64,000 nucleotides of DNA from Nodosilinea sp. WJT8-NPBG4 (GCA_019359285.1 JAHHHQ010000020.1:124001-188000); one strand, 5' to 3'. Positions 1-64,000 are shown, counted from the first letter of the stretch. Notes: a model not told the origin generated them from the letters alone. Program-made: numbers and translations.

Positions 1-1
1 C

Positions 2-910
2 TTCTTGGCCCATCCCGAAGACCGTCACGACATCTACCACGCCCAAGACTGCATTGGGGCCAACGCCTTGGTGCAGTTGCGGCAGCAGGGCCGAGTGCCT
101 AACGTGGTGCGTACCGTTCACCACATCGAAGATTATCCCAGCATCTATCTCCAGCAGTGCCAAGATAAGTCGATTCGCGACCTAGATCTCTGTCTGTGTG
201 TGAGCGATCGCTGGCACCAAGCCCTTCGCGATCAATACGGCATCGAAGCTCCCAGAGTGCTCAATGGCGTCGACTTACGACGATTTTCCTCAAGCCCCTC
301 AGGCCAGGAAGATGCCCTCAAAGCGCGCTATGGCCTCACGGGCTACCCCATTTACCTCACGGTGGGTGGCATCGAACCGCGTAAAAATTCCCTGCGCTTG
401 TTAGAGGCTTTTGCCCAAGTGCTGACCATCTACCCCAAGGCTCAGTTAGTCATTGCTGGTGGAGCTACCCTCTTTGACTACGAACCCTACCGGCAGGAAT
501 TTTTTGCCCTGGCTGAAAACTTGGCGCAGCAGCACGGGCCGCTGATTGGTAACTCGGTGATTTTGCCGGGGGTAATTGATGATGATGATCTGCCCGCCCT
601 CTACCGCACCGCCGATGTGTTTTGCTTTCCCTCGACTAAAGAAGGTTGGGGATTGGTGGTGCTAGAGGCGATCGCCTCAGGCTTACCCGTTATTACCGCT
701 GACCAGCCCCCCTTTACCGAATTTCTCAGCTCAAAGCAGGCTCTATTAGTCAATCCTGACTCGCCCTCGGCTATTGCCGCAGCCATGCTTGTGGCGCTAG
801 ATTCTGAGGCGGCTGATCAGCTGGTCCAGCATAGTCAGGCGGTGCTGCCCAACTACACCTGGGGCAGATCGGCCAGCCTGCACGTTACCCACTACCAAAC
901 CTTGATTTAG
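2..910 (+). CDS. GT4-family glycosyltransferase, 5'-truncated by window edge
   Basis: The frame is open to the left edge, so about 303 C-terminal residues are visible and the true start lies outside. The C-terminal half has the GT4/GT-B donor-binding signature: LTVGGIEPRKN, then a long helix region, then STKEGWGLVVLEAIASGLPV with the two glutamates of the E-x7-E motif. The N-terminal part has DIYHAQDCIGANAL followed by VRTVHHIEDYPS, which recalls the MSMEG_0565-type glycosyltransferases found beside Nit1-type nitrilase clusters in cyanobacteria; that subfamily label is from memory. It probably transfers a sugar from a nucleotide-sugar donor in the cytoplasm. The acceptor cannot be told, and the upstream neighbours that would decide it are not in the window. 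Confidence 0.85.
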   Translation, partial: FLAHPEDRHDIYHAQDCIGANALVQLRQQGRVPNVVRTVHHIEDYPSIYLQQCQDKSIRDLDLCLCVSDRWHQALRDQYGIEAPRVLNGVDLRRFSSSPSGQEDALKARYGLTGYPIYLTVGGIEPRKNSLRLLEAFAQVLTIYPKAQLVIAGGATLFDYEPYRQEFFALAENLAQQHGPLIGNSVILPGVIDDDDLPALYRTADVFCFPSTKEGWGLVVLEAIASGLPVITADQPPFTEFLSSKQALLVNPDSPSAIAAAMLVALDSEAADQLVQHSQAVLPNYTWGRSASLHVTHYQTLI

Positions 911-1079
911 CAGCAGATTTGGCGTTCAAACCTCGTTCAGCAGAAAGAATTCTGACTACCATAGATGCAGGGTAGCCGCCACAGAATTAAGCACGGCCGC
1001 CGGTCAAATTTTATAAAAACGCGTTTTTGGAACTTGACTGGGTTCCCAATTATCTGTTCACCTCAAGAGGGTCGTCTGA

Positions 1080-1703
1080 GTGGCTGCTGCCATGGTCAAT
1101 GCCGTTTCTACCCCTACCCCTGCCCCTGCCGATACGCTGCCTCTAGTCGATGACCCCCTCGATGAGGTGCAGCTCAGCTTGCCCGTCGATGAGCCCGCCC
1201 TAGAGCCGTTGACTATTCCCCCGGCGACGCTGGCTCTGGCGGCCCAAGACGTGCGTATGGTGCTGCGCGAGCAAAATGAGCAAAGCCAAATTTTGACCAC
1301 CAAGCTCAACATCTTGTTCGTGGCCAACGGGGCGCTGCTCACTAGCCTCAGCATTTCGCGGCTGCTGGTGAGCGGTAGCGTGTTTAGCATCGCCGAAATC
1401 ATCGGGTTTTTGGCTAGCTTTTCGCTGCTGATGGGGGCGTTTTTGCCCCGTCAGGTAGCCGTTACCCCCAACCTAGAAGATCGTAAATTTTTAGAAACCT
1501 ATCTGGCTCTGCCTGAGCAAGACTACCAGCTGCAAATGCTGGTCAACCTGTCTGAAACCTACAACGCCAACAAGCAGCGACTTGAAGATACTTCGCAAAG
1601 CCTTAAATATGCGGCTTACACCATCTGGAGCACAACTGTTATCATGCTGGTACATATCCTGGTAATTTACGTGGCTACCGGGTCATCTTCTGGGTTAATC
1701 TAG
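1080..1703 (+). CDS. Small multi-helix membrane protein of unknown function
   Basis: A 207-residue protein from a GTG start, preferred to the ATG 12 bases on because AGAGGG lies about ten bases before the GTG. Residues 1-60 are Pro/Asp/Glu-rich and probably disordered. A predicted membrane hairpin lies at about 76-123, a charged helical linker at 130-175 (motif SETYNANKQRLEDTSQSLKY), and a last membrane helix at about 180-202. The layout of paired helices, amphipathic linker and terminal helix resembles SLATT or PycTM (DUF5706) membrane modules, but I cannot establish homology. It stands alone between the glycosyltransferase and a small acidic ORF, 70 bases before the latter. Probably a real conserved gene; function unknown. 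Confidence 0.7.
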   Translation: MAAAMVNAVSTPTPAPADTLPLVDDPLDEVQLSLPVDEPALEPLTIPPATLALAAQDVRMVLREQNEQSQILTTKLNILFVANGALLTSLSISRLLVSGSVFSIAEIIGFLASFSLLMGAFLPRQVAVTPNLEDRKFLETYLALPEQDYQLQMLVNLSETYNANKQRLEDTSQSLKYAAYTIWSTTVIMLVHILVIYVATGSSSGLI

Positions 1704-1773
1704 CGCCAGTCTAGAGACTCTAGCTAGAAGCTCTGGCTCTAACGTTTTTGACCGCATTTAGCGGGAAACCAGT

Positions 1774-2094
1774 ATGAGTGATGGACAGCAAGAAACGACT
1801 CTAGAGCGGCGCGTAGCGTTGCCCGAGCCTGATGCGAGCAACATTACCGTGCTCACCGAGAGTTTGCCCAACGAGCCTGTGCTGCCCTGGCACCACTTTG
1901 ACTCTCCCTGGCTCGATCGCGACACCGAAGTGACCCCTGAGGAAAGTGAGGCTGAAGCCACCTCAGAAGCCAGCCCTGATTCTGAACCGACCGAGCAGCT
2001 GACCCTAGAACTAGAGGTGCCAGTGAATTCCCTAGACCCGGTGGGTTCCTTAGACGATGTATCTGGTGATGTAACCACAGAATCTGCCGCCTAG
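1774..2094 (+). CDS. Small acidic hypothetical protein
   Basis: A 106-residue ORF from ATG with a weak GGGAAA upstream. It is strongly acidic (long runs of Glu, Asp, Ser and Thr in residues 55-106), with no hydrophobic segment and no recognisable domain. Low complexity suggests an intrinsically disordered cytoplasmic protein. It follows the small membrane protein on the same strand and may be co-transcribed. An opposite-strand ORF of the same span exists but is Ser/Val-rich and looks like a shadow. No function can be assigned. Confidence 0.5.
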   Translation: MSDGQQETTLERRVALPEPDASNITVLTESLPNEPVLPWHHFDSPWLDRDTEVTPEESEAEATSEASPDSEPTEQLTLELEVPVNSLDPVGSLDDVSGDVTTESAA

Positions 2095-2247
2095 GATAAG
2101 TCCTGACGGCGCAGCTTATAAGCAGAGGCGAGCGCCGCAGGATTTCAGCTGCCCTTGGCCAAACTGATCGCGCTGAAGACGTTAATTGTGCGATCGCCAG
2201 TCTTTTGTATCAGAATCGGGCCAACAAACCTTAGCCGTCGGGCTGGT

Positions 2248-2697
2248 TCACATCATGTCGAACTGGGGCTTTTCGTTATAAGTAATCCAGTGCAAATTCA
2301 GGGTTGTGAGAATATCGACCAGCTGATCCAAATCTGGCGGTTTGACAATGTAGGCATTGGCACCTAAATCATAGATGTGATTGATATCGGTATATTGCCT
2401 TGATGACGTCAGCACAACCACTGGCAAGCGCCGGAGATGGGGATGTTGCCGAATCCACAACAGCACCTCTGCCCCCGACCGGCGCGGCAGTTTGAGATCG
2501 AGCAGTACGAGCACAGGTAGTGGGTAAGCTGCGCGATCGCCGTAGGGGGCGTCCCCAGAGAGGTATCCTACGGCAGCATCGCCATCGCTCACCACCTGTA
2601 GCGGCGTGGTGATTCCAGCCTTACGAGCAGCCCGCTGCACCAGAAAAACATCCTTTGGGTTGTCCTCGACCAGGAGTATGGTGTGTTCTGTGTTCAT
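2248..2697 (-). CDS. Single-domain response regulator, Rcp1-like
   Basis: A 149-residue stand-alone receiver domain. The acidic pocket is EDN at residues 11-13, the phosphoacceptor is Asp67 in LVLLDLKLPRRSG, the switch residue lies in VVVLTSS and the conserved Lys in AYIVKPPD. The extended loop between strands (SGDAPYGDRAAYP) is typical of the Rcp1 family, partners of cyanobacterial phytochrome-type kinases. There is no DNA-binding output domain. Its ATG overlaps the stop of the upstream hybrid kinase gene by four bases (ATGA), which indicates translational coupling. It is the third gene of a three-gene two-component operon and probably takes phosphate from one of its two kinases. Confidence 0.93.
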   Translation of the reverse strand: MNTEHTILLVEDNPKDVFLVQRAARKAGITTPLQVVSDGDAAVGYLSGDAPYGDRAAYPLPVLVLLDLKLPRRSGAEVLLWIRQHPHLRRLPVVVLTSSRQYTDINHIYDLGANAYIVKPPDLDQLVDILTTLNLHWITYNEKPQFDMM

Positions 2698-4217
2698 CTC
2701 ACGCTATCCTTGGCCCTCGGCAACTCCACCCAAAACCGGCTCCCTTGCTCTGGCTGAGAGTTAACCCCCACCTGCCCTCCCATACGCTCTACTCCCTTGC
2801 GGACAATGGCCAGTCCCACCCCAGTACCCGGATATTCGGCCTCACCGTGCAGACGGGTAAAGGGGCTAAAAATTTCCTGCTGCCGATCTAGCGCAATACC
2901 TATCCCATTGTCCTCTATGTATAGCCGCACGGTGAAGGGTTCCCCGGCCCGCTCTTCAGCCCATACTCGCACCTGGGGCTGCACACCGGCTGCGACAAAT
3001 TTAATCGCATTCGAGAGTAGATTGATCACAACCTGCATGAGAATAAGGCGATTGGCCTGAACAATCGGTAACGGTTCGTCAATAGAAACGCGAGCCTGCT
3101 GGTGCTGAATGTTTGATTTGAGTTGGGTTATGACTTCGGCTAACACAGACGAGATGTTGACCGGCTCTAACTGGATTTCAGCGCGCCTTAGATGGCTATA
3201 GGCTAAGAGGTCGGTAATTAACGTATTTAAGTTTTGAGCATTGGCCCTAATGCGCTGCAGAAGTTCTAAAGAATTGGCGTCCAGTGTTGCGCTCAGGTCT
3301 TCTAGCAAAATTTGAGCAAACCCCTGAATGGCTCGCAGGGGAGCCTGTAAATCGTGGGAAATAGAATATGTAAACTCCTCAAGAGCTTGATTCACCGCTT
3401 CCAGTTTGGCAGTGCGTTCCTGCACTCGGGTCTCTAAGGTGGCATTGAGTTGCTGAAGGTCTACTTCGGCTTGTTTGCGGCTGGTAATGTCTTCGAGCAG
3501 CCCATCGACAACCGTAGTTCCTTCAACGGTGTTTAGGGTGGTGGTCAATAGCGCCCAAAACTGGGTGCCATCGCTTTTTTTCAGGTTTACTTCTCGCTCC
3601 TGCTGCTGGGGTGGCGATTCATCCATTAGCTGCTTGTAGCAGTCGCGCAGATCGAGCCAGTCTGTGGCATTGACTTGATCCGGCGACTGTGCGCCCAATA
3701 GCTCTAGAAAAGCACGGTTTGCTTCAATCAATCCGCCGTCTGCATTAGACCTAAAAATGCCGATCTTGACCTGATTTAGCAACCGCTGCAGGCGAATTTC
3801 TACCAGGGCTGCCCGTTGCTGCCTTTCCCGGCGCTCTAGGGCAATCCGCACGGCAATGGGTACACGAATGTAGCGATTCGGCTCTTTAATAATGTAGTCA
3901 TCGAGGCCTAACTTCATGGCTTCGACGGCGACTTCCTCGGTGCCGGTGTTGGTAAACATCACCACTGGGCAGTTAGGATACCGCTGTTTGATCAGTTCTA
4001 AAATGTCTAGCCCGGTCGTCCAGCGCAGCTGGAAGTCAGTGACTACCGCATCAAAGTTACCAGACTTGATCGCCCGATTTAGCTCCCCAGAACTGGTGAT
4101 TTCTTGAACATCTAGTGAATCAAATTCCCGCTGCAATTCTCGTAGAACCAGGGCGCGATCGCTGCGGTTGTCATCGATCAGGAGAATGCGGAGGGGTGAG
4201 GTCATGGGTTTCTTCAT
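2694..4217 (-). CDS. Hybrid histidine kinase: receiver-PAS-HisKA-HATPase
   Basis: A 507-residue protein. The N-terminal receiver (about 9-130) has DDN and phosphoacceptor Asp61 (VVTDFQLRW). A PAS domain follows at about 145-260, then a coiled coil, a HisKA helix with His288 (SISHDLQAPLRAIQGF) and an HATPase domain with N box LLSNAIKF, G1 EDNGIGI and G2 GTGVGLAIV. No membrane segment is seen, so it is probably cytoplasmic. An N-terminal receiver before the kinase suggests that the kinase is itself controlled by phosphotransfer. Its start overlaps the upstream sensor kinase gene by 47 bases and its stop overlaps the Rcp1-like regulator. Several in-frame starts exist within the first five codons. 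Confidence 0.93.
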   Translation of the reverse strand: MKKPMTSPLRILLIDDNRSDRALVLRELQREFDSLDVQEITSSGELNRAIKSGNFDAVVTDFQLRWTTGLDILELIKQRYPNCPVVMFTNTGTEEVAVEAMKLGLDDYIIKEPNRYIRVPIAVRIALERRERQQRAALVEIRLQRLLNQVKIGIFRSNADGGLIEANRAFLELLGAQSPDQVNATDWLDLRDCYKQLMDESPPQQQEREVNLKKSDGTQFWALLTTTLNTVEGTTVVDGLLEDITSRKQAEVDLQQLNATLETRVQERTAKLEAVNQALEEFTYSISHDLQAPLRAIQGFAQILLEDLSATLDANSLELLQRIRANAQNLNTLITDLLAYSHLRRAEIQLEPVNISSVLAEVITQLKSNIQHQQARVSIDEPLPIVQANRLILMQVVINLLSNAIKFVAAGVQPQVRVWAEERAGEPFTVRLYIEDNGIGIALDRQQEIFSPFTRLHGEAEYPGTGVGLAIVRKGVERMGGQVGVNSQPEQGSRFWVELPRAKDSVR

Positions 4218-6630
4218 TCAGAGCGAGCACAACGCCGGGCAGTGCAATCCAAAAACGGCTCCCATGACCCAATTGCGATTCCACTCCGGCTTGTCCACCC
4301 ATCCGCTCTAGCCCTTTGCGCACAATGGCTAACCCAATGCCTGTACCGGGGTAGCTTTCGGCACCGTGCAGGCGTTCAAAAACGCGGAATATACGCTCCT
4401 GGTGTTCAGGGCCAATGCCAATACCGTTGTCTACAATCCACAACCGTACCCAGCGGACCTCATCTTGATACGTTTCTTCAGCGAAAATATCTATCTGGGG
4501 TTGGGTAGTGGATGCAACAAACTTAATCGCGTTGCCAACCAGGTTAGTGACGGCTTGAATGAGGGTTGAACGATGGGCTATAACCGAGGGCAAGGCCGCC
4601 GCAACGTTGATCTGAGCCTGCTTTTCCTCAATTTGAGCCGTTGACTGCTTCAGAGCTTCCGCTACGACTTCATTTAAATTTGTGGGCTGTAGATTAATTT
4701 GCGTACGAGTTAGGCGGCTGTAGTCCAGCAAGTCGCTGATCAGCCCATTCATCTGCACTGCATCGTCAATGATGGAGTCAACGTAGCTTTTGCAAAAGTT
4801 TTCGATCTGGTCGCCACAGTCTTCTAACAGTGCTTGGGCAAAACCCTGCATGGTGCGCAGCGGTGCCCGCAAATCATGGGAAACCGAATAGGTAAACGCC
4901 TCTAGTTCCTGGTTGGTTTCGGCCAGTTGGGCGGTACGTTCTCTAACGCGCTGCTCTAGGGTGTCATTTAATTGTTGGAGGGCGTCTTCAGCCTGCTTGC
5001 GATCGCTGATATCTTCTACAACAGCAATGAAGTAGTCGGGCTCTCTGGTGGATTTTCGCACTAGAGATACCGTCAAGTTAATCCAAACCAGGGAATGGTC
5101 TTTGCGGATATAGCGTTTCTCCATGGAGTATGTTTGAATCTCATCGGCCAACATTTGGTGAAAGTAAGCAACGTCAATATCTAAGTCCTCTGAATAGGTA
5201 ATGTCTTGAAACGTGCGTTGCAGCAATTCACTACGGGTATAGCCAACAATCTGACATAGCTTTTCATTGACCCGCAGCCAGCGACCGTCTGAGTTGACAT
5301 GGGCAATGCCAACGGCGGCTTGGTTAAACGTGGAGCGAAACAACTGCTCTTGCTCGCGTAGCTCCATCTCGGCCTGCAATCGTTCCTGGAGTTCATGCTG
5401 TAGCTGCTGATTGGTGGCCTGAAGCCGCCAGCGCAGGCGGGACTGTTGCAGCGCGATCGCCAGCTGATTGGCTACCTCAACGGCAATTTCCTGGGCTTCT
5501 TCATCAAAGGCCGCAGGTTTCACCGATGACAGGTTGAGTGCTCCGACTAGCGTGTTGTTTACCCGTAAGGGCACACATAGACAGCTCAAAAAACCGTGCG
5601 ATCGCAAGCGCACCAGTACAGGTGGACAAGACTCGGCGGTGGGCAGGTTTTGAATGTAGCGAACCCCGTGCAGCAGGCTCTGTTCTGGGGCAAAATCAGC
5701 CAGGGCTAAACGGGTGCCCACAGGCATGGTCAGATCCCCAGTTTGCCTAATTCCGGCTAATACTTGCGCGGTTTCAGCTTCTAAATCAAATACGGCCACC
5801 AGCGCTTCTTGGTAGGGAACAACTTGACCCATTTGAGTCAGGGCATTGTCAATCAGAGGTTTGTCCAGCTCTGTGGCCAAAATCGCTCGGTCGACGTCAT
5901 GCAGAGCCGCCAATCGCTGGGCGCTCCGCTGGAGTGAAATAGCCGATTGTTCGGATTCTTGAGTGCGGGCCTGGGCGGTTTGCAAGGCCCCTTCATAAGC
6001 CTGCGATACCCGCAAAATCTGGCGATAGATAAAATAGGCCAGAATAACCCCGATGCCGATGGCCAAAAGCCCACTGGTCACAATTACCGATTGAGTCGCG
6101 GCTTGAGCCCTTTGGCTGCGCTGATCTCGCAGTTGCTCCTCTGTGGCCACAAAAGTCGCGATCTGCTGACGCATTTGATCCACAAGCTGTTTTCGGCTTC
6201 TAAGCTCGCTCAGAGGTTCCAGTCCGCCCCGTTGCCTGCGGGCAATGGCCGGTAAAACCTGTTGTTCCCACCGCCGAAATTCAGCCGTCAGCTCAACAAT
6301 GCGTTGGGTCTGACTTGGATTGTCTGCAACCAGATTCTGCAACTCCTCTAAGCTAGGCTCGATCAGCGCACTGGCTTGCTCGTAGGGTTCCAAAAACTCC
6401 GACTCTCCGGTCAGCAGGTACCCGCGAAAGCCAGTCTCCATATCTAGCACCAGCTTTTGAGCTGAGTTGGCCTGCGCAATCACCTGCCCTGTGCGGTCTA
6501 CCGACTCTAGGGCAGACAACAATCGAGTGATTTGCCAGATGGAGATCCCCGACAGCAGCAGCGGTAGGACCACGGGTAGGGCGATCGCGAGGGTCAGCCG
6601 CTGGCGAAATCGGATGTGGGGAATGGCCAA
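4171..6630 (-). CDS. Membrane sensor histidine kinase: CHASE3-GAF-PAS-HisKA-HATPase
   Basis: An 819-residue sensor kinase. Membrane helix 1 (about 12-34) and helix 2 (about 180-204) bracket an extracytoplasmic CHASE3 domain (LDMETGFRGYLLTGE). Then come a GAF domain (about 245-395), a coiled coil, a PAS/PAC domain (about 430-550), a HisKA helix with His585 (SVSHDLRAPLRTMQGF) and an HATPase domain (N box LVGNAIKF, G1 VDNGIGI, G2 GTGIGLAIV). The phytochrome-type HisKA fits an Rcp1-type partner, which is encoded two genes downstream. The start is TTG; AGGAG lies about 18 bases upstream, rather far, so the exact start is uncertain. First gene of the operon; its signal is unknown. Confidence 0.93.
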   Translation of the reverse strand: MAIPHIRFRQRLTLAIALPVVLPLLLSGISIWQITRLLSALESVDRTGQVIAQANSAQKLVLDMETGFRGYLLTGESEFLEPYEQASALIEPSLEELQNLVADNPSQTQRIVELTAEFRRWEQQVLPAIARRQRGGLEPLSELRSRKQLVDQMRQQIATFVATEEQLRDQRSQRAQAATQSVIVTSGLLAIGIGVILAYFIYRQILRVSQAYEGALQTAQARTQESEQSAISLQRSAQRLAALHDVDRAILATELDKPLIDNALTQMGQVVPYQEALVAVFDLEAETAQVLAGIRQTGDLTMPVGTRLALADFAPEQSLLHGVRYIQNLPTAESCPPVLVRLRSHGFLSCLCVPLRVNNTLVGALNLSSVKPAAFDEEAQEIAVEVANQLAIALQQSRLRWRLQATNQQLQHELQERLQAEMELREQEQLFRSTFNQAAVGIAHVNSDGRWLRVNEKLCQIVGYTRSELLQRTFQDITYSEDLDIDVAYFHQMLADEIQTYSMEKRYIRKDHSLVWINLTVSLVRKSTREPDYFIAVVEDISDRKQAEDALQQLNDTLEQRVRERTAQLAETNQELEAFTYSVSHDLRAPLRTMQGFAQALLEDCGDQIENFCKSYVDSIIDDAVQMNGLISDLLDYSRLTRTQINLQPTNLNEVVAEALKQSTAQIEEKQAQINVAAALPSVIAHRSTLIQAVTNLVGNAIKFVASTTQPQIDIFAEETYQDEVRWVRLWIVDNGIGIGPEHQERIFRVFERLHGAESYPGTGIGLAIVRKGLERMGGQAGVESQLGHGSRFWIALPGVVLALNEETHDLTPPHSPDR

Positions 6631-6727
6631 GGTCGTGCCTTTACGCTACTCCTGCTTTACATACCTGATGGGCTCTTCAAATAGCTCCCGCCTAGGGATA
6701 GTTTTGAGGTAGTCTGACCGGCGAATG

Positions 6728-8173
6728 TCAGAATCGAATATCGGGGCCAATTAGGTCGGAGAGCTTTTCTACACCGTAGAGCAGCATGGCAATGCGCTCT
6801 AGACCTAGCCCCCAGGCGACGGTGGCTTTTTCGCCGCAGCCCAGGGGCTCCAGCATTTCTTGGCGAAACAGGCCCGAGTTGCCCACTTCGATGTAGCGAT
6901 CGCTGAGGGGATGGTAGGCAAACACCTCCAGCGACGGCTCCGTATAGGGGTTATAGGTGGGCTTAAACTTGAGATTCTTAAACCCTAGTCGCTCGTAGAA
7001 ATAGGTTAGGTAGCCCATCAGCGTGCGCACGCTAAGCAGTTCACCCACCACCACGCCTTCTATCTGGTGAAACTCGGCCAGGTGAGTGCGATCGACGGTT
7101 TCATTGCGAAAGACGCGATCGATGGAGAAGTATTTGCCGTCTTTGCCCTGAAGCTGGTGCAGGCGGCGGGCGGTAGAAGTCGTGGTGTGGGCCCGCAAAA
7201 TGGCGCGACTGGCTTCGTCCTCGGTCCACTGGCCGCCGTAGTTGGCTTCGTGCACCTGTTTGACTCGCTGCACCAGGGCTGGGTCGTCGGGCAGGGGCAG
7301 GGTCTGGGGGTTGGCTAGGTAAAACGTGTCTTGCACCTCGCGGGCCGGGTGGTCTTGGGGGGTAAACAGGGCGTCAAAATTCCAAAAGGCCGACTCCACC
7401 ATGTAGCCCGACATTTCGTCAAAGCCCATGTTCAAAAAGATGTCGCGAATGCGCTGAATGCACTGGGTGAGAATAGTAGGCCGCCCGTACGCGACGTTAG
7501 GCACCTCGGCGTGAATGTCATAGGGCTTGAGGTCAGCCTGCCGCCACTGGCCCGACAAAATTAGCTCGCTGGTCAAAGTCGTCACCACATCCCCCAGGTC
7601 CAGGGTTTGCAGAGCCGGAAGCACGGTGAGGCTGTAGTCTGTCTCGACCCGACTGACAATGTAGCCCTGCTGCTGTAGCCACTCCAACGAGGATGACGCG
7701 CTGGCATCTAAAACCTTGCCCGCCGCGATCGCCTCAAATACCCCCTGCCGCTGCTGGTAGGCACCCAGCACTGATGATTTCAGCACGGCCACGGTCCCTT
7801 CACCTTCGCCATCGATCAAATCAACGGCCTGCTCGCGCCGCAGGGCGCCATAGTTGAGGCTAAAGGCAGGGCCAAGCTCAGCCTGGAGTAGGGCGCGAGC
7901 GCGCTGACCCTGCAACAGCCTATCCGCTAAAGGAAACCCCGGCAGCACGCCGGCCAAATCCTCTCCCTTAGCCGTCAGCGCCCAGGTTTGCTGAGTGTGC
8001 TCCTGCCACTGCACGTAGCCATTTAAAGCACCGCTGAGCAAAAAACCATTGATAAAGTTGAAGTCAAACCCGGCCTCGGCACAGAGCGATCGCAGACTCT
8101 CAACCGTTTGCTGCCGCTGCAACAGGTCGATAAACTGCCGCTGTTTGCCAGTGAGCTGAAGCAGGTCGAGCAT
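6728..8173 (-). CDS. pheS: Phenylalanine-tRNA ligase alpha subunit, archaeal/eukaryotic (type 2) form
   Basis: The product charges tRNA-Phe with phenylalanine. At 481 residues it is much longer than the bacterial alpha chain (about 330-340). It has about 200 residues of helical, winged-helix-like N-terminal sequence in place of the bacterial coiled coil. The class II core matches archaeal and eukaryotic PheRS: FWNFDALFTPQDHPAREVQD, motif 2 KYFSIDRVFRNETVDRTHL, FKPTYNPYTEPSLEVF, VGNSGLFRQEML and motif 3 AWGLGLERIAM. I chose the ATG; a TTG two codons earlier is possible. No pheT lies nearby. Cyanobacteria normally carry the bacterial type, so this may be a second copy or a replacement acquired by transfer. 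Synthetase identity is certain; its role in this cell is not. Confidence 0.92.
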   Translation of the reverse strand: MLDLLQLTGKQRQFIDLLQRQQTVESLRSLCAEAGFDFNFINGFLLSGALNGYVQWQEHTQQTWALTAKGEDLAGVLPGFPLADRLLQGQRARALLQAELGPAFSLNYGALRREQAVDLIDGEGEGTVAVLKSSVLGAYQQRQGVFEAIAAGKVLDASASSSLEWLQQQGYIVSRVETDYSLTVLPALQTLDLGDVVTTLTSELILSGQWRQADLKPYDIHAEVPNVAYGRPTILTQCIQRIRDIFLNMGFDEMSGYMVESAFWNFDALFTPQDHPAREVQDTFYLANPQTLPLPDDPALVQRVKQVHEANYGGQWTEDEASRAILRAHTTTSTARRLHQLQGKDGKYFSIDRVFRNETVDRTHLAEFHQIEGVVVGELLSVRTLMGYLTYFYERLGFKNLKFKPTYNPYTEPSLEVFAYHPLSDRYIEVGNSGLFRQEMLEPLGCGEKATVAWGLGLERIAMLLYGVEKLSDLIGPDIRF

Positions 8174-8283
8174 AGCCAAGGTTTGGAAAATCTCTATCAG
8201 CCTATCAATCTTCCCCCATTCCCAAGGGCCAAGATTGATGAAAAGATAACACCAGTGCCCGGATTCAAGAGATTTTTCCCACT

Positions 8284-8736
8284 ATGTCCGACGAACCTAC
8301 TCTGCCCTCCGGTCCCGGTTTCGGCCTAACATTTCTGTATTACTTTTCTGGCACTGCTCTGGTTACAGCCCTGCTGGCGGTCAAGTCCCTCGGCATTGGC
8401 TTCGACACTGGCATGCCCAATCTATACGGCACCCTATTTGGCACGGTAGGCGGCCTGATGGGTGCTTTTGTGAACCGCAGCACCACGTTGGCCCTGCCGA
8501 TCAGCAGCCGCAAAACCTTTAAGCGGGAACTAGATGCCGCCCTGGCTGAAATGGGCTATACCGAAGATAGTGAGGCTAACCTAGAGGGCATTCTGGTCTA
8601 CCGCCGTCCCTTCGTGCGCCAGCTCCTCTCCGGCCGCGTGTATGTGCTGCTGAGTGAAAAGCAGGCTCAAATCAGCAGCCGAGCCGTGCACATGGGCAGC
8701 ATCAAAAAACGCCTCGAAGCCAGCGGTATACGATAG
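8284..8736 (+). CDS. Conserved membrane-associated hypothetical protein
   Basis: A 150-residue protein from ATG. Two hydrophobic segments (about 12-32 and 45-65, the latter Gly-rich) are followed by a soluble alpha/beta domain of about 80 residues with many basic and aromatic residues (RKTFKRELDAALAEMGY, LEGILVYRRP). The look is of a small inner-membrane protein with a cytoplasmic tail. I do not recognise a characterised family. It is divergent from pheS with a 110-base gap that must hold promoters for both. Codon use is like its neighbours, so a genuine gene is likely. Confidence 0.75.
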   Translation: MSDEPTLPSGPGFGLTFLYYFSGTALVTALLAVKSLGIGFDTGMPNLYGTLFGTVGGLMGAFVNRSTTLALPISSRKTFKRELDAALAEMGYTEDSEANLEGILVYRRPFVRQLLSGRVYVLLSEKQAQISSRAVHMGSIKKRLEASGIR

Positions 8737-8865
8737 GAAAGCGATAAAAGTTTTGAATTCTGAATTTTGAATTCTTCCGCTCCAACTCAAAACTCAAAAC
8801 TAAGCACTCAAAACTCCCCCAATCCCTACCCCTGACTCCCCACCCCCTGACCCCTCACTCCCCCA

Positions 8866-9132
8866 ATGCCCCGCAAGCAAAAGTATCCCCACCTGCTCGG
8901 CTCAAAATGGACGGCCTGCCAAAAGACCGAAGGCTGGCGACATTTTCAGGTGACCAACCGCAAGCAGGATGGCCAGTGGGTGTTTGCGGAGCTGGTGGCC
9001 TCCTGTGATCCCACAGTGAGGCTGTGGGTCAATGCCAAACAGCTCAAAAATCGCGTCCTCTGGCAGCCGGGGTGGCAACCCCTCAACCCGTCAGCTCCCC
9101 CGGCGGAGGAAGACTTATTTTGGTTAAACTAA
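8866..9132 (+). CDS. Trp-rich small protein, TIGR02450 type
   Basis: An 88-residue protein with eight tryptophans in a fixed pattern: GSKWTACQKTEGWRHFQV, QWVFAEL, RLWVNAKQLKNRVLWQPGW. This matches the tryptophan-rich conserved family (TIGR02450) known from cyanobacteria and marine proteobacteria; its function is unknown. No membrane segment is present. The 129 bases upstream are low-complexity: an AT-rich stretch with repeated TTTTGAATTC-like words, then a C-rich stretch, with no clear ribosome binding site. Confidence 0.85.
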   Translation: MPRKQKYPHLLGSKWTACQKTEGWRHFQVTNRKQDGQWVFAELVASCDPTVRLWVNAKQLKNRVLWQPGWQPLNPSAPPAEEDLFWLN

Positions 9133-9234
9133 AGGTTAAAGGTGCTGACATTTGAGTTTTCAGTCTAGCGAAGCACGCAGACCTGAAACGCGTTAAAGTC
9201 AGTACAGGCAAAGGTTCGCCAGAGGACAGCAGCT

Positions 9235-9561
9235 ATGTGGCACGTGGTTTACATTATTGCGTTTGCGGTTCTGGCGATTATGGCGATCGCAAACCTGGTT
9301 AGGAACTTGATTTTGCTCGGCGGCAACGCCCGTAATCCCCAATCGTCTAAGACCTACGGCGGACAACAGAACGCTTCAGGCGATCGGCCTATGCCTCACC
9401 CAGAGCTGCTTGACCAAGACGGACAGGTGATCCGCGAACCGCTGCTGGTGATGCGGTCCATTTCGGTCAAAGATGCCCGTGAGCAACTCGACGCCCTCTA
9501 CAACGGCACCGGTAGCCCGCTCGATGAGCCAGAAGATAGCGGCTCTGAGCCCGAGCGCTAA
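9235..9561 (+). CDS. DUF2973 family small membrane protein
   Basis: A 108-residue protein from ATG with GAGGA about nine bases upstream. One N-terminal membrane helix (about residues 4-30, HVVYIIAFAVLAIMAIANLV) leads to a soluble part with the conserved block HPELLDQDGQVIREPLLVMR followed by SVKDAREQLDALY. That block is the DUF2973 signature found across cyanobacteria; the function is not known. The acidic tail is variable. The gene is followed by a strong hairpin terminator at 9591-9630 and faces a gene on the opposite strand. Confidence 0.85.
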   Translation: MWHVVYIIAFAVLAIMAIANLVRNLILLGGNARNPQSSKTYGGQQNASGDRPMPHPELLDQDGQVIREPLLVMRSISVKDAREQLDALYNGTGSPLDEPEDSGSEPER

Positions 9562-9590
9562 CGTCACTCTTTAACCAACACCTCTGAAGC

Positions 9591-9630
9591 AAAAAGGCTG
9601 AGTTCCGCTTTGAGAGAACTCAGCCTTTTT
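9591..9630. terminator. Bidirectional intrinsic terminator between convergent genes
   Basis: A 14-bp perfect stem (AAAAAGGCTGAGTT at 9591-9604 pairing with 9617-9630) with a 12-base loop. An A-run on the left and a T-run on the right let it work in both directions, between the DUF2973 gene and the convergent DCC-family gene. Confidence 0.9.
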
Positions 9631-9674
9631 GGTACCTGCCTGCTTTTGCTTGGAAGGCTAGGATGGGCACTGCT

Positions 9675-10181
9675 CTAAAGGCGGCAGCGATCGGCAACCG
9701 ACTCAGAACCAGGGTCAACTCCTGGGGTGCTGCAACCTTGGGCTAGGCGGACTTCACGCTCGGCCAAAATCGTCTTAAGGCTGGGTCTTCCGGTAACCGC
9801 TAGACGCCAGTTAGCCCATAGACCGTAGACCCAATCGACCAGCGGACCAAGCAAGGGCCAGCGGGTAGGCGCGTAGATCCAGCCAATGCCTAGAACGTCA
9901 TACACCTGGCGAAACACGTCCACGTTTTGAATTACGGTGCCATCGGCCTTGACGGCATGAATGCGGCCCATGGCCGTAGCAAAATCGACGCCGCCGTTGT
10001 CTGCGGGGCTGTAGTCATCATCAGCAATATCGGTAAAGGCGATCAGTCCACGCCCGTTGTCTTGCTTGCGCAAAAAATTGACTTCTCGCAAGCATAGGGG
10101 ACAGTCGCCATCATAGAGCAGCTTGATTTTCCAAGCGATCGCGTGGGGTGCTTGGGCAGAAGATGCAGCAGCAGTCGTCAT
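9675..10181 (-). CDS. DCC-family thiol-disulfide oxidoreductase-like protein (DUF393)
   Basis: A 168-residue protein with the family signature near the N-terminus: LLYDGDCPLCLREVNFL, where the D-x-x-C-x-x-C pair gives the family its name. The rest (RIHAVKADG, QVYDVLGIGWIYAPTRWPLLGPLVDWVY) also fits DUF393. The family is thioredoxin-fold-like; a redox role is inferred from the cysteine pair and not shown. It starts at ATG. The gene is convergent with the DUF2973 gene and lies 123 bases downstream of crtB on the same strand. Confidence 0.87.
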   Translation of the reverse strand: MTTAAASSAQAPHAIAWKIKLLYDGDCPLCLREVNFLRKQDNGRGLIAFTDIADDDYSPADNGGVDFATAMGRIHAVKADGTVIQNVDVFRQVYDVLGIGWIYAPTRWPLLGPLVDWVYGLWANWRLAVTGRPSLKTILAEREVRLAQGCSTPGVDPGSESVADRCRL

Positions 10182-10304
10182 AGAAATTTGGGGCCAAGAT
10201 AGTGAAGAGAGGGAGACTATCCCTACACATATCTTAACAACCTCAACATTGGTCTGCTGCCAGGGCCATCAAATTTGGTGCTTTATACTGGCGACGTTTA
10301 CCCT

Positions 10305-11231
10305 TTAAAGCACCCGAGCTTTTAACAGGGTGCTTGGCAAGGTGAGCAGCTTGCGCAGAGAGGTCACGTAGGCACGCTGGCTAAATACGTCGTAGCCATT
10401 TTTTTCAATCACGTCCAAAATTTGGCGGTAGAGGGCCAGGGCACACCACACAGGCCAGCGGGCGTCTTCACTTAGCAGCCCAATGCCGCTCTCTGCTTCG
10501 GCATAAAACCGACGGGCGCGATCGATCTGAAAGGCCATTAGGGCTCGCCAGCGATCGTCCACAACACCAGCAACCAGGTCAGCCTCGGTGTAGTCAAAGG
10601 CGGCCAGGTCTTTTAGAGGTAGGTAAATGCGGCCTCGGCGGGCATCTTCGCCTACGTCGCGCAGAATGTTGGTGAGCTGGTTGGCAATGCCCAGGGCGAT
10701 CGCTTGGGGAGTGGGGTCGAGCTGCTGTTGCTGGCTCCAGGGGGCGGTTTGCAGTTGGGTGTCCACGCCCATCACTGTGGTCGACATTAACCCCACGGTG
10801 CCGGCCACGCGGTAGCAGTACAGTTCTAAGTCTTCAAAGGTGTCGTAGCGATTGCGGTGCAAATCCATCCGCTGGCCCGCGATCATGTCGCGAAAAGGCT
10901 GGATATCAAGGGGAAACTGCTCCAGGGTATCCACCAGGGCGACGTCTTCGTCGTCCACTGGGCAACCGGCAAAAATTGACTCTAGCTGCGACTCCCACCG
11001 ATCCAACGTCTTCTCGCTGGTGAACTGCGCCTGCGGCCCGTCCACGAGTTCATCGGTGCGGCGGCACCAGACGTAAATAGCCCAGATGGCGCGCCGCTTG
11101 GCGGGGGCCATCAACATAGTGCCGGTGTAAAACGTCTTGGAATACTTCGCCGTGACGCGTCGGCACACCTCGTAGGCATCCTCAACGGAGGATAGCGATT
11201 GGATGGGGGGAGAATCCGTCAGTTGCAGCAT
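10305..11231 (-). CDS. crtB: 15-cis-phytoene synthase
   Basis: Condenses two geranylgeranyl diphosphates to phytoene, the first committed step of carotenoid synthesis. The 308-residue product from the internal ATG matches the usual cyanobacterial length (about 310); a TTG 48 bases upstream would add an atypical extension. Both Asp-rich substrate/Mg sites are visible: DELVDG and DVGEDARRGRIYLP. Other family blocks are SKTFYTG near the N-terminus, AIWAIYVWCRRTDE, and YCYRVAGTVGLM. No phytoene desaturase gene adjoins in this window. The promoter must lie in the long gap shared with divergent glyA. Confidence 0.96.
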   Translation of the reverse strand: MLQLTDSPPIQSLSSVEDAYEVCRRVTAKYSKTFYTGTMLMAPAKRRAIWAIYVWCRRTDELVDGPQAQFTSEKTLDRWESQLESIFAGCPVDDEDVALVDTLEQFPLDIQPFRDMIAGQRMDLHRNRYDTFEDLELYCYRVAGTVGLMSTTVMGVDTQLQTAPWSQQQQLDPTPQAIALGIANQLTNILRDVGEDARRGRIYLPLKDLAAFDYTEADLVAGVVDDRWRALMAFQIDRARRFYAEAESGIGLLSEDARWPVWCALALYRQILDVIEKNGYDVFSQRAYVTSLRKLLTLPSTLLKARVL

Positions 11232-11685
11232 TAATGACCCAAACCTGGAGAATATAAATCTCAAACCGACTACAGGCAATTCTGCTTAACCTAGCCTCTC
11301 ACAACTGCACCCAACTTTGGCAAAACAGTTGAAATCGGCCCATTCTCCGAAGCAACTCTGCCTCTGCCGTTCTTAAAGATTATATGTTGCAATCCGTAAC
11401 ATTTGCCCGCAAATTCCAAATGCGTGCTCTCTGTTCCCAGCTTCTTCAAGGCTGACTACCCATTTGAAGGCCATCCAGATAAGATAATAGACTGCGTATT
11501 AAACTGCTTGATGCCAAGCCCCCGCTGTGGGTTCTCTTCGCTCCACCATGGGCTGCGCCTTGCGAAGCGATTTCTGAGGGAATTGCAGGGCAGCAAGCAG
11601 CACCGTGGGGGAAGGCGCTCTATCGGCTACCCGTTAACGGTCCCCTTTGTCTGTCTAGTTCTGTCGATTGTTGGGAGCCTTGCCC
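11232..11685. other. 454-base intergenic region between divergent crtB and glyA
   Basis: It must carry the promoters for both genes. A small imperfect palindrome (CTTCGC and GCGAAG arms) lies around 11539-11569 within a GC-rich stretch resembling dispersed cyanobacterial repeats. The 98-codon plus-strand ORF here has no ribosome binding site and no protein-like pattern. I see no riboswitch consensus and no convincing -35/-10 pair. Confidence 0.5.
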
Positions 11686-12969
11686 GTGCCTCAAACTAAC
11701 TTTGATTTTCTGCAAGAGTCCGATCCGTTGTTAGCCAGCATCATTCAACGCGAGTTGCAGCGCCAGCGCGACCACCTGGAGCTAATCGCCAGCGAGAACT
11801 TTACCTCGTCTGCGGTGCTCGCGGCCCAGGGGTCGGTACTGACCAACAAGTATGCCGAAGGGCTGCCCGGTAAGCGCTATTACGGCGGCTGCGCCTTTGT
11901 GGATGAGGCCGAGCAGCTGGCGATCGATCGCGCCAAAGAACTCTTCGGTGCCGCCCACGCCAACGTGCAGCCCCACTCTGGGGCCCAGGCCAACTTTGCC
12001 GTGTTTCTTGCCCTTCTCCAGCCCGGCGACACCATTTTGGGCATGGATCTCTCCCACGGCGGGCACCTAACCCACGGTTCGCCCGTGAACGTGTCGGGCA
12101 AGTGGTTTAAGGTCGTTCAGTACGGCGTCAGCCGCGACAGTGAACAGCTCGACTTCGACCAAATTCGTGAGCTGGCTTTGGAGCATCGGCCCAAGCTGAT
12201 CATCTGCGGCTACTCGGCCTACCCTCGCGTGATTGATTTTGAGAAGTTTCGCGCGATCGCAGACGAAGTTGGCGCCTACCTGATGGCCGACATCGCTCAC
12301 ATCGCCGGTTTGGTGGCTGCTGGTTATCATCCCAACCCCCTACCTCACTGCGATGTGGTGACGACCACCACCCACAAAACCCTGCGCGGCCCTCGCGGCG
12401 GCCTAATTTTGACCCGCGATGCCGAACTGGGCAAAAAGTTTGATAAGGCGGTGTTCCCCGGCAGCCAGGGCGGCCCCCTAGAGCACGTCATTGCGGCCAA
12501 GGCCGTAGCCTTTGGCGAAGCCCTCAAGCCCGAGTTTCGCGCCTATGCTGCTCAAGTGATCACCAACGCCCAGCGCATGGCTGCTCAGCTTCAGCAGCGA
12601 GGCATCAAGGTGGTGTCTGACGGTACTGACAACCACTTGGTGCTGGTCGATCTGCGCTCCATCGGCATGACCGGCAAGCGTGCTGACCAGCTGGTCAGCG
12701 AGGTCAACATCACGGCCAACAAAAACACCGTGCCCTACGACCCCGAGTCGCCCTTTGTCACCAGCGGTCTGCGCCTGGGTTCTCCGGCGATGACCACCCG
12801 CGGCATGGGTGAGACTGAGTTCACTGAGATCGCCAACATCATCGCCGATCGCCTGCTCAGCCCCGAGGATGCGGCGATCGCTGAGCACTGTAAGCGTCGG
12901 GTGGCGGCCTTGTGCGATCGCTTCCCCCTCTATGCCCACTTGGGTGGGCTAGTTCCGGCCCTGGTCTAA
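11686..12969 (+). CDS. glyA: Serine hydroxymethyltransferase
   Basis: A PLP enzyme that interconverts serine and glycine with transfer of a one-carbon unit to tetrahydrofolate. I chose the GTG at 11686 because GGGAG lies about eight bases upstream and the product (427 residues) has the expected length and N-terminus (PQTNFDFLQ). Family landmarks are [27 protein letters not shown], the PLP-lysine segment [16 protein letters not shown], and [19 protein letters not shown]. The neighbours are unrelated, and it is followed by a long-loop hairpin terminator. No glycine riboswitch is visible upstream. Confidence 0.97.
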
Positions 12970-13018
12970 GGGTGTAACACCTTCTCGGGCAAGCCTTTGA
13001 CCCCTTGGGTCAGGCGTT

Positions 13019-13087
13019 AACTCCATGCAAAACCGCAGAAAGTTAGGGTTACTCCTTAATGATCTGTCATAATTGCATGGAGTTTTT
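13019..13087 (+). terminator. Long-loop hairpin with T-run after glyA
   Basis: A perfect 12-bp stem (AACTCCATGCAA at 13019-13030 with 13073-13084) followed by TTT within a T5 run. The 42-base loop is unusually long for a simple terminator, so a small RNA or a processed 3' end is possible. The remainder of the 12970-13290 gap holds a TTGACA at 13094-13099 with a poorly spaced TATGGA downstream, a weak promoter candidate for the next gene. Confidence 0.6.
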
Positions 13088-13290
13088 GCTTATTTGACAA
13101 GACTCGGCCTATCCTATGGACTGTTTCGGACCAAAATACCCTTTGGTCTGGTCGGCCTTGGTTCAGGGCAGTCCCTAGGGCTACCCGAGGTGATTAGCGA
13201 TGGCCAACAGAACTAGTTTGCTGGGGTTAGGCCTGGGCTAGGGAGGTGGCTAGCCAGGAGAGAGTTTCTCCAACCATAGAGGGGAGTGAG

Positions 13291-14349
13291 ATGCCGTTTT
13301 ATCTGTATCACGTGTTGGCCTTTGGTATCTCCGCCGCGGTGGTGCTGGGCACAACACCAATCGTGCGCCGCATCGGCCTTAAAAGCGGGCGAGTCGATCA
13401 GCCCGGCGAACGTAAGGTACACGACAAGCCCATGGTGCGGTTGGGTGGGGTGTCAATTTTTATCGGTACGCTGTTAGCCCTGCTGATCGTATGGTCCATG
13501 GGCGGCTTTATTGATGCCGCCGGAGCCCATTTAGCCCCACCTCAGGAGTTTCAGATCTGGGGGGTGACCCTCGGCGGATTAGCCTTCTTTCTGATTGGCC
13601 TCACTGACGACCTATTTGGTCTATCGCCCCTCAGTCGCCTGTTTATGCAGGCGGTAGTGGCCACCATGGCTTGGTATGTGGGCGTGAGCATCGACTTTCT
13701 CACCATTCCCTTCTACGGGCTCACCCAGCTGCCCGACTTCATCAGCTTGCCAGTGACCATTCTGTGGCTAGTGGGCATGGCCAATGCCATCAACTGGATC
13801 GACGGCCTCGATGGTCTGGCGGCAGGGGTATCCGGTATCGCTGCGGTCGTTATGCTGGTGGTGAGTCTCTACATGAACCAGCCCGCGGCGGCGCTGATTG
13901 CTGCCGCTCTAGCCGGTGGAGCCCTAGGCTTTTTGCGCTACAACTTCAACCCAGCTAAAATTTTCATGGGAGATGGGGGAGCCTACTTTATGGGCTTTAC
14001 CCTGGCCGGAGTTGGCGTCATCGGTTTGGTTAAAACGGTGACTACTGCTGCTGTACTGCTGCCTTACCTAATTCTGGCAGTGCCAATTCTCGATATGTCG
14101 GCCGTGATTGTCGATCGCCTGCGAGCCGGTAAATCGCCCTTCGTGGCCGACAAGCGCCATCTGCACCACCGACTGCTTCAGGCGGGGCTGTCTCATCGGG
14201 TGACGGTGCTCTTCATCTACGTGCTGACGCTGTGGGCCGGCAGTCTGGCCCTAGCGTTTGCGGGCATGCCCAGTGGCTTAGTCTACGCCCTAGCCGCCAC
14301 AGCGCTACTCAGCTACACCGGCTGGCGGCTGCGGCAGCGCACTCGCTGA
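13291..14349 (+). CDS. WecA/TagO/Rfe-family undecaprenyl-phosphate sugar-1-phosphate transferase
   Basis: A polytopic membrane enzyme of the MraY/WecA superfamily. It would transfer a sugar-1-phosphate (usually GlcNAc-1-P) from UDP-sugar to undecaprenyl phosphate, starting a cell-surface polysaccharide. The 352-residue product begins at an ATG with GGGGAG four bases upstream; an upstream GTG gives a less likely extension. About ten membrane helices are predicted. Signatures are KVHDKPMVRLGGVSIFIG, LTDDLFGL, NAINWIDGLDGLAAG, PAKIFMGDGGAYFMG and DKRHLHHRLL (the basic loop seen in the WecA branch and not in MraY). The 3' end overlaps the convergent GT39-like gene by 45 bases. Confidence 0.93.
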   Translation: MPFYLYHVLAFGISAAVVLGTTPIVRRIGLKSGRVDQPGERKVHDKPMVRLGGVSIFIGTLLALLIVWSMGGFIDAAGAHLAPPQEFQIWGVTLGGLAFFLIGLTDDLFGLSPLSRLFMQAVVATMAWYVGVSIDFLTIPFYGLTQLPDFISLPVTILWLVGMANAINWIDGLDGLAAGVSGIAAVVMLVVSLYMNQPAAALIAAALAGGALGFLRYNFNPAKIFMGDGGAYFMGFTLAGVGVIGLVKTVTTAAVLLPYLILAVPILDMSAVIVDRLRAGKSPFVADKRHLHHRLLQAGLSHRVTVLFIYVLTLWAGSLALAFAGMPSGLVYALAATALLSYTGWRLRQRTR

Positions 14350-16053
14350 GGGACCGTAGGGATATTTGTAGGCCTGCCGCAAATTGCTGGCGCGATATAC
14401 GTGAATAGTTTCGGTCACTTCGCCGCCGCGCATGAGCGGCACCGTGCCTAGTGGCTGAATACTGTCGAAGAGGGGCCGGTAGCCCGCTACAATCTCGTCG
14501 TCTTGAGCAAAGCGATCGAGCGTCATATAGAGTGCATTTTGACCAACCCAGTCCTGGGGGTTAAACCAGTAGGCAAATCCGCGCGCGTCTTGGCTAAAGG
14601 CCGTCACCGGCAGATCGACTATGGGGTGAATAGCCATGGCAAAGTAGCCCCCCAGGTAGTACTGATTAGTGAAGACAAACCCCACGTCATCTAGGGCCGC
14701 TCGAATTTCGGGAATATCGGCAAACCGCCGCTTGAGCTGGCTAGTGTCAATCAGTTCTGTAGAACCATCCTGCTCGACGGGTACTAGCCCACCAAACAGG
14801 GCGTAGGTGCTCGGTTTTTGTAAAACGCCGAGCTGTAGGTGCAGCAGCGCCACCATGGAAAGCGAACCTAAAAACAGCCCCGAACCCCACAGCCAGCGGC
14901 GAATAAGGCGGGGACGATAGCGTTGCCAAATCAGCACCTGAGCAGCCAGCAAAATGACAATGCCCCAGTAGCCGGGGGCGGGCCAGGCAGGCAAAATCTG
15001 CTGCTTGCCCCCCAGCAGGGTAAATAGCAGCATGATTGGCAGCGATAGCCACAGCACTAGCCCCTGTTTGTAGTTCTCTTGGGCCTCACCATTGTTGAGG
15101 CTGGGAGAAACCCCGAACAGCGCCTGTTTGGTACCCTGTCGTGCCGCTACCCACCACAGCGGAAAGCCAAACAGCGGAAATAGGTAAACAATTGACAGTA
15201 GCCAGTAGCTCACCATTTGCCCTAGGCTAAACCCGCTGCTCTCACTGCCCCCGTCAAATCGCATACCCAGCTGAAAGCGAAAGGAAATCCAGTCGTTCTG
15301 ACTGTTCCAGTACCACAGGGGAAAGAGGGTGAGCATGAAGACGCCTAGGGCAAGCAGCGTCCAGGGCGATCGCAGCGCCGCGCGGTAGGGTCGATAGGCG
15401 ACACAAAACCCCACTAGACTAACGCCCAGCACAAAACCGTGATATTTGCTCAACCCCGCTAGAGCCACTGTCAGCCCCAGCAGCACAATGCGCCAGGTGG
15501 GTACGTAGGTCGCTTTAACTGCTTTGGAGTTTCCAAGTTGATTGCTGTAGGGAAAAAATTCCCAGGCGGCGACTAGCAGCGTGGCGCTCCAAAACAAAAT
15601 CAGCCCGTTGTCGGGGGAGGTGAGAATGCCAAAGCCGATGGCAAATAGCGGTATCAGCGTGGCAATAGCCAGGGTCATCTGTCCTACCGCCGCTGAAAAC
15701 AGCCGTGCCGCCGCCAAGTACAGCAGCCCCAAGCTGAGACAATAGATCAGCAACGCCCCTAAGCGAATGGTGAAAGGTGAAATGACCCCAGTGAGCCACC
15801 AGCCTATCCCGGTCGTGAGGGCCACCATGGGTGGATGGTCGAAATAGCTCAGGCTCAGGTAGCGGCTGTAGAGATAGTAGTAGGCTTCGTCAAACCCTGG
15901 AAATAGCCAGAGCGCCACGATCGCGCGGTAGAGTAGGCCCCCTAACATTAGGGCTAGCAGCCCGGTAGCCCAACCCGGTTTGCGATCGCCTCCTAGGGCG
16001 GGTCTTTGACCATCGCCCCCGGCGGGTCTATCCCCCTCGCTCCAACCTACCAT
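14305..16053 (-). CDS. GT39/ArnT-like polytopic glycosyltransferase
   Basis: A 582-residue membrane protein with about a dozen hydrophobic helices. Near the N-terminus, WLFPGFDEAYYYLYSRYLS followed by YFDHPPMVA gives the acidic catalytic-loop residue and the D-H-P-P motif of family 39 (dolichyl/undecaprenyl-phosphate sugar-dependent) transferases. The C-terminal 170 residues are soluble. It probably moves a sugar from a polyprenyl phosphate carrier on the outer face of the membrane. I chose the ATG at 16053 because GGGGAGG lies seven bases upstream. It overlaps the 3' end of the WecA/TagO-like gene, a possible functional partner. Confidence 0.88.
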   Translation of the reverse strand: MVGWSEGDRPAGGDGQRPALGGDRKPGWATGLLALMLGGLLYRAIVALWLFPGFDEAYYYLYSRYLSLSYFDHPPMVALTTGIGWWLTGVISPFTIRLGALLIYCLSLGLLYLAAARLFSAAVGQMTLAIATLIPLFAIGFGILTSPDNGLILFWSATLLVAAWEFFPYSNQLGNSKAVKATYVPTWRIVLLGLTVALAGLSKYHGFVLGVSLVGFCVAYRPYRAALRSPWTLLALGVFMLTLFPLWYWNSQNDWISFRFQLGMRFDGGSESSGFSLGQMVSYWLLSIVYLFPLFGFPLWWVAARQGTKQALFGVSPSLNNGEAQENYKQGLVLWLSLPIMLLFTLLGGKQQILPAWPAPGYWGIVILLAAQVLIWQRYRPRLIRRWLWGSGLFLGSLSMVALLHLQLGVLQKPSTYALFGGLVPVEQDGSTELIDTSQLKRRFADIPEIRAALDDVGFVFTNQYYLGGYFAMAIHPIVDLPVTAFSQDARGFAYWFNPQDWVGQNALYMTLDRFAQDDEIVAGYRPLFDSIQPLGTVPLMRGGEVTETIHVYRASNLRQAYKYPYGPSASALPQPPAGVAE

Positions 16054-16209
16054 CGGGTAGCCTCCCCTAAACAACCAATGCGCGACATAATTTTAGGGAC
16101 TTTGCCAATGAGCCAAATGGGCTGTTCCTGGCTTCCCTGCAATGGCCATAATGACACTATTGCGCCTCGGCCATCCCATCTCCGGCCCATTTCGACCCTA
16201 GGACGTTCT

Positions 16210-17535
16210 ATGACCCCAAGCTCAGCGTTTCAGCCCTCCGAGACCGACAATTTGCCCTCTGGCACCAGAAGTGCAGAGATTATCTGCGTGGGTACTGAGC
16301 TGCTGCTAGGGGATATTCTCAATGGCAACGCCCAGTTTCTGGCTAAAGAGCTAGCCAGTCTAGGCATTGCCCACTACTACCAAACAGTTGTGGGTGACAA
16401 TCCGGCCCGCATTCAGCAGGCGGTGACTATCGCGGCCGAGCGGTTCGCGAAGCCTTCGAGTACGGCATCGCAACTCCTGCTTTTTACTGGCGGTCTGGGC
16501 CCTACCCCCGATGACCTCACCATAGAGACGTTGGCTGACCTGTTTGGTGCCCCTCTAGTTGAGCACCCTGACCTGCTGGCTGATATTGAGGCCAAATTTA
16601 CCGCTCGGGGCCGAACCATGCCCCCCAGCAACCGCAAACAGGCGCTGCTGCCCGAGGGGGCGATGGTGCTGCCCAACCCCCAGGGCACTGCCCCCGGCAT
16701 TATCTGGTCGCCCCGACCTGGCCTAACCCTAATGACCTTTCCCGGCGTGCCGCGAGAGATGCAGGCGATGTGGAAAGAGACCGCCGTACCCTATCTGCGC
16801 GCCCAGGGCTGGGTGACGACCACCATTGTCAGCCGCATGCTGCGGTTTTGGGGCATCAGTGAATCGGCCCTAGCGGAGCAGGTCGCTGCTTACCTCAGCC
16901 AGGGCAACCCGACGGTCGCCCCCTACGCCAGCAAAGGCGAAGCCAAGCTGCGCATTAGCGCGCAGGCCGACTCCACCCCTGCGGCCCTGGCCAAAATCGA
17001 GCCGGTCGAAGCTGGCATTCGGGAGCTAGTCGGCGCTGACTGCTATGGTGCCGATGATGATACTCTGGCCTCGGTGGTTGGCAAACTACTGCTGGCCCGA
17101 CAACAAACCGTCGCTGTAGCCGAGTCTTGTACGGGTGGTGGCTTAGGGCAGCTCTTGACCGACATTGCTGGCAGCTCTGCTTACTTTTATGGCGGTGTGA
17201 TTGCCTACGACAACGAGGTTAAGATCAATCTTCTCAAGGTGGATGCCGCTGTTTTAGAGGAGCAGGGAGCGGTGAGTGCGATCGTGGCGGAGCAGATGGC
17301 TCTAGGCGCTAAGGCGCTGCTGCAAACCAACTGGGCCTTGAGCATCACTGGCATTGCCGGGCCAGACGGGGGCAGCGAGACTAAACCTGTAGGCTTGGTT
17401 TATATTGGCCTGGCTACTCCCGAGGGCAATGTGTTGACGTATAAACACGAGTTTTCTGGCTATCGGGGACGCGATTGGGTGCGCCAGCTCAGCGCCCTCT
17501 CTGCCTTAGATGCTCTGCGACGCAACCTGCTGTAA
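16210..17535 (+). CDS. cinA: CinA-family nicotinamide-nucleotide amidase / ADP-ribose pyrophosphatase
   Basis: A two-domain CinA protein of 441 residues. The N-terminal molybdopterin-binding-like domain has EIICVGTELLLGDILNGNAQ, LFTGGLGPTPDDLT and FPGVPREM. The C-terminal PncC-type amidase has AESCTGGGLGQLLTDIAGSS, YGGVIAYDNEVK and SITGIAGPDGGS. CinA proteins salvage pyridine nucleotides by deamidating NMN; the competence name is historical. The ATG at 16210 is my choice; the frame extends upstream without similarity. It diverges from the GT39-like gene across about 155 bases. Confidence 0.94.
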   Translation: MTPSSAFQPSETDNLPSGTRSAEIICVGTELLLGDILNGNAQFLAKELASLGIAHYYQTVVGDNPARIQQAVTIAAERFAKPSSTASQLLLFTGGLGPTPDDLTIETLADLFGAPLVEHPDLLADIEAKFTARGRTMPPSNRKQALLPEGAMVLPNPQGTAPGIIWSPRPGLTLMTFPGVPREMQAMWKETAVPYLRAQGWVTTTIVSRMLRFWGISESALAEQVAAYLSQGNPTVAPYASKGEAKLRISAQADSTPAALAKIEPVEAGIRELVGADCYGADDDTLASVVGKLLLARQQTVAVAESCTGGGLGQLLTDIAGSSAYFYGGVIAYDNEVKINLLKVDAAVLEEQGAVSAIVAEQMALGAKALLQTNWALSITGIAGPDGGSETKPVGLVYIGLATPEGNVLTYKHEFSGYRGRDWVRQLSALSALDALRRNLL

Positions 17536-17662
17536 TGTAGGTTGATCATTTGCCTCAAATGGCTATTATGTAATTATGGATAAATGCAGCCCCCATCTGG
17601 CCTAGAGCTGGTTTTAGGTAAGAGCAACCAGGGTGGCATGTGCCAGTAAGGAGTTTGCCCTA

Positions 17663-17794
17663 ATGGATTACATCGAAAAGGCTCTCGAAAAACTGAGCGA
17701 CTGGGTTGATAGAGTCATTGAAGCTCTATTTGGCCCTGAGCATCAGGCAGAACCTGACTTGATTCCTATTCCGGTAGAAGAACCCCGCCGTTAG
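17663..17794 (+). CDS. 43-residue acidic microprotein
   Basis: A short ORF from ATG with a strong AAGGAG nine bases upstream. The product has an amphipathic helix (KALEKLSDWVDRVIEALFG) and then an acidic, proline-rich tail ending in EPDLIPIPVEEPRR. The ribosome binding site, the coherent amphipathic pattern and isolation between two genes of the same strand support a real gene. I recall similar PDLIPIPV tails in small cyanobacterial proteins but cannot name the family. Function unknown. Confidence 0.72.
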   Translation: MDYIEKALEKLSDWVDRVIEALFGPEHQAEPDLIPIPVEEPRR

Positions 17795-17953
17795 GGGTGC
17801 TCTTGAAAAGATTTTAACTAGAGTCTAGCGATGCTGTCGCTTGATATTGTTCTTGAGTGCGGCACTTAATACTTGCGATCGCTGTGTTTGTTGAGAGAAT
17901 GAACAAGCAAACGGTATTGCTAGGGCAAATACTAATACAAAGGGCAACAATCA

Positions 17954-18415
17954 TTGCTAAGGGTTCAAGTTGTTCATGGCCCAAATCTCAACATGCTGGG
18001 CTTGCGAGAACCCGAGATCTATGGTCGGCAAACCCTAGCTACCATCGAAGCGACCTTAGAGACTGAAGCGACTGCCCTGGGCGTTTCATTGGATTGCTTT
18101 CAATCCAATAGCGAAGGGGCGCTTGTGGACTGCCTCCAGGCGGCCTTTGGGCAAAAAGACGGCATTCTAATCAATCCTGGGGCTTATACCCACACTAGCG
18201 TGGCCCTTCGAGATGCGATCGCAGCCGTTGGCCTTCCCACTGTCGAGGTACATCTCAGCAATATTCACCAGCGTGAAGCCTTTCGCCATCACTCGTATAT
18301 TGCTGCGGTGGCCGTGGGGCAAATCTGCGGCTTTGGCGCTGACAGCTACCGTCTGGGGTTGCACGCGCTGGTGAAACATCTCAAAGACCGACATCAAGTG
18401 TCCGCAAATTCCTAG
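17954..18415 (+). CDS. aroQ: Type II 3-dehydroquinate dehydratase
   Basis: Converts 3-dehydroquinate to 3-dehydroshikimate, the third step of the shikimate pathway. The 153-residue length is standard for the dodecameric type II enzyme. Landmarks are [19 protein letters not shown] (with the active-site Tyr), [33 protein letters not shown] and [19 protein letters not shown]. The start is TTG; the residues directly after it match the family N-terminus, leaving little room for another choice. It heads a same-strand run with miaE 41 bases downstream. Confidence 0.96.
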
Positions 18416-18456
18416 TGGTTTAGACTAGGACCTGCCTGAACCCTCCCCAAAGTTGT

Positions 18457-19047
18457 ATGGCCACCGCCACGATTAAATTTTTAGAAACGCCAACTTCTCA
18501 GGCGTGGGTTGAGCAAGCCCTGGCTAACCTGGACGTGATTTTGCTCGATCACGCCCAGTGTGAGCGCAAGGCGGCGGGGGTAGCGATGAGCCTGATCAAC
18601 CGCTATCCATCGGATGCTGAGTTAGTAAAAGCGCTAACCGCGATCGCCCAAGAAGAACTGGCCCACTTCGCCCAGGTCAACCAGTGGCTGGAGCGCCGCA
18701 GCATTCTCTTTGGCCCCTTGCCGCCACCCCCCTATGGAGCCGCTCTGCGTCAGCAGGTGCGAGGCGACGAACCCCATCGTCAGCTTGACGTGCTGCTAGT
18801 GTCGGCTCTGATCGAAGCCCGTAGCCACGAACGGTTGGGATTGTTGGGCCAGCACTGCCCCGATCTAGAATTAGCCCAGTTTTACCGCAGCCTCATGGCT
18901 TCAGAAGCTCGCCACTACGGGGCCTACTGGGTATTGGCTACCGGCCGCTTTCCCCGTGTCGAGGTAGAAGGGCGGCTAGCTGAGTTAGCCGCTGCCGAAA
19001 GCGAGATTTTGGCTCGCCTTCACCCTCAGCCCCGCATTCATAGCTAG
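18457..19047 (+). CDS. miaE: tRNA-(ms2io6A)-hydroxylase, MiaE-like
   Basis: A 196-residue diiron protein with a ferritin-like four-helix arrangement. Metal-ligand motifs are LDHAQCERKAAG, AQEELAHFAQV, ALIEARSHERL and SEARHYGAYW, giving the paired E/ExxH pattern of MiaE. The family hydroxylates the isopentenyl group of ms2i6A37 in tRNA. It sits between aroQ and an acetyltransferase (9-base gap), consistent with an operon. The assignment is by motif; cyanobacterial substrates were not verified. Confidence 0.92.
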   Translation: MATATIKFLETPTSQAWVEQALANLDVILLDHAQCERKAAGVAMSLINRYPSDAELVKALTAIAQEELAHFAQVNQWLERRSILFGPLPPPPYGAALRQQVRGDEPHRQLDVLLVSALIEARSHERLGLLGQHCPDLELAQFYRSLMASEARHYGAYWVLATGRFPRVEVEGRLAELAAAESEILARLHPQPRIHS

Positions 19048-19056
19048 AGAAGTTCG

Positions 19057-19599
19057 ATGCCGCTAGAACACCGCAGCACCTTTGGCCCCTACCTGATTCG
19101 CAGTTGGCAGCCGAGCGATCGCGCCGCCGCCGTGGCCATCATTGGCGAGGTGCTGCAAGAATACCGCCTCACCTGTGAACCGATCGATAGCGATCGCGAC
19201 GCCCTAGAAGTAGAAGACTGCTACTGGCAGACGGGTGGCGAATTTTGGGTAGTAGAGCTTGACGGCGTGCTGGTCGGTACCGCTGGCTATCGTCCTACCC
19301 AGCGCGGAGATGGCGCAGTGGAGCTGCGCAAGATGTATCTGCTGGCTCAGGCGCGTGGGCAAGGGCTGGGGCGCTACCTGCTCAGCACGCTAGAATCTGC
19401 TATTCAGCAGCGCGGCTTCACCGACATTTGGCTAGAAACCGCCTCGGTGCTACAGGAAGCGGTCGGGCTGTACGAAGCCAGTGGTTATGAAGCGGCCACT
19501 GGGGTGGAAACGGCTCGATGCGATCGCGTCTACCGTAAGCGCCTGCCCTTTCCGGCCAACCATCCCGGCTTAGAGAAAAGCGGGTCTAGGCCTTTATAG
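19057..19599 (+). CDS. GNAT-family N-acetyltransferase
   Basis: A 180-residue single-domain acetyltransferase. The acetyl-CoA motif is ELRKMYLLAQARGQGLGRYLL (R/Q-x-x-G-x-G/A type), preceded by strand FWVVELDGVLVGTAGY and followed by LETASVLQEAVGLYEASGY. It would move acetyl from acetyl-CoA to an unknown amine. ATG start, nine bases after miaE, so probably translated from the same mRNA. Substrate unknown. Confidence 0.9.
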   Translation: MPLEHRSTFGPYLIRSWQPSDRAAAVAIIGEVLQEYRLTCEPIDSDRDALEVEDCYWQTGGEFWVVELDGVLVGTAGYRPTQRGDGAVELRKMYLLAQARGQGLGRYLLSTLESAIQQRGFTDIWLETASVLQEAVGLYEASGYEAATGVETARCDRVYRKRLPFPANHPGLEKSGSRPL

Positions 19600-19652
19600 C
19601 CAGAAGTTAGCTATAATCGCCACATTAACCCTGGAATACTGGCTAAGCAGTT

Positions 19653-20198
19653 TTGATTGCCATCTATCCCGGCAGTTTTGACCCCATTACCTTGGGCCAT
19701 TTAGACATCATTACCCGCGGCAGTCGATTGTTTGAGCGGGTGATTGTGCTGGTGTCTAGCAACCCCAACAAGGTGCCCATGTTTTCTACCGACGAGCGTA
19801 TTGGGCAAATTGAGCGATCGGTGAGGCATCTCAACAATATTGATATTGACCATTACGATGGTCTTACCATCAACTATGCTAGACAGCGCCATGCCCAGGT
19901 CTTGCTGCGGGGGTTGCGAGTACTCTCCGATTTCGAAAAAGAGCTGCAAATGGCGCATACTAATAAGACCCTGGCCGATGATATTGAGACTCTTTTTCTG
20001 TCAACCTCCACAGAGTACAGCTTTCTTAGCAGCAGCCTGGTCAAAGAAATCGCCCGCTTTGGCGGCCCCATCGACCACCTTGTTCCCCACCATGTAGCGC
20101 GAGACATTTACCAATGCTACGCCCAGAACCCTCCCGCCTCAATGCTCAGCCCCGCACCGCCCAGTCCCGCAGTGCCGGTGTCCAAGCCAATGGATTAG
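19653..20198 (+). CDS. coaD: Phosphopantetheine adenylyltransferase
   Basis: Catalyses the penultimate step of coenzyme A synthesis: ATP plus 4'-phosphopantetheine to dephospho-CoA. The nucleotidyltransferase motif [17 protein letters not shown] (T/HxGH) is at the N-terminus; [21 protein letters not shown] and [18 protein letters not shown] complete the signature. The start is TTG, directly fixed by the motif. At 181 residues it is about 20 longer than usual because of a Pro/Ser-rich tail, which overlaps the next gene by 85 bases. Confidence 0.96.
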
Positions 20199-20932
20199 AG
20201 GCGACGGAAACCAATTCGGGCCTGCCCAACCCCGGCGATATCGATATTCAACAGGAGCTGAATAAGCTCGAAGAACTGATTTTGGCTAGTCCTCGGGTGC
20301 CCTTTAGTGGTCGTACCCTGGTCGATGAGGATCAGCTGCTGGACCAACTCGACGCTATTCGCCTCAACCTGCCTCCGGCCTTTCGCCAAGCGGTGCAAAT
20401 TTTGCAGCAGCGCAACAGCCTACTTGCTGAATCTGAGCGCTACGCCGAAGAACTAATTGCTGCTGCCGAGCAGCAGGCGGCCCAAATACTGGATGAACTG
20501 GGCATTGTGCGCCAAGCCGAGCAGATGGCCCAACAGCTCAAAACCCAGGCCCAGCAGGATTGCGATAGCTTGCGTACCCAGGTGATGGGTGACATTGAGC
20601 AAATGCAGATTCAAGCTCAGCGTGAGTGGGAGTCCCTGCGCCAAAAGGCCCTAGACGAGCAAGACATGATTCAGCAGGAGGCCGATGGCTACGCTGACCA
20701 GGTGCTCTCTAGCGTAGAGCAGCAGCTCTCTCAGATGTTGCGGATCATTCAAAACGGACGCAGCCACCTTCAGCCGGTGAAAGAAGCCCCAGCACCGGCT
20801 CCAACCCAGCGACCTAAGTCTGGTAAGGGTGTGTCGCCCAGTGCGGTGCTATCCGACCCCCGTGCCGATGCGGGAAGCGATCGCCTTTCAAATCGCCCTC
20901 GTTCACCGCAAAAGTCTGACCCCTCTGCATGA
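20114..20932 (+). CDS. DivIVA/ATP-synthase-b-like coiled-coil protein
   Basis: A 272-residue protein. Residues 45-100 are globular ([36 protein letters not shown], a conserved cyanobacterial block). Residues 100-220 form a Gln/Glu/Ala-rich coiled coil, and the tail is Pro/Ser-rich and probably disordered. Annotation pipelines call such proteins DivIVA-like or F-type ATPase b-like; I would not infer a cell-division role from that. The ATG overlaps coaD by 85 bases; a GTG at 20180 would reduce this. The stop overlaps the ruvA ATG (ATGA), indicating coupling. Confidence 0.82.
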
Positions 20933-21555
20933 TCAGCTATCTCAAGGGGGTGCTGGCCGATGTTCAAAAGCCCGGTAACCACAAAATTATCGTCACCTTA
21001 GACGTCAATCAGGTGGGCTACGACATGCAGGTGCCCGCCCGCCAGCTGTCGCAGCTGCCGCCCCTCGGGGAGGTGGTGCAGCTCTTTAGTCACCTCTACT
21101 TTCGCGAAGACCAGGCGGTATTGTTTGGCTTTGGCCAGCGTCAAGAGCGCGACCTGTTTCGGCTGTTAATCAGCGTTAGCGGCATTGGTCCCCAGATGGC
21201 TCTGGCCCTGATCGACACCCTGGGCGAGACTGAGTTAACCCAGGCGGTAGTTAGTGGTAACACCCGTCTACTGTCGCGTACCCCAGGGGTAGGCAACAAA
21301 ACCGCCGAACGTCTGGTCTTGGAACTTAAAACCAAGCTGCAAGACTGGCAAACTCAGTCGGGGGTGGGCCTGGTGCCTGATGCTGGACCGATACCAACCC
21401 TCTACGAAGAGGTCGAAGCCACGCTTAGCGCCCTGGGCTATAGTCAAAGCGAGATTCTCAAGGCGCTTCAGGCGGTAGGCCGCAGCTCTACTTTGCAAAA
21501 GACAGCGGATCCAGAAAGTTGGGTGCGCGAGGCGATCGCCTGGCTCAGTGAGTAA
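20929..21555 (+). CDS. ruvA: Holliday junction branch migration protein RuvA
   Basis: The DNA-binding subunit of the RuvAB complex that migrates Holliday junctions. The 208-residue product has the N-terminal OB-like part ([26 protein letters not shown]), the helix-hairpin-helix repeats (LLISVSGIGPQMALALID and RTPGVGNKTAERLVLELK) and the C-terminal RuvB-binding helices (EVEATLSALGYSQSEILKAL). The start overlaps the previous stop by four bases. ruvB is not in the window. Confidence 0.97.
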   Translation: MISYLKGVLADVQKPGNHKIIVTLDVNQVGYDMQVPARQLSQLPPLGEVVQLFSHLYFREDQAVLFGFGQRQERDLFRLLISVSGIGPQMALALIDTLGETELTQAVVSGNTRLLSRTPGVGNKTAERLVLELKTKLQDWQTQSGVGLVPDAGPIPTLYEEVEATLSALGYSQSEILKALQAVGRSSTLQKTADPESWVREAIAWLSE

Positions 21556-21647
21556 TCCTCTGGTGAGACAAGATGGGTGCAACAGCCCCTATGCTATAGT
21601 GAAAAATCCTGGCTCAAAATTATTCTTCTAGAGAAGCTGTCTGTCCC

Positions 21648-21917
21648 ATGACTCTGTTGCAAGCGCGTAAGCAGGAACTTATTTCCGACTATCAGGTGCA
21701 CGAAACTGACACCGGCTCCGCCGATCTGCAGATTGCTATGCTCACCGAACGCATCAATCAGCTGAGCTCCCACCTGCAAAAGAACAAAAAAGACTACTCG
21801 TCTCGCCGTGGTCTACTCAAAATGATTGGTCACCGCAAGCGCCTTATGGCCTACCTGCAAAAGCAAGACTCCGAGCGCTATCGGGCGCTGATTCAAAAGC
21901 TTGGTATTCGCGGCTAG
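21648..21917 (+). CDS. rpsO: 30S ribosomal protein S15
   Basis: An 89-residue S15 with the canonical four-helix sequence: DTGSADLQIAMLTERINQLSSHL, KDYSSRRGLLKMIGHRKRLMAYL. It binds the central domain of 16S rRNA early in 30S assembly. It follows ruvA by 92 bases; a TATAGT at 21595-21600 may be a -10 element but has no good partner. PAM68 lies downstream, an arrangement also known in other cyanobacteria. Confidence 0.98.
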   Translation: MTLLQARKQELISDYQVHETDTGSADLQIAMLTERINQLSSHLQKNKKDYSSRRGLLKMIGHRKRLMAYLQKQDSERYRALIQKLGIRG

Positions 21918-22031
21918 GTTTTCCGCCAAAGCCAGATCAGCTAGGTGGGTTGAGTTGAACTTAGCAAAGCTTTTTGGTAAGTAGCCCGAGCTGAGTGCTG
22001 CGACCGCATTCCTCCAACCTTTTCTCTAGGC

Positions 22032-22070
22032 TAGAAACGTTGGGCTAGCACTGCTAGCCCAACGTTTCTA
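22032..22070. repeat. Near-perfect 39-base palindrome upstream of the PAM68 gene
   Basis: TAGAAACGTTGGGCTAGCA (22032-22050) is followed by one base and its exact reverse complement (22052-22070). No T-run follows, so it is not a standard terminator. It ends 36 bases before the PAM68 start, where a hairpin could act on the rpsO-PAM68 transcript. Confidence 0.9.
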
Positions 22071-22106
22071 ATATGTTCCCATCGCTTGTTGTTGTCACGT
22101 AGCGCT

Positions 22107-22628
22107 ATGGCCTCTGAGTCTTCCCGAAAGCGGCTGCCCTTTGAGCCAGGTAAGAGCGGTAGCAAGCCTGCCGATGAGGCGCCAAAGGCTGCTAAGCCAG
22201 CCCCTAAAAAGAAATCAGCCAAAAAGCCAGTCACCGTAAACACGACTGCTGTGGCTAAGCCAGTTGTTTCTAGTAAAAAGACAGCTAGAGCTAAGCGGGC
22301 AGACCGTGAAACAACCTCTATTCCTCAGGAGGTGAGCGATCGCATGCTGCGTCGCATGTTGGCCTTCTCCGGTGTCCCCACAGGATTGGGAATACTGACC
22401 TTTTTTGTTAGCTACTACCTGGTTGCAAATCAAGTAGTAGAGTTGCCTTCTTACTTTGTACTGTTAGTGACCTTAGGCTGCTTTGGCTTGGGGGTAGTAG
22501 GCCTTACCTACGGTGTGCTGTCAGCGTCTTGGGATGAAGAACGTCCCGGCACCTGGTTGGGCCTAGACGAGTTTCAAGTTAACTTTGGCCGTGTAACCGG
22601 TGCCTGGGGTGCCAAGTCAGAGCGCTAG
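22107..22628 (+). CDS. PAM68-family photosystem II assembly protein
   Basis: A 173-residue protein homologous to plant PAM68 and Synechocystis Sll0933, membrane factors for early photosystem II assembly. The first 75 residues are Lys/Ala/Pro-rich and disordered. The conserved part begins IPQEVSDRMLRRMLAFSGVP, followed by two membrane helices (about 92-113 and 120-142) and the block GVLSASWDEERPGTWLGLDEF. I chose the ATG at 22107; an upstream TTG lacks support. Location after rpsO matches the known gene order in other cyanobacteria. It acts in the thylakoid membrane. Confidence 0.93.
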   Translation: MASESSRKRLPFEPGKSGSKPADEAPKAAKPAPKKKSAKKPVTVNTTAVAKPVVSSKKTARAKRADRETTSIPQEVSDRMLRRMLAFSGVPTGLGILTFFVSYYLVANQVVELPSYFVLLVTLGCFGLGVVGLTYGVLSASWDEERPGTWLGLDEFQVNFGRVTGAWGAKSER

Positions 22629-22663
22629 GGCCAAGACTGGACGTTCAGTTTGCTCCGAGAGTA

Positions 22664-22780
22664 TTGCAATATAGCCGCTTGGGTACCAGTGAAGACTGTC
22701 CAGAATGCCAGGGCTTAGGCACACCCGATATTTCTTGCGATTTTTGTGCTTTGCGTTGTATTTTTTGTCGTAGCTTCTGA
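22664..22780 (+). CDS. Candidate 38-residue Cys-rich protein with three CxxC pairs
   Basis: A short plus-strand frame just after PAM68 encodes three evenly placed CxxC pairs (CPEC, CDFC, CIFC) within about 25 residues, ending CRSF and stop. Six cysteines in this pattern are unlikely by chance and suggest a zinc- or iron-sulphur-binding peptide. The only in-frame starts are TTG codons; the one at 22664 has a purine-rich GAGAG too close upstream. The frame is also open upstream into the end of PAM68, so it may be a remnant or need another start. Treat as a candidate. Confidence 0.4.
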   Translation: MQYSRLGTSEDCPECQGLGTPDISCDFCALRCIFCRSF

Positions 22781-22899
22781 CTTTGGTGTTGTTGAATCGA
22801 AGCATGAATCTATAGGGAAAAACGGCCGTTTGCCCCTACAAGACGTTGCAGTTATGATTCATGCCTGTATCCAGCAATGCCCTGACTTTTTGATTAGTG

Positions 22900-24138
22900 C
22901 TATGCCTCGCCGTCTGGGTCAGTAGACGACTTCATAATTTGCTCAATCTGCTCTTCCATCATTTTGAGCAACTGACTCAGGGCCCCTAGCGTCTGCGCCG
23001 AGGGAGGCTCAATCGTCAGTGAGTGGCGAGCCCGCTGACGAATCTCAACAATACGTTTTTGCAGGGTTTGAGCAACCCCAAGGGCATCTTCTCCCATCTG
23101 TTTGATTTGCTGCTGCTGATAAAACTTAAGGGCGGCCCCCCTTAGGACTTGAAGGGTAGCTTCTTCGCCGTGGGCACCCGACATCAGACGCAGGCGCAGC
23201 AGCACGCGTTCGCCTTTGTATAGCCGCTCAATGTCGGCCTGTTTGGGCTGGGCAGTTGGTAGCAGGGGCAGGTGCGTCAGCCGCTTGAGTTCGTTGATGA
23301 CGCTTTGAACCTGGTCGAGGCTCAGGTTTTTTAGGGCAGCTTGAACCACGCCGTCTCTGCTCCAAAGCACTTGGCCATTGGTGGAGCGGCGTTCTAGATA
23401 CAGACGCCCAATGCCCTCGGTTAGCACCTGATAAAGCAGCGCCTGGGTGAGCTTGGGCGGCGGCAAGCGATGTAGTTGGTTGAGCGGTACCTGGCTAAGA
23501 ATCGGGTCAAGCGTGAGGGCCAGGGGTTGAGACTCTAGCTCAATTCTTGGAGGTTGGGGTAGGGGTGGAGTGGAGGGAGCAGGCGGCAGGTCAGGGGCTG
23601 GGCGATCGCTTTGCAGTTCTGGTGGGCTGTCAACAACTGGGGCTGGACGATCGTTCTGTAGTTCTTCTGAGCTGTCAACAGTCGGGGTGGGGCGATCGCT
23701 TCTCAAATCCTCCGGGCTGTCGACAATAAATGTAAGAAACTCATCGACCTGGTTTTGCGCCTGGGGTAGTGCCTCAACCTGCGGCTGGGGCTTAGCCTTT
23801 TGCCGAGATGCGTGACTTAGATACTTGGAGAGCATTTTGCGCTGCCAGTCAGAGGCCACAGGCCACGACACCACAGAGCAGTGAATGAAGGAGACTTGCT
23901 TGCGGGCATATTCCGTAGCAACGGTGTCCGATGGGTTGACCATGCCGAGGTGCAGGCAACTCGACTCCACGGAGAGAGGAATGATCTCGTGGTAGAGACA
24001 GGCCTCAAAGGGCAAAATGCTGTCGATTAAAGAGAGCATTTGGTCCACATTGAGGCGGCTATCAATAGCCGCGCTGCCGCTCTGCACGTCAAGGGCAGAA
24101 AGGTCGTTGAATGGAGAGTGGGTGTCGGGCTCCGGCAT
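22900..24138 (-). CDS. Degenerate PilB/GspE-N-terminal-like protein
   Basis: A 412-residue protein. Residues 25-105 resemble the MshEN/GspE N-terminal domain (LLPFEACLYHEIIPLSVESSCLHLGMVNPSD). A Pro-rich linker at about 125-200 carries three copies of a unit like VDSPEELQSDRPAP. Residues 215-370 look like the N2 domain of PilB-type ATPases (IGRLYLERR, GQVLWSRDGVVQAAL, GERVLLRLRLM, EEATLQVLRG), but there is no Walker A and no ATPase core. It may regulate type IV pilus or secretion ATPases by imitation; that is inference. It starts at ATG after a 394-base gap. Confidence 0.75.
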   Translation of the reverse strand: MPEPDTHSPFNDLSALDVQSGSAAIDSRLNVDQMLSLIDSILPFEACLYHEIIPLSVESSCLHLGMVNPSDTVATEYARKQVSFIHCSVVSWPVASDWQRKMLSKYLSHASRQKAKPQPQVEALPQAQNQVDEFLTFIVDSPEDLRSDRPTPTVDSSEELQNDRPAPVVDSPPELQSDRPAPDLPPAPSTPPLPQPPRIELESQPLALTLDPILSQVPLNQLHRLPPPKLTQALLYQVLTEGIGRLYLERRSTNGQVLWSRDGVVQAALKNLSLDQVQSVINELKRLTHLPLLPTAQPKQADIERLYKGERVLLRLRLMSGAHGEEATLQVLRGAALKFYQQQQIKQMGEDALGVAQTLQKRIVEIRQRARHSLTIEPPSAQTLGALSQLLKMMEEQIEQIMKSSTDPDGEA

Positions 24139-24532
24139 GGGCCTGGCAAGTTAACGATCAGGATTTCCCTATGCTAGGCGTGGGGCAAGACGCGAAGGTG
24201 AATTCTTAAGCTCCAGCCCATTAATCTTTATGAGAGACTTTACTATTTTGCTGGATTTGTGGTCGGTTGCCCAGGCCGTTAAAGAACCGGCAGCGATGAA
24301 AAGGGTATTTACAAGGACTAAAACGCTACTAGAAAGGACTGTCCCAGTGTTGTGGTCAGTGCTGTTTTTGTCAACCACTGAAAGCTGGCTGTTTTGCTCG
24401 CGATCGCAATTTTTGTGGCGATCGCGCCTTCTGCCGACAACTCTCTGTCGACAACCCATGAAACGTTGATGTTATTCTCTCTGTATCTGTATCTGGCTCT
24501 GCTTCTGTAAGTTAACTCAAGATACCTAGGGA
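24139..24532. other. 394-base intergenic region
   Basis: It separates two minus-strand genes and should hold the promoter of the PilB-like gene and the 3' end of the secreted-protein gene. Two GCGATCGC-type sites occur at about 24400-24426. Small ORFs on both strands lack ribosome binding sites and family features. I see no clear terminator or RNA. Confidence 0.4.
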
Positions 24533-26599
24533 TTAATAAGCTGAGGTGCCTTCCCGAGCAGCATCTGGGGTAATGGCCTGGTCTGGCTCTGCATCTGGTG
24601 GGGCGATCGCCTCTCCTAAAGGCTCTACATTCGTGGGGGAAGTCCCCAGCGACAGATCTTCCGGGCTAACCTGTTCAAACCCCAAAGGCTTTTCTGGCTC
24701 AGAAGTGATCGTCTTGTTATCGGAGGCAGAGGTTTCTAACGGCAGAGCTTGAGGCTCGGCCTCTGGGGTACCTATAGGTGGTTCTGAGGCATCTAAGGTG
24801 GGGGCTTCCGATAGTTCAGCCTCTGGAGTGGCAACCTCGAGCACGGGAGACTCAGGGGCTTCCTGCGGCGCTGTCTCTGACTGCCAATCGGGTTCTGCAA
24901 CGGTAGCTTGAGGTATGTAGACCGTGCTGTCGGGAAATGCCCCAGGCACAGGAGATGTAGTGGTAATTGGGACAACGGTCTGGCTACCTTCTTTGGCCTC
25001 GGCCCAGGATGGAGGGGCGATCGCAGCTGGCTGGGCTACTGTCTCTGCTGTTTGTGCAGCGGCAGACGGCGTCAAATCTATTACGGCTTCTTGCTCGTCA
25101 CTCTCGGTAGCTGCTGCTGTTGCTGAGGGGGGTAACACCTCATCGGCGGAGGGTGCATCATTGTCATTGGCGATCGGTGCTGGTGGTGGAACTATGGCGG
25201 CCTCGTCAGCTTCTGGGACGGCATTTCTGGTAGCAGAAGCATCGCCCCGGTTAAACAACACGTTAGCGAGGGAGGCTATTTGCGGTGAGGTCCCGCCCCC
25301 TGACGGGAACGCCGCCTGGGAGAAGCGTTCGACGGTGACCTGCCAGAGCGCTGCCAATGGATCGACGTCACTAGCTTCGGCCGGGTTTGGCGCAGCGGCG
25401 GTCGCCTCGTTGTCTGCTGGTTTAGCCTGGGCAACGGGGTCACTGGGAGAAGTCCACATTTGCAGTATCTCGTCCACAGGCTCTGCCTCAGGACTGTCTA
25501 GAGCCACTAGAGTTTCAGGCTCGGGGTCGGGAGTCAGTGCCCAGGTCTGGGGACGAAGGTCAGGATTTTGGGCCTCATAGGCGGCGATCGCCTGGGCCAC
25601 GGCATTGGCTCGGCGTAGCTGGTCGCGGCGAATGCCAACTTCGGTGTTACCCAACCCAGGGGCGTTCCATCGTCCGGTATTTGGATTGATATAGGAACGG
25701 GTACGAGCTACCAAAATGGCCTCAGATCCTTCATATCCGTTAGCCTTAGCCTCAGCGAGTCGCTCAATGTAACCTACCCGTCCGATGGCAGCTAAGGGCG
25801 ATTGATTGGCCAGGTCTAGCCCGTTGAGGGTTTCCTCAAGGGTGAGGTTCAAGCCGTGCTTGAGGGCTCTTTGGCGCAGCACATCCCCTTGATTTTGAAG
25901 TCGGGCCAGCTGTTTTTGGTCGGCTTCTTCGGGAGTTTGAGCCCCGTGTTGGTAGGAAAACGTGCCCATGTTCCACACGCGGTTACCGGGGTCGGTATGG
26001 CCAAAATAGGCAGAATTAATCGCTCCGCTAGGGGTGCGGGTGCCCTCAGCGCTGCCCACTGCCCTGGCCACTAAAGAATCTGAGTTGCCTTCAAATAAGC
26101 TCAGCAATGGGTTGGGAGTGGCTTTTGGCTCAGCCAATTTTGCCTGGGCCGTAACCACCGCCGCTGATGGCTCTAACCCAAAGTCAAGGGCTAGCCGCTG
26201 CGTTTCCTTGGGCGATTCAACCTTGTGGCCTGGAGCGACTGGTTCAGGCGCTACGGCCACCATAACTGGAGTCAGGGTCAGCGGTGGAGCTGGTGGCAGC
26301 AGCGCAGTGGCCGATGTGCTCTCATTCAGCGCTACTACTACCCCGCGCCGATATACCCCCGCCGGTAGCTGCTGGGGGGAGTGGTAGCGCATCGGTGGAT
26401 TGGCTGCCTGGGCCGGAATGGGCAGGGGCTGGTTAGCGTTGTCTACCGCTGGTGCGATCGCATCGGCAATCGGCGGCGGCTCCACCCACTGAGGTGGCGA
26501 CAGCTCAAAGCTAAGAATGCCGTCGTCGGCCTGCACCGCAGTAGGGCAAAGCATTGCCAGCAGAGCACTAGCGGCTAGAAGAGTGGGATGGAGCTTCAT
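24533..26599 (-). CDS. Large secreted Pro/Ala/Glu-rich protein with a lysozyme-like central domain
   Basis: A 688-residue protein with a clear signal peptide (residues 1-24, ending AVQA-DD). Residues 25-170 are Pro-rich. The globular part at about 170-345 begins LVARAVGSAEGTRTPSGAINSAYFGHTDPGNRVWNMG, with a Glu soon after a helix start and later ARTRSYINPNTGRWN. This is suggestive of a glycan-binding or lysozyme-like fold, but the catalytic assignment is not secure. Residues 350-688 are a long acidic Pro/Ala/Glu tail, probably disordered. It follows three envelope-type genes on the same strand (72-base gap). Confidence 0.8.
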   Translation of the reverse strand: MKLHPTLLAASALLAMLCPTAVQADDGILSFELSPPQWVEPPPIADAIAPAVDNANQPLPIPAQAANPPMRYHSPQQLPAGVYRRGVVVALNESTSATALLPPAPPLTLTPVMVAVAPEPVAPGHKVESPKETQRLALDFGLEPSAAVVTAQAKLAEPKATPNPLLSLFEGNSDSLVARAVGSAEGTRTPSGAINSAYFGHTDPGNRVWNMGTFSYQHGAQTPEEADQKQLARLQNQGDVLRQRALKHGLNLTLEETLNGLDLANQSPLAAIGRVGYIERLAEAKANGYEGSEAILVARTRSYINPNTGRWNAPGLGNTEVGIRRDQLRRANAVAQAIAAYEAQNPDLRPQTWALTPDPEPETLVALDSPEAEPVDEILQMWTSPSDPVAQAKPADNEATAAAPNPAEASDVDPLAALWQVTVERFSQAAFPSGGGTSPQIASLANVLFNRGDASATRNAVPEADEAAIVPPPAPIANDNDAPSADEVLPPSATAAATESDEQEAVIDLTPSAAAQTAETVAQPAAIAPPSWAEAKEGSQTVVPITTTSPVPGAFPDSTVYIPQATVAEPDWQSETAPQEAPESPVLEVATPEAELSEAPTLDASEPPIGTPEAEPQALPLETSASDNKTITSEPEKPLGFEQVSPEDLSLGTSPTNVEPLGEAIAPPDAEPDQAITPDAAREGTSAY

Positions 26600-26671
26600 G
26601 GGCAGAAGGGGGTAAATTGCCGGGGCAAGCTTAGGGGAGTTGATTGCAGTTCTGAAACAGCGCGGCTAGGC

Positions 26672-27283
26672 CTAGAACGGTAAGCGTGGTGGTGGTCGAT
26701 TGAGCGATCGCTCCAGCACGCGATCGGAGGGTTCGACCATAGCCCAGGAGCCATCGGGCTGCCGTCGTAGAGTGGCGAAATGAATGTAGCGCCCGCGCCC
26801 CATAACGTCTCCGGCCTCAATGGGCCCCACATGGGGGTGGCTAACACCGCAGTAGCGAAACAAGTAAGCCGGTACCTCTGGGCTCGAAAAATAAATACAG
26901 TTAAATCCCTTGGCCGCTAGCTCTACTTGGCCCGTAAAAGGAGCGCGCAGCCGAGCGCCCTGCAGTCGGATCGAGATATCGCCCAGACTGCCCGTGACTA
27001 ACTGCCCCGCCACGCGATCGCCCGATTCGATCTCCCAAGCCTGCTTCAGCACGATCTGACGGGGTACTGTCGGCGTTAGCCTGCCACAACCACTCAAGCC
27101 AAGCAGCAACATGCCTAACCCCAGGCTTAGGGCCAGCCGACCGAGTCCAAGGGGTAGTCCACCCAAGTGCAAGTGCTGAAAAAACTGACCTCTTGCCGGG
27201 GGGCCTAAAGGTCTCCAGTCAAACTGGCCGATCAGCAGCAGGGCACTATTGAAACCGAAAGCGATAGCCAGCGTACTCGTCAT
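26672..27283 (-). CDS. Probable lipoprotein with LytM/M23-like beta domain
   Basis: A 203-residue protein. A hydrophobic segment at about 45-62 ends in LLLGLSGCGR, a good lipobox, so the true start may lie inside the listed ORF. The rest is beta-rich: IESGDRVAGQLVTGSLGDISI, LRAPFTGQVEL, GPIEAGDVMGRGRYIHFATLRR. This pattern resembles the LytM/M23 peptidase fold, but the H-x-D and H-x-H zinc motifs are not evident, so it is probably non-catalytic. It overlaps the preceding gene by 38 bases, indicating an operon. It is predicted to sit at the periplasmic face. Confidence 0.7.
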   Translation of the reverse strand: MTSTLAIAFGFNSALLLIGQFDWRPLGPPARGQFFQHLHLGGLPLGLGRLALSLGLGMLLLGLSGCGRLTPTVPRQIVLKQAWEIESGDRVAGQLVTGSLGDISIRLQGARLRAPFTGQVELAAKGFNCIYFSSPEVPAYLFRYCGVSHPHVGPIEAGDVMGRGRYIHFATLRRQPDGSWAMVEPSDRVLERSLNRPPPRLPF

Positions 27284-27659
27284 TTTCGTACAAAATTACT
27301 AGCTGAACGGTCGGATCCCATGCCATCGGGTATGCTTCGCGCTCTGAAACCACCCCAGAGCGCACCTGGAGCTGAGGCAGGCTACAGTAGGGTTCGGCAA
27401 CAATCTTGCGCACATTTTCTTTTGGGTCACGCTCGGGCACGACCAGCAGCTGAGCGAGTTGCTCACGGCTCAACTGGGCATTGCTCTGCACAATCTTTTC
27501 GCATCCCTCAGCGCTCTGGGTACCAGCGGCTTGCAACCAACCGCCCAGCTTCTGATCGTCGATGGCCAGCAGCCCAATGGCCAGTACAATGGCCCCCGCA
27601 ATAAAGGGCTTGGCGTTTGCCAAGGTGATTTTCTCCCCCTGGGGATGCATTGAAACCAT
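27246..27659 (-). CDS. Single-pass membrane protein, unknown
   Basis: A 137-residue protein from ATG with a strong AAGGAGGCAGCTT just upstream. One membrane helix (about residues 18-34, FIAGAIVLAIGLLAI) near the N-terminus, then an exported domain with two cysteines (GCEKIV, PYCSLPQL) that could form a disulphide. The C-terminus WDPTVQLVILYENDEYAGYRFRF is compact. I do not recognise the family. It is the middle gene of a tight cluster with a membrane protein upstream and a lipoprotein downstream. Confidence 0.72.
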   Translation of the reverse strand: MVSMHPQGEKITLANAKPFIAGAIVLAIGLLAIDDQKLGGWLQAAGTQSAEGCEKIVQSNAQLSREQLAQLLVVPERDPKENVRKIVAEPYCSLPQLQVRSGVVSEREAYPMAWDPTVQLVILYENDEYAGYRFRFQ

Positions 27660-27703
27660 AAGCTGCCTCCTTAAAACTCACTGAAGAATAGAGCTGCACC
27701 GCA

Positions 27704-28723
27704 CTAGAGCTGGCCGCCCACAACCAGCCCTAAAACCAGCAAAAATACCCGAATGGCCGGGCCGAAGGCCAGTTTGGGGGCCAGGGTTGCTCGGTAGAGG
27801 GCGTAGGCTGTGATCGCGGTAATCGCGGCTACCGCCACTGACCAAAGGGCTGGAAAGGCGGCCAATAGCAGATTCAATGCCAGTCGACCGATGACTCCAC
27901 CCCCAAGCCACAGCACCCCATCCACCACAGAAAGAGACGATCCTCGCCGCGGATGCCCCAAGGGGTAACTAGACGTAACCGAGGGCTTGGCATGCTGAGG
28001 GGCAACAAAGCGCGCGATCGCCAAACCCGCATCCCAAACAGTGCGGCTCAGGCGGGCAATCAGCTCAGAGGGCTCTTGCCCCAGTGCGAGCAGGTCAGAG
28101 GCCAGGGCACTCCACTGGCTTCGATCGCGACGTTTAGAAGGGCCATAGGTGGTGCGCAGGTGGCCAGCCAGCTGGTTGATCTCGGTTGGAATCGGATTGG
28201 CCCGAGGTCCTGGGGATGGGGTGGGGCTAACGGTACGGTAAGCCAGTACGATGTTGCCCTGGTGATCCATTTCTGCCGACGCTAAAACCGCCCGATCGAC
28301 ATCGAGGTAGGGAGGCACCACCGGCTGCCCCAGGGTGTTGGCGATGGGATGAGTGCGAGTCAAGCGAGCCCGGATCAGCTGCATTTCTGCGATCGCCCGT
28401 TCCTGCTCTGACGACAGCTGGTTAATCTTGTGCGCCATAGCGTTCAGGCGCTTGAGGTAGACTTCTGCAGGCGCTGATCCAGCGGGTAAGTTGGCTGCTA
28501 GATCGGCTCCCCCTGCCTGTTCAGATCGCCATTGCAGAGCATCAATAGCAGTAGAAAAATCTACGCTGGGGCGCGATCGCCCTCCAGGGATAGTCTGAGC
28601 CCCTCGCACCACGGTGCTCGGCAGCGATGGTTCACTGGCCCAGTCCACCTGTACAGTGGCATCGCTTTGGCTCAGGGCGTTGACTGTGTTGGTGAGTTTG
28701 GTTTGAATGCTTTGAAAATCCAT
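27704..28723 (-). CDS. Cytoplasmic-domain membrane protein, unknown
   Basis: A 339-residue protein from the ATG at 28723. The N-terminal 240 residues are soluble and partly helical (FQSIQTKLTNTVNALSQSD, MAHKINQLSSEQERAIAEMQLIRARL), with a Pro-rich linker and the block LDVDRAVLASAEMDHQGNIVLAYRTV. Two or three membrane helices lie at about 270-339 (LWLGGGVIGRLALNLLLAAFPALWSVAVAAITAITAYALY). No family recognised. It leads a minus-strand set of four genes whose products are all membrane-bound, lipidated or secreted. Confidence 0.72.
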   Translation of the reverse strand: MDFQSIQTKLTNTVNALSQSDATVQVDWASEPSLPSTVVRGAQTIPGGRSRPSVDFSTAIDALQWRSEQAGGADLAANLPAGSAPAEVYLKRLNAMAHKINQLSSEQERAIAEMQLIRARLTRTHPIANTLGQPVVPPYLDVDRAVLASAEMDHQGNIVLAYRTVSPTPSPGPRANPIPTEINQLAGHLRTTYGPSKRRDRSQWSALASDLLALGQEPSELIARLSRTVWDAGLAIARFVAPQHAKPSVTSSYPLGHPRRGSSLSVVDGVLWLGGGVIGRLALNLLLAAFPALWSVAVAAITAITAYALYRATLAPKLAFGPAIRVFLLVLGLVVGGQL

Positions 28724-29308
28724 TGCCTGGTAACCGTTTGAAGAGCAGCCAAAAACCATTAACCCTGCCCATCAACTCAAGCTGGCTGGTGTAGAGCGAT
28801 CGTTTGCGATCGCTAGTCAACTCGCCCAGGGGCAGTCTCGACAGAATTTGGTACAAGTGTACCATGACTCTTCGGAATGCGTACTAAAAATGTACTACTT
28901 TCTTCGGCTTCTAGAGAAAGCTGGCTGGGAGGGCTGGCAGCAGGTAAGAAGCCATAGGGCCCGAAGCGGCTGCAGTGCTGAGCACCCTCTTAAAAACGGG
29001 TTTCGCTTCAAAAAGCAGCCAATATTGTGAAAATTATCCGAAGAAACGTCAGTAACCCGGTCAGACTCTGTAAATTGGGGTCAATCGGGTGACGATTTAT
29101 CACGATTGCCTCTAATGCTTGGCCTTGGCAATGTCGGCTGCGCTGGCCTGGGGCGTGGCATCAGGCCTTAATCGGGCTGATGCCACGCTCAGGTAGAAGA
29201 CATTTTTTGGCGTCGCTGCCGTTGCAGTATAGATCCACAGAACCGCTCTATTAGGGCACCCTGAGCTCGGTAATTTGCCTCTGCCCATCTACCCTATGAG
29301 TTGTTGCC
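28724..29308. other. 585-base divergent intergenic region
   Basis: It lies between the envelope cluster and the MlaE gene and must contain both promoters. It includes HIP1-like sites at 28797-28815 and the perfect inverted repeat listed separately. The small ORFs here lack ribosome binding sites. No tRNA or riboswitch consensus is seen. Confidence 0.5.
29153..29188. repeat. 12-bp perfect inverted repeat
   Basis: GCGTGGCATCAG at 29153-29164 pairs exactly with 29177-29188 around a 12-base loop. A T6 run begins about 14 bases after the right arm, too far for a typical terminator. It lies 120 bases upstream of the MlaE gene and may be an RNA hairpin in its leader or an operator. Confidence 0.75.
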
Positions 29309-30175
29309 ATGGTTAAGGCCTACGACAAAACCCTGCGGCGTTCCCTTGCCCTGCCAAAGTTGACCAACTCGGGCTGTGGCTCCCGGCCTGAACCCCGACC
29401 GGCAATGACGGTGCAGGCAAAATCTTGTCCTTATCACATTGTGATGGCCTGCTTTTTGGGCGGACAGGTGCTCATGCGAATTCTGCGTGGTCGAGTCAAT
29501 CGCCAGCGTACCCTAGAGCAAATGGTTGCGGCAGGGCCGTTGACCCTGACTCCAGTGCTGCTGACAAATGTTTTTGCCGGCATGATTTTTACCGTTCAGA
29601 CCGCGCGCGAGCTGGAGCGCTTTGGAGCACTGCACGCCCTGGGTGGGGCCTTTGCCATGGCCTTCTGTCGGGAACTGGCTCCCATTTTGACTGCGGCTAT
29701 TATGGCTGGGCAGGTGGGCACGGCCTACGCCGCTGAAATTGGCTGCATGAAGGTAACGGACCAGATCGATGCCCTCAAGGTGCTGCGCACAGACCCCATC
29801 GACTATCTGGTGCTGCCTCGGGTGGTGGCCTGCTGCGTGATGCTGCCAGTGCTCACAGTGCTGGGCCTAGTGCTAGGAATTGTGGGCGGGGCTGGGGTGG
29901 CATTTTTACTCTACGAAATGCCGGTGAGCCAGTTTCTAGACTCAGTGCGATCGCTGATGGTGCTCAACGACCTAATTGCTGTCTTGATCAAATCGGTTTT
30001 GTTTGGGGCGATCGTTGCTTTGGCGGGCTGCACCTGGGGGCTGACGACTACCTGTAGTCGGTCAGTCGGTCGAGCCGCGACATCCGCGGTGGTCACTACC
30101 TGGGTGGGGTTGTTTATGGTCGACTTCTTTTTGTCGCTGGTGTTGTTTGGTGGTGCCGGGGTGGCGCTGCACTAA
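29309..30175 (+). CDS. MlaE/YrbE-family lipid ABC transporter permease
   Basis: A 288-residue inner-membrane permease of the MlaE family, which moves glycerolipids between membranes with an MlaF-type ATPase and an MCE-domain protein. Diagnostic features are the N-terminal amphipathic helix, FAGMIFTVQTARELERFGA, the coupling stretch ELAPILTAAIMAGQVGTAYAAEIGCMKVTDQIDALKVLRTDPIDYLVLPRV, and about five membrane helices. The first 30 residues are unusual for the family and may be an annotation extension. No ATPase or MCE gene adjoins, as is common in cyanobacteria where these genes are scattered. Confidence 0.92.
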   Translation: MVKAYDKTLRRSLALPKLTNSGCGSRPEPRPAMTVQAKSCPYHIVMACFLGGQVLMRILRGRVNRQRTLEQMVAAGPLTLTPVLLTNVFAGMIFTVQTARELERFGALHALGGAFAMAFCRELAPILTAAIMAGQVGTAYAAEIGCMKVTDQIDALKVLRTDPIDYLVLPRVVACCVMLPVLTVLGLVLGIVGGAGVAFLLYEMPVSQFLDSVRSLMVLNDLIAVLIKSVLFGAIVALAGCTWGLTTTCSRSVGRAATSAVVTTWVGLFMVDFFLSLVLFGGAGVALH

Positions 30176-30310
30176 GTTATTGATAGGTGAGGCCATGGTT
30201 GAGCGATCGCAAAAACGGGGACGACTAGCTGACTTCTAGCCACCGCAGACTCCCTTGCCAAAACCGCTTGATTTTTGTGGCGGCGACTGTCCGATAAAAT
30301 TGCTGGAGCG

Positions 30311-30871
30311 TTATTCTGCCCCAGCGGCCAGCATGTCAAAATTAAAATCCATGTAGGTGTTGTCGGGCATCATAGCCCCGATGAGGTTGGCGCCGTCGAG
30401 GTCAGCGTTGGTCAGGTCGGCTTCGCGCAGATCGGCTCTCTGGAGATTGGCATGGCTGAGATTAGCGCCCCGCAGGCAGGCGCGTTTGAGGTTAGCACCG
30501 CAGAGGTCACTGCCACTGAGGATAGCTTCTTTGAGAATAGCGCCGTGAAGATTGATGCCGGTTAGCTTAGCCCCCGAAAGCAGGGCTCGGTTGAGCTGAG
30601 CGCCAGACAAATCGGCCCGAAAAAAGTCGCTGCCGATAAGGTTGGCCCAGTTGAGTTTGCTCTTGCGCAGAATGCTGTGGGTGAACACGCTCCCCGGCAT
30701 AAAAGCGCCTGATAGATTCAATCCTGAGAGGTTGCAGTCAATAAATTCAACAAAAGGCAGCTTAATGCCCTCCAGCGACACATTCCGCAGGTCTAAATGG
30801 TGAAACTGGAGCTGCCCACGGCTGTAGTTTTGAGCAAGCAGGTCTAGGGAGTGGTGAGTGTAAGCAGGCAT
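30311..30871 (-). CDS. Pentapeptide-repeat protein
   Basis: A 186-residue protein from the ATG at 30871; the frame continues upstream without repeats. From about residue 20 it is built of A(D/N)LXX-type units: GLNLSGAFMPG, KLNWANLIGSDFFRADLSGAQLNRALLSGAKLTGINLHG, then about ten more to the C-terminus. Such sequences fold into a right-handed quadrilateral beta helix. They are very common in cyanobacteria; most have no known function. It is convergent with the MlaE gene. Confidence 0.93.
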   Translation of the reverse strand: MPAYTHHSLDLLAQNYSRGQLQFHHLDLRNVSLEGIKLPFVEFIDCNLSGLNLSGAFMPGSVFTHSILRKSKLNWANLIGSDFFRADLSGAQLNRALLSGAKLTGINLHGAILKEAILSGSDLCGANLKRACLRGANLSHANLQRADLREADLTNADLDGANLIGAMMPDNTYMDFNFDMLAAGAE

Positions 30872-31177
30872 GGGAAAGCCCTGTAGGGAAGGCTGGATTG
30901 AGCAATCGCAGATAGATAACCGTCTGGGCACTGTAGATGATCTATGCGCCTCACCGATTGCCCTAAACCCTTGTAGAGAAGGACATTGACGCCATTTAAC
31001 CCTGAGCTTCATCCTAAATGCTTTGGCAGAGCTTATACCCAGCAGCCTTCTTAATATTTGTGTCCTCCCTAAGCGCTCCTGCCGACGACTCACAAAGGCA
31101 GAGGGGACGTGCCAAATCTGGCTCCGCAATTTAGGCAAAAACGCTTATCACTTATAACCACATTGCCGCAACCTAAT

Positions 31178-31206
31178 TTGACATTTTGTTACATTTAATT
31201 TACATT
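31178..31206 (+). promoter_or_regulatory. Candidate sigma70-type promoter for the Psb35-like gene
   Basis: TTGACA (31178-31183), 17-base spacer, TACATT (31201-31206), about 100 bases before the gene start. The surrounding bases are AT-rich with repeated TTTACATT words. Prediction by eye only. Confidence 0.5.
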
Positions 31207-31304
31207 GGTTTACATAAGCGAAATGCGTCTGCATCGATTGCATCGCTGAACCGGGTGAGCGGCGCGATTTGCCACTGTCACCATTCCGCACTGGAGGTTT
31301 ATTT

Positions 31305-31535
31305 ATGACTGCCCTATTGATTTCTCTTTTTGTCATCGGCTGGGTCGCTGCTGCACTGATTGGCACCCAGGCTTATTTCCGGGGTGAGCAAACTAAGCCA
31401 ATCCACGAGCGCAACTGGCGTTCTGATTCCTTTGACCAGCTAGCTCAGTCTGTAACTGGCCAGTCGACTGATTTCGGCGATCGCGTACCCGCTTACAGCG
31501 GTGATGCCTTTTCAAGCAACGTGATTCCTAACTAG
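31305..31535 (+). CDS. Probable Psb35-like small thylakoid membrane protein
   Basis: A 76-residue protein with a good TGGAGG eight bases before the ATG. One N-terminal membrane helix (LLISLFVIGWVAAALIGTQAYF) is followed by a polar tail: RGEQTKPIHERNW, then TDFGDRVPAYSGDAF. From memory this matches the cyanobacterial family named Psb35 (Ssl2148 in Synechocystis), which stabilises the CP47 module and associated high-light-inducible proteins. I could not check the alignment. The gene has its own promoter candidate and a strong terminator, so it is probably transcribed singly. Confidence 0.65.
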   Translation: MTALLISLFVIGWVAAALIGTQAYFRGEQTKPIHERNWRSDSFDQLAQSVTGQSTDFGDRVPAYSGDAFSSNVIPN

Positions 31536-31587
31536 TAGCTAGCTGCTGATTCCCGTCTGCCAGCAATATCAGGACTCCTACCTCTAG

Positions 31588-31616
31588 AGCCGTCCCCGCA
31601 TTGGGGACGGCTTTTT
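31588..31616 (+). terminator. Intrinsic terminator after the Psb35-like gene
   Basis: A perfect 10-bp GC-rich stem (AGCCGTCCCC at 31588-31597 with 31603-31612), five-base loop, then a T-run. It ends the plus-strand transcript before a convergent gene. Confidence 0.93.
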
Positions 31617-31666
31617 GTTGCTTCAAATCAGGCCTGTGCACAAAGTATTGCTCTTGCCAAGGATGA

Positions 31667-34432
31667 TTAGCTGACTTCCCGCTCCACCACGATCACGTTT
31701 TCGGTCACCTGCTCGAAGGTGTCGTCGTGGCTAATTACAAACAGCTGCTCAAAGGTTTTGATGCGGCTAATCGCTTCAGCCAACCCCTGGCGCCGGGGGC
31801 GATCCATATTGGTAGTGGGTTCGTCAAAGAAGGCAATGTCGGCATCGGCCAGCACCTTGAGCAGGGCCAGGCGCACCGCCAGGGCTGCACACATCTGCTC
31901 GCCCCCCGATAGGTTAATAAACCGCCGCTGGTTGGGTCCATCCTGCACCACAATTTCGTAGTCTCTAGTCCATTGCAGAGCCACATTGGGGCGGTTGAGC
32001 AGATCGCGAAACAGGCGATCGGCCTGCTGCGAAACGCTGCGCAGGTACTGCTCTGTAATGCGCGGCCCCGCTTCGTTATAGGCCTTACGAGCAAAATTGA
32101 TAAAGCGCCTGGCCTTTTCCTGAGCCTGGAGTTGCTGTTTGGCGATATCGCGGCGCTGGGCGATCGCCTCAAGCCCGGCAATTTGCTGGTTGATGTCGGC
32201 CAGGCGCTGGCGCTGCTGGGGCACGCTCCCTGCCAGCTGGTCGGCTTCAGATTTAATCGTGCTGTAGTTGGTTTCCAGCGTGGCAGCGGCCTCGGGGTTG
32301 AACTGCGCTAGGGCAGCCTGGTAAGCCTGGTCAGCATCCTGCTGTTGCTGCAACGCATGGGCAAGTTCGGCCTGGGCAGCGGCGAGTTCGGCCTCCAGCT
32401 GTCTGTGCTGGTTCGCCAACGATTGGTTTTGTAGATACAGCCTGTAGCCCGTCTGGTGTTGGGCGCGATCGCGCTGCACCTGAGCCAGGCGCTGGTCTAG
32501 GTCGGCGAAGGGCGCTAGCTGACTGGTGAGTGCTTTTAGCTGTTGGTCTAGCGTGTCTAGGGCAGTGGTTTGGGCAGTGGCAGCCTGCTCTACTCGGGCC
32601 TTGTCTTGCAGAGTGCGCCCGAGAATTTGGCTTTTTTCGCGCGGTCGTCCCATGGTCTCAAGCTCTCGCTCCAGCTTTTCTAGGATGGTCTGTACCTGGG
32701 TATGCTGGGCCAGCTGCTGGGTGAGGGTTTCTCCCTGTGCAATCAACTTAGCCTGGGCTTGCTGAATGTGCTCTAGCTGGACGGCGATGCCATCGAGCTG
32801 CGCCAGCTCGGCTCGCCAGCCATAGCGCTGTCTGAGGTCGTTTTCCAGCGTTTGCAGCGCAGTTTTGAGGGCGGCCTCATCGGTTTGATCTGCTAGGTCA
32901 CTGAGAATGGCTTCCAGGGCCGAGAGCAGCGACCCGTGCAGGTCGGTGGCTCCCTGGAGCGATTGTTCCAAACGATCTAGGGTCGGGCTTGAGAGCAACG
33001 GCAGGCTCTCGGCTAACACCGCTAAATCCCTTAGCACTGCTTCAATCTCAGACTGCTGGGCTTGACCCTGACGGCGGCTGTCTGCCACTAAAGCATTAAT
33101 TTCAGCTTCAAACTGGCGGGCCGCAGCCAGGCGGCTGAGCTGCTGCTGGAGGCGATCGCGCTGGTCTTCGAGGGCAGCAATAGCCTCGACCTGGGGCTGT
33201 AGAGCTAGCAGGCGATCGCGAGTTTGAATCGCTTGCTGCCGCTGCTGGTCGAGTTGCTTCAGCTCCGCTTGGTACTGCTGCTGCTGGAGCTGCCACCGCT
33301 GGCCCTGCTCTAGCTGCTGCACCAGCTCTTGGCGCTGGGCCTCCAGCTGAGTCTGAGTTGCTATGTGGGGCTCCAGCTGGGCTAGCTCCCGCTCCGTGGC
33401 CGCAAACGACTCGAGCTGGGTTTGCCACCTAGCCAGCTCAACCTGGGTTTTGCTCTGGGCAGTTTGCAGTGTTTGGTACTCGATCTGCAAGCGCTGGCGC
33501 TGCTGCTGGGCCTGCCCTAGCACCTCCAACGCCTGCTCTGCCGCCTGATAGCCTTTGAAGGACTGCTGATGGGTTTGGCACAGGGCGATCGCCTGCTCCG
33601 CCTGCTGCACCGACTGCTGAAGTCGGGCAAGCGCAGTCTGCTTGACCTCAAGCTGATGCACCAGCCCCTGGCGCTGGGCAGCCAAGGTCTGCACCGTTTG
33701 GGCTTGGGCTTTGAGCGCGTCACGCTGGGTTTGCAGAGTGGCGAGCATGGTTTGCAAAGTCCCTAGGCGCTGCTCGCTGGTGCCAATTTCGTTGGTTAGG
33801 GTTTGCTGCCGCTGGTGCAAGTCATCCCAAAGGGTGAGCGCTTCTTCGTACTGGGCAATTTCCCGCTTAGTAGCTTCCGCCTGATCTTCGGCGTAGCGGC
33901 GCAGGGCGTTCATCTGCTTAAAGGCCAGCTTGTAGTCTTCAACCTTGAGAATAGCGTCGAACACAGCCTTGCGATGCTCAGCAGGCTGCAAAAAGTCGGC
34001 GGTGAAGGTGCCTTGGGGTACTCCTAAGGTGCGGGCAAACAGCTGCGATAGGTTGGTGGTGGGGCCTAACCCCAGGTGCTGGCGCAGCCAGGGCAGCACC
34101 TCATCTTTGATGCGGGTGTAGGGCAGCCGCTCGTTAAGCTGGGGGTCAAACAGGGCGTAGCCCCGCTGGGTACAGCGTTGAGCATGGTACGTGCGGCCGT
34201 CGTAGTTGGAGGTAAACGCCACCGTAACCTGAGCACTGCCGCTGCCGTTGCGAATCAGGTCGTCTTTGCCGTAGTCGCCCTGGTAGTTGAAGAGCACCCA
34301 GGCGATCGCCTCTAGAATGCTGGTCTTACCCGCGCCATTTTCGCCGCAGATGGCGTTGGTGCCCGGTTGAAACTCAAAATAGCGATCGCGGTGGGTCTTA
34401 AAGTTTTGCAGCGCCACCGACAAAATTTGCAT
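31667..34432 (-). CDS. SbcC/Rad50-like SMC-type ATPase lacking a zinc hook
   Basis: A 921-residue coiled-coil ATPase. The N-terminal head has Walker A GENGAGKTSILEAIAW; the C-terminal head has signature NLSGGEQMCAALAVRLALLKVL and Walker B ADIAFFDEPTTNMD. About 600 residues of Gln/Ala/Leu-rich coiled coil lie between. SbcC/Rad50 proteins join Mre11/SbcD nucleases in break processing and normally dimerise through a CxxC hook at the coil tip. I find only four cysteines and none in such a pair, so the hook is absent. No SbcD gene adjoins. A RecN- or SbcC-like role in DNA repair is likely, details unknown. Confidence 0.88.
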   Translation of the reverse strand: MQILSVALQNFKTHRDRYFEFQPGTNAICGENGAGKTSILEAIAWVLFNYQGDYGKDDLIRNGSGSAQVTVAFTSNYDGRTYHAQRCTQRGYALFDPQLNERLPYTRIKDEVLPWLRQHLGLGPTTNLSQLFARTLGVPQGTFTADFLQPAEHRKAVFDAILKVEDYKLAFKQMNALRRYAEDQAEATKREIAQYEEALTLWDDLHQRQQTLTNEIGTSEQRLGTLQTMLATLQTQRDALKAQAQTVQTLAAQRQGLVHQLEVKQTALARLQQSVQQAEQAIALCQTHQQSFKGYQAAEQALEVLGQAQQQRQRLQIEYQTLQTAQSKTQVELARWQTQLESFAATERELAQLEPHIATQTQLEAQRQELVQQLEQGQRWQLQQQQYQAELKQLDQQRQQAIQTRDRLLALQPQVEAIAALEDQRDRLQQQLSRLAAARQFEAEINALVADSRRQGQAQQSEIEAVLRDLAVLAESLPLLSSPTLDRLEQSLQGATDLHGSLLSALEAILSDLADQTDEAALKTALQTLENDLRQRYGWRAELAQLDGIAVQLEHIQQAQAKLIAQGETLTQQLAQHTQVQTILEKLERELETMGRPREKSQILGRTLQDKARVEQAATAQTTALDTLDQQLKALTSQLAPFADLDQRLAQVQRDRAQHQTGYRLYLQNQSLANQHRQLEAELAAAQAELAHALQQQQDADQAYQAALAQFNPEAAATLETNYSTIKSEADQLAGSVPQQRQRLADINQQIAGLEAIAQRRDIAKQQLQAQEKARRFINFARKAYNEAGPRITEQYLRSVSQQADRLFRDLLNRPNVALQWTRDYEIVVQDGPNQRRFINLSGGEQMCAALAVRLALLKVLADADIAFFDEPTTNMDRPRRQGLAEAISRIKTFEQLFVISHDDTFEQVTENVIVVEREVS

Positions 34433-34490
34433 TGCTTGCCCCGTTCCATCGCTTTAGCCACGAAGACTAGGATAGCTTTCTTTGCTGGGG

Positions 34491-37322
34491 CTAGGGCTGC
34501 CCCGGTTGGCTGCGGGCGGCGGTGGAGGTAAAACACACCGGTTCTGCCTGGGTGCGCGTACACCAGATTTGAATCATTACCGATGGGTTTTCGGGCGAAA
34601 CCCACCAGGCCTCAAGCTTGACTACCTGGTTGGCTGGAGGCAAACTATTGCTTTCGCTAGGGGCGGCTGAAGTGGCAAGGGTGGTCTGAGCTGCTTCTAA
34701 GTCAGCGGTACTGTGGGTGAGCGGCGCCAATTCTTGAGCCGTTTTAGCCAGAGCTGACTGCAGCTGCGGTGCGGCCGCCCGATGCGCTTGAGGCGGTGGG
34801 CTGGGCAGGGGTGACCCTAAAGGCAGCATGTTGGTGCGCACCACTCCGGTCTGGGGTGAGCCCAAATGGGTGGGAATGCCGGCATCGATAGGAGTTGGCG
34901 GGTCGGCAAGGTTGAAGGAAGGGGTAATCGTGCTCACCCCAGGTTTCGCCAAGCTAAACCCAGTCGCTGGCTGGCTGAGGTAGCTGTGGCCGTAGGCCGT
35001 CAACATGCCGGTAGCCATGCTCAGCGGAATCAGCAGCCGGACCAGGTGGCGCTGACGGCCGCAGCGCTTGGTATAGCGATCGCAGGCCTCCAAATAACGG
35101 TTGGCCAGCACCGAGAGCTGTTCGGGGTGAGTCTGCTGAAAAGCTTTGGCCTCATTGAGGCGGGTTTTGCTCAAAAAATAGTCGGGATGGTTGGGCTGCT
35201 CCTGCTGTTGCCATTCTTGGGCGGCACTGTCAATCGCTCGCTGCTGCCTGATTCGTGGCCCTTGAGTTTGCAAACAGTCTTGCAGTAGCGGCCAGTTGCG
35301 GATCAAAGCCTCATGGGCAATGTCAAAGCAGGGGACGCTGGGGGTGGCTGGCTGAGCCAACAGCTCACCCGTAATGGTGGATAGGCTACCGTCAGGAGCT
35401 GCTGGTGCCCAGCCGGGCACTGGATGGGCGGTGATGTTGCACCTGGGGAACTGTAGCTGAGTTTGGGCAACCACCAGTCGGGCTGCTATGAGCTTGTCTA
35501 GCACAGCGACAACGGCTGGCTCGGGCATAGCCTCGGTGACCAGCTCAGGCAAAGACACTGGGCGACGAGTCACCATGGCGCCATCGCCCAGGTCACAAAG
35601 ACTCAGAAATATGCGCTGGGCAATGGCTTGCTCAGGAACCGTAAGGCTCTCGTACAGCTCGTTAGCCCGCTGGTTGAGCAGTTGACGAATGCCCCCTAAC
35701 TTTGCGTAAGCGGCTAAGGTTAGATGCGGCGGCTTGGGGAGGTTGGGGGTGCTTTCTCGCCGTAGCCACAGCTCTTTCAAGATCAGCTGAAGCAGAGCTA
35801 AGTCGGCAGGGGCGCTGACAATGTCGAGCAGTAGCGTGTAGACCAGGTTGGCGTCATAGCTCAGCCCCACCTTTTCAAGGGGTCCGATGATTGTGGCCTT
35901 GAGCTGGTTGTAGGTCATGGCCGGTACGGCCAGGCTGTGGGCCGCTACCAAAGCCTGAAAGTCTGGGAACTCGTTCAGGCTCTCAAGGTGGTGGGCCCGT
36001 AGACCCAGCACTAAGTGAACCGGAATATGGGGGTTTTGTACTGCCGCTGTCAAGCAATCGATCACCAGGCGGCGATCGCGATCGGGGATTGAACCAGGCG
36101 TCAGCAGCGCTTCTATCTGATCAACCACGAGTACCAGGTGGGCTTCTGGGCCTTGCTCCCCCATCAGGGCTTGGATCAGCTGGCAAAATCCCTCAGCTCC
36201 CCGCTGCAAAAACGATTCGGCCCGACGCAGCTGTTCGGCTCGATGCAAGCCTGTAGCAGCGGGGTCAACAAAGGCGTCTGCCAGGCTGGCGAGGGGCGAA
36301 GGCCCCAGAGCTAAGTAGCGCAGAGTCCAAGGGGTGGAGCCTTCGCCTTTGGCTAGGCGCGGCAGCAGCCCGGCCCGCAGTAGCGAAGTCTTGCCAATGC
36401 CTGATGCTCCTGTAACCACGCACAGCCGAGACGACTGCACTTGCTCAACTAGGGTTTGCGTGATCTCGTCACGGCCAAAAAAGAATTCGCTGTGGGCAGC
36501 CTCGAAGGGGGCGATTCCCGGAAAGGGGCAAAATCCATAGCGCAGCTTTTGCAGTCTCTCTAGCAGCGGGGGCGGCGTATCTCCAGCCGGCGAAGTCATG
36601 CCTGACATGCGAGTGAGCACAATTTCGCTGCCAGAGCTTTCAAACAGAGGCTGCTGCAGCTCACCCTTGAGTTCTCGGTTGACCGTGTCTGTGAGGGAGT
36701 GGCCGTTAACAATGCCTCCCTTGATTTTGTAGGGGTTGAGGCCTGACAGTAGCGCCTGGGTGAAGACGCTGTGGTTGCTGTTGAGAGATTCGTAGGCGGC
36801 TTCATACTCTCGAGCAGCTGCCATAAAGAGGCGATCGGTGCCAGCACGGGCGCCCGGATCGGCCTCTAGCATGTTAAAGAACTCGCCGCTGTTGCAGCAG
36901 TCGAGCAAAATAACTCGTTGACGCACTGGGCTCTCTTGCAGCAGTCGCCGCAGCCAGTGCAGCGACAGTCCGTAATGCCCTGCGGCCGGGTTGGCATCGC
37001 TAGTTGCTAAATAGCCTTCTTGAATACCTGCCTGGCGTTGTAAACCGTGGCCGGAATAATAAAAAATGGCGGTTTGAGGAATGGTTTTGCCAGCTGGCTT
37101 AAATAGTTTGATGAGCGCTTCTTCAAGCAGGGCTGTGGTCACACCGCCTCGCTGACTAATCTCCGGTTTTTGATGGGTGATGGCCTCTGGCAGCCTGACT
37201 ACGCGGCATTCAGCAAAGCTTTCTAAGCAGCGAGCCACCGACTCAGCATCGTGGGCTGGCGCCTGCAAAACTGGCAGGTGCTGATACGTATTGATCCCGA
37301 CAACAAGCGCATCCCTTGACAT
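34491..37322 (-). CDS. Caspase-domain / nSTAND1 NTPase membrane protein
   Basis: A 943-residue fusion. Residues 1-235 are a C14 caspase-like peptidase with catalytic His92 (FYYSGHGLQ) and Cys143 (ILLDCCNSGEF), so it is probably active. Residues 262-700 are an nSTAND1-type NTPase: FPGIAPFEAAHSEFFFGR, Walker A GASGIGKTS (305-313) and Walker B LVLVVDQIEAL. A membrane helix lies at about 757-780, followed by a Pro/Thr-rich C-terminal part of 160 residues. Such orthocaspase-STAND proteins are thought to act as triggered proteases in stress or phage defence. It starts at ATG after an AT-rich 725-base gap, with no operon partner. Confidence 0.92.
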   Translation of the reverse strand: MSRDALVVGINTYQHLPVLQAPAHDAESVARCLESFAECRVVRLPEAITHQKPEISQRGGVTTALLEEALIKLFKPAGKTIPQTAIFYYSGHGLQRQAGIQEGYLATSDANPAAGHYGLSLHWLRRLLQESPVRQRVILLDCCNSGEFFNMLEADPGARAGTDRLFMAAAREYEAAYESLNSNHSVFTQALLSGLNPYKIKGGIVNGHSLTDTVNRELKGELQQPLFESSGSEIVLTRMSGMTSPAGDTPPPLLERLQKLRYGFCPFPGIAPFEAAHSEFFFGRDEITQTLVEQVQSSRLCVVTGASGIGKTSLLRAGLLPRLAKGEGSTPWTLRYLALGPSPLASLADAFVDPAATGLHRAEQLRRAESFLQRGAEGFCQLIQALMGEQGPEAHLVLVVDQIEALLTPGSIPDRDRRLVIDCLTAAVQNPHIPVHLVLGLRAHHLESLNEFPDFQALVAAHSLAVPAMTYNQLKATIIGPLEKVGLSYDANLVYTLLLDIVSAPADLALLQLILKELWLRRESTPNLPKPPHLTLAAYAKLGGIRQLLNQRANELYESLTVPEQAIAQRIFLSLCDLGDGAMVTRRPVSLPELVTEAMPEPAVVAVLDKLIAARLVVAQTQLQFPRCNITAHPVPGWAPAAPDGSLSTITGELLAQPATPSVPCFDIAHEALIRNWPLLQDCLQTQGPRIRQQRAIDSAAQEWQQQEQPNHPDYFLSKTRLNEAKAFQQTHPEQLSVLANRYLEACDRYTKRCGRQRHLVRLLIPLSMATGMLTAYGHSYLSQPATGFSLAKPGVSTITPSFNLADPPTPIDAGIPTHLGSPQTGVVRTNMLPLGSPLPSPPPQAHRAAAPQLQSALAKTAQELAPLTHSTADLEAAQTTLATSAAPSESNSLPPANQVVKLEAWWVSPENPSVMIQIWCTRTQAEPVCFTSTAARSQPGQP

Positions 37323-38047
37323 TTTCCTCGCACCCTGATTTGGCTTTCTCTAAATTTGATTAACTAGTAAATAGAAAAGGGAACATGAAAACTTTAGCCA
37401 TCACTTCAGGTGAGATTTCAGTGACCCAGCTGATTGAGAGCTTTAGAAAATTAGCTCTCAAACTGAGCGCTTACGCTTCAATAGGTTAAGTTTATCTAAG
37501 CGGTCGAAATCCTTTAAGAGGGGTTTCACCCCTAAAAAAAATCTTGAGGAATCAAATTTTTTTAGGAATAAATCAATCCGTAGATCTGCGTAAATACCCG
37601 GTTCTTAAGCGCCTTATCGGTCTAATTGCAACAGAGAAATCCGAAAAATATGGCACACTTTTTTGGATCGAATTGGCCAATTGGCAGTGAGTCTCCGTAG
37701 GATTACAGAGGTAGTCTTGTACTTCCGTCATCTGGCTGAAACGAAAGTTTATTTCTTGGTTTCTAAAAGTGGGTGCAGGTTTTTGCAGATTTGTTGTCTT
37801 TTGAATCGCTAGAGTGACTGTCTAAATGGTGCAATTAAGCCCTTGGCGATTGCCTTGTTAACCAGCGATCGCCAACAGGTTTGACATCTCTGCGCTACCG
37901 ATAGTTTAATTTGGCGGTAATACTCTATATCTGGACCTATGTCAGAATCATGGCCCAAGGGTTCATGGGTGAAGCCTGACGTAGGGGAGGGCCGCATCGC
38001 CTAGAGATGCGGCTTGGGTAGAAAGCTGGGCGTACTGGGTTTGGGGA
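37323..38047. other. 725-base AT-rich intergenic region
   Basis: It is AT-rich to about 37,800 and must hold the caspase gene's promoter. Visible elements are a 9-bp inverted repeat (TTGAGAGCT at 37434-37442 with 37453-37461), a small hairpin AGGGG-TTTCA-CCCCT near 37519-37533, and a GCCGCATC/GATGCGGC hairpin at 37991-38013. A 34-codon ORF (37385-37489) has AGGG upstream but no recognisable feature. I see no other gene. Confidence 0.5.
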
Positions 38048-38359
38048 TGATACTGGGGGGAGCTCATGCCTTGCCCGGTGTAGCGGACCTACCTTCTGAG
38101 TGGGTACAGGAGAGCGAGAGCCTGAGGACGGTTATTTGCTGACTTTGCTGCCGCCGTCGCCTTCGTAGAGCCTCTGGTAGAACCCACTGATCGATTGGGA
38201 CACCACCCTGATCTGGCGATCGCCTACAACCGAGTCACGCTCTCTGTGACCACCCATGACGCCGGAGGGTTGACGAACCTAGATTTTGCCCTAGCTGAGG
38301 AAATCTCTGCGCTGCACGACGGGCAATGCCAAACGCCCTTACACCCGCAAACCCCATGA
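38048..38359 (+). pseudogene. Frameshifted 4a-hydroxytetrahydrobiopterin dehydratase-like relic
   Basis: Two overlapping frames together give a pterin-4a-carbinolamine dehydratase-like protein. Frame one (from 38048) reads ALPGVADLPSEWVQESESLRTV and stops near 38142. The next frame continues FADFAAAVAFVEPLVEP, LGHHPDLAIAYNRVTLSV and TTHDAGGLTNLDFALAEEI to a TGA at 38357-38359. LGHHPD and THDAGGLT are the family signature. One missing base near 38135 explains the break. The upstream frame also encodes a hydrophobic stretch (LGVLGLGMILGGAHA) resembling a signal peptide. The stop overlaps the ATG of the methyltransferase, so the pair were once coupled. A sequencing error is possible. Confidence 0.75.
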
Positions 38360-39006
38360 CTCGATCTTCGACCGGCAACCAATGGACCTCGGCCAGCCAT
38401 GCCCTAGACTACCTGGCTCGGGCTGATACGATTCCGCACCGCATCGAAGGGGAGGCTGTACTGCTAAATCTGGTGCCTAGGACTGCTCGACGTATTCTTG
38501 ACCTGGGTACGGGGGATGGGCGGCTCCTAGGACTGCTAAAAATTGATCGTCCTGATGCCAGCTGCGTAGCGCTGGATTTTTCGCCGACTATGCTGGCGGC
38601 GGTGGGCGATCGCTTCGGCGCAGACCCCAGCGTCACCATTGTCAGCCACGACCTGTCTCAGTCTTTACCCAACCTCGGCACCTTTGACGCAGTGGTCTCA
38701 AGCTTTGCCATTCACCACCTCGACCATCCTCGCAAGGCAGCGCTTTACGCAGAAATATGCCAAATTTTGGAGCCTGAAGGCTGCTTTTGCAACTTAGAGC
38801 ATGTGGCTTCTCCTACAGAGCGGCTGCACCACCAGTTTTTAGTTGCTATTGGCTATACCCCCGAGGAAGAAGATCCCTCTAACCAACTGCTGGATGTGGA
38901 GACTCAGCTGAGTTGGCTCAGGCAGCTTGGGTTTGACGATGTCGATTGTCACTGGAAATGGCGCGAGATGGCGCTGTTGGCGGGTCTAAAGCCGTTAGAG
39001 AGTTAG
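38356..39006 (+). CDS. Class I SAM-dependent methyltransferase
   Basis: A 216-residue methyltransferase of UbiE/Trans-aconitate type. Motif I is RILDLGTGDGRLLGLL, the acidic post-I residue is in ASCVALDFSP, and motif II region is FDAVVSSFAIHHLDH. The C-terminus (NQLLDVETQLSWLRQLGFDDVDCHWKW) is typical for small-molecule methyltransferases. I prefer the ATG at 38356, which overlaps the preceding stop; an ATG 30 bases earlier is possible. Substrate unknown. Confidence 0.9.
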   Translation: MTRSSTGNQWTSASHALDYLARADTIPHRIEGEAVLLNLVPRTARRILDLGTGDGRLLGLLKIDRPDASCVALDFSPTMLAAVGDRFGADPSVTIVSHDLSQSLPNLGTFDAVVSSFAIHHLDHPRKAALYAEICQILEPEGCFCNLEHVASPTERLHHQFLVAIGYTPEEEDPSNQLLDVETQLSWLRQLGFDDVDCHWKWREMALLAGLKPLES

Positions 39007-39009
39007 GGT

Positions 39010-39738
39010 TCAGGCCCAGCTCCCTGGCCAGGTGGTGACTAAGAACACGATCAGGCTAATCAAGGCGAGAATGCCTTGTAAAACGTTGCCGACTAGCGTG
39101 CCAACCACAATGGCCAAGCCCACTTTGGCTGATTGCTTAACCCGCTGCGGCAGTTTCAGCTCGCGGCGGTGCAAAAATTCGCCGATAAAAGCTCCCATCA
39201 CCGTACCGACCAAAAGCCCGAGCAGGGGAATACCCGTTGGCAAAAGGGGCAGTAGCCCAAACAGGCCAAAAAACATGCCCACAAAAGCCCCAATTTGACC
39301 CCAGTTACTTGCCCCTACCCGCTGTGCCCCCAGCACTCCAGCCAAATAGTCGATGGCAAAGCTGAGGATAAGAGCGGCGATCGCGACCCCCAGCGCCCAC
39401 TTGAGGCCGACAAACCCAACCACCAAACCCCAGATCACCATAGCCCCTACAATCAGCGTGATTCCGGGCAGGGCCGGCACTACTGCTCCAACTACCCCCA
39501 CCACCATAATCAACACCAGCAGCCAGTACAGAGCTAGATGCCACGCCGCGGTGGTGTCAATCGCTGTGGGCACCTGCACCTGAGCAGGCAAGCTAGCGAT
39601 GCTGTGACCGAACTGACTCAGGGAGCTACTGCTGCTGTTGACTAGGCCAGCTACCCACTGGGTTACTTGGGAGTAAACCCCGGAGAGGCCTTGGGTCAGA
39701 GGTGATGTAGTCGGATCAAGGGCTAGAAAATCAGGCAT
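39010..39738 (-). CDS. DUF456 membrane protein
   Basis: A 242-residue membrane protein. The C-terminal 180 residues are a DUF456 domain: GAVVPALPGITLIVGAMVIWG, FAIDYLAGVLGAQRVGASNWGQIGA and FGLLPLLPTGIPLLGLLVGTVMGAFIGEFLHRR, with glycine-zipper helices. About 60 Ser/Gln-rich residues precede it. Of three near ATGs I chose the one with CCAGGA eight bases upstream. The family is widespread with unknown function. Convergent with the methyltransferase at four bases. Confidence 0.88.
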   Translation of the reverse strand: MPDFLALDPTTSPLTQGLSGVYSQVTQWVAGLVNSSSSSLSQFGHSIASLPAQVQVPTAIDTTAAWHLALYWLLVLIMVVGVVGAVVPALPGITLIVGAMVIWGLVVGFVGLKWALGVAIAALILSFAIDYLAGVLGAQRVGASNWGQIGAFVGMFFGLFGLLPLLPTGIPLLGLLVGTVMGAFIGEFLHRRELKLPQRVKQSAKVGLAIVVGTLVGNVLQGILALISLIVFLVTTWPGSWA

Positions 39739-39962
39739 AGAAAACATCCTGGAGAAATGTTGCACCTCTAGGGGCAGGGTGCTGGAGTGATTGCCACAGT
39801 CTAAAGCGGATCATAGCCAAAACCAGGGCCACCGCCAGGACGGCTGGAGGTGCGGCCATCCATACATCTATATATTTATGCGGGTGATAACAGCGTATCG
39901 ATGCCGTCGCTAGGTGGGGGTGGTCGGAGGGCGTTAGAGTTGGAGGACTCTTTCTCACCTCC

Positions 39963-40868
39963 TTGGTCCTGGAGCTTTGCCCTGTGCTGCCTAATTCTTG
40001 GCTACCCAAGCCCTTGCTGCCTGCCTTCAACCCGCCAGCACCGCTGCTGGTGATAGCCGCTATGGGCTCGACTCAGCTGGGCTCGACCTTGGCCAAGAGC
40101 CTGTTTGGTCAGGTGGGGCCGTTGGGCATGGTGCTGTTGCGGGTAGGGTTGTCGGCGGTGGTGCTGGTGGCCTGGTGCCGTCCCCGGTGGCGCGGGCACC
40201 GGCTGGCTGACTACCGGTTGCTGGTGACCTTTGGGCTGTCGATGGCGGTGATGAATGCGCTGTTTTACTGTGCGATCGCCCGGATTCCGATCGGAGTTGC
40301 GGTGGCGCTAGAATTTTCCGGACCGCTGACGGTGGCGCTGCTGCACTCGCGCCGCTGGCTCGACGGACTGTGGGTTGCTCTGGCGGCGGCGGGCATTGTG
40401 CTGCTGTCGCCTCTCAATACTCCGGCGCTCGACAGCTGGGGTGTGGTGATGGCGCTGCTGGCCGGGGTGGCCTGGGGCGCCTATATTGTGCTGTCGGCGC
40501 GTATGGGACAGGCCTTTCGCGGTGGGGAGGGGCTGGCCCTGTCGATGGCGGTAGGGGCATTGTTGTTGCTGCCCGTCGGGATCATGGCGGAGGGCCGACT
40601 GCTGCTGTCACCCAATATTTTGCTGCTGGGGTTAGGGGTGGCGATGTTGGCTTCGACCCTGCCCTATTCTCTAGAGATGACGGCGCTGCGCCGTATGCCG
40701 GTGAACGTGTTTGGTGTGCTGATGAGTTTAGAGCCTGCGATCGCCGCCGTCATCAGCTTTTTCTGGCTCGGCGAAACTCTGAGCTTGACCATGATTGGTG
40801 CCATTGGCTTAGTCACGATTGCCGCTGCGGGTGTGTCTCTATCTCAGCCCGCCGCTAAGGCTGTTTGA
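39963..40868 (+). CDS. DMT-superfamily (EamA/RhtA-type) transporter
   Basis: A 301-residue protein with ten predicted membrane helices in two EamA repeats (first repeat ends near GIVLLSPL, second near GLVTIAAAGVSLS). It shows RhtA-like blocks: YCAIARIPIGVAVALEFSGPLTVALLHSRR and LPYSLEMTALRRMPVNVFGVLMSLEPAIAA. RhtA-like members export threonine, homoserine or similar amino acids; substrate here is inference. The start is TTG; other in-frame starts are possible within 30 codons. Confidence 0.9.
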   Translation: MVLELCPVLPNSWLPKPLLPAFNPPAPLLVIAAMGSTQLGSTLAKSLFGQVGPLGMVLLRVGLSAVVLVAWCRPRWRGHRLADYRLLVTFGLSMAVMNALFYCAIARIPIGVAVALEFSGPLTVALLHSRRWLDGLWVALAAAGIVLLSPLNTPALDSWGVVMALLAGVAWGAYIVLSARMGQAFRGGEGLALSMAVGALLLLPVGIMAEGRLLLSPNILLLGLGVAMLASTLPYSLEMTALRRMPVNVFGVLMSLEPAIAAVISFFWLGETLSLTMIGAIGLVTIAAAGVSLSQPAAKAV

Positions 40869-41002
40869 GTTGAGCGGGCTGGCAAAAGCGCGCCGATCGG
40901 CTGAACTTAAATAGAGTCTTTCCTGCTTTGCGGCAGGAGTGATCGCCGCCGAGTTCAGGGGAATTCTGGAGTTAACCAACACGGCGGAGGCGGGGTTAAC
41001 CA

Positions 41003-42130
41003 GTGGCAACAATTAGTGGAACACTGCGGCAGAAGTGGATCTTAATAATGGGCGCAAGTGCCCTGATGGGTCTAGTGCTCTGCGCTCCTGACTCCGCCCT
41101 AGGCAACGCTAACGTCCAGTCCGTTCTGACCCAAACCGCTGCCGACCCCCTGCTGGCTCAGGCACGAACGGGCTATCCCCAGCGCCAAGACGCCCTGATC
41201 AATGACTACGGCGAGGTGCTGCTACCGGCGGACGCCGATCGGCTGCGAGAGCTGTTAGAGCAGGTGAAGACGATTGATGGCATCGAGATCGTGGTGGTGA
41301 CGGTGCCCTCAATTGGGGTTTACGAAACCGGAGATGACGCTATTGAGAGCTTTGCCACCAATCTTTTTAACACCTGGGGCATTGGCGATGCCCAACGCAA
41401 CGATGGGGTACTGGTGCTGTTCTCCCAGGGCGATCGCGCCGTGCGCATTGAGCTAGGTCAGGGCTATAGCCGCGTCTACGACGCTCGTATGCAGACCGTA
41501 ATTGATGACTACATGCTGCCGCACTTTCGGGCCTCGGCCTATAGCACGGGGTTGTACGAAGGCACCCAGGCATTGGTAGGGCAGCTGACCGCGCCGCCTA
41601 CGGCTCTAGAAAAACTGCCCTGGGGGTGGTTAATACTCGGTATAGGCGGACTTGTTTCTGGTGGAGTTGCGATCGCGGGTTCTAAACTGCTGCTCAACCT
41701 GTGGCGACCCCAGTGCGAGCTATGCCAGGTGCGGATGACCAATCTGAGTGATACCGAGGCCAAAGCTCACCTCGACGCAGGGCAAATTTTAGAGCTGGAG
41801 CTGCAGTCGGTCTTTCACACTGTTGCTGAGTGCCCCCAGTGCCATAAGCACACCGTTCGTCACTTTGCTAACCCCATCTCTTCCTTTGAGGCCTGCCCAA
41901 GCTGTCACTATAAAACGCTGGAGGAAGTGCAGCGAACCACAGTGAGAGAGCCGACCTACCATTCGTCGGGCGAAGCGCTGGTCAACCGGCACTGCCGCCA
42001 CTGCGACCACAGCGACCAGCAAACCGTTACCCTTGCCCGGCTGCATGATAGCGATAGCTCATCCTCTAGCAGTAGCTCATCCTCTGGCGGCGGGTCGTCT
42101 TCGGGGGGCGGAGCCAGCGGCAAGTGGTAA
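41003..42130 (+). CDS. TPM-domain (YgcG-like) membrane protein with CxxC pairs
   Basis: A 375-residue protein from GTG. A signal peptide or anchor (about 10-30) precedes a TPM domain at about 65-190 (DYGEVLLPADADRLRELLE, IEIVVVTVPSIGVYETG, GVLVLFSQGDRAVRIELGQG). The TPM fold is linked to photosystem II repair phosphatases in plants and to YgcG in bacteria. A membrane helix follows (about 207-228), then a cytoplasmic region with four CxxC pairs (CELC, CPQC, CPSC, CRHC), probably zinc-binding, and a Ser/Gly tail. The tail of serines encoded by repeated AGC/TCC codons is typical of this family. Confidence 0.9.
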   Translation: MATISGTLRQKWILIMGASALMGLVLCAPDSALGNANVQSVLTQTAADPLLAQARTGYPQRQDALINDYGEVLLPADADRLRELLEQVKTIDGIEIVVVTVPSIGVYETGDDAIESFATNLFNTWGIGDAQRNDGVLVLFSQGDRAVRIELGQGYSRVYDARMQTVIDDYMLPHFRASAYSTGLYEGTQALVGQLTAPPTALEKLPWGWLILGIGGLVSGGVAIAGSKLLLNLWRPQCELCQVRMTNLSDTEAKAHLDAGQILELELQSVFHTVAECPQCHKHTVRHFANPISSFEACPSCHYKTLEEVQRTTVREPTYHSSGEALVNRHCRHCDHSDQQTVTLARLHDSDSSSSSSSSSSGGGSSSGGGASGKW

Positions 42131-42245
42131 TTGAACCCTCACTTTTGGCGGTTGACCAATTGCAAAGAAAGGCGGTTGCCTAGGTAAACCGCCTGCATTC
42201 CGTGGAACACTGTTGCTACACAGGGAATGCATTCTAACGTCGGCT

Positions 42246-44348
42246 ATGAGTCTTTGTATTAACCCACGTTGCCGTCAGCCTAATCATCCAGATAATGGGG
42301 GCAGTTCTACTTGCGTGGCCTGTGGGTCAGGCCTGGTGCTCCAGGGTCGCTACCGAGTGATGCGGTTGATTAGCAGCGACAGCGGCTTTGGCCGCGTGTA
42401 TGAGGCTTACGAGCGCAACGTCCCCAAAATTCTCAAGGTGCTCAAAGAGGGCTATAACACCAACGACAAAGTGGTGGAGCTGTTTCGCCGTGAGGCCCAG
42501 GTGCTGAGCCAGCTCAACCACCCAGGGGTGCCTCGGGTAGAGCCCGAGGGCTATTTTCTCTACTACCCAGCCGATGGTGGCGAGCCTTCTCACTGTCTGG
42601 TGATGGAAAAGATCGAAGGCCCCAACCTGAAGCAGTGGATGGTGCAGCAGGGCAACCACCCGATCAGCGAAAAGCAGGCCATGCTGTGGCTCACCCAGCT
42701 GACCGATGTGCTCGACCTGGTGCATCAGCACAACTATTTTCACCGCGACATCAAGCCCGAAAACATTATGTTGCGTCCGTCGGGGCAGCTGGTGTTGGTC
42801 GACTTTGGCGCAGCCCGTGAGATGACCCAGACCTACATGGCCAACCTGGGCGATAGCGGCATTACGACCGTGAGTTCGGCGGGCTATACGCCCCCCGAGC
42901 AGGAGCAGGGCCAGGCGGTGCCCCAGTCTGACTTTTATGCCCTCGGCCGCACGCTCATTTATTTGATGACGGCCAAGCTGCCCAACGACCCGGCTATCTA
43001 CAACTCGCGCACCAATGCGTTTGGGTGGCGGTCGGCAGCGCCGCAGATCTCGGCTCCCCTGGCCGATTTGATTGACCATCTAATCGCTCCGGCGGCGGCC
43101 AACCGGCCCCAAAACACCGAGGCGATTTTAGAACGTCTGGCCCAGGTGCGATCGCGTCAAGTTTCCGGTCTACCTCGCTCGGCTAGAGTCGCTGCCCCAA
43201 CCTGGCCCCTGACTACTCTCAACCCCCACGAAGCCCAGACCCTCCCTGAACCCTCGCGCAGCTTTTTGCCCCCTTGGTTAGACCAGCGCCCCTGGCTGCT
43301 GGCCGGCCTAACCGGGTTAGCTCTGGCGGTGCCTTTGGGCTGGTATGCCCTGATGCGATCGACGAGTCCCCAGGGGTTGTTGTCTGAGCCGGCTCAAACC
43401 TTACCCCAGGCACAGGTGCAGGTGCAGTTGCTGAGCACCCTAGCCGGGCACGAAGCTGACATCCAAGATCTGCTGTTGCTAAAGGACGGTCGCACCCTGG
43501 TAACTGCCAGCACCGACAACACCGTGCGCTTTTGGAACTTAGACGCAGGCCGCCTAGTGCGCACCTTGAGCGATCACACCAACGTGGTCAAGACTCTAGC
43601 TATGACCACTGACCAAGAAATTTTGATCAGTGCTGGGGATGACCGCACGATTCGATTTTGGGCTATGGCAGATGGTCGTCCCCTGGTGACGCTGGCCAAT
43701 GCCCATGCAGTACCCATCAAAGCTCTAGAGGTCAGCAACAACGGCAAGCTGATGGTCAGCGCCGACAGCGACGGCACTATTTATCTATGGAACCTGGTTG
43801 GCCCCGACGGCAGCATCGATCCCCAGCACTTGGCAACGACCGGGCCAAGCCATACCCTCCAGGCCGATGGCACAGTTAACGATCTGCGGTTTACCCGCGA
43901 CGACAGCTACTTGGTGAGCGGGGGCAAAAGCCTCCACCTGTGGGACATGGAGAATTTGGACCATCCTGCCACCCTAGAAGGCCATGAGCCACTGACCTTT
44001 ATTAATCGCCTTGATATCAGCGACGACAACCGCATTTTGGTGAGTGCCTCTAGCGACAAAACCGTACGTCTGTGGAACCTGGCCGACCAGACACTCTACG
44101 CCACCCTACCGGGTCACCAAAGCTACGTCAACGACGTCAGGATTGATGGCCCGCGCCTATGGAGTTCTGACGCCAACAACACCATTCTGGTGTGGGATCT
44201 AAACCAAAAAACCTACCTTGAAACCATCACTGGCTTCAACACCGACATTTGGCGCTTTGCGGTGCAGCCCAACGGCCACATTGTTACCATCGGTGGCACA
44301 GAAAACCTTTTGTCGCTGTGGAGCCTGCCTGCTGACGCCGACAAGTGA
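42246..44348 (+). CDS. Ser/Thr protein kinase with C-terminal WD40 repeats
   Basis: A 700-residue eukaryotic-like kinase. An N-terminal zinc-ribbon-like Cys-x4-Cys and CxxC motif (CINPRCRQPNHPDN, TCVACGSGL) precedes the kinase domain (about 35-300): catalytic loop YFHRDIKPENIML, metal motif VDFGAAREM, APE-like PPEQEQG. The ATP lysine is in KILKVLKEG; the Gly loop (SSDSGFGRVYEA) is degenerate. A membrane helix lies at about 355-376, then seven or so WD40 repeats (for example TLVTASTDNTVRFWNLDAG, LVSASSDKTVRLWNLADQ) in the C-terminal 290 residues. Likely a membrane signalling protein; the ATG was preferred to an upstream start. Confidence 0.95.
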   Translation: MSLCINPRCRQPNHPDNGGSSTCVACGSGLVLQGRYRVMRLISSDSGFGRVYEAYERNVPKILKVLKEGYNTNDKVVELFRREAQVLSQLNHPGVPRVEPEGYFLYYPADGGEPSHCLVMEKIEGPNLKQWMVQQGNHPISEKQAMLWLTQLTDVLDLVHQHNYFHRDIKPENIMLRPSGQLVLVDFGAAREMTQTYMANLGDSGITTVSSAGYTPPEQEQGQAVPQSDFYALGRTLIYLMTAKLPNDPAIYNSRTNAFGWRSAAPQISAPLADLIDHLIAPAAANRPQNTEAILERLAQVRSRQVSGLPRSARVAAPTWPLTTLNPHEAQTLPEPSRSFLPPWLDQRPWLLAGLTGLALAVPLGWYALMRSTSPQGLLSEPAQTLPQAQVQVQLLSTLAGHEADIQDLLLLKDGRTLVTASTDNTVRFWNLDAGRLVRTLSDHTNVVKTLAMTTDQEILISAGDDRTIRFWAMADGRPLVTLANAHAVPIKALEVSNNGKLMVSADSDGTIYLWNLVGPDGSIDPQHLATTGPSHTLQADGTVNDLRFTRDDSYLVSGGKSLHLWDMENLDHPATLEGHEPLTFINRLDISDDNRILVSASSDKTVRLWNLADQTLYATLPGHQSYVNDVRIDGPRLWSSDANNTILVWDLNQKTYLETITGFNTDIWRFAVQPNGHIVTIGGTENLLSLWSLPADADK

Positions 44349-44439
44349 AGTGGCGGTCAAGGCTGGATTGTGGTTTGAGGACCGACGTTGAGCCTAGACC
44401 CAGTATCGCCAGCCGTTTAGGCAGATATTCTCTATTTAT

Positions 44440-45255
44440 CTAATGAGTGGCGGAGAGTACTTTGCGGTGGTTAATGTCGAAGCGATCGCCGTGGGCCAGC
44501 AGGTGCAGCCGCAGCCCGTGGATGCTGAGCGGGTCGGAGGCGGCAATGTCGGGCTCGTTGGTGTGGGTCATATCGCCGGGGTCGACCACGGCAATCACCC
44601 CTTTGCCGATTACGCGAAAGCTACCGTCGCCCTCAAATAGAGCACAGGTGTCTTCGTCAATGCCCAAACCGAGACGGTTGGGCTGCATGGCTATGGCGCT
44701 CATCAGCCGGGCCATGCGGTTACGGTTGTGAAAGTGCTGGTCGACAATCACCTCGGGCACAAAGCCCAGGCCAATCGCCATATCCACCAGCGAGCGATTG
44801 GGCGACTCGCCGCTGCCGCCCCCGGCGATCATGTGGTGGCCCATAACGGCGGCCCCCGCGCTGGTGCCGCCGAGCGTGATTTCGCCCAGCTGCGCCCGCT
44901 GACGCACCACGTTAATTAAGGGGGTGTCGGCCAGTAGGCCACAGAGGCGCACCTGGTCGCCGCCAGTGATAAAGACACCAGTGCAGGGTTCGACGATGGT
45001 TTTCCAGCTAGAGTCTTCCCCCTGGGCGCGATCGCGAATATCCATCACCACCGTCTCAGGAGCGCCCATTTCAGCAAAAATCTCTTGATAGCGAGCCGAA
45101 ATGGCTACCGGGTCTCGTGAAGCACAGGGAATGATACCAATGCAAGCCGCCGTCCCCCCAGACCGCTCGAAAAAGGTGTGCAAAATCTCTTTGCCGTGAA
45201 CTTTATCTTCTGCGCCACCAATGGCCAGAATCGCATGGTGCTTGACGGGAGACAT
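44440..45255 (-). CDS. cphB: Cyanophycinase
   Basis: A serine-type exopeptidase that degrades the nitrogen store cyanophycin to beta-Asp-Arg dipeptides. The 271-residue product (start at ATG 45255; a TTG lies 42 bases upstream) has the classic length. Motifs are LAIGGAEDKVHGKEIL, FITGGDQVRLCGLL, nucleophile GGTSAGAAVMGHHMI, VDQHFHNRNRMARL and GLGIDEDTCALFEGDG. Cyanophycin synthetase (cphA), usually next door, is not present in this window. The gene is convergent with the kinase gene. Confidence 0.97.
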   Translation of the reverse strand: MSPVKHHAILAIGGAEDKVHGKEILHTFFERSGGTAACIGIIPCASRDPVAISARYQEIFAEMGAPETVVMDIRDRAQGEDSSWKTIVEPCTGVFITGGDQVRLCGLLADTPLINVVRQRAQLGEITLGGTSAGAAVMGHHMIAGGGSGESPNRSLVDMAIGLGFVPEVIVDQHFHNRNRMARLMSAIAMQPNRLGLGIDEDTCALFEGDGSFRVIGKGVIAVVDPGDMTHTNEPDIAASDPLSIHGLRLHLLAHGDRFDINHRKVLSATH

Positions 45256-45432
45256 GGGCCGCTCAACAAAGGGACGAAAATTGCTACCTAGACTCAATTA
45301 CTGCATGATAGAGAGCGTTATATACCAAGTCCAGCTCAAGATCTGTAGTTTTCCTACCGGTAGGGCTCCACTTCTGGACTTGGATGACATTTACTCAACC
45401 CATCAGGTCGTTAGGCCTCAGCAGTCTAGGCT

Positions 45433-46155
45433 ATGACAACTGGCATTTCGGGGGCTTCCCATCTGAGAGTAGATGTTGTCAGCCTGTTTCCAGACTTTTT
45501 TGCGTCCCCCTTGGAGTCAGGGCTGATTGGTAAAGCCCTGGCGCGCCAAATTGCAGAAGTTTATCTTACCAATCCCAGGGACTTTACAACGGATAAGCAC
45601 CACCGGGTCGATGACGAACCCTACGGCGGTGGTGTGGGCATGCTGATGAAGCCCGACCCGATTTTTGCGGCAGTAGAATCGCTGCCCGTGCTGCCCCGTC
45701 GCGAGGTGATTTTGCTCACCCCCCAGGGCGAGGCCATGACCCAAGATCTGTTTCGCCATCTCGTCACGCTGGATCAGTTGGTGCTGATCTGCGGCCACTA
45801 CGAAGGGGTCGATGAACGGGTCAACCATCTGCTGACGCGGGAGGTTTCCCTAGGGGACTTTGTGCTCACCTGTGGCGAAATTCCGGCCCTGGCGTTGATC
45901 AATGGCGTGGTGCGGCTGCTGCCGGGCACCGTGGGCAAAACTGACTCCCTGCGCTACGAGAGCTTTGAGACCCCGCTGCTGGACTACCCCCAGTACACTC
46001 GCCCCGCCAGCTTTCGCGGCTGGGAGGTGCCGGAGGTGCTGCGATCGGGCAACCACGAGGCGATCGCCCAGTGGCGACGGCAGCAGCAGATCGAGCGTAC
46101 GCAGCAGCGGCGGCCCGATCTATATGAGCGGTGGGTGCAGGAGTGTGGGGAGTAG
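45433..46155 (+). CDS. trmD: tRNA (guanine-N1-)-methyltransferase TrmD
   Basis: A SPOUT methyltransferase that makes m1G37 in tRNAs and prevents +1 frameshifts. The 240-residue product has VVSLFPDFFASPLESGLIGKA, PYGGGVGMLMKPDPIF, the knot region LICGHYEGVDERV and LGDFVLTCGEIPALALINGVVRLLPG, and the C-terminal GWEVPEVLRSGNH. ATG start. A G-rich tandem-like stretch (about 46156-46196) separates it from ispF. Confidence 0.97.
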   Translation: MTTGISGASHLRVDVVSLFPDFFASPLESGLIGKALARQIAEVYLTNPRDFTTDKHHRVDDEPYGGGVGMLMKPDPIFAAVESLPVLPRREVILLTPQGEAMTQDLFRHLVTLDQLVLICGHYEGVDERVNHLLTREVSLGDFVLTCGEIPALALINGVVRLLPGTVGKTDSLRYESFETPLLDYPQYTRPASFRGWEVPEVLRSGNHEAIAQWRRQQQIERTQQRRPDLYERWVQECGE

Positions 46156-46271
46156 GTGAGTAGATGGGTAGGTGGGTGGATGGGTAGATGGGCTAGGCCG
46201 TAGGGGGCATTCGTGCAGCGATGCACTATCTCAAAAGTCTTGAATAAAGTCATTTAAGCGTGGGGATAACT

Positions 46272-46754
46272 ATGGGGATCAGGATTGGTAACGGGTACGA
46301 CATTCATCGGCTGGTGGAGGGGCGATCGCTCATTCTGGGCGGTGTCACTATTCCCCACCACCTGGGGCTCGATGGCCACAGCGATGCCGATGTGCTGACC
46401 CACGCGATTATGGATGCGCTGCTGGGGGCGCTGAGTTTGGGCGATATTGGCCTCTACTTTCCGCCGGGTGACCCAGAGTGGGCGGGGGCTGACAGCCTGA
46501 AGCTGCTGGCCCAGGTGAATGCCATGGTGCAAGAGCGGGGCTGGCAGGTGAGCAACATCGACTCGGTAGTGGTAGCCGAGCAGCCCAAGCTAAAGCCCCA
46601 CATTGAAGCGATGCGATCGCGTCTAGCGGGCCAGCTGAGTCTGGCCCCCGATCAGGTCGGGGTAAAAGCGACTACTAACGAAAAACTCGGCCCCGTGGGA
46701 CGCCAAGAGGGGATCGCTGCCTATGCGGTAGCGCTTCTGACAACCGCTAACTAA
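46272..46754 (+). CDS. ispF: 2-C-methyl-D-erythritol 2,4-cyclodiphosphate synthase
   Basis: The fifth step of the MEP isoprenoid pathway, forming the cyclic diphosphate with loss of CMP. The 160-residue product has GNGYDIHRL (metal Asp/His), [41 protein letters not shown] and [17 protein letters not shown]. The ATG at 46272 gives the standard N-terminus; a GTG 12 bases before is also in frame. Follows trmD on the same strand. Confidence 0.97.
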
Positions 46755-47111
46755 GACGGCTCTCCCCCACAAGCGTCTATGAGGATGGTGAGAATTGACT
46801 TATGCAAGGCGGGAACATTTTGTTTCGTGGGGGGTCAAACCACTTTGTAAAATCTTTATGGACAGTTCGTCACCGATGTAGATTTGACCTGAACAACTCT
46901 CAGCAATGGTTGTAAAAGATACTTAATCTGTTAGAGAAACCCGTAAACTACTTTATAATATCTTCAAGTTTGATAAGGGTTTGAAGCGGAATTTGCGGTA
47001 ATGGCTGTGTATCTACTGCTGAGCCTTGATCTAGGTCTCGTCTAAGCAAATCCATGAGGGTTTGCGGCTGTAGGTGCGTTTTTGTCCAAGAGGCAGAGGG
47101 GTAGGGCTTAG
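46755..47111 (+). other. 357-base intergenic region with a promoter candidate
   Basis: An AT-rich stretch holds TATAAT at 46954-46959 with TTAGAG at 46931-46936 (17-base spacer), a reasonable promoter for the BON-like gene 150 bases downstream. Nothing else is recognisable; no tRNA or structured RNA consensus. Confidence 0.5.
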
Positions 47112-47498
47112 ATGGCTAATGTCATACAATCGCTGGTAGCAACTGGTCACACCATTCGTGGGGTCTGTTATGCAAAAACCAATTATTTGAGCCAGTCGAT
47201 CGCGGCCCTGTCAGCTATTCCCCCCGAGCGGGTTGGGCTGAATGGCGAATACGACTACTACGGTTTAGCTAAGCGCATCAAGACGAGTTTTCACGGTCAC
47301 GTGGGGCGCGAGGCCGTCAAGCAGCTCACCGTTAAACAGCGTGGGTCAGCGGTCATTCTCAGTGGCCAGGTAGACACTTTAGACTTGCTCGATCGGCTGA
47401 TTGACCTGGCTCTGCACACCGAAGGCACGACCCATGTCGAAGTTCATGACGTGCAGGTTAATGTTTTAGAACTAGCCCAGCCCGTGCGAGTGGCCTAA
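47112..47498 (+). CDS. Small protein with BON-like domain
   Basis: A 128-residue protein from ATG. The C-terminal half resembles a BON domain: VGREAVKQLTVKQRGSAVILSGQVDT, LDRLIDLALHTEGTTHVEVHDVQVN, with the usual Gly-x-Val strand and second alpha/beta unit. The N-terminal 60 residues (GHTIRGVCYAKTNYLSQSIAAL) are not recognised. BON domains bind phospholipid or interact with partner proteins; here no signal peptide is visible, so it is probably cytoplasmic. It stands alone with its own promoter candidate. Confidence 0.75.
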   Translation: MANVIQSLVATGHTIRGVCYAKTNYLSQSIAALSAIPPERVGLNGEYDYYGLAKRIKTSFHGHVGREAVKQLTVKQRGSAVILSGQVDTLDLLDRLIDLALHTEGTTHVEVHDVQVNVLELAQPVRVA

Positions 47499-47731
47499 GC
47501 GTTCCTCTGAAAAAATAGGTTAGGGATCCCGTCAATTTAGGCTAAGGGAATAGTGCCTGATTGGCTCACTTGTTAGCCTCCTAGTTGCTGATTCGTAGAT
47601 TGGGTGGCGCGTTAGCAAAACCCGACGAGGCTTGCTGCTGTAAGGTTGTTTTCTCTAGAGACACTTTGCGAATGCTCCGCTGCCCCCACCTACGAGAATT
47701 TTGATTTCTAGTCTTGACGCGCATAAATTAC

Positions 47732-48658
47732 TTAGGTCACGGGGGTTGAACCATTGTTCACTGCCAAACGTAGGGCAGACAGCGCGAGAATGACTAAAAA
47801 CAACCCCAGCCCAATGGTGCAGGCATAGCTAATTTCCAGCTTTTGAAAGGCCTGCTCGTAGATGTAATAGACCACGGTTTTAGAGCTGTGGCGCGGCCCG
47901 CCCTGAGTCATGATATAGACCTCCTCAAAGACTTTGGTGGCTGCGATCGCCGAGATCACGCTCACTAGCACTATGTAGGGCCGCATCAGCGGCAGCGTAA
48001 TATCCCAGTGCCGCCGCCAGCCGTCAGAGCCATCCAGCGCCGCCGCCTCGTAGAGGTCTTGGGGAATGCCCTGGAGCCCCGCTAGATAGATCACCATGTA
48101 GTAGCCCATCCCTTTCCACACCGTCACCACCATGACGCTAAACAGCGCCAGGGCTGGACTGGTAAGCCAGGGAATACCGTTCTCCGTTAGCCCTAAGGAC
48201 TTGAGCACCTGGTTAAACAGACCCGTCTCGGCATAGAGCCAGCGCCAGGCAATGCCTGCGACCACCATCGACACTACCACGGGCGAGTAATAGGCTACCC
48301 GCAGCCAGTGAATGCCCCGCAGCTGCCGATTGACTAAAATTGCCAGGCCCAGCGGTGCAAAGGTCAAAATCGGCACCACCCCAGCTAGGTAAACCAAGGT
48401 ATTGCGTACCGTCTGCCAGAAGATCGGGTCAGCTCGTAGCCGCTGCACGTTAGCCCAGCCCACCCAGGTGGGAGCCGCTGTCAGGTCCACCCCAAAGGTA
48501 GTAAAGCTCAGATAAAACGCCTGTAGCGCTGGCCAAAACACCGAGATCCCCAGGGCCGCTAAGGCAGGCAGCAGAAACAGGTAGGGGATGGCCGTCTGGG
48601 GAATTGTGATGCTGAACGGCCAGGTTCGACCCGCTGGATTGCGCGGAGATGCGGTCAT
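47732..48658 (-). CDS. Sugar-type ABC transporter permease (MalF/UgpA family)
   Basis: A 308-residue inner-membrane permease with six predicted helices and the EAA loop YEAAALDGSDGWRRHWDITLPLM. Family blocks are YLFLLPALAALGISVFWPALQAFYLSF and FEEVYIMTQGGPRHSSKTVVYYIY. Such permeases usually pair with a MalG-type permease and a binding protein; none adjoins here, so it is an orphan locus. I chose the ATG at 48658; a GTG at 48715 is the longest option. A carbohydrate or glycerol-type substrate is likely, not proven. Confidence 0.92.
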   Translation of the reverse strand: MTASPRNPAGRTWPFSITIPQTAIPYLFLLPALAALGISVFWPALQAFYLSFTTFGVDLTAAPTWVGWANVQRLRADPIFWQTVRNTLVYLAGVVPILTFAPLGLAILVNRQLRGIHWLRVAYYSPVVVSMVVAGIAWRWLYAETGLFNQVLKSLGLTENGIPWLTSPALALFSVMVVTVWKGMGYYMVIYLAGLQGIPQDLYEAAALDGSDGWRRHWDITLPLMRPYIVLVSVISAIAATKVFEEVYIMTQGGPRHSSKTVVYYIYEQAFQKLEISYACTIGLGLFLVILALSALRLAVNNGSTPVT

Positions 48659-48760
48659 GGGATACCGAGAAAGCTGAACGCCCGTAGTCAGAATAGCCCA
48701 GAGTGTCTGCCCCACGACGGATAATTCTGATAGATAGCACCCCAGTTTTCCTTACCTAAC

Positions 48761-49135
48761 ATGGCTCTCTCCCTGTCCCAAGATGACCATACAATGTTGA
48801 CCCAGCTTGAAGAAGCCATGTGGCGCGAGGTAACGCGCTTTGATGCCACTTTTCAAGACCAGCGGTTCGCCGCCGACTTTATCGAGTTTGGGCGATCGGG
48901 GCGCGTCTATACCCGCGAGCAAATCGTTTGCTCAAATTCGCAGCCTATTAAGGCGGTGCTGCCTCTGCCCAACCTGACAATTCGACTGCTGGCTAGGGAT
49001 GTGGGACAGGTTACCTACAACAGTCAGGTTGAACACGATGGCACCATAGAGTATGCCAGACGCAGTTCTATTTGGTCGCGCACTGAGCAGGGTTGGGCCA
49101 TGCGCTTTCATCAGGGTACGCCCTACAATCCATGA
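48761..49135 (+). CDS. NTF2-like (DUF4440-type) protein
   Basis: A 124-residue protein with the cone-shaped alpha+beta pattern of NTF2-like folds: LTQLEEAMWREVTRFDATFQDQRFAADFIEFGRSGRVYTREQI at the N-terminus, then LLARDVGQVTYNSQVE and SSIWSRTEQGWAMRFHQGTP. The last block is typical of DUF4440. These proteins include enzymes and binding proteins; no function can be given. ATG start, divergent from the permease, convergent with cobQ. Confidence 0.85.
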   Translation: MALSLSQDDHTMLTQLEEAMWREVTRFDATFQDQRFAADFIEFGRSGRVYTREQIVCSNSQPIKAVLPLPNLTIRLLARDVGQVTYNSQVEHDGTIEYARRSSIWSRTEQGWAMRFHQGTPYNP

Positions 49136-49178
49136 CTAGCTGCATTGCGTTGGGGCTTAACTCTCGCTCAATAGCTGG

Positions 49179-50669
49179 TTACCCTAGCAGCGGCGTCAGA
49201 TCTAAATGCTCGCTGACCGCTTCAGTGAGTTCATTGAGGATGGCCTCGCGCTGTTCACGGTAGTTGGGGATGCCGGTGGGCAGTGACCCCAGACCCCGCT
49301 GCTGGCGCAGACGGTTGAGCCAAGCCCGCCGCCAGGGGCCGTTGTCAAAAATGCCGTGCAGGTAGGTGCCCCACAACGACTGGCTGACATCGACTACGCC
49401 TAGACTGCGGTCTTCAAACAGGAACTCGAACTTGGTGCCCTTTTCGTCTTGCCCCTCGGAAAGGAGGAGCTGGGTGCGGCCCTGGTGCAGCTCGTAGCCT
49501 GACACCGGTAGTCCCTCCTGGGGAAAACGGGAGCTGACGGTGCGCTGACGGGCGATCTTTTGCTGGGTAATGACTGTTCTCAGCGGGAACAGATCGAGGC
49601 CGGGGAAGCGGCCTTCGTGACCCTCGATGCCTTCAGGATCGGCTAAGAACTGGCCCATCATTTGGAAGCCGCCACAGACGCCCATCACGGTGCCCCCAGC
49701 AGCGACGTAGTTCTGAATTTCTTCGGCCATGCCGGTGCGCTGCAAAATCAGCAGGTCGGCGATAGTGGTCTTGGTGCCGGGGATAATTACCGCATCGGGG
49801 TAGCTGAGCTTTTCTTTGGGGCTGAGATAAACCACCCGCACGTTGGGTTCGGCCTCCAGCGGGTCGAAGTCGGTGAAGTTAGAGATGCGGGGTAGGCGAA
49901 TGACAGCGATGGTGATGTCGGCCTGTTTTTTGCTGCCGGGGGTGCGATCGAGCAGACTGAGGGAGTCTTCGGCGGGGAGGGCGTTTTCAATCCAGGGCAC
50001 TACGCCGAGGACGGGGATGCCGGTGCGCTCTTTGAGCCAGGCTAGGCCGGGCTCTAGCACCTCGCGCTGGCCGCGAAACTTGTTGATGATGATCCCTTTG
50101 ACCAGGGCGCGCTCCTCAGAATCCATCAGCTCTAGAGTGCCGATGATGTGGGCAAACACGCCGCCGCGATCGATGTCGGCCACTAGAACGGTGGGGGCGT
50201 TGAGATGCTTGGCGATGCGCATGTTGGTGAGGTCGCGGTGTTTGAGGTTGACCTCAACGGGGCTGCCCGCCCCTTCGCAGACCAAAAAGTCAAAGTCTTG
50301 GCCGAGGCGGGCGAGGCTTTCTTGAATGGCCTGCCAGCCCTGGTCAAAGAAGTTTTCGTAGTACTGCATGGCGGTGGTGCGCCCCACGGCCCGGCCCTTG
50401 AGAATGACCTGGGAGGTCATGTCGCCCTGGGGCTTGAGGAGAATGGGGTTCATCTCCACCTGGGGGGGCACGCCTGCGGCCCAGGCTTGAACCGCCTGGG
50501 CATAGCCCATTTCGCCGCCGTTGGCGGTGACGTAGGAGTTGAGGGCCATGTTTTGCCCTTTAAAGGGGGCGACCCGCCAGCCCCGACGGCTGAGAATGCG
50601 GCAGAGGGCTGTGGTAATCAATGATTTACCCACGTGGGAGGCTGTTCCCACTACCATGATTGCTCTCAT
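49179..50669 (-). CDS. cobQ: Cobyric acid synthase (CobQ/CbiP)
   Basis: An ATP-dependent glutamine amidotransferase that amidates four side chains of adenosylcobyrinic acid diamide in B12 (pseudo-B12 in cyanobacteria) synthesis. From the ATG at 50669 (GGAG seven bases upstream) it is 496 residues. N-terminal synthetase domain: VVGTASHVGKSLITTALCRIL, FKGQNMALNSYVTANGGEMG, VCEGAGSPVEVNL. C-terminal GATase: GVCGGFQMMG (nucleophile Cys) and TYLHGIFDN (His). No cobalamin riboswitch is visible upstream. Confidence 0.97.
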   Translation of the reverse strand: MRAIMVVGTASHVGKSLITTALCRILSRRGWRVAPFKGQNMALNSYVTANGGEMGYAQAVQAWAAGVPPQVEMNPILLKPQGDMTSQVILKGRAVGRTTAMQYYENFFDQGWQAIQESLARLGQDFDFLVCEGAGSPVEVNLKHRDLTNMRIAKHLNAPTVLVADIDRGGVFAHIIGTLELMDSEERALVKGIIINKFRGQREVLEPGLAWLKERTGIPVLGVVPWIENALPAEDSLSLLDRTPGSKKQADITIAVIRLPRISNFTDFDPLEAEPNVRVVYLSPKEKLSYPDAVIIPGTKTTIADLLILQRTGMAEEIQNYVAAGGTVMGVCGGFQMMGQFLADPEGIEGHEGRFPGLDLFPLRTVITQQKIARQRTVSSRFPQEGLPVSGYELHQGRTQLLLSEGQDEKGTKFEFLFEDRSLGVVDVSQSLWGTYLHGIFDNGPWRRAWLNRLRQQRGLGSLPTGIPNYREQREAILNELTEAVSEHLDLTPLLG

Positions 50670-50807
50670 GGAGCGTCTCCAAAGATGAATGAGTTTGACG
50701 GTAGGGCGACAGTCGGGACGGTTGCCCGGCACCTAGCCACTCCCTATGCAGATTCTTCAGGAACAACACAACCCATCAGGACGATGGGCAAAAGACAGGG
50801 GCCAAGT

Positions 50808-51230
50808 CTAGCCGTGCCACCAGCTCGGTGAGCGCACCCATCGGCACCATGCATTATAAAGATGATCGCCCAGGCTGGGGTGATACTGGGCCGGGGTGAG
50901 GGGTGCGAGGGCATCAAATACTTGGCGACCCATAGGGGTGAGGCGAAAGCTGTCGGTGAGGCCCTGGCCATCGACTTCGCGGCGCAGCATGCCCACGGCG
51001 ATCAGCCACATCATTTCGTTTTCGGCTTTTAGTTCGGTAAGAGGGCGGCGGCTATAGCCACTTTTGATGCCGCTCTGGCCGCACACCTGGCGAATGGAGA
51101 TGCTCTGCGATCGCATGTCTCCCAGCAGATCTAGCCGAAACGACGAGCACTGAAAGGCGCGTTCGGCCCGCTTGAGCGATCGCCGGGGATAGCGAAGGGC
51201 AATGGCGTGATCAAACTCAACTGGGGGCAT
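50808..51230 (-). CDS. Conserved cyanobacterial protein, Npun_F0494-like
   Basis: A 140-residue basic protein. Winged-helix-like pattern: SLKRAERAFQCSSFRLDLLGDM, then QVCGQSGIKSGYSRRPLTEL, and the block LIAVGMLRREVDGQGLTDSFRLTPMGRQV. The last block matches, from memory, the Npun_F0494 family of cyanobacterial proteins of unknown function; a regulatory role is possible. ATG start. It lies divergent from the guanidine-riboswitch locus with about 215 bases between gene start and aptamer, so the two promoters face away from each other. Confidence 0.7.
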   Translation of the reverse strand: MPPVEFDHAIALRYPRRSLKRAERAFQCSSFRLDLLGDMRSQSISIRQVCGQSGIKSGYSRRPLTELKAENEMMWLIAVGMLRREVDGQGLTDSFRLTPMGRQVFDALAPLTPAQYHPSLGDHLYNAWCRWVRSPSWWHG

Positions 51231-51445
51231 GGGTTTAGAAATTATGACTGCCTTAAATTGTAGGTTTAATTCACCGCTGAGCGGGGAAGAATTCCGAATA
51301 AAGGGTGGTTTAGTAACAGCGGTTACTTTCTAATGCTTGAGCAATTGCTAAGCCTATTAAGGCATCGACCTTGCTCCAACGCTAGTCAAAAATTAATCGA
51401 TTAATTAGCCATTCTAAATAGTCAAAAGTAAATACCCAAAAGTGT

Positions 51446-51576
51446 TTCTAGGGTTCCGGCTGACCGCCGCAGCGGTCAAGTGCCTGGTCCGAGAGGAACC
51501 GCCAGGTTGTCATCAGCCCTGCATGCAGCGGCCTAAGGTATCTGGTACACGGCGGGATAAAAGCCCGGGAGGATAG
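51446..51576 (+). promoter_or_regulatory. Guanidine-I riboswitch (ykkC-yxkD class)
   Basis: All conserved blocks of the class are present in order: TCTAGGGTTCCG at 51447-51458; a P2 hairpin TGACCGC/GCGGTCA at 51461-51477; CTGGTCCGAGAGG at 51484-51496; and ACACGGCGGGATAAAAGCCC continuing GGGAGG at 51547-51572. The spacing fits RF00442-type RNAs, which bind free guanidinium. The 3' block overlaps a terminator stem, so ligand binding should allow transcription into the glnT-like gene 105 bases downstream. Confidence 0.97.
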
Positions 51577-51616
51577 GCGTAGCATGGCTTCGTCATTCTC
51601 TCGGGCTGCTGTTTTT
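51562..51616 (+). terminator. Riboswitch expression-platform terminator
   Basis: The stem AGCCCGGGAGGAT (51562-51574) pairs with ATTCTCTCGGGCT (51595-51607) with two G-U pairs, followed by GCTGTTTTT. Its left arm is the last conserved strand of the aptamer, so the two structures exclude each other. This is the layout of an ON switch. Confidence 0.93.
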
Positions 51617-51681
51617 GATGCCATTTTTCTTAAATTGCCCTGCTCACGCATTCACCCACTGACTCGCTTACCTACCCACCT

Positions 51682-53043
51682 ATGGCCCATTCTCTAACGC
51701 CTGAAATCGAAGCGCTCAAAACATCCTTGGAGGCGAAGGGGGTCAAATACGCCCTGGCCAGCTATGTCGATATTCACGGCATGGGCAAGGCCAAAATGGT
51801 GCCCCTGGCTCACCTAGGCCAGATGATGGCGGGTTCAGAGCTGTTTACCGGCGCGGCCCTCGACGGGGTGCCCCAGGAGATCAGTGATGAAGAGGTGGCG
51901 GCGATGCCCGACCCGGCCTCGGCCACGGTGCTGCCCTGGAAGCCTGAGGTCGCCTGGTTCGCCAGCGATCTTTACCTGAAAGGGCAACCCTTCGAGGCCT
52001 GCTGTCGCACGATTCTCAAGCAAATGTTGGCCAAGGCGGCGGCAATGGGATTCACCTTTAACCTGGGCATTGAGACCGAGTTCTTCATGCTCAAAGAGCA
52101 CGCGGACGGTAGCTTTGGGCCGGTGAGCGATCGCGACCATCTGGCCAAGCCCTGCTACGACCTGCCCAGCTTGCTCGACAACGCCCCCTGGCTGAGCGAA
52201 CTGGTCGAGTACATGAACGATCTGGGCTGGGACGTGTACTCCTTTGACCACGAAGACGCCAATGGCCAGTTTGAGACCGACTTTGCCTACAGCGATGCCC
52301 TGACCATGGCTGACCGGCTCACCTTCTTTCGGCTGATGGTCAAGGAAATTGCCCGCAAGCACGGCTACTTTGCCAGCTTTATGCCCAAACCTTTTGGCGA
52401 TCGCACCGGCAGCGGTGCCCACTACAACCTGTCCTTAGCCGACATCCACACAGGGCAAAACCTGTTTGAAGACCCGGACGATCCACGCAGCTGCAAGCTG
52501 TCGAAGCTGGGCTACCAGTTTATTGCTGGGGTGCTGCGCCACGCCAAGGCGATCTGCGCCGTCACCTGCCCCACGGTCAACAGCTACAAGCGGCTGCTGC
52601 GCCAGGGCAGCATGTCGGGCTTTACCTGGGCCCCGGTCTACATCTGCTACGGCAACAACAACCGCACCAACATGCTGCGCATTCCCCTCGCGGGGGGCCG
52701 GGTCGAGTGCCGCGCCGCCGATATTGCCACCAACCCCTACCTGGGAGCCGCGATGATTCTGGCCGCCGGGCTAGAGGGCATTGCCGAGGGGCTCGACCCC
52801 GGTGAGCCCCACACCGAAAACATGTACAACTATTCCCTGGCCGACCTCCAGACGATGGCGATCGACATGCTGCCCCGCACGCTGCAAGAGGCGATCGACG
52901 CCTTTGAGGCCGACTCCCTGAGCCAGGCCGTGATGGGGCCGCTGATGTACCAGACCTACATCGACTTTCGCCGCCGGGAATGGGAGGAGTACCACACCCA
53001 CATTTCCGACTGGGAACTTAAGCGGTATCTGAAGTTCTTCTAG
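51682..53043 (+). CDS. glnT: Type III glutamate-ammonia ligase-like (GlnT) enzyme
   Basis: A 453-residue member of the glutamine synthetase superfamily, GlnT/type III branch (shorter than GlnN). Landmarks are YALASYVDIHGMGKAKMVPL, ETEFFMLKEH (metal Glu), FDHEDANGQFETDFAYSDAL, FMPKPFGDRTGSGAHYNLSL, TCPTVNSYKRL, and WAPVYICYGNNNRTNMLRIP, ECRAADIATNPYLGAA. Members join glutamate to ammonia or to amines (gamma-glutamyl-amide formation). It is the first gene after a guanidine-I riboswitch, which suggests an amine or guanidine-derived substrate and not housekeeping nitrogen assimilation. ATG start in a C-rich leader; the next gene follows by 90 bases. Confidence 0.92.
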   Translation: MAHSLTPEIEALKTSLEAKGVKYALASYVDIHGMGKAKMVPLAHLGQMMAGSELFTGAALDGVPQEISDEEVAAMPDPASATVLPWKPEVAWFASDLYLKGQPFEACCRTILKQMLAKAAAMGFTFNLGIETEFFMLKEHADGSFGPVSDRDHLAKPCYDLPSLLDNAPWLSELVEYMNDLGWDVYSFDHEDANGQFETDFAYSDALTMADRLTFFRLMVKEIARKHGYFASFMPKPFGDRTGSGAHYNLSLADIHTGQNLFEDPDDPRSCKLSKLGYQFIAGVLRHAKAICAVTCPTVNSYKRLLRQGSMSGFTWAPVYICYGNNNRTNMLRIPLAGGRVECRAADIATNPYLGAAMILAAGLEGIAEGLDPGEPHTENMYNYSLADLQTMAIDMLPRTLQEAIDAFEADSLSQAVMGPLMYQTYIDFRRREWEEYHTHISDWELKRYLKFF

Positions 53044-53133
53044 CGATCGCCTAGACGCATAGCTTTTACCCAGCGGCATCCAGATTGCCCCGCAGCTTTT
53101 CCTGTAGTTTTTGAGTCTCAACTATCCACTGCT

Positions 53134-54177
53134 ATGAAACGACGCACCTTTTTGCCCACGCTGTTTGCTTTCTTTTGCAGCCTATTGATTACCGTCAGCT
53201 GTGCCCAAACTACCCCCCAATCCGATACCCCCACCGATGCGTCTGCGCCCGCTACGACCGGGGAGCCCTTGAAGCTTGGCTATAGCAGCTGGGCGGGCTG
53301 GTGGCCCTGGGCGATCGCCGAAGAAGAGGGTCTATTCGAAAAGAATGGGGCCAATGTCGAGCTGATCTGGTTTGACGGCTACCTAGAATCAATCCAGTCC
53401 CTAGCCACCGGGCAGCTCGATGCCAACAGCCAAACTCTCAACGACACCATCTCCTTCGCGGGGGATGCCGTCAACGGCATGGTGGCGGTGCTGGTCAACG
53501 ACAACTCCGCCGGTAACGACAAGGTGATTGGGGCCGAGGGCATCGACACCGTCGCCGATCTGGCCGGCAAAACCGTCGCCCTAGAAGAGGGCGTAGTGGG
53601 CGACTTTTTGCTCAACCTGGCGTTGGAAGATGCGGGCCTAAGCCGAGTTGATGTGGAAATTAAGAATTTGGAAACCGGGGCTGCGGCCACGGCCTTTGCT
53701 GCAGGGCAAGTAGATGGCTTTGCGGGCTGGGTACCTTTCTGGGAAACGGCGCTTTCGCGTGAGGGCAGCAAAGAGCTGGCGACATCGAAGGATTACCCGG
53801 GCGCAATTCCTGACCTGCTGGTGGTAACCCAAAAGTTGATTGATAGCCGCCCCGACCAGGTGCAAGCCCTGGTGAATACCTGGTTCGACATTTTGGCCTT
53901 TATCGAAGAAAACCCTGACCGGGCCAACGAGATCATGGCGAAGCGTGCCAGCGTTAGCGACTCTGAGTTTGAGAAGTACACCGAGGGCACCAAAATCTTC
54001 ACCCTAGACGAAAACTTAGAAGCCTTTAGCGCAGGCGGTGACGACATGAAGTACATGCCCTACGCCTCTCAGGAAATGGCCGAATTTATGGTGGAGCTTA
54101 AGTTTATCCCCGAGGCCCCCGACCTAGAGGCCATTCTCGATGACCAATTTGTTAAGGCCTACACCGCCAAGAAGTAG
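53134..54177 (+). CDS. ABC transporter substrate-binding lipoprotein, NitT/TauT type
   Basis: A 347-residue solute-binding protein. The signal sequence ends in a lipobox LLITVSC with Cys23 as lipidation site. The mature part begins LKLGYSSWAGWWPWAIAEEEGLFEKNG, typical of NMT1/SsuA/TauA-type proteins, then ESIQSLATGQLDANSQTLNDTI and GKTVALEEGVVGDFLLNLAL. Several tryptophans near the start of the mature protein could form a cation-binding cage. It is 90 bases downstream of glnT-like and four bases before the permease region, so almost certainly in the riboswitch-controlled operon. The ligand is probably guanidine or a derivative (inference). Confidence 0.93.
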   Translation: MKRRTFLPTLFAFFCSLLITVSCAQTTPQSDTPTDASAPATTGEPLKLGYSSWAGWWPWAIAEEEGLFEKNGANVELIWFDGYLESIQSLATGQLDANSQTLNDTISFAGDAVNGMVAVLVNDNSAGNDKVIGAEGIDTVADLAGKTVALEEGVVGDFLLNLALEDAGLSRVDVEIKNLETGAAATAFAAGQVDGFAGWVPFWETALSREGSKELATSKDYPGAIPDLLVVTQKLIDSRPDQVQALVNTWFDILAFIEENPDRANEIMAKRASVSDSEFEKYTEGTKIFTLDENLEAFSAGGDDMKYMPYASQEMAEFMVELKFIPEAPDLEAILDDQFVKAYTAKK

Positions 54178-54261
54178 CCGTTGATGCAAGCCCCGATCGC
54201 CGTTCTGTGGATGATGGGGGCTAATACTTTTCAGGTTTGTTGTACGTTTGGGCTAACCCCT

Positions 54262-55104
54262 GTGACTCCCACTTCCCCTTCCTTTTCCACCGCGCCCACC
54301 GCCTCCCAGGGCATGAAGCCCAGTGTTTTTTGGCGACTGGCCGACGACATTCCCAAGCCGATGAGCACGGCGCTGATGGTGCTCTCCATTGCGGTGCCCT
54401 TTGCGATCTGGTGGTTGGTGGCCAGCCTCGACCTGGTGAATGATAAGTTTTTGCCGTCGCCGCTTCAGGTGGCCCAAGCCCTAGGACGGCTGTGGACGGA
54501 TGGCTTTCTGCTGGACGATACCGCCGCCAGCATCATGCGGGTGACGGTGGGCTTTGGGCTAGCGGCGCTAGTGTCGGTGCCCATCGGCATTGCCATGGGA
54601 GCCTTTGCCAGCGTGCGATCGCTGCTCGAACCGATCATTGGCGTGGTCCGCTACATGCCTCCCCCAGCCTTCATTCCCCTGCTAATCATTTATCTGGGTC
54701 TGGGAGAAGCACCTAAAATTGCCCTGATTTTCATGGGCACGGTGTTCTTCAACATCCTGATGATCATGGATGCAGTAAAGTTTGTGCCTAAGGCCCTGCT
54801 CGAAACCACTTATACCTTGGGTGGGCAGCGGAGGCAGGCGCTATTTCAAGTGATCACCCCCTACGTGCTGCCCAACATCATCGACACCTTCCGCATCAAC
54901 ATTGCCACCTCCTGGAGCCTGGTGGTAGTAGCGGAGCTGGTGGCGGCAGAAAACGGCCTCGGCAAGCGGATTGTGCTGGCCCAAAAGTTCTTCAACACCG
55001 ACGAAATCTTTGCCTGCCTGATCATTCTGGGTGTAATCGGCTTTGCCCTAGATTTGTCGCTTCGAGGGTTGATGAAAGCCACCTGCAAATGGGCGGTGAA
55101 TTAG
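54262..55104 (+). CDS. ABC transporter permease, SsuC/TauC type
   Basis: An inner-membrane permease with six helices and the coupling-loop motif (ETTYTLGGQRRQALFQVITPYVLPNIIDTFRINIATSWSLVVVAEL). VRYMPPPAFIPLLIIYLGLGEAPKIALIFMGT is characteristic of the NitT/TauT subfamily. The start is uncertain: the frame opens at 54181 directly after the binding-protein gene, with candidates ATG 54184, GTG 54262 and ATG 54313. I list the GTG, which gives a 280-residue product. It acts with the adjoining binding protein and ATPase. Confidence 0.92.
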   Translation: MTPTSPSFSTAPTASQGMKPSVFWRLADDIPKPMSTALMVLSIAVPFAIWWLVASLDLVNDKFLPSPLQVAQALGRLWTDGFLLDDTAASIMRVTVGFGLAALVSVPIGIAMGAFASVRSLLEPIIGVVRYMPPPAFIPLLIIYLGLGEAPKIALIFMGTVFFNILMIMDAVKFVPKALLETTYTLGGQRRQALFQVITPYVLPNIIDTFRINIATSWSLVVVAELVAAENGLGKRIVLAQKFFNTDEIFACLIILGVIGFALDLSLRGLMKATCKWAVN

Positions 55105-55130
55105 GCCGTCCATTGGTCTGTCGCATTGGT

Positions 55131-55153
55131 CTGGTGGGCAGTGCCCACCCTAC
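55131..55153. repeat. Dispersed palindromic repeat, copy 1
   Basis: A 23-base unit with core GGTGGGCAGTGCCCACC, identical to a second copy at 57251-57273. A C-rich, CCATCCACC-type low-complexity stretch follows it, up to the ATPase start. It lies inside the operon between permease and ATPase. Confidence 0.9.
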
Positions 55154-55211
55154 GGTACTCGCGCACCCTATCCACCCCCTTCACCCATCCACCCCCTACC
55201 CTCACCCCACC

Positions 55212-55985
55212 ATGCACTTAGAAATCAACAACCTCACCAAACAGTTCGACACCCGCCAGGGACCAGTGCTGGCGCTCGATGACATCAATATGCACGTAGA
55301 AACGGGCGAATTTGTCTGCGTGGTAGGGGCCTCGGGCTCCGGAAAATCTACGCTGCTGCGGCTAGTGGCGGGGCTAGATATGCCCACGGCGGGGGAAATG
55401 ACGGTGGATGGCCAAGTAGTGACGGGGCCAGGATCCGATCGCGGCATGATATTTCAGAGCTACACCCTATATCCCTGGATGTCGGTGCAGAAGAATGTGG
55501 AGTTTGGCCTCAAGCTCCAGGGCGTGGGGCCACGGGAGCGGCGAGAAATGGCCTCCTACTATTTAAATGTGGTGGGGCTGACCAAGTTTGCGCGATCGCT
55601 GCCCAAGCAGCTCTCGGGGGGTATGAAACAGCGGGTGGCGATCGCCCGCACCCTGGCCTCGCGGCCCAAAATTATGCTGATGGATGAGCCCTTTGGGGCT
55701 TTGGATGTGCAGACCAAGGAAACCATGCAGCAGTTCATGCTCGACCTGTGGAACCGCACCAGAGTCAGCATTTTGATGATCACCCACGATGTGGATGAGG
55801 CGGTGTTTCTATCCCAGCGCATTTATGTGCTGACGGCGCACCCCGGCACCATTCAGCGAGAGGTGTTTGTGAATTTACCCAGCGATCGCACCTATACCAT
55901 TCGCCGCGATCGGGCTTTTCAGGACTACCGCGAAGGCATCATGGATCTGCTGCGGGGAAAGACAACGCCGGCCTTGGTGAGCTGA
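55212..55985 (+). CDS. ABC transporter ATPase, SsuB/TauB/NrtD type
   Basis: A 257-residue ATP-binding subunit. Walker A GASGSGKSTLLRLVAGL, Q-loop FQSYTLYPW, signature LSGGMKQRVAIARTL, Walker B IMLMDEPFGALD and switch His in ITHDVDEAVFL are complete. The ATG at 55212 gives the normal N-terminus (LEINNLTKQF); the frame opens upstream within the permease end. With the binding protein and permease it forms a full importer of the nitrate/sulphonate/taurine family, under the guanidine riboswitch. Confidence 0.96.
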   Translation: MHLEINNLTKQFDTRQGPVLALDDINMHVETGEFVCVVGASGSGKSTLLRLVAGLDMPTAGEMTVDGQVVTGPGSDRGMIFQSYTLYPWMSVQKNVEFGLKLQGVGPRERREMASYYLNVVGLTKFARSLPKQLSGGMKQRVAIARTLASRPKIMLMDEPFGALDVQTKETMQQFMLDLWNRTRVSILMITHDVDEAVFLSQRIYVLTAHPGTIQREVFVNLPSDRTYTIRRDRAFQDYREGIMDLLRGKTTPALVS

Positions 55986-56001
55986 TAGGGAGTATCTAGC
56001 C

Positions 56002-57153
56002 ATGGTTTCTAGTCTGCCGCTGCAATGGTCAAAGACTGATCCCCAAGGGTCATCGCCGGTTCCCCCCGACGCTCACGGGCTGCCGGAACGATTTTTGCTC
56101 ACCGCCGACCACTACACCAATCCTCAGTGGCTCCCGATAGAGCAGCGGGCGATCTTTCGCCGCACCTGGCTCTATGTGGGCGATGGCGAACTTCTCCAGC
56201 CGGGGATGGTGTGGGCCAGGTCGGTAGGTGGGGCTCCCCTGCTGATTGTTCGAGATAATGGTGGCGAGCTGCGGGCCTTTTACAACCTCTGCCCCCACCG
56301 GGCTGCAATTTTGTCGCCTCAAGCAGGCATTCACCCCTGCCAAAAGCTGGTGTGCCCTTACCACGCCTGGGTTTATGACCTCTCGGGGAATTTGCTGGGG
56401 GTGCCTTCCCAAGATCAGTTTCCTCAGTCATTTGAAAAGCAAGAGTTTGCCCTGCGATCGCTGCGGTTAGAGACCTGGTCGGGCTTTATGTTCGTCTGCT
56501 TTGATGACAGTGCGCCGCCGCTAGTCGAGTTTCTAGGCAGCATCCCCCAGCACCTGGGGCAGCACCGCACCCTCGCCACCCAACCGCTGGCGGCCAAGCA
56601 GTACATCGTCGCCTGCAACTGGAAGAACTACCACGACAACACCCTGTGCGATTACCACGTGGCGATCGCCCACCGCACCACCCTCAACCAGGTGCAAGGC
56701 CCCATTCGCCACTACCAGCACCAACTCGAAACCTTCGTCAACTTGCTCTACACCCCCACCACCGCCGATTGGCAAGCCGAAAACCCCATCTTGCCAACCC
56801 TCCAGGGCCGCAGCCGCGAGGGATTTTTTACCTACGGTATCTACCCCAACCTGCACCTGCTGGGTCTGCCCAACGGCCTGTTGGCCTGGCTGCACATCGA
56901 GCCGCTCACCGCTGAGTCTTGCCAGGTTTCCTTAGAACTCTATGGTGACCCCGAATTTTGCCCGCCCAACGAAACCCTGCTGGCCGAGTTTGAAGCCTTT
57001 ATGCAAGAAGACATGGTACTCACCGAAAGCGTGCAGCAAGGCTACGCCAGCGGTGCCTACACCCCCGGCCCAGTGAATGGTTTAGAATCGCGGATCATTC
57101 ACCAGCAAAAGCTGATCTGGGATGCCCTTGCCGCCATTGGTGCAGCTGATTAG
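56002..57153 (+). CDS. Rieske mononuclear iron oxygenase, alpha subunit
   Basis: A 383-residue aromatic-ring-hydroxylase-type oxygenase. The Rieske centre ligands are Cys97/His99 (NLCPHRA) and Cys118/His121 (VCPYHAW). The mononuclear iron site is set by CNWKNYHDNTLCDYHVAIAH, with bridging Asp217, ligands His219 and His224, and probably Asp337 (FMQEDMVL). Sequence style is that of small-substrate members such as choline monooxygenase, CntA and GbcA rather than of naphthalene dioxygenases. No beta subunit or reductase adjoins, so it may use ferredoxin. It starts 16 bases after the ATPase gene, firmly in the operon. Likely role: hydroxylation or N-dealkylation of the imported compound (inference). 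Confidence 0.94.
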   Translation: MVSSLPLQWSKTDPQGSSPVPPDAHGLPERFLLTADHYTNPQWLPIEQRAIFRRTWLYVGDGELLQPGMVWARSVGGAPLLIVRDNGGELRAFYNLCPHRAAILSPQAGIHPCQKLVCPYHAWVYDLSGNLLGVPSQDQFPQSFEKQEFALRSLRLETWSGFMFVCFDDSAPPLVEFLGSIPQHLGQHRTLATQPLAAKQYIVACNWKNYHDNTLCDYHVAIAHRTTLNQVQGPIRHYQHQLETFVNLLYTPTTADWQAENPILPTLQGRSREGFFTYGIYPNLHLLGLPNGLLAWLHIEPLTAESCQVSLELYGDPEFCPPNETLLAEFEAFMQEDMVLTESVQQGYASGAYTPGPVNGLESRIIHQQKLIWDALAAIGAAD

Positions 57154-57250
57154 CGGTATAAATTGATGCCGAGCAAACACCGTAAAGCCTCTGGCTTGGC
57201 TTTGCCTATGCCCCTACGCAAAACCCCGGTTGTATAGCGCTAGGGTAACG

Positions 57251-57273
57251 CTGGTGGGCAGTGCCCACCCTAC
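57251..57273. repeat. Dispersed palindromic repeat, copy 2
   Basis: Identical over 23 bases to the unit at 55131-55153, again followed by a CCATCCACC-type C-rich stretch that runs to the next gene start. Confidence 0.9.
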
Positions 57274-57320
57274 CCATCCACCCACCTACCCATCCACCCG
57301 CCTACCCCATCCACCCCTCC

Positions 57321-58079
57321 ATGCCCCTCAACCCCTTCCTCGGCGTCTGGCAACGCCGCTCCATTCAGTTTGACCAAGGCCCCATTGAAACCAGCCAATC
57401 CGTCCTGTGGATTCAGGCCGAAACCTACTTTGCCGATGTGCGTAGCACTCCCTTTGCGGGACGGCTGACGTCGGAGCGGTACCGGGCAATGGACTGGCGA
57501 TCGCGCTTCGATGCCGACCTGCTGGGCTTTGCCGGCACCTTTAGCTGGTCTGAGGTCCCCCCGACCTGCACCTGGCACCATCGCCTTGCCCTTACACCCC
57601 GCCACTGGCCCGACACCAGCAACTATCAATGGCTGGGGCCAGACGACTTTTTAGAGCAGGGCACTTGTGAAGATGACGAGGGTGGTCTCCACCCCTTTGT
57701 TGAGCACTGGTATCGCATTCACCCTGGCCCTGTGCAGATGTGGCGTCTGGACCGGGCCGCTCACCAGGGGCAGGCCCTCAGGGTGGGCAACTGGGCCGTC
57801 TTAGTGCACCAGTGGCGTTCGCAAAGCGTCTCCAGTGGAGAATTACAAAGCGTCTCTAGTCAAGAATCGTCCACCGCAGACCCCTGGGAGGCGGAGAGCT
57901 GGCGTGCGTTTTCTGCCACCGCCTGGGAGTATCGGGAGGGCACCTGGCAGGCTCTGTTTGGCACTGACGCCAGCCTGGGCACCCCACCTCGTTGGACGCC
58001 GCTGGATTTAGATGACCCGCTCGGCCTGTGGCAGCTGGAGCGCTCGGCCCCAGTGAGCCGGAGCCTAGAGCTTAACTAA
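57321..58079 (+). CDS. Beta-rich protein of unknown function in the guanidine locus
   Basis: A 252-residue protein rich in Trp, with alternating short strands that suggest a lipocalin-like or calycin barrel: FLGVWQRRSIQFDQG, SVLWIQAETYFADVRS, FAGTFSWSEVPPTCTWHHRL, VEHWYRIHPGPVQMWRLDR, LRVGNWAVLVHQWRS. No enzyme motif recognised. A short DNA repeat (two CAAAGCGTCTC words) is inserted in frame at residues 172-187 and encodes SVSSGELQSVSSQE. The ATG follows the second copy of the dispersed repeat. It is 167 bases after the oxygenase and probably the last gene of the operon. Confidence 0.75.
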   Translation: MPLNPFLGVWQRRSIQFDQGPIETSQSVLWIQAETYFADVRSTPFAGRLTSERYRAMDWRSRFDADLLGFAGTFSWSEVPPTCTWHHRLALTPRHWPDTSNYQWLGPDDFLEQGTCEDDEGGLHPFVEHWYRIHPGPVQMWRLDRAAHQGQALRVGNWAVLVHQWRSQSVSSGELQSVSSQESSTADPWEAESWRAFSATAWEYREGTWQALFGTDASLGTPPRWTPLDLDDPLGLWQLERSAPVSRSLELN

Positions 58080-58188
58080 GTATTGAGCCTGGGCATCTGG
58101 CAAACTCTCGGTGATAAGGTAAATCCTTAGTACGTAAGGCTATCTCTGGTAGAGAGGTACAGTCAGCCTTCAGCACACAGGTCGCGCT

Positions 58189-60258
58189 ATGAGTCCAAAA
58201 GTTCTCCCTGGCCAAAGCTACCCCCTAGGGGCCACCGTCTACGCCGTGGGGGTGAATTTTTGCCTTTACTCTAAACACGCTACCGGCATAGACCTGCTGC
58301 TGTTTGAGGCCGATAACCTCACCGAACCCAGCCGGGTAATCGCCTTCGACCCGCTGTGGAACCGCACGTTTTACTACTGGCACCTGTTTGTGCCGGGGCT
58401 AAAGAGCGGCCAGGTCTACGCCTATCGCGTCCACGGCCCTTTTGACCCGGCCCACGGCCACCGCTTCGACGCCACTAAGGTATTGCTTGACCCCTACGCC
58501 CGAGCCATTGTCGGTGACGACATCTACGCTCGCAGCCGCGCCATTGGCCCCGGCGACAACTGCGCCACCGCTCTCAAGGGAGTGGTGGTTGACACCCGTA
58601 ACTACGACTGGCAGGGCGATCGCCCCCTGCACATCCCCTACTCCAGTAGCGTCATCTATGAGATGCATGTGGGTGGCTTTACCCGCCACTCCTCCTCGGG
58701 GCTGCCCGACGAGCAGCAGGGCACCTACGCTGGGCTAATCGAAAAAATCCCTTACCTGCAAGCGCTAGGCATTACGGCGGTGGAACTGCTGCCCATTCAT
58801 CAGTTCGACGCCCAAGATGCGATGCCCGGACGAGAAAACTACTGGGGCTATAGCACCCTGGGCTTTTTTGCCCCCCACCGCGCCTACAGCTCCCGCAAAG
58901 ATCCCCTGGGGCCAGTGAACGAGTTTCGCGACATGGTTAAGGCGCTGCACCGAGCCGGCATCGAAGTCATTCTCGACGTGGTATTTAACCATTCTGCCGA
59001 GGGCAACCATGAAGGCCCCACCCTGAGCTTTAAGGGCATCGACAACGAAACCTACTACATGCTCGAAGACAACCCGATCTACTACTCCAACTACAGTGGC
59101 TGCGGCAATACGCTCTCGCCCAACCACGCTGTTGTGGGGCGCATGATTCTCGACAGTCTGCGCTACTGGGTGTCGGAAATGCATGTGGATGGCTTTCGCT
59201 TTGACTTGGCTTCGGTGATGTCGCGCGACATGGCGGGCAACCCCCTCGAAGACCCGCCGATTTTGTGGAATATTGAGTCGGAGCCGATTTTGGCGGGCAC
59301 CAAGATCATCGCCGAGGCTTGGGATGCGGCGGGGCTATACCAGGTGGGCAGCTTTATCGGCGATCGCTTTGCCGAATGGAATGGCCCCTACCGCGACCAC
59401 GTGCGCCAGTTTGTTAAAGGTGACGAAGGCGTGGTGCCTGACCTGGCCGCCCGCCTGCTGGGCAGCCCCGACATCTACCAAAAACCCAACCGCGAGCCCA
59501 ACCGCAGCATCCACTTTGTCACCTGCCACGATGGCTTTACCCTCAACGACCTAGTCTCTTATGACCAAAAGTACAACGAGGCCAATGGCGAGCATAACCG
59601 CGACGGCACCGACGCCAACTACAGCTGGAACTGCGGCGTAGAAGGCCTCTCGGCCCCACCCGAGGTCGAGCAGCTGCGCCAGCGGCAGATTAAAAACTTT
59701 CTCACCCTGCTGTTTATGTCCCAGGGCACTCCCATGCTGCTGATGGGCGACGAGGTGCGTCGCACCCAGCGGGGCAACAACAACGCCTATTGCCAAGACA
59801 ACGACCTGAGCTGGTTTAACTGGGATGCCGTAGAGAAAGAACAGCCGCTGCTGCGCTTTACCCAGGGGCTGATTCACTTCATTCAAAACCTGAAGGTGTT
59901 TCAGCTCCAGCACCTACTGCGGGTGACCACCACCTGGCACTACGAACCCCACATTGTCTGGCATGGCACCGCTCTCAACCAGCCCGACTGGTCAGAGCAC
60001 TCTCGCACCCTGGCCTTTACCCTGCGCTACCCCGACGCCAAGGAGCAAATTCACGTCATGCTCAACGCCTACTGGGAGGTGCTGATGTTTAACCTGCCGG
60101 GGCTGGGTCCTCACGATCGCTGGCACCGCATTGTCGATACTGCTGTGCCGCCGCCCCGCGACTTTTGCTACCCCGAGGAAGCCCCGGTGTTTGAAAGCGA
60201 TCTGTACCCAGTGGAGCCGCGATCGACCGTAGTGCTGATGAGCCGGCCTCAGGGTTAG
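58189..60258 (+). CDS. glgX: Glycogen debranching enzyme (isoamylase), GlgX
   Basis: A 689-residue GH13 isoamylase that cleaves alpha-1,6 branches of glycogen. The N-terminal CBM48 domain (about 1-110) has GATVYAVGVNFCLYSKHATGIDLLLF. Catalytic-barrel motifs are VFNHSAEGNHEGP, DGFRFDLASVMSRD (nucleophile Asp), IIAEAWDAAGLYQVG (acid Glu) and FVTCHDGFTLNDLVSYDQKYN. ATG start. It is about 110 bases after the unknown beta-rich gene and is probably a separate unit. Confidence 0.97.
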   Translation: MSPKVLPGQSYPLGATVYAVGVNFCLYSKHATGIDLLLFEADNLTEPSRVIAFDPLWNRTFYYWHLFVPGLKSGQVYAYRVHGPFDPAHGHRFDATKVLLDPYARAIVGDDIYARSRAIGPGDNCATALKGVVVDTRNYDWQGDRPLHIPYSSSVIYEMHVGGFTRHSSSGLPDEQQGTYAGLIEKIPYLQALGITAVELLPIHQFDAQDAMPGRENYWGYSTLGFFAPHRAYSSRKDPLGPVNEFRDMVKALHRAGIEVILDVVFNHSAEGNHEGPTLSFKGIDNETYYMLEDNPIYYSNYSGCGNTLSPNHAVVGRMILDSLRYWVSEMHVDGFRFDLASVMSRDMAGNPLEDPPILWNIESEPILAGTKIIAEAWDAAGLYQVGSFIGDRFAEWNGPYRDHVRQFVKGDEGVVPDLAARLLGSPDIYQKPNREPNRSIHFVTCHDGFTLNDLVSYDQKYNEANGEHNRDGTDANYSWNCGVEGLSAPPEVEQLRQRQIKNFLTLLFMSQGTPMLLMGDEVRRTQRGNNNAYCQDNDLSWFNWDAVEKEQPLLRFTQGLIHFIQNLKVFQLQHLLRVTTTWHYEPHIVWHGTALNQPDWSEHSRTLAFTLRYPDAKEQIHVMLNAYWEVLMFNLPGLGPHDRWHRIVDTAVPPPRDFCYPEEAPVFESDLYPVEPRSTVVLMSRPQG

Positions 60259-60329
60259 TGCCCTGCGGGCTTAGCTCTTAGATTCTCTACGCCGTCCTGT
60301 ATCCTAAACAAGTTCAGCCCTGGTGCCCT

Positions 60330-61463
60330 TTGTACCTTACCCATCTATCGCTCAGGCACTTTCGCAACTACGGCGAGCAGCAGATCGACTTTGCCGCTCC
60401 CAAGACTATTTTGGTGGGGGAAAATGCCCAGGGTAAGTCGAATCTGCTAGAGGCGGTAGAGCTGTTAGCGACGCTCAAGTCGCACCGAACCAGCCGCGAT
60501 CGCGATCTGGTGCATCAAGACCAGCCCGTGGCTCAAATCACCGCCTCGGTGCGCAGAGATTTGGGCATAGCCGATCTCTCTCTGGTGCTGCGCCAAGCGG
60601 GGCGGCGCACAGCCATTCTCAACGGCGAAAAGCTGCGGCGACAGCTCGACTTTCTCGGCGCCCTCAACGCGGTACAGTTCTCTAGCCTCGATATCGACCT
60701 GGTGCGGGGCGGGCCGGGGGCGCGGCGCGACTGGCTCGATACGTTGCTGATCCAGCTAGAGCCGCTCTACGCCCACATTCTCAGCCAGTACAACCAGGTG
60801 CTCAAGCAGCGCAATGCCCTGATCAAAAAATCTTTTGGCGATGACGATGGCGAGCCTGCCCCTGCCCTAGACGCCACCGAGTTTGCCCTGTGGGATGCCC
60901 AGCTAGCGGCCCTGGGCACGCGGGTGATTCGGCGTCGGGCCAGGGCAATCGATCGCCTCGCCCCGATCGCCCACCAGTGGCACCAGGCGATCAGCGGCCA
61001 GCGAGAAGACCTGCGCATGCATTACCAGCCCAATGTGCCCATGGCGGAGGATGATCCGCAAGTCATCCAGGCCAGCTTTTTGGAGAAGATTAAGTTGAGG
61101 GCGATCGCAGAACAGCACCAGCGCACCACCCTGGTTGGCCCCCACCGTGACGACATTGAGTTCACCATCAATGACACCCCTAGCCGGCAGTATGGATCCC
61201 AGGGCCAGCAGCGCACCCTAGTGCTGGCGCTCAAGCTGGCGGAGCTGCACCTGATCGATGAGGTGGTTGGCGAACCGCCCCTGCTGCTGCTGGATGACGT
61301 GCTGGCCGAGCTAGATCTCAACCGCCAAAACCAGCTTTTGGAAGCGATTCAAGACCGGTTTCAAACCATCATCACCACCACTCACTTAGGAGCTTTCGGC
61401 AGCCAGTGGATGACCTCATCGCAGATTTTGACGGTGAAGGCGGGGCGGATTGAGGGCAGCTAA
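60330..61463 (+). CDS. recF: DNA replication and repair protein RecF
   Basis: An SMC-like ATPase that helps load RecA at single-strand gaps. The 377-residue product has Walker [19 protein letters not shown] at the N-terminus, signature [18 protein letters not shown] and Walker [13 protein letters not shown]. The start is TTG, fixed by the family N-terminus [13 protein letters not shown]. It follows glgX by 70 bases; dnaA and gyrB, its partners in other bacteria, are not here. Confidence 0.97.
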
Positions 61464-61696
61464 GGGGCTTTGCATGTTCGATCTATCTCAACGACCCTGC
61501 CGGTTCATAAGGGAGAAGGAACGTTGAGACCTATGAGGCCATAACCGATGAGTAGAGGTGCGATCGCCCCCTACCAAACCCATCGCGCTTTGCGTGAACA
61601 TCGATTCAATCTTGATCGGTTAGCTTTGAGGTAGCTGAAGAATAATCATAATGAGAGAAAGTTTTCCATACCCAAGCTTGATCAGGTTATTGAAGC

Positions 61697-61996
61697 GTGT
61701 TTGAAAGACAGCAAACTTCCCCTACCTCTACTAACGGTCGTGCTCTTCCCCCACGGCATCGTGCTATTCTCAGCCGAGGGAGTTACTTTAGCTTGTTAAG
61801 TCTGGGCAGCGCCGGCAGCATTCTCAGCATTGGCAGCACCGGCAGCATTCTCAGCATTGGCAGCGCGGGTAGTATCTTGAGCATTGGCAGTGTAGGCAGC
61901 ATTTTGAGCGTTGGCAGCGCCGGTAGCGTGCTGTCGGTGTTGAGTATGGACAGCATTCTTAGCGTCTTGCAGTTTTGGGCCGTTCACCAGTTTTGA
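61697..61996 (+). CDS. Nonapeptide-repeat small protein
   Basis: A 99-residue protein from GTG. After 35 ordinary residues (RHRAILSRGSYFSLLSL) it consists of six consecutive nonapeptides of the form GS(A/T/V)GSILS(I/V), ending SVLSMDSILSVLQFW. The regular Gly-Ser/Ile-Leu-Ser pattern predicts a beta-solenoid or stacked sheet. I recall similar GSAGSVLS-type repeat proteins in cyanobacteria and actinobacteria, all of unknown function. The start has no clear ribosome binding site. An antisense frame (61796-62023) is also open but Ala/Asn-rich, probably a shadow. Confidence 0.6.
   Translation: MFERQQTSPTSTNGRALPPRHRAILSRGSYFSLLSLGSAGSILSIGSTGSILSIGSAGSILSIGSVGSILSVGSAGSVLSVLSMDSILSVLQFWAVHQF
61805..61966 (+). 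repeat. Tandem 27-base repeat, six units
   Basis: Six imperfect units of 27 bases, starting GGCAGCGCCGGCAGCATT, encode the nonapeptides of the preceding gene. Differences between copies are mostly silent or conservative, which indicates selection on the protein. Confidence 0.9.
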
Positions 61997-62309
61997 ATCA
62001 GCGTTGCTTGATGTTGAGGTCAATAGTGATATGTTCTTGCCAATTCATAGGGTCGAGGGAGGATTGGCCAACTTGGTAAAGCTTGGGCCGGGTTTAAGGC
62101 TGGAGATTGTCTCTGTAAGAGCGATCGCTGAGCACTGAGGTGATTTTGTTGCAATTTTTGTCAACCACGTTAGAGATTGTTCATGTCGGCTTGGGTCGGG
62201 TAACTACTGAATATGCAGCAGCGGCGTTACCATTCTCAAACTTAATTTTTGAAAACCGAGGGCTTTCAAATCAACTTCACATAAGTTATGCTCTTGGATT
62301 CTCAGATAA
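61997..62309. other. 313-base intergenic region, island boundary
   Basis: The last GCGATCGC-type site lies at about 62120. Beyond this the sequence becomes AT-rich. I see no gene, terminator hairpin or direct-repeat attachment site. Confidence 0.5.
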
Positions 62310-63803
62310 TTACATCCAGATAGCCTGTGCAACAGTGCTTCGAATGCGCTTCAAGATTTGTGGCCCAATGTTATCAAGAGTAAGTAGAGCTTCATCATTT
62401 GCTTCAGCTAAGTCGGAAACTGTTTCATAGCCGGCTTTTTTTAGTATGTCTATCTGAAAAGGGGTAAGTCCATAAGGATAAGCATTCGACTTTCCAAGCT
62501 TTCCTAAGTCCTCACTTAGTATCAACATTTCTCCACTTTCAAGCAATTTGGGAAGATCAAATTTGTACAAACTGCTTCCCTTATGCAACTCCAATGAATC
62601 ATCTTTTTCATGAAGCCACATGTTATAAATATCACTTGTAACTCTAGTGCCTGGTATATTTTCTAACAAGGTACACAGATTTAAGCTATATCGTGTTCCA
62701 CGGCCTCTCGATTTCATGGCACGTGAAACGTCTTTGATCGAAATGAATCCAGTGTACTCAAGAATCTCTAACGGTTTTGATAATCGCTGAGTAATCTCTC
62801 TTAAAATAATTACATTTCTTTTGTTTTGGCTTCCTGCCTCTTCGAAAATGTCCTCTGCTATGGTGATAGCGGGATCAATCATTGGTGCATATATACCGAG
62901 CTTGGGCTTAAGCTCCTCAATTAATGGCCAGTAATAATTACTAGCAAGAGCTATCAACGTATTTGTTATACTTGTCAAACCAATTCTGCTATCTATATTT
63001 TCCTCGCCTAATTTATTGCAAGCAAAGAGAAACCCCCTCATATTACCAAGCACGGCTCTTCCCATAAAGCCCGCTACGTTCTCCAAGCTGAATTGACTGG
63101 AAAATGCTTCTTCAGGAAGTCGATCGGAAAATCTCTTTCGTATTATTTCGGCGAAACTAGAGTTATATTCTTTTACCTCGTCATTTTTTGAGACGTCGAT
63201 TACTGTAGCATCGTTATACACATCAAATCTTGTCCCAAATTTTGTTACTCCTGGATAAATTGCAGCCTTGCAAGATATTGTGCTGCTTGATAAAGTTCGA
63301 AATATATCAAAAAATTCATGAAGAGGAGCTTCACGACCAATATGAGCCGCGTCATCGAAGAATACTACTATCCTCTTCCCTGTAGAGCTTGATAAATTGG
63401 ACAATTCTTTTTGTAATGATGTTATGTTTGGTTGAGCTTCAAAAGCTATGTCTAGTTTACCCTCATCCATAGCCTTATTTACAGCATCAATTATGAGCTG
63501 ACATAGCATTCTTTCATACTTTTCACCTTCACTCCTAAGTAACTCAAGATGGCGAAGGCTAATATATATACCAAACGCAGGACTATTCTCTTGCCTAGGG
63601 TACATCTGCCTTGAAGCCTCTATCATAAGAGCACTTTTACCACTACCCCTAGCACCCTTTAAGAGTACTGGTCCGTGGGCAATCAGCTTAGATATAATCC
63701 GCTTTTCTTGAGTTGAAAAAAAGTGAAGCTGCTCAAAATAGTCAGGAGGGCAGTCTTCTGCAGCAAGTATCAAAGACTTATTGTCACTGTTATCATCAGT
63801 CAC
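62310..63803 (-). CDS. ORC/Cdc6-like AAA+ ATPase with C-terminal helix-hairpin-helix
   Basis: A 497-residue P-loop ATPase. Walker A KGARGSGKSALMIEASRQM is near residue 49; Walker B is RIVVFFDDAAHIG. The early part (FEQLHFFSTQEKRIISKLI) and layout fit bacterial ORC/Cdc6-like or STAND ATPases. A winged-helix region follows, and the C-terminus has a helix-hairpin-helix-like stretch (ILKKAGYETVSDLAEANDEALLTLDNIGPQILKRI). Codon use and base composition are AT-rich and HIP1-free, unlike the rest of the window, which suggests transfer. Its start overlaps the stop of the upstream small gene by four bases. A defence role is inference. Confidence 0.85.
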   Translation of the reverse strand: MTDDNSDNKSLILAAEDCPPDYFEQLHFFSTQEKRIISKLIAHGPVLLKGARGSGKSALMIEASRQMYPRQENSPAFGIYISLRHLELLRSEGEKYERMLCQLIIDAVNKAMDEGKLDIAFEAQPNITSLQKELSNLSSSTGKRIVVFFDDAAHIGREAPLHEFFDIFRTLSSSTISCKAAIYPGVTKFGTRFDVYNDATVIDVSKNDEVKEYNSSFAEIIRKRFSDRLPEEAFSSQFSLENVAGFMGRAVLGNMRGFLFACNKLGEENIDSRIGLTSITNTLIALASNYYWPLIEELKPKLGIYAPMIDPAITIAEDIFEEAGSQNKRNVIILREITQRLSKPLEILEYTGFISIKDVSRAMKSRGRGTRYSLNLCTLLENIPGTRVTSDIYNMWLHEKDDSLELHKGSSLYKFDLPKLLESGEMLILSEDLGKLGKSNAYPYGLTPFQIDILKKAGYETVSDLAEANDEALLTLDNIGPQILKRIRSTVAQAIWM

Positions 63804-64000
63804 TTTAATATCTCCATTTCCTGAATTTCTTTATAGGCTTCAACAGCAGTTTCTATATCAAGCTTGTTAACTGCATAGCTCACTACAGAGACAATTAGTC
63901 CTAGCGTGGAGACATTGTAGATAGTGCGCCATATTAGATCTCTAGCAGTATCTCTATCAAACGCTGAGCTTGAAGGAATTACTAACTCATGATGCACTCC
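63800..64000 (-). CDS. Small membrane protein, 5'-truncated by window edge
   Basis: About 67 visible residues with one membrane helix (IYNVSTLGLIVSVVSYAVNKL) between polar ends. The frame is open to the right edge, so the start is not in the window. The last codons overlap the ATPase start (ATGA), which shows that the two are translated together. No family recognised. It shares the AT-rich composition of the ATPase gene and may anchor that protein at the membrane. Confidence 0.7.
   Translation of the reverse strand, partial: GVHHELVIPSSSAFDRDTARDLIWRTIYNVSTLGLIVSVVSYAVNKLDIETAVEAYKEIQEMEILK

What the first reader, a model, noticed from the sequence alone, without database searches (positions are those of the whole stretch)
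51446..58079. Guanidine-I riboswitch in front of a GlnT-ABC importer-Rieske oxygenase operon
A near-perfect guanidine-I aptamer precedes, on one strand, a type III glutamine synthetase-like ligase, a complete NitT/TauT-type importer, a Rieske mononuclear iron oxygenase and a beta-rich unknown protein. Known class members control guanidine exporters, guanidine carboxylase/urea pathways, or the Ni guanidine hydrolase with its importer. None of those enzymes is present here, so this looks like a different guanidine or alkylguanidine route: import, oxidation or N-dealkylation, and gamma-glutamylation of a released amine. Riboswitch and families are seen; the pathway is hypothesis.
Basis: partly seen in the sequence, partly recalled or inferred. 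Interest (0 to 1): 0.88.

Follow-up and report, generated by a model that had tools for sequence, protein, structure and literature searches.

The report
Split guanidine-use operon in cyanobacterium
A guanidine-sensing RNA switch controls the import and side-enzyme half of a cyanobacterium's guanidine-eating system; the known guanidine-splitting enzyme sits elsewhere in the same genome behind its own switch, so this is not a separate new route, but two of its enzymes (a glutamate ligase and an iron oxygenase) still have no known job.

Summary
A guanidine-I aptamer (RF00442, 70.2 bits, window 51437-51573) precedes a type III glutamine-synthetase-like ligase, a NitT/TauT-type importer, a Rieske oxygenase and a beta-rich protein, all on one strand. 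A strong terminator hairpin overlaps the aptamer's last helix, so guanidine should switch the operon on.

The claim that this is a different guanidine route, because no known guanidine enzyme is present, is not supported. The same genome has gdmH-hypA-hypB (Ni guanidine hydrolase and its nickel chaperones) behind its own guanidine-I riboswitch, plus urease. All 14 searched genomes with the window-type arrangement have that second operon. In about a dozen relatives the pieces sit in one operon (gdmH, hypA, ligase, hypB, importer, some with Rieske). A congener carries gdmH-hypA-hypB-importer-Rieske-beta protein at the same chromosomal site. The window therefore holds the import/accessory arm of a split guanidine-hydrolase regulon.

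Still open: the ligase and the Rieske protein. The ligase is a distinct clade, not GmaS, and recurs in riboswitch loci with hydrolase or carboxylase genes. I found no report of it in the papers I could search. A Rieske gene in marine Synechococcus guanidinase operons is already published.

The parts
51437..51573 (+). guanidine-I (ykkC-yxkD subtype 1) riboswitch aptamer
   Evidence: RF00442 70.2 bits, E 2e-10; intact invariant core in a 25-sequence alignment
51560..51616 (+). expression platform: intrinsic terminator whose 5' arm (GCCCGGGAG) is the 3' arm of the aptamer's last helix, followed by TTTTT
   Evidence: -30.7 kcal/mol, z -4.47 against shuffles; comparable terminators in most orthologous cyanobacterial leaders
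51682..53043 (+). type III glutamine synthetase-like ligase (called GSIII-A here)
   Evidence: TIGR03105 588 bits; PDB 9qur E 1.9e-126, 7cql E 7.5e-104; tree
53134..54177 (+). NitT/TauT (SsuA-family) substrate-binding lipoprotein
   Evidence: TIGR01728 273 bits, NMT1_2; PDB relatives 3e4r, 2x26
54181..55104 (+). TauC/SsuC-like ABC permease (true start probably internal)
   Evidence: BPD_transp_1 E 8.5e-24
55212..55985 (+). TauB/NrtD-like ABC ATPase
   Evidence: ABC_tran E 9.4e-32; ORF runs from 55089, likely start ATG 55212
56002..57153 (+). Rieske mononuclear iron oxygenase, carnitine/glycine-betaine monooxygenase-like
   Evidence: Rieske and Ring_hydroxyl_A; PDB 6y9c E 2e-32; CxH/CxxH cluster ligands and DxxxDYHxxxxH + ED motif conserved
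57321..58079 (+). beta-rich protein of unknown function; orthologues seen only behind this Rieske gene in Nodosilinea-like genomes
   Evidence: no Pfam family; loci; low-confidence model and weak hit to yeast Hri1

Best explanation
This is the import and accessory arm of a two-operon guanidine-utilisation regulon built around the known Ni-dependent guanidine hydrolase GdmH. Guanidine entering the cell binds the guanidine-I aptamer, stabilises its last helix and blocks the overlapping terminator, so the operon is transcribed. The ABC importer brings in guanidine (or a close relative). GdmH, with its chaperones HypA and HypB encoded elsewhere behind a second guanidine-I riboswitch, splits guanidine to urea and ammonia, and urease splits urea. 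The arrangement most likely arose when an ancestral gdmH-hypA-(ligase)-hypB-importer-Rieske operon was split. SHOWN by sequence: riboswitch, terminator, gene content, second riboswitch-gdmH operon, urease, integrated operons in relatives. FROM LITERATURE: GdmH activity, and raised expression of the homologous Synechocystis operon when guanidine is made. INFERRED: that this riboswitch works as an ON switch, that the importer carries guanidine, and the fission. HYPOTHESIS: the Rieske oxygenase N-dealkylates alkylguanidines to guanidine (about 0.45). The ligase joins glutamate to a small nitrogen nucleophile in this pathway; ammonia (about 0.4) and an amine or guanidinium compound (about 0.5) cannot be separated here.
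For: The own genome has three RF00442 copies: this one, one 109 bp before gdmH, and a third. gdmH-hypA-hypB at C41:91016-93424; urease alpha 991 bits. In relatives, 14 of 14 genomes with the riboswitch 85-175 bp before the ligase also have gdmH 105-115 bp behind another guanidine-I riboswitch. One-operon forms gdmH-hypA-ligase-hypB-SBP-permease-ATPase in L126-L128, L130-L132, L067, L072, L073, with Rieske in L067 and L132, and gdmH-hypA-hypB-ligase-importer-Rieske in three Cyanobium genomes. A congener (L078) has riboswitch-gdmH-hypA-hypB-importer-Rieske-beta protein at the same cobQ flank as the window. The ligase tree puts the window type beside the gdmH-operon type (SH-aLRT 88; window-type clade 98). 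Terminator. Raised expression of the Synechocystis gdmH operon with its ABC genes in guanidine-producing strains: PMC8390497; import and hydrolysis reviewed in PMC12186494.
Against: No expression or biochemical data for this organism. The importer's ligand is inferred from context. The ligase clade also occurs without a guanidine riboswitch (Actinobacteria beside an ammonium transporter; cyanobacteria beside a glutamine amidotransferase), so its chemistry need not be guanidine-specific. gdmH occurs without this ligase in some genomes (G005, G016). The split direction rests on an 88% branch and shared flanks.
Confidence: 0.85

Rival explanations
1. One reading: an independent alkylguanidine route in which the importer takes up an alkylguanidine, the Rieske enzyme oxidises or N-dealkylates it, and the ligase gamma-glutamylates the released amine, without guanidine hydrolase.
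For: Rieske nearest to carnitine/betaine monooxygenases; ligase lacks the GS Glu-flap glutamate (Trp316) as GmaS does; MgdH/MgdL precedent for methylguanidine dealkylation under a guanidine riboswitch (PMC12508155).
Against: gdmH-hypA-hypB is present in the genome under its own riboswitch and co-occurs 14 of 14; integrated operons contain all parts. As an accessory step feeding guanidine to GdmH it remains possible; as a replacement route it is not supported.
Confidence: 0.07
2. Sub-question, compatible with the best explanation: the ligase is simply an ammonia-using glutamine synthetase that captures the ammonia released from guanidine.
For: Named TIGR03105 type III glutamate-ammonia ligase above cut-off. 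Found in riboswitch loci with GdmH, in one riboswitch-importer operon with UAAP1 (L166) and beside a urea/guanidine carboxylase in Marinobacter; ammonia release is common to these routes. Actinobacterial orthologues lie beside Amt transporters.
Against: The catalytic Glu of the Glu flap is Trp316, and the Asp50' position is Thr56 in the HMMER alignment and by register with RhGmaS Ala48' (a MAFFT alignment places GlnA's Asp at D61 instead). The genome already has a canonical GlnA.
Confidence: 0.4
3. Sub-question: the ligase is a gamma-glutamylmethylamide synthetase (GmaS) for methylamine.
For: Nearest solved structures are 9qur and 7cql, both methylamine ligases; Lys30', Tyr147, Asp177, Glu179 and Glu186 of RhGmaS are conserved.
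Against: Separate clade, SH-aLRT 100, from 9qur and from the GmaS homologue that sits in a glutamate-synthase/sarcosine-oxidase-like cluster of G041. RhGmaS pocket Gln175 is Ser and Asn188 is Asp in 82 of 82 members.
Confidence: 0.1
4. The riboswitch is decayed or misassigned and the operon serves another nitrogen or sulfur source such as taurine or a sulfonate.
For: Importer families score with sulfonate/taurine models.
Against: Aptamer core intact, terminator conserved, and 14 genomes keep it 85-175 bp upstream. The importers of gdmH operons are of the same family.
Confidence: 0.03

Closest known systems
Synechocystis sp. PCC 6803 gdmH operon sll1077-sll1082 (guanidine hydrolase, HypA/HypB-type chaperones, NitT/TauT importer) under a guanidine-I riboswitch
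   Same: same riboswitch class, same importer type; GdmH, HypA and HypB orthologues present in the genome under a second riboswitch
   Different: gdmH-hypA-hypB lie at a separate riboswitch-controlled locus; extra ligase, Rieske oxygenase and beta-rich protein
marine Synechococcus/Cyanobium guanidinase cluster with downstream Rieske gene CK_00002251 (PMC10119275)
   Same: guanidine riboswitch, importer and a Rieske protein; the Cyanobium loci seen here also have the ligase
   Different: gdmH and hypAB in the same operon; the passages of that paper read here do not mention the ligase
gamma-glutamylmethylamide synthetase GmaS (PDB 7cql, 9qur)
   Same: GS fold by sequence; Trp in the Glu flap; conserved Lys30', Tyr147, Asp177, Glu179, Glu186
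   Different: separate clade; invariant Ser187 and Asp200 in place of RhGmaS Gln175 and Asn188; no N-methylglutamate genes beside it
Vreelandella methylguanidine demethylation genes mgdH/mgdL (PMC12508155)
   Same: an oxygenase gene added to a guanidine-riboswitch operon with an importer
   Different: 2-oxoglutarate dioxygenase plus lyase with the carboxylase pathway, against a Rieske oxygenase with the hydrolase pathway; activity here untested

Membership tests
guanidine-I riboswitch (RF00442) | covariance-model score above the curated gathering score, with intact conserved core | tested here: met
   70.2 against 63 bits; invariant columns
guanidine-I riboswitch (RF00442) | overlapping expression platform | tested here: met
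   terminator overlapping the last helix, z -4.47
guanidine-I riboswitch (RF00442) | binds guanidinium | not testable with these tools
   needs in-line probing
GdmH guanidine-hydrolase regulon | gdmH plus hypA/hypB under a guanidine riboswitch in the same genome | tested here: met
   C41 locus, riboswitch 109 bp upstream of gdmH
GdmH guanidine-hydrolase regulon | gdmH inside the operon in question | tested here: not met
   no gdmH in window 50.7-58.3 kb; it is at C41
GdmH guanidine-hydrolase regulon | NitT/TauT-type importer under a guanidine riboswitch | tested here: met
   same importer family in gdmH operons of relatives
GmaS (methylamine ligase) | clusters with characterised GmaS | tested here: not met
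   own clade, 100% SH-aLRT
GmaS (methylamine ligase) | RhGmaS methylamine pocket residues | tested here: not met
   5 of 7 kept; Gln175 to Ser and Asn188 to Asp in 82 of 82
ammonia-using glutamine synthetase | Glu-flap glutamate | tested here: not met
   Trp316
ammonia-using glutamine synthetase | Asp50' residue | tested here: inconclusive
   Thr56 by HMMER and by register with RhGmaS; D61 in a MAFFT alignment
Rieske non-haem iron oxygenase | CxH...CxxH cluster ligands and His-His-carboxylate iron site | tested here: met
   CPHR/CPYH and DxxxDYHxxxxH + ED, conserved in orthologues
guanidine carboxylase pathway | carboxylase and carboxyguanidine deiminase in the operon | tested here: not met
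   absent from the operon; not searched genome-wide

The most novel reading that the evidence does not exclude
The GSIII-A ligase, with its invariant extra acidic pocket residue (Asp200) and Ser187, is a new guanidinium- or alkylguanidine-directed gamma-glutamyl ligase. Together with a Rieske N-dealkylase it forms an undescribed enzymatic branch attached to both the hydrolase and the carboxylase guanidine pathways, selected repeatedly into guanidine-riboswitch loci in cyanobacteria and proteobacteria.
Probability: 0.25. Interest if true: 0.75.

Novelty: new variant of a known kind. Interest (0 to 1): 0.5.

Why it matters
It turns an apparent new pathway into a clear case of a riboswitch regulon split over two loci, each with its own copy of the switch. 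It also narrows the real open question to two named enzymes: a widespread ligase clade and a Rieske oxygenase that travel with guanidine riboswitches but have no assigned reaction. If either acts on guanidine or alkylguanidines, it would help answer where natural guanidine comes from and how its nitrogen is assimilated. The Cyanobium and marine Synechococcus versions make it relevant to aquatic nitrogen cycling.

Tried and rejected
A GmaS assignment was considered and rejected on clade and pocket residues. A replacement route without gdmH was rejected after the genome searches. The beta-rich protein: AlphaFold2 model poor (mean pLDDT 54.5); best Foldseek hit yeast YLR301w (Hri1, name from memory) at E 0.043, TM 0.24, not usable as evidence. 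The repeat GGTGGGCAGTGCCCACCCTAC in the two longest gaps of the operon looked regulatory but is a genome-wide repeat, 71 copies at up to one mismatch. sigma-70 promoter and generic terminator scans were no better than shuffles. Literature: no held paper found that links a guanidine riboswitch to glutamine synthetase III or GlnT. Nelson 2017, Funck 2022, Sinn 2021 and Itzenhauser 2025 are not held, so an earlier mention there cannot be excluded.

Full report
OBSERVATION. One RF00442 guanidine-I aptamer lies at window 51437-51573 (+), 70.2 bits, the only Rfam family in the window at its gathering score. It is followed on the same strand by a TIGR03105 ligase, an SsuA-family binding protein, a TauC-like permease, a TauB-like ATPase, a Rieske oxygenase and a protein without family. 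The sequence AAAAGCCCGGGAG, the 3' side of the aptamer, can pair with CTCTCGGGCT a short way downstream, which is followed by TTTTT. This hairpin folds at -30.7 kcal/mol, z -4.47, and equivalent hairpins follow most orthologous cyanobacterial aptamers. By established guanidine-I logic (inference) guanidine prevents termination: an ON switch.

THE MISSING ENZYMES ARE NOT MISSING. The own genome (5.9 Mb, 99.97% complete) has three guanidine-I riboswitches. One stands 109 bp before a gene that I identify as gdmH, from its sequence and its 84-91% identity to the gdmH of riboswitch-hypA-hypB-importer operons in relatives. It is followed by hypA and hypB (76-77% identical to those of a congener's gdmH operon). 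A urease alpha gene is present. So guanidine can be taken through the known route: guanidine to urea and ammonia (GdmH), then urea to ammonia and CO2 (urease), as reviewed in PMC12186494.

RELATIVES. Among the genomes searched, 14 (the own one included) have the riboswitch 85-175 bp before the ligase; all 14 have gdmH 105-115 bp behind a second guanidine-I riboswitch. In other Leptolyngbya- and Halomicronema-like genomes the parts are one operon: gdmH-hypA-ligase-hypB-SBP-permease-ATPase, with a riboswitch in front in most and twice with Rieske behind. Three Cyanobium genomes carry riboswitch-gdmH-hypA-hypB-ligase-SBP-permease-ATPase-Rieske. A congener (L078) has riboswitch-gdmH-hypA-hypB-SBP-permease-ATPase-Rieske-beta protein at the same cobQ flank as the window, without the ligase. 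In the ligase tree the window type is one clade (98) beside the gdmH-operon type (88). The simplest history is fission of an integrated operon, each half keeping or gaining a riboswitch; the direction is an inference.

THE LIGASE. 82 orthologues share the same marker residues, and the clade (76 rows in the tree, SH-aLRT 100) stands apart from GmaS 9qur, from 7cql and from the GmaS homologue in a glutamate-synthase/sarcosine-oxidase-like cluster of G041. Relative to RhGmaS (PMC7948447) it keeps Lys30', Tyr147, Asp177, Glu179, Glu186 and the flap Trp (W316), but Gln175 is Ser187 and Asn188 is Asp200 in 82 of 82. The Glu-flap glutamate of true glutamine synthetases is absent. The Asp50' position is Thr56 in the HMMER alignment and by register with RhGmaS Ala48', while MAFFT aligned GlnA's Asp with D61, so that point is not settled. 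The ligase is found near guanidine riboswitches also in Rhodocyclaceae (L166: riboswitch-SBP-permease-ATPase-ligase-UAAP1), in Marinobacter (divergent from a riboswitch-importer unit, with a urea/guanidine carboxylase nearby) and in another cyanobacterial type with MBL-fold and creatininase-family genes. It therefore goes with both degradation routes, which fits an ammonia- or guanidine-related role. In Actinobacteria, without a riboswitch, it lies near an ammonium transporter. Its substrate cannot be decided here.

THE RIESKE PROTEIN. Cluster and iron-site motifs are intact and conserved. The nearest solved relative is carnitine monooxygenase (6y9c, E 2e-32), and the best NCBIfam model is glycine betaine monooxygenase, far below cut-off. 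Guanidinase made no detectable urea from methylguanidine-type compounds in the comammox study, and the riboswitch is described there as not recognising other guanidino compounds (PMC11410670). Vreelandella dealkylates methylguanidine with a different oxygenase (PMC12508155). N-dealkylation of an alkylguanidine to guanidine is thus a reasonable but untested role. The association of a Rieske gene with guanidinase clusters in marine Synechococcus is published (PMC10119275).

NOVELTY. The system is a variant of the known GdmH regulon. What I did not find described in the searchable open-access papers is the recurrent ligase; several founding papers could not be read, so this is absence of evidence only.

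Noticed in passing
L005 8402-10847 (own genome C55:28401-30846, minus strand): Third guanidine-I riboswitch of the genome, before an MBL-fold hydrolase and a BMP/PnrA-family binding protein: unusual partners for this riboswitch class.
   Followed up: partly
L066 2387-8771; L136, L139, L146, L148, L151: Guanidine-I riboswitch loci with importer ATPase-SBP ahead of the ligase, plus an MBL-fold and/or creatininase-family gene in several; Rieske or isochorismatase genes occur in related loci. Creatininase-family enzymes in a guanidine regulon are a lead of their own.
   Followed up: partly
L132 9693-10691, L067 3727-4725, L196 11325-12326, L169 8783-9838, L172 11342-12337: An alpha/beta hydrolase (PRK07581/MetX-like where tested) recurs beside the ligase or Rieske gene in different phyla.
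   Followed up: no
window 55133-55153 and 57253-57273: Near-palindromic repeat GGTGGGCAGTGCCCACCCTAC in both long intergenic gaps of the operon; 71 copies (up to one mismatch) in the genome, a dispersed repeat.
   Followed up: yes
L066 10450-18994: Beside the guanidine loci of G041 lies a glutamate-synthase-domain, glutamine amidotransferase-type, GmaS-like and sarcosine-oxidase-alpha-like gene cluster, possibly an N-methylglutamate pathway.
   Followed up: no
G031:C709:4816-5385, G041:C2:222026-222512, G016:C1:2692193-2692776, G006:C474:40-765: Pairs of divergent, back-to-back guanidine-I riboswitches within about 750 bp; in G041 one reads into gdmH and the other into the importer-ligase operon.
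   Followed up: no
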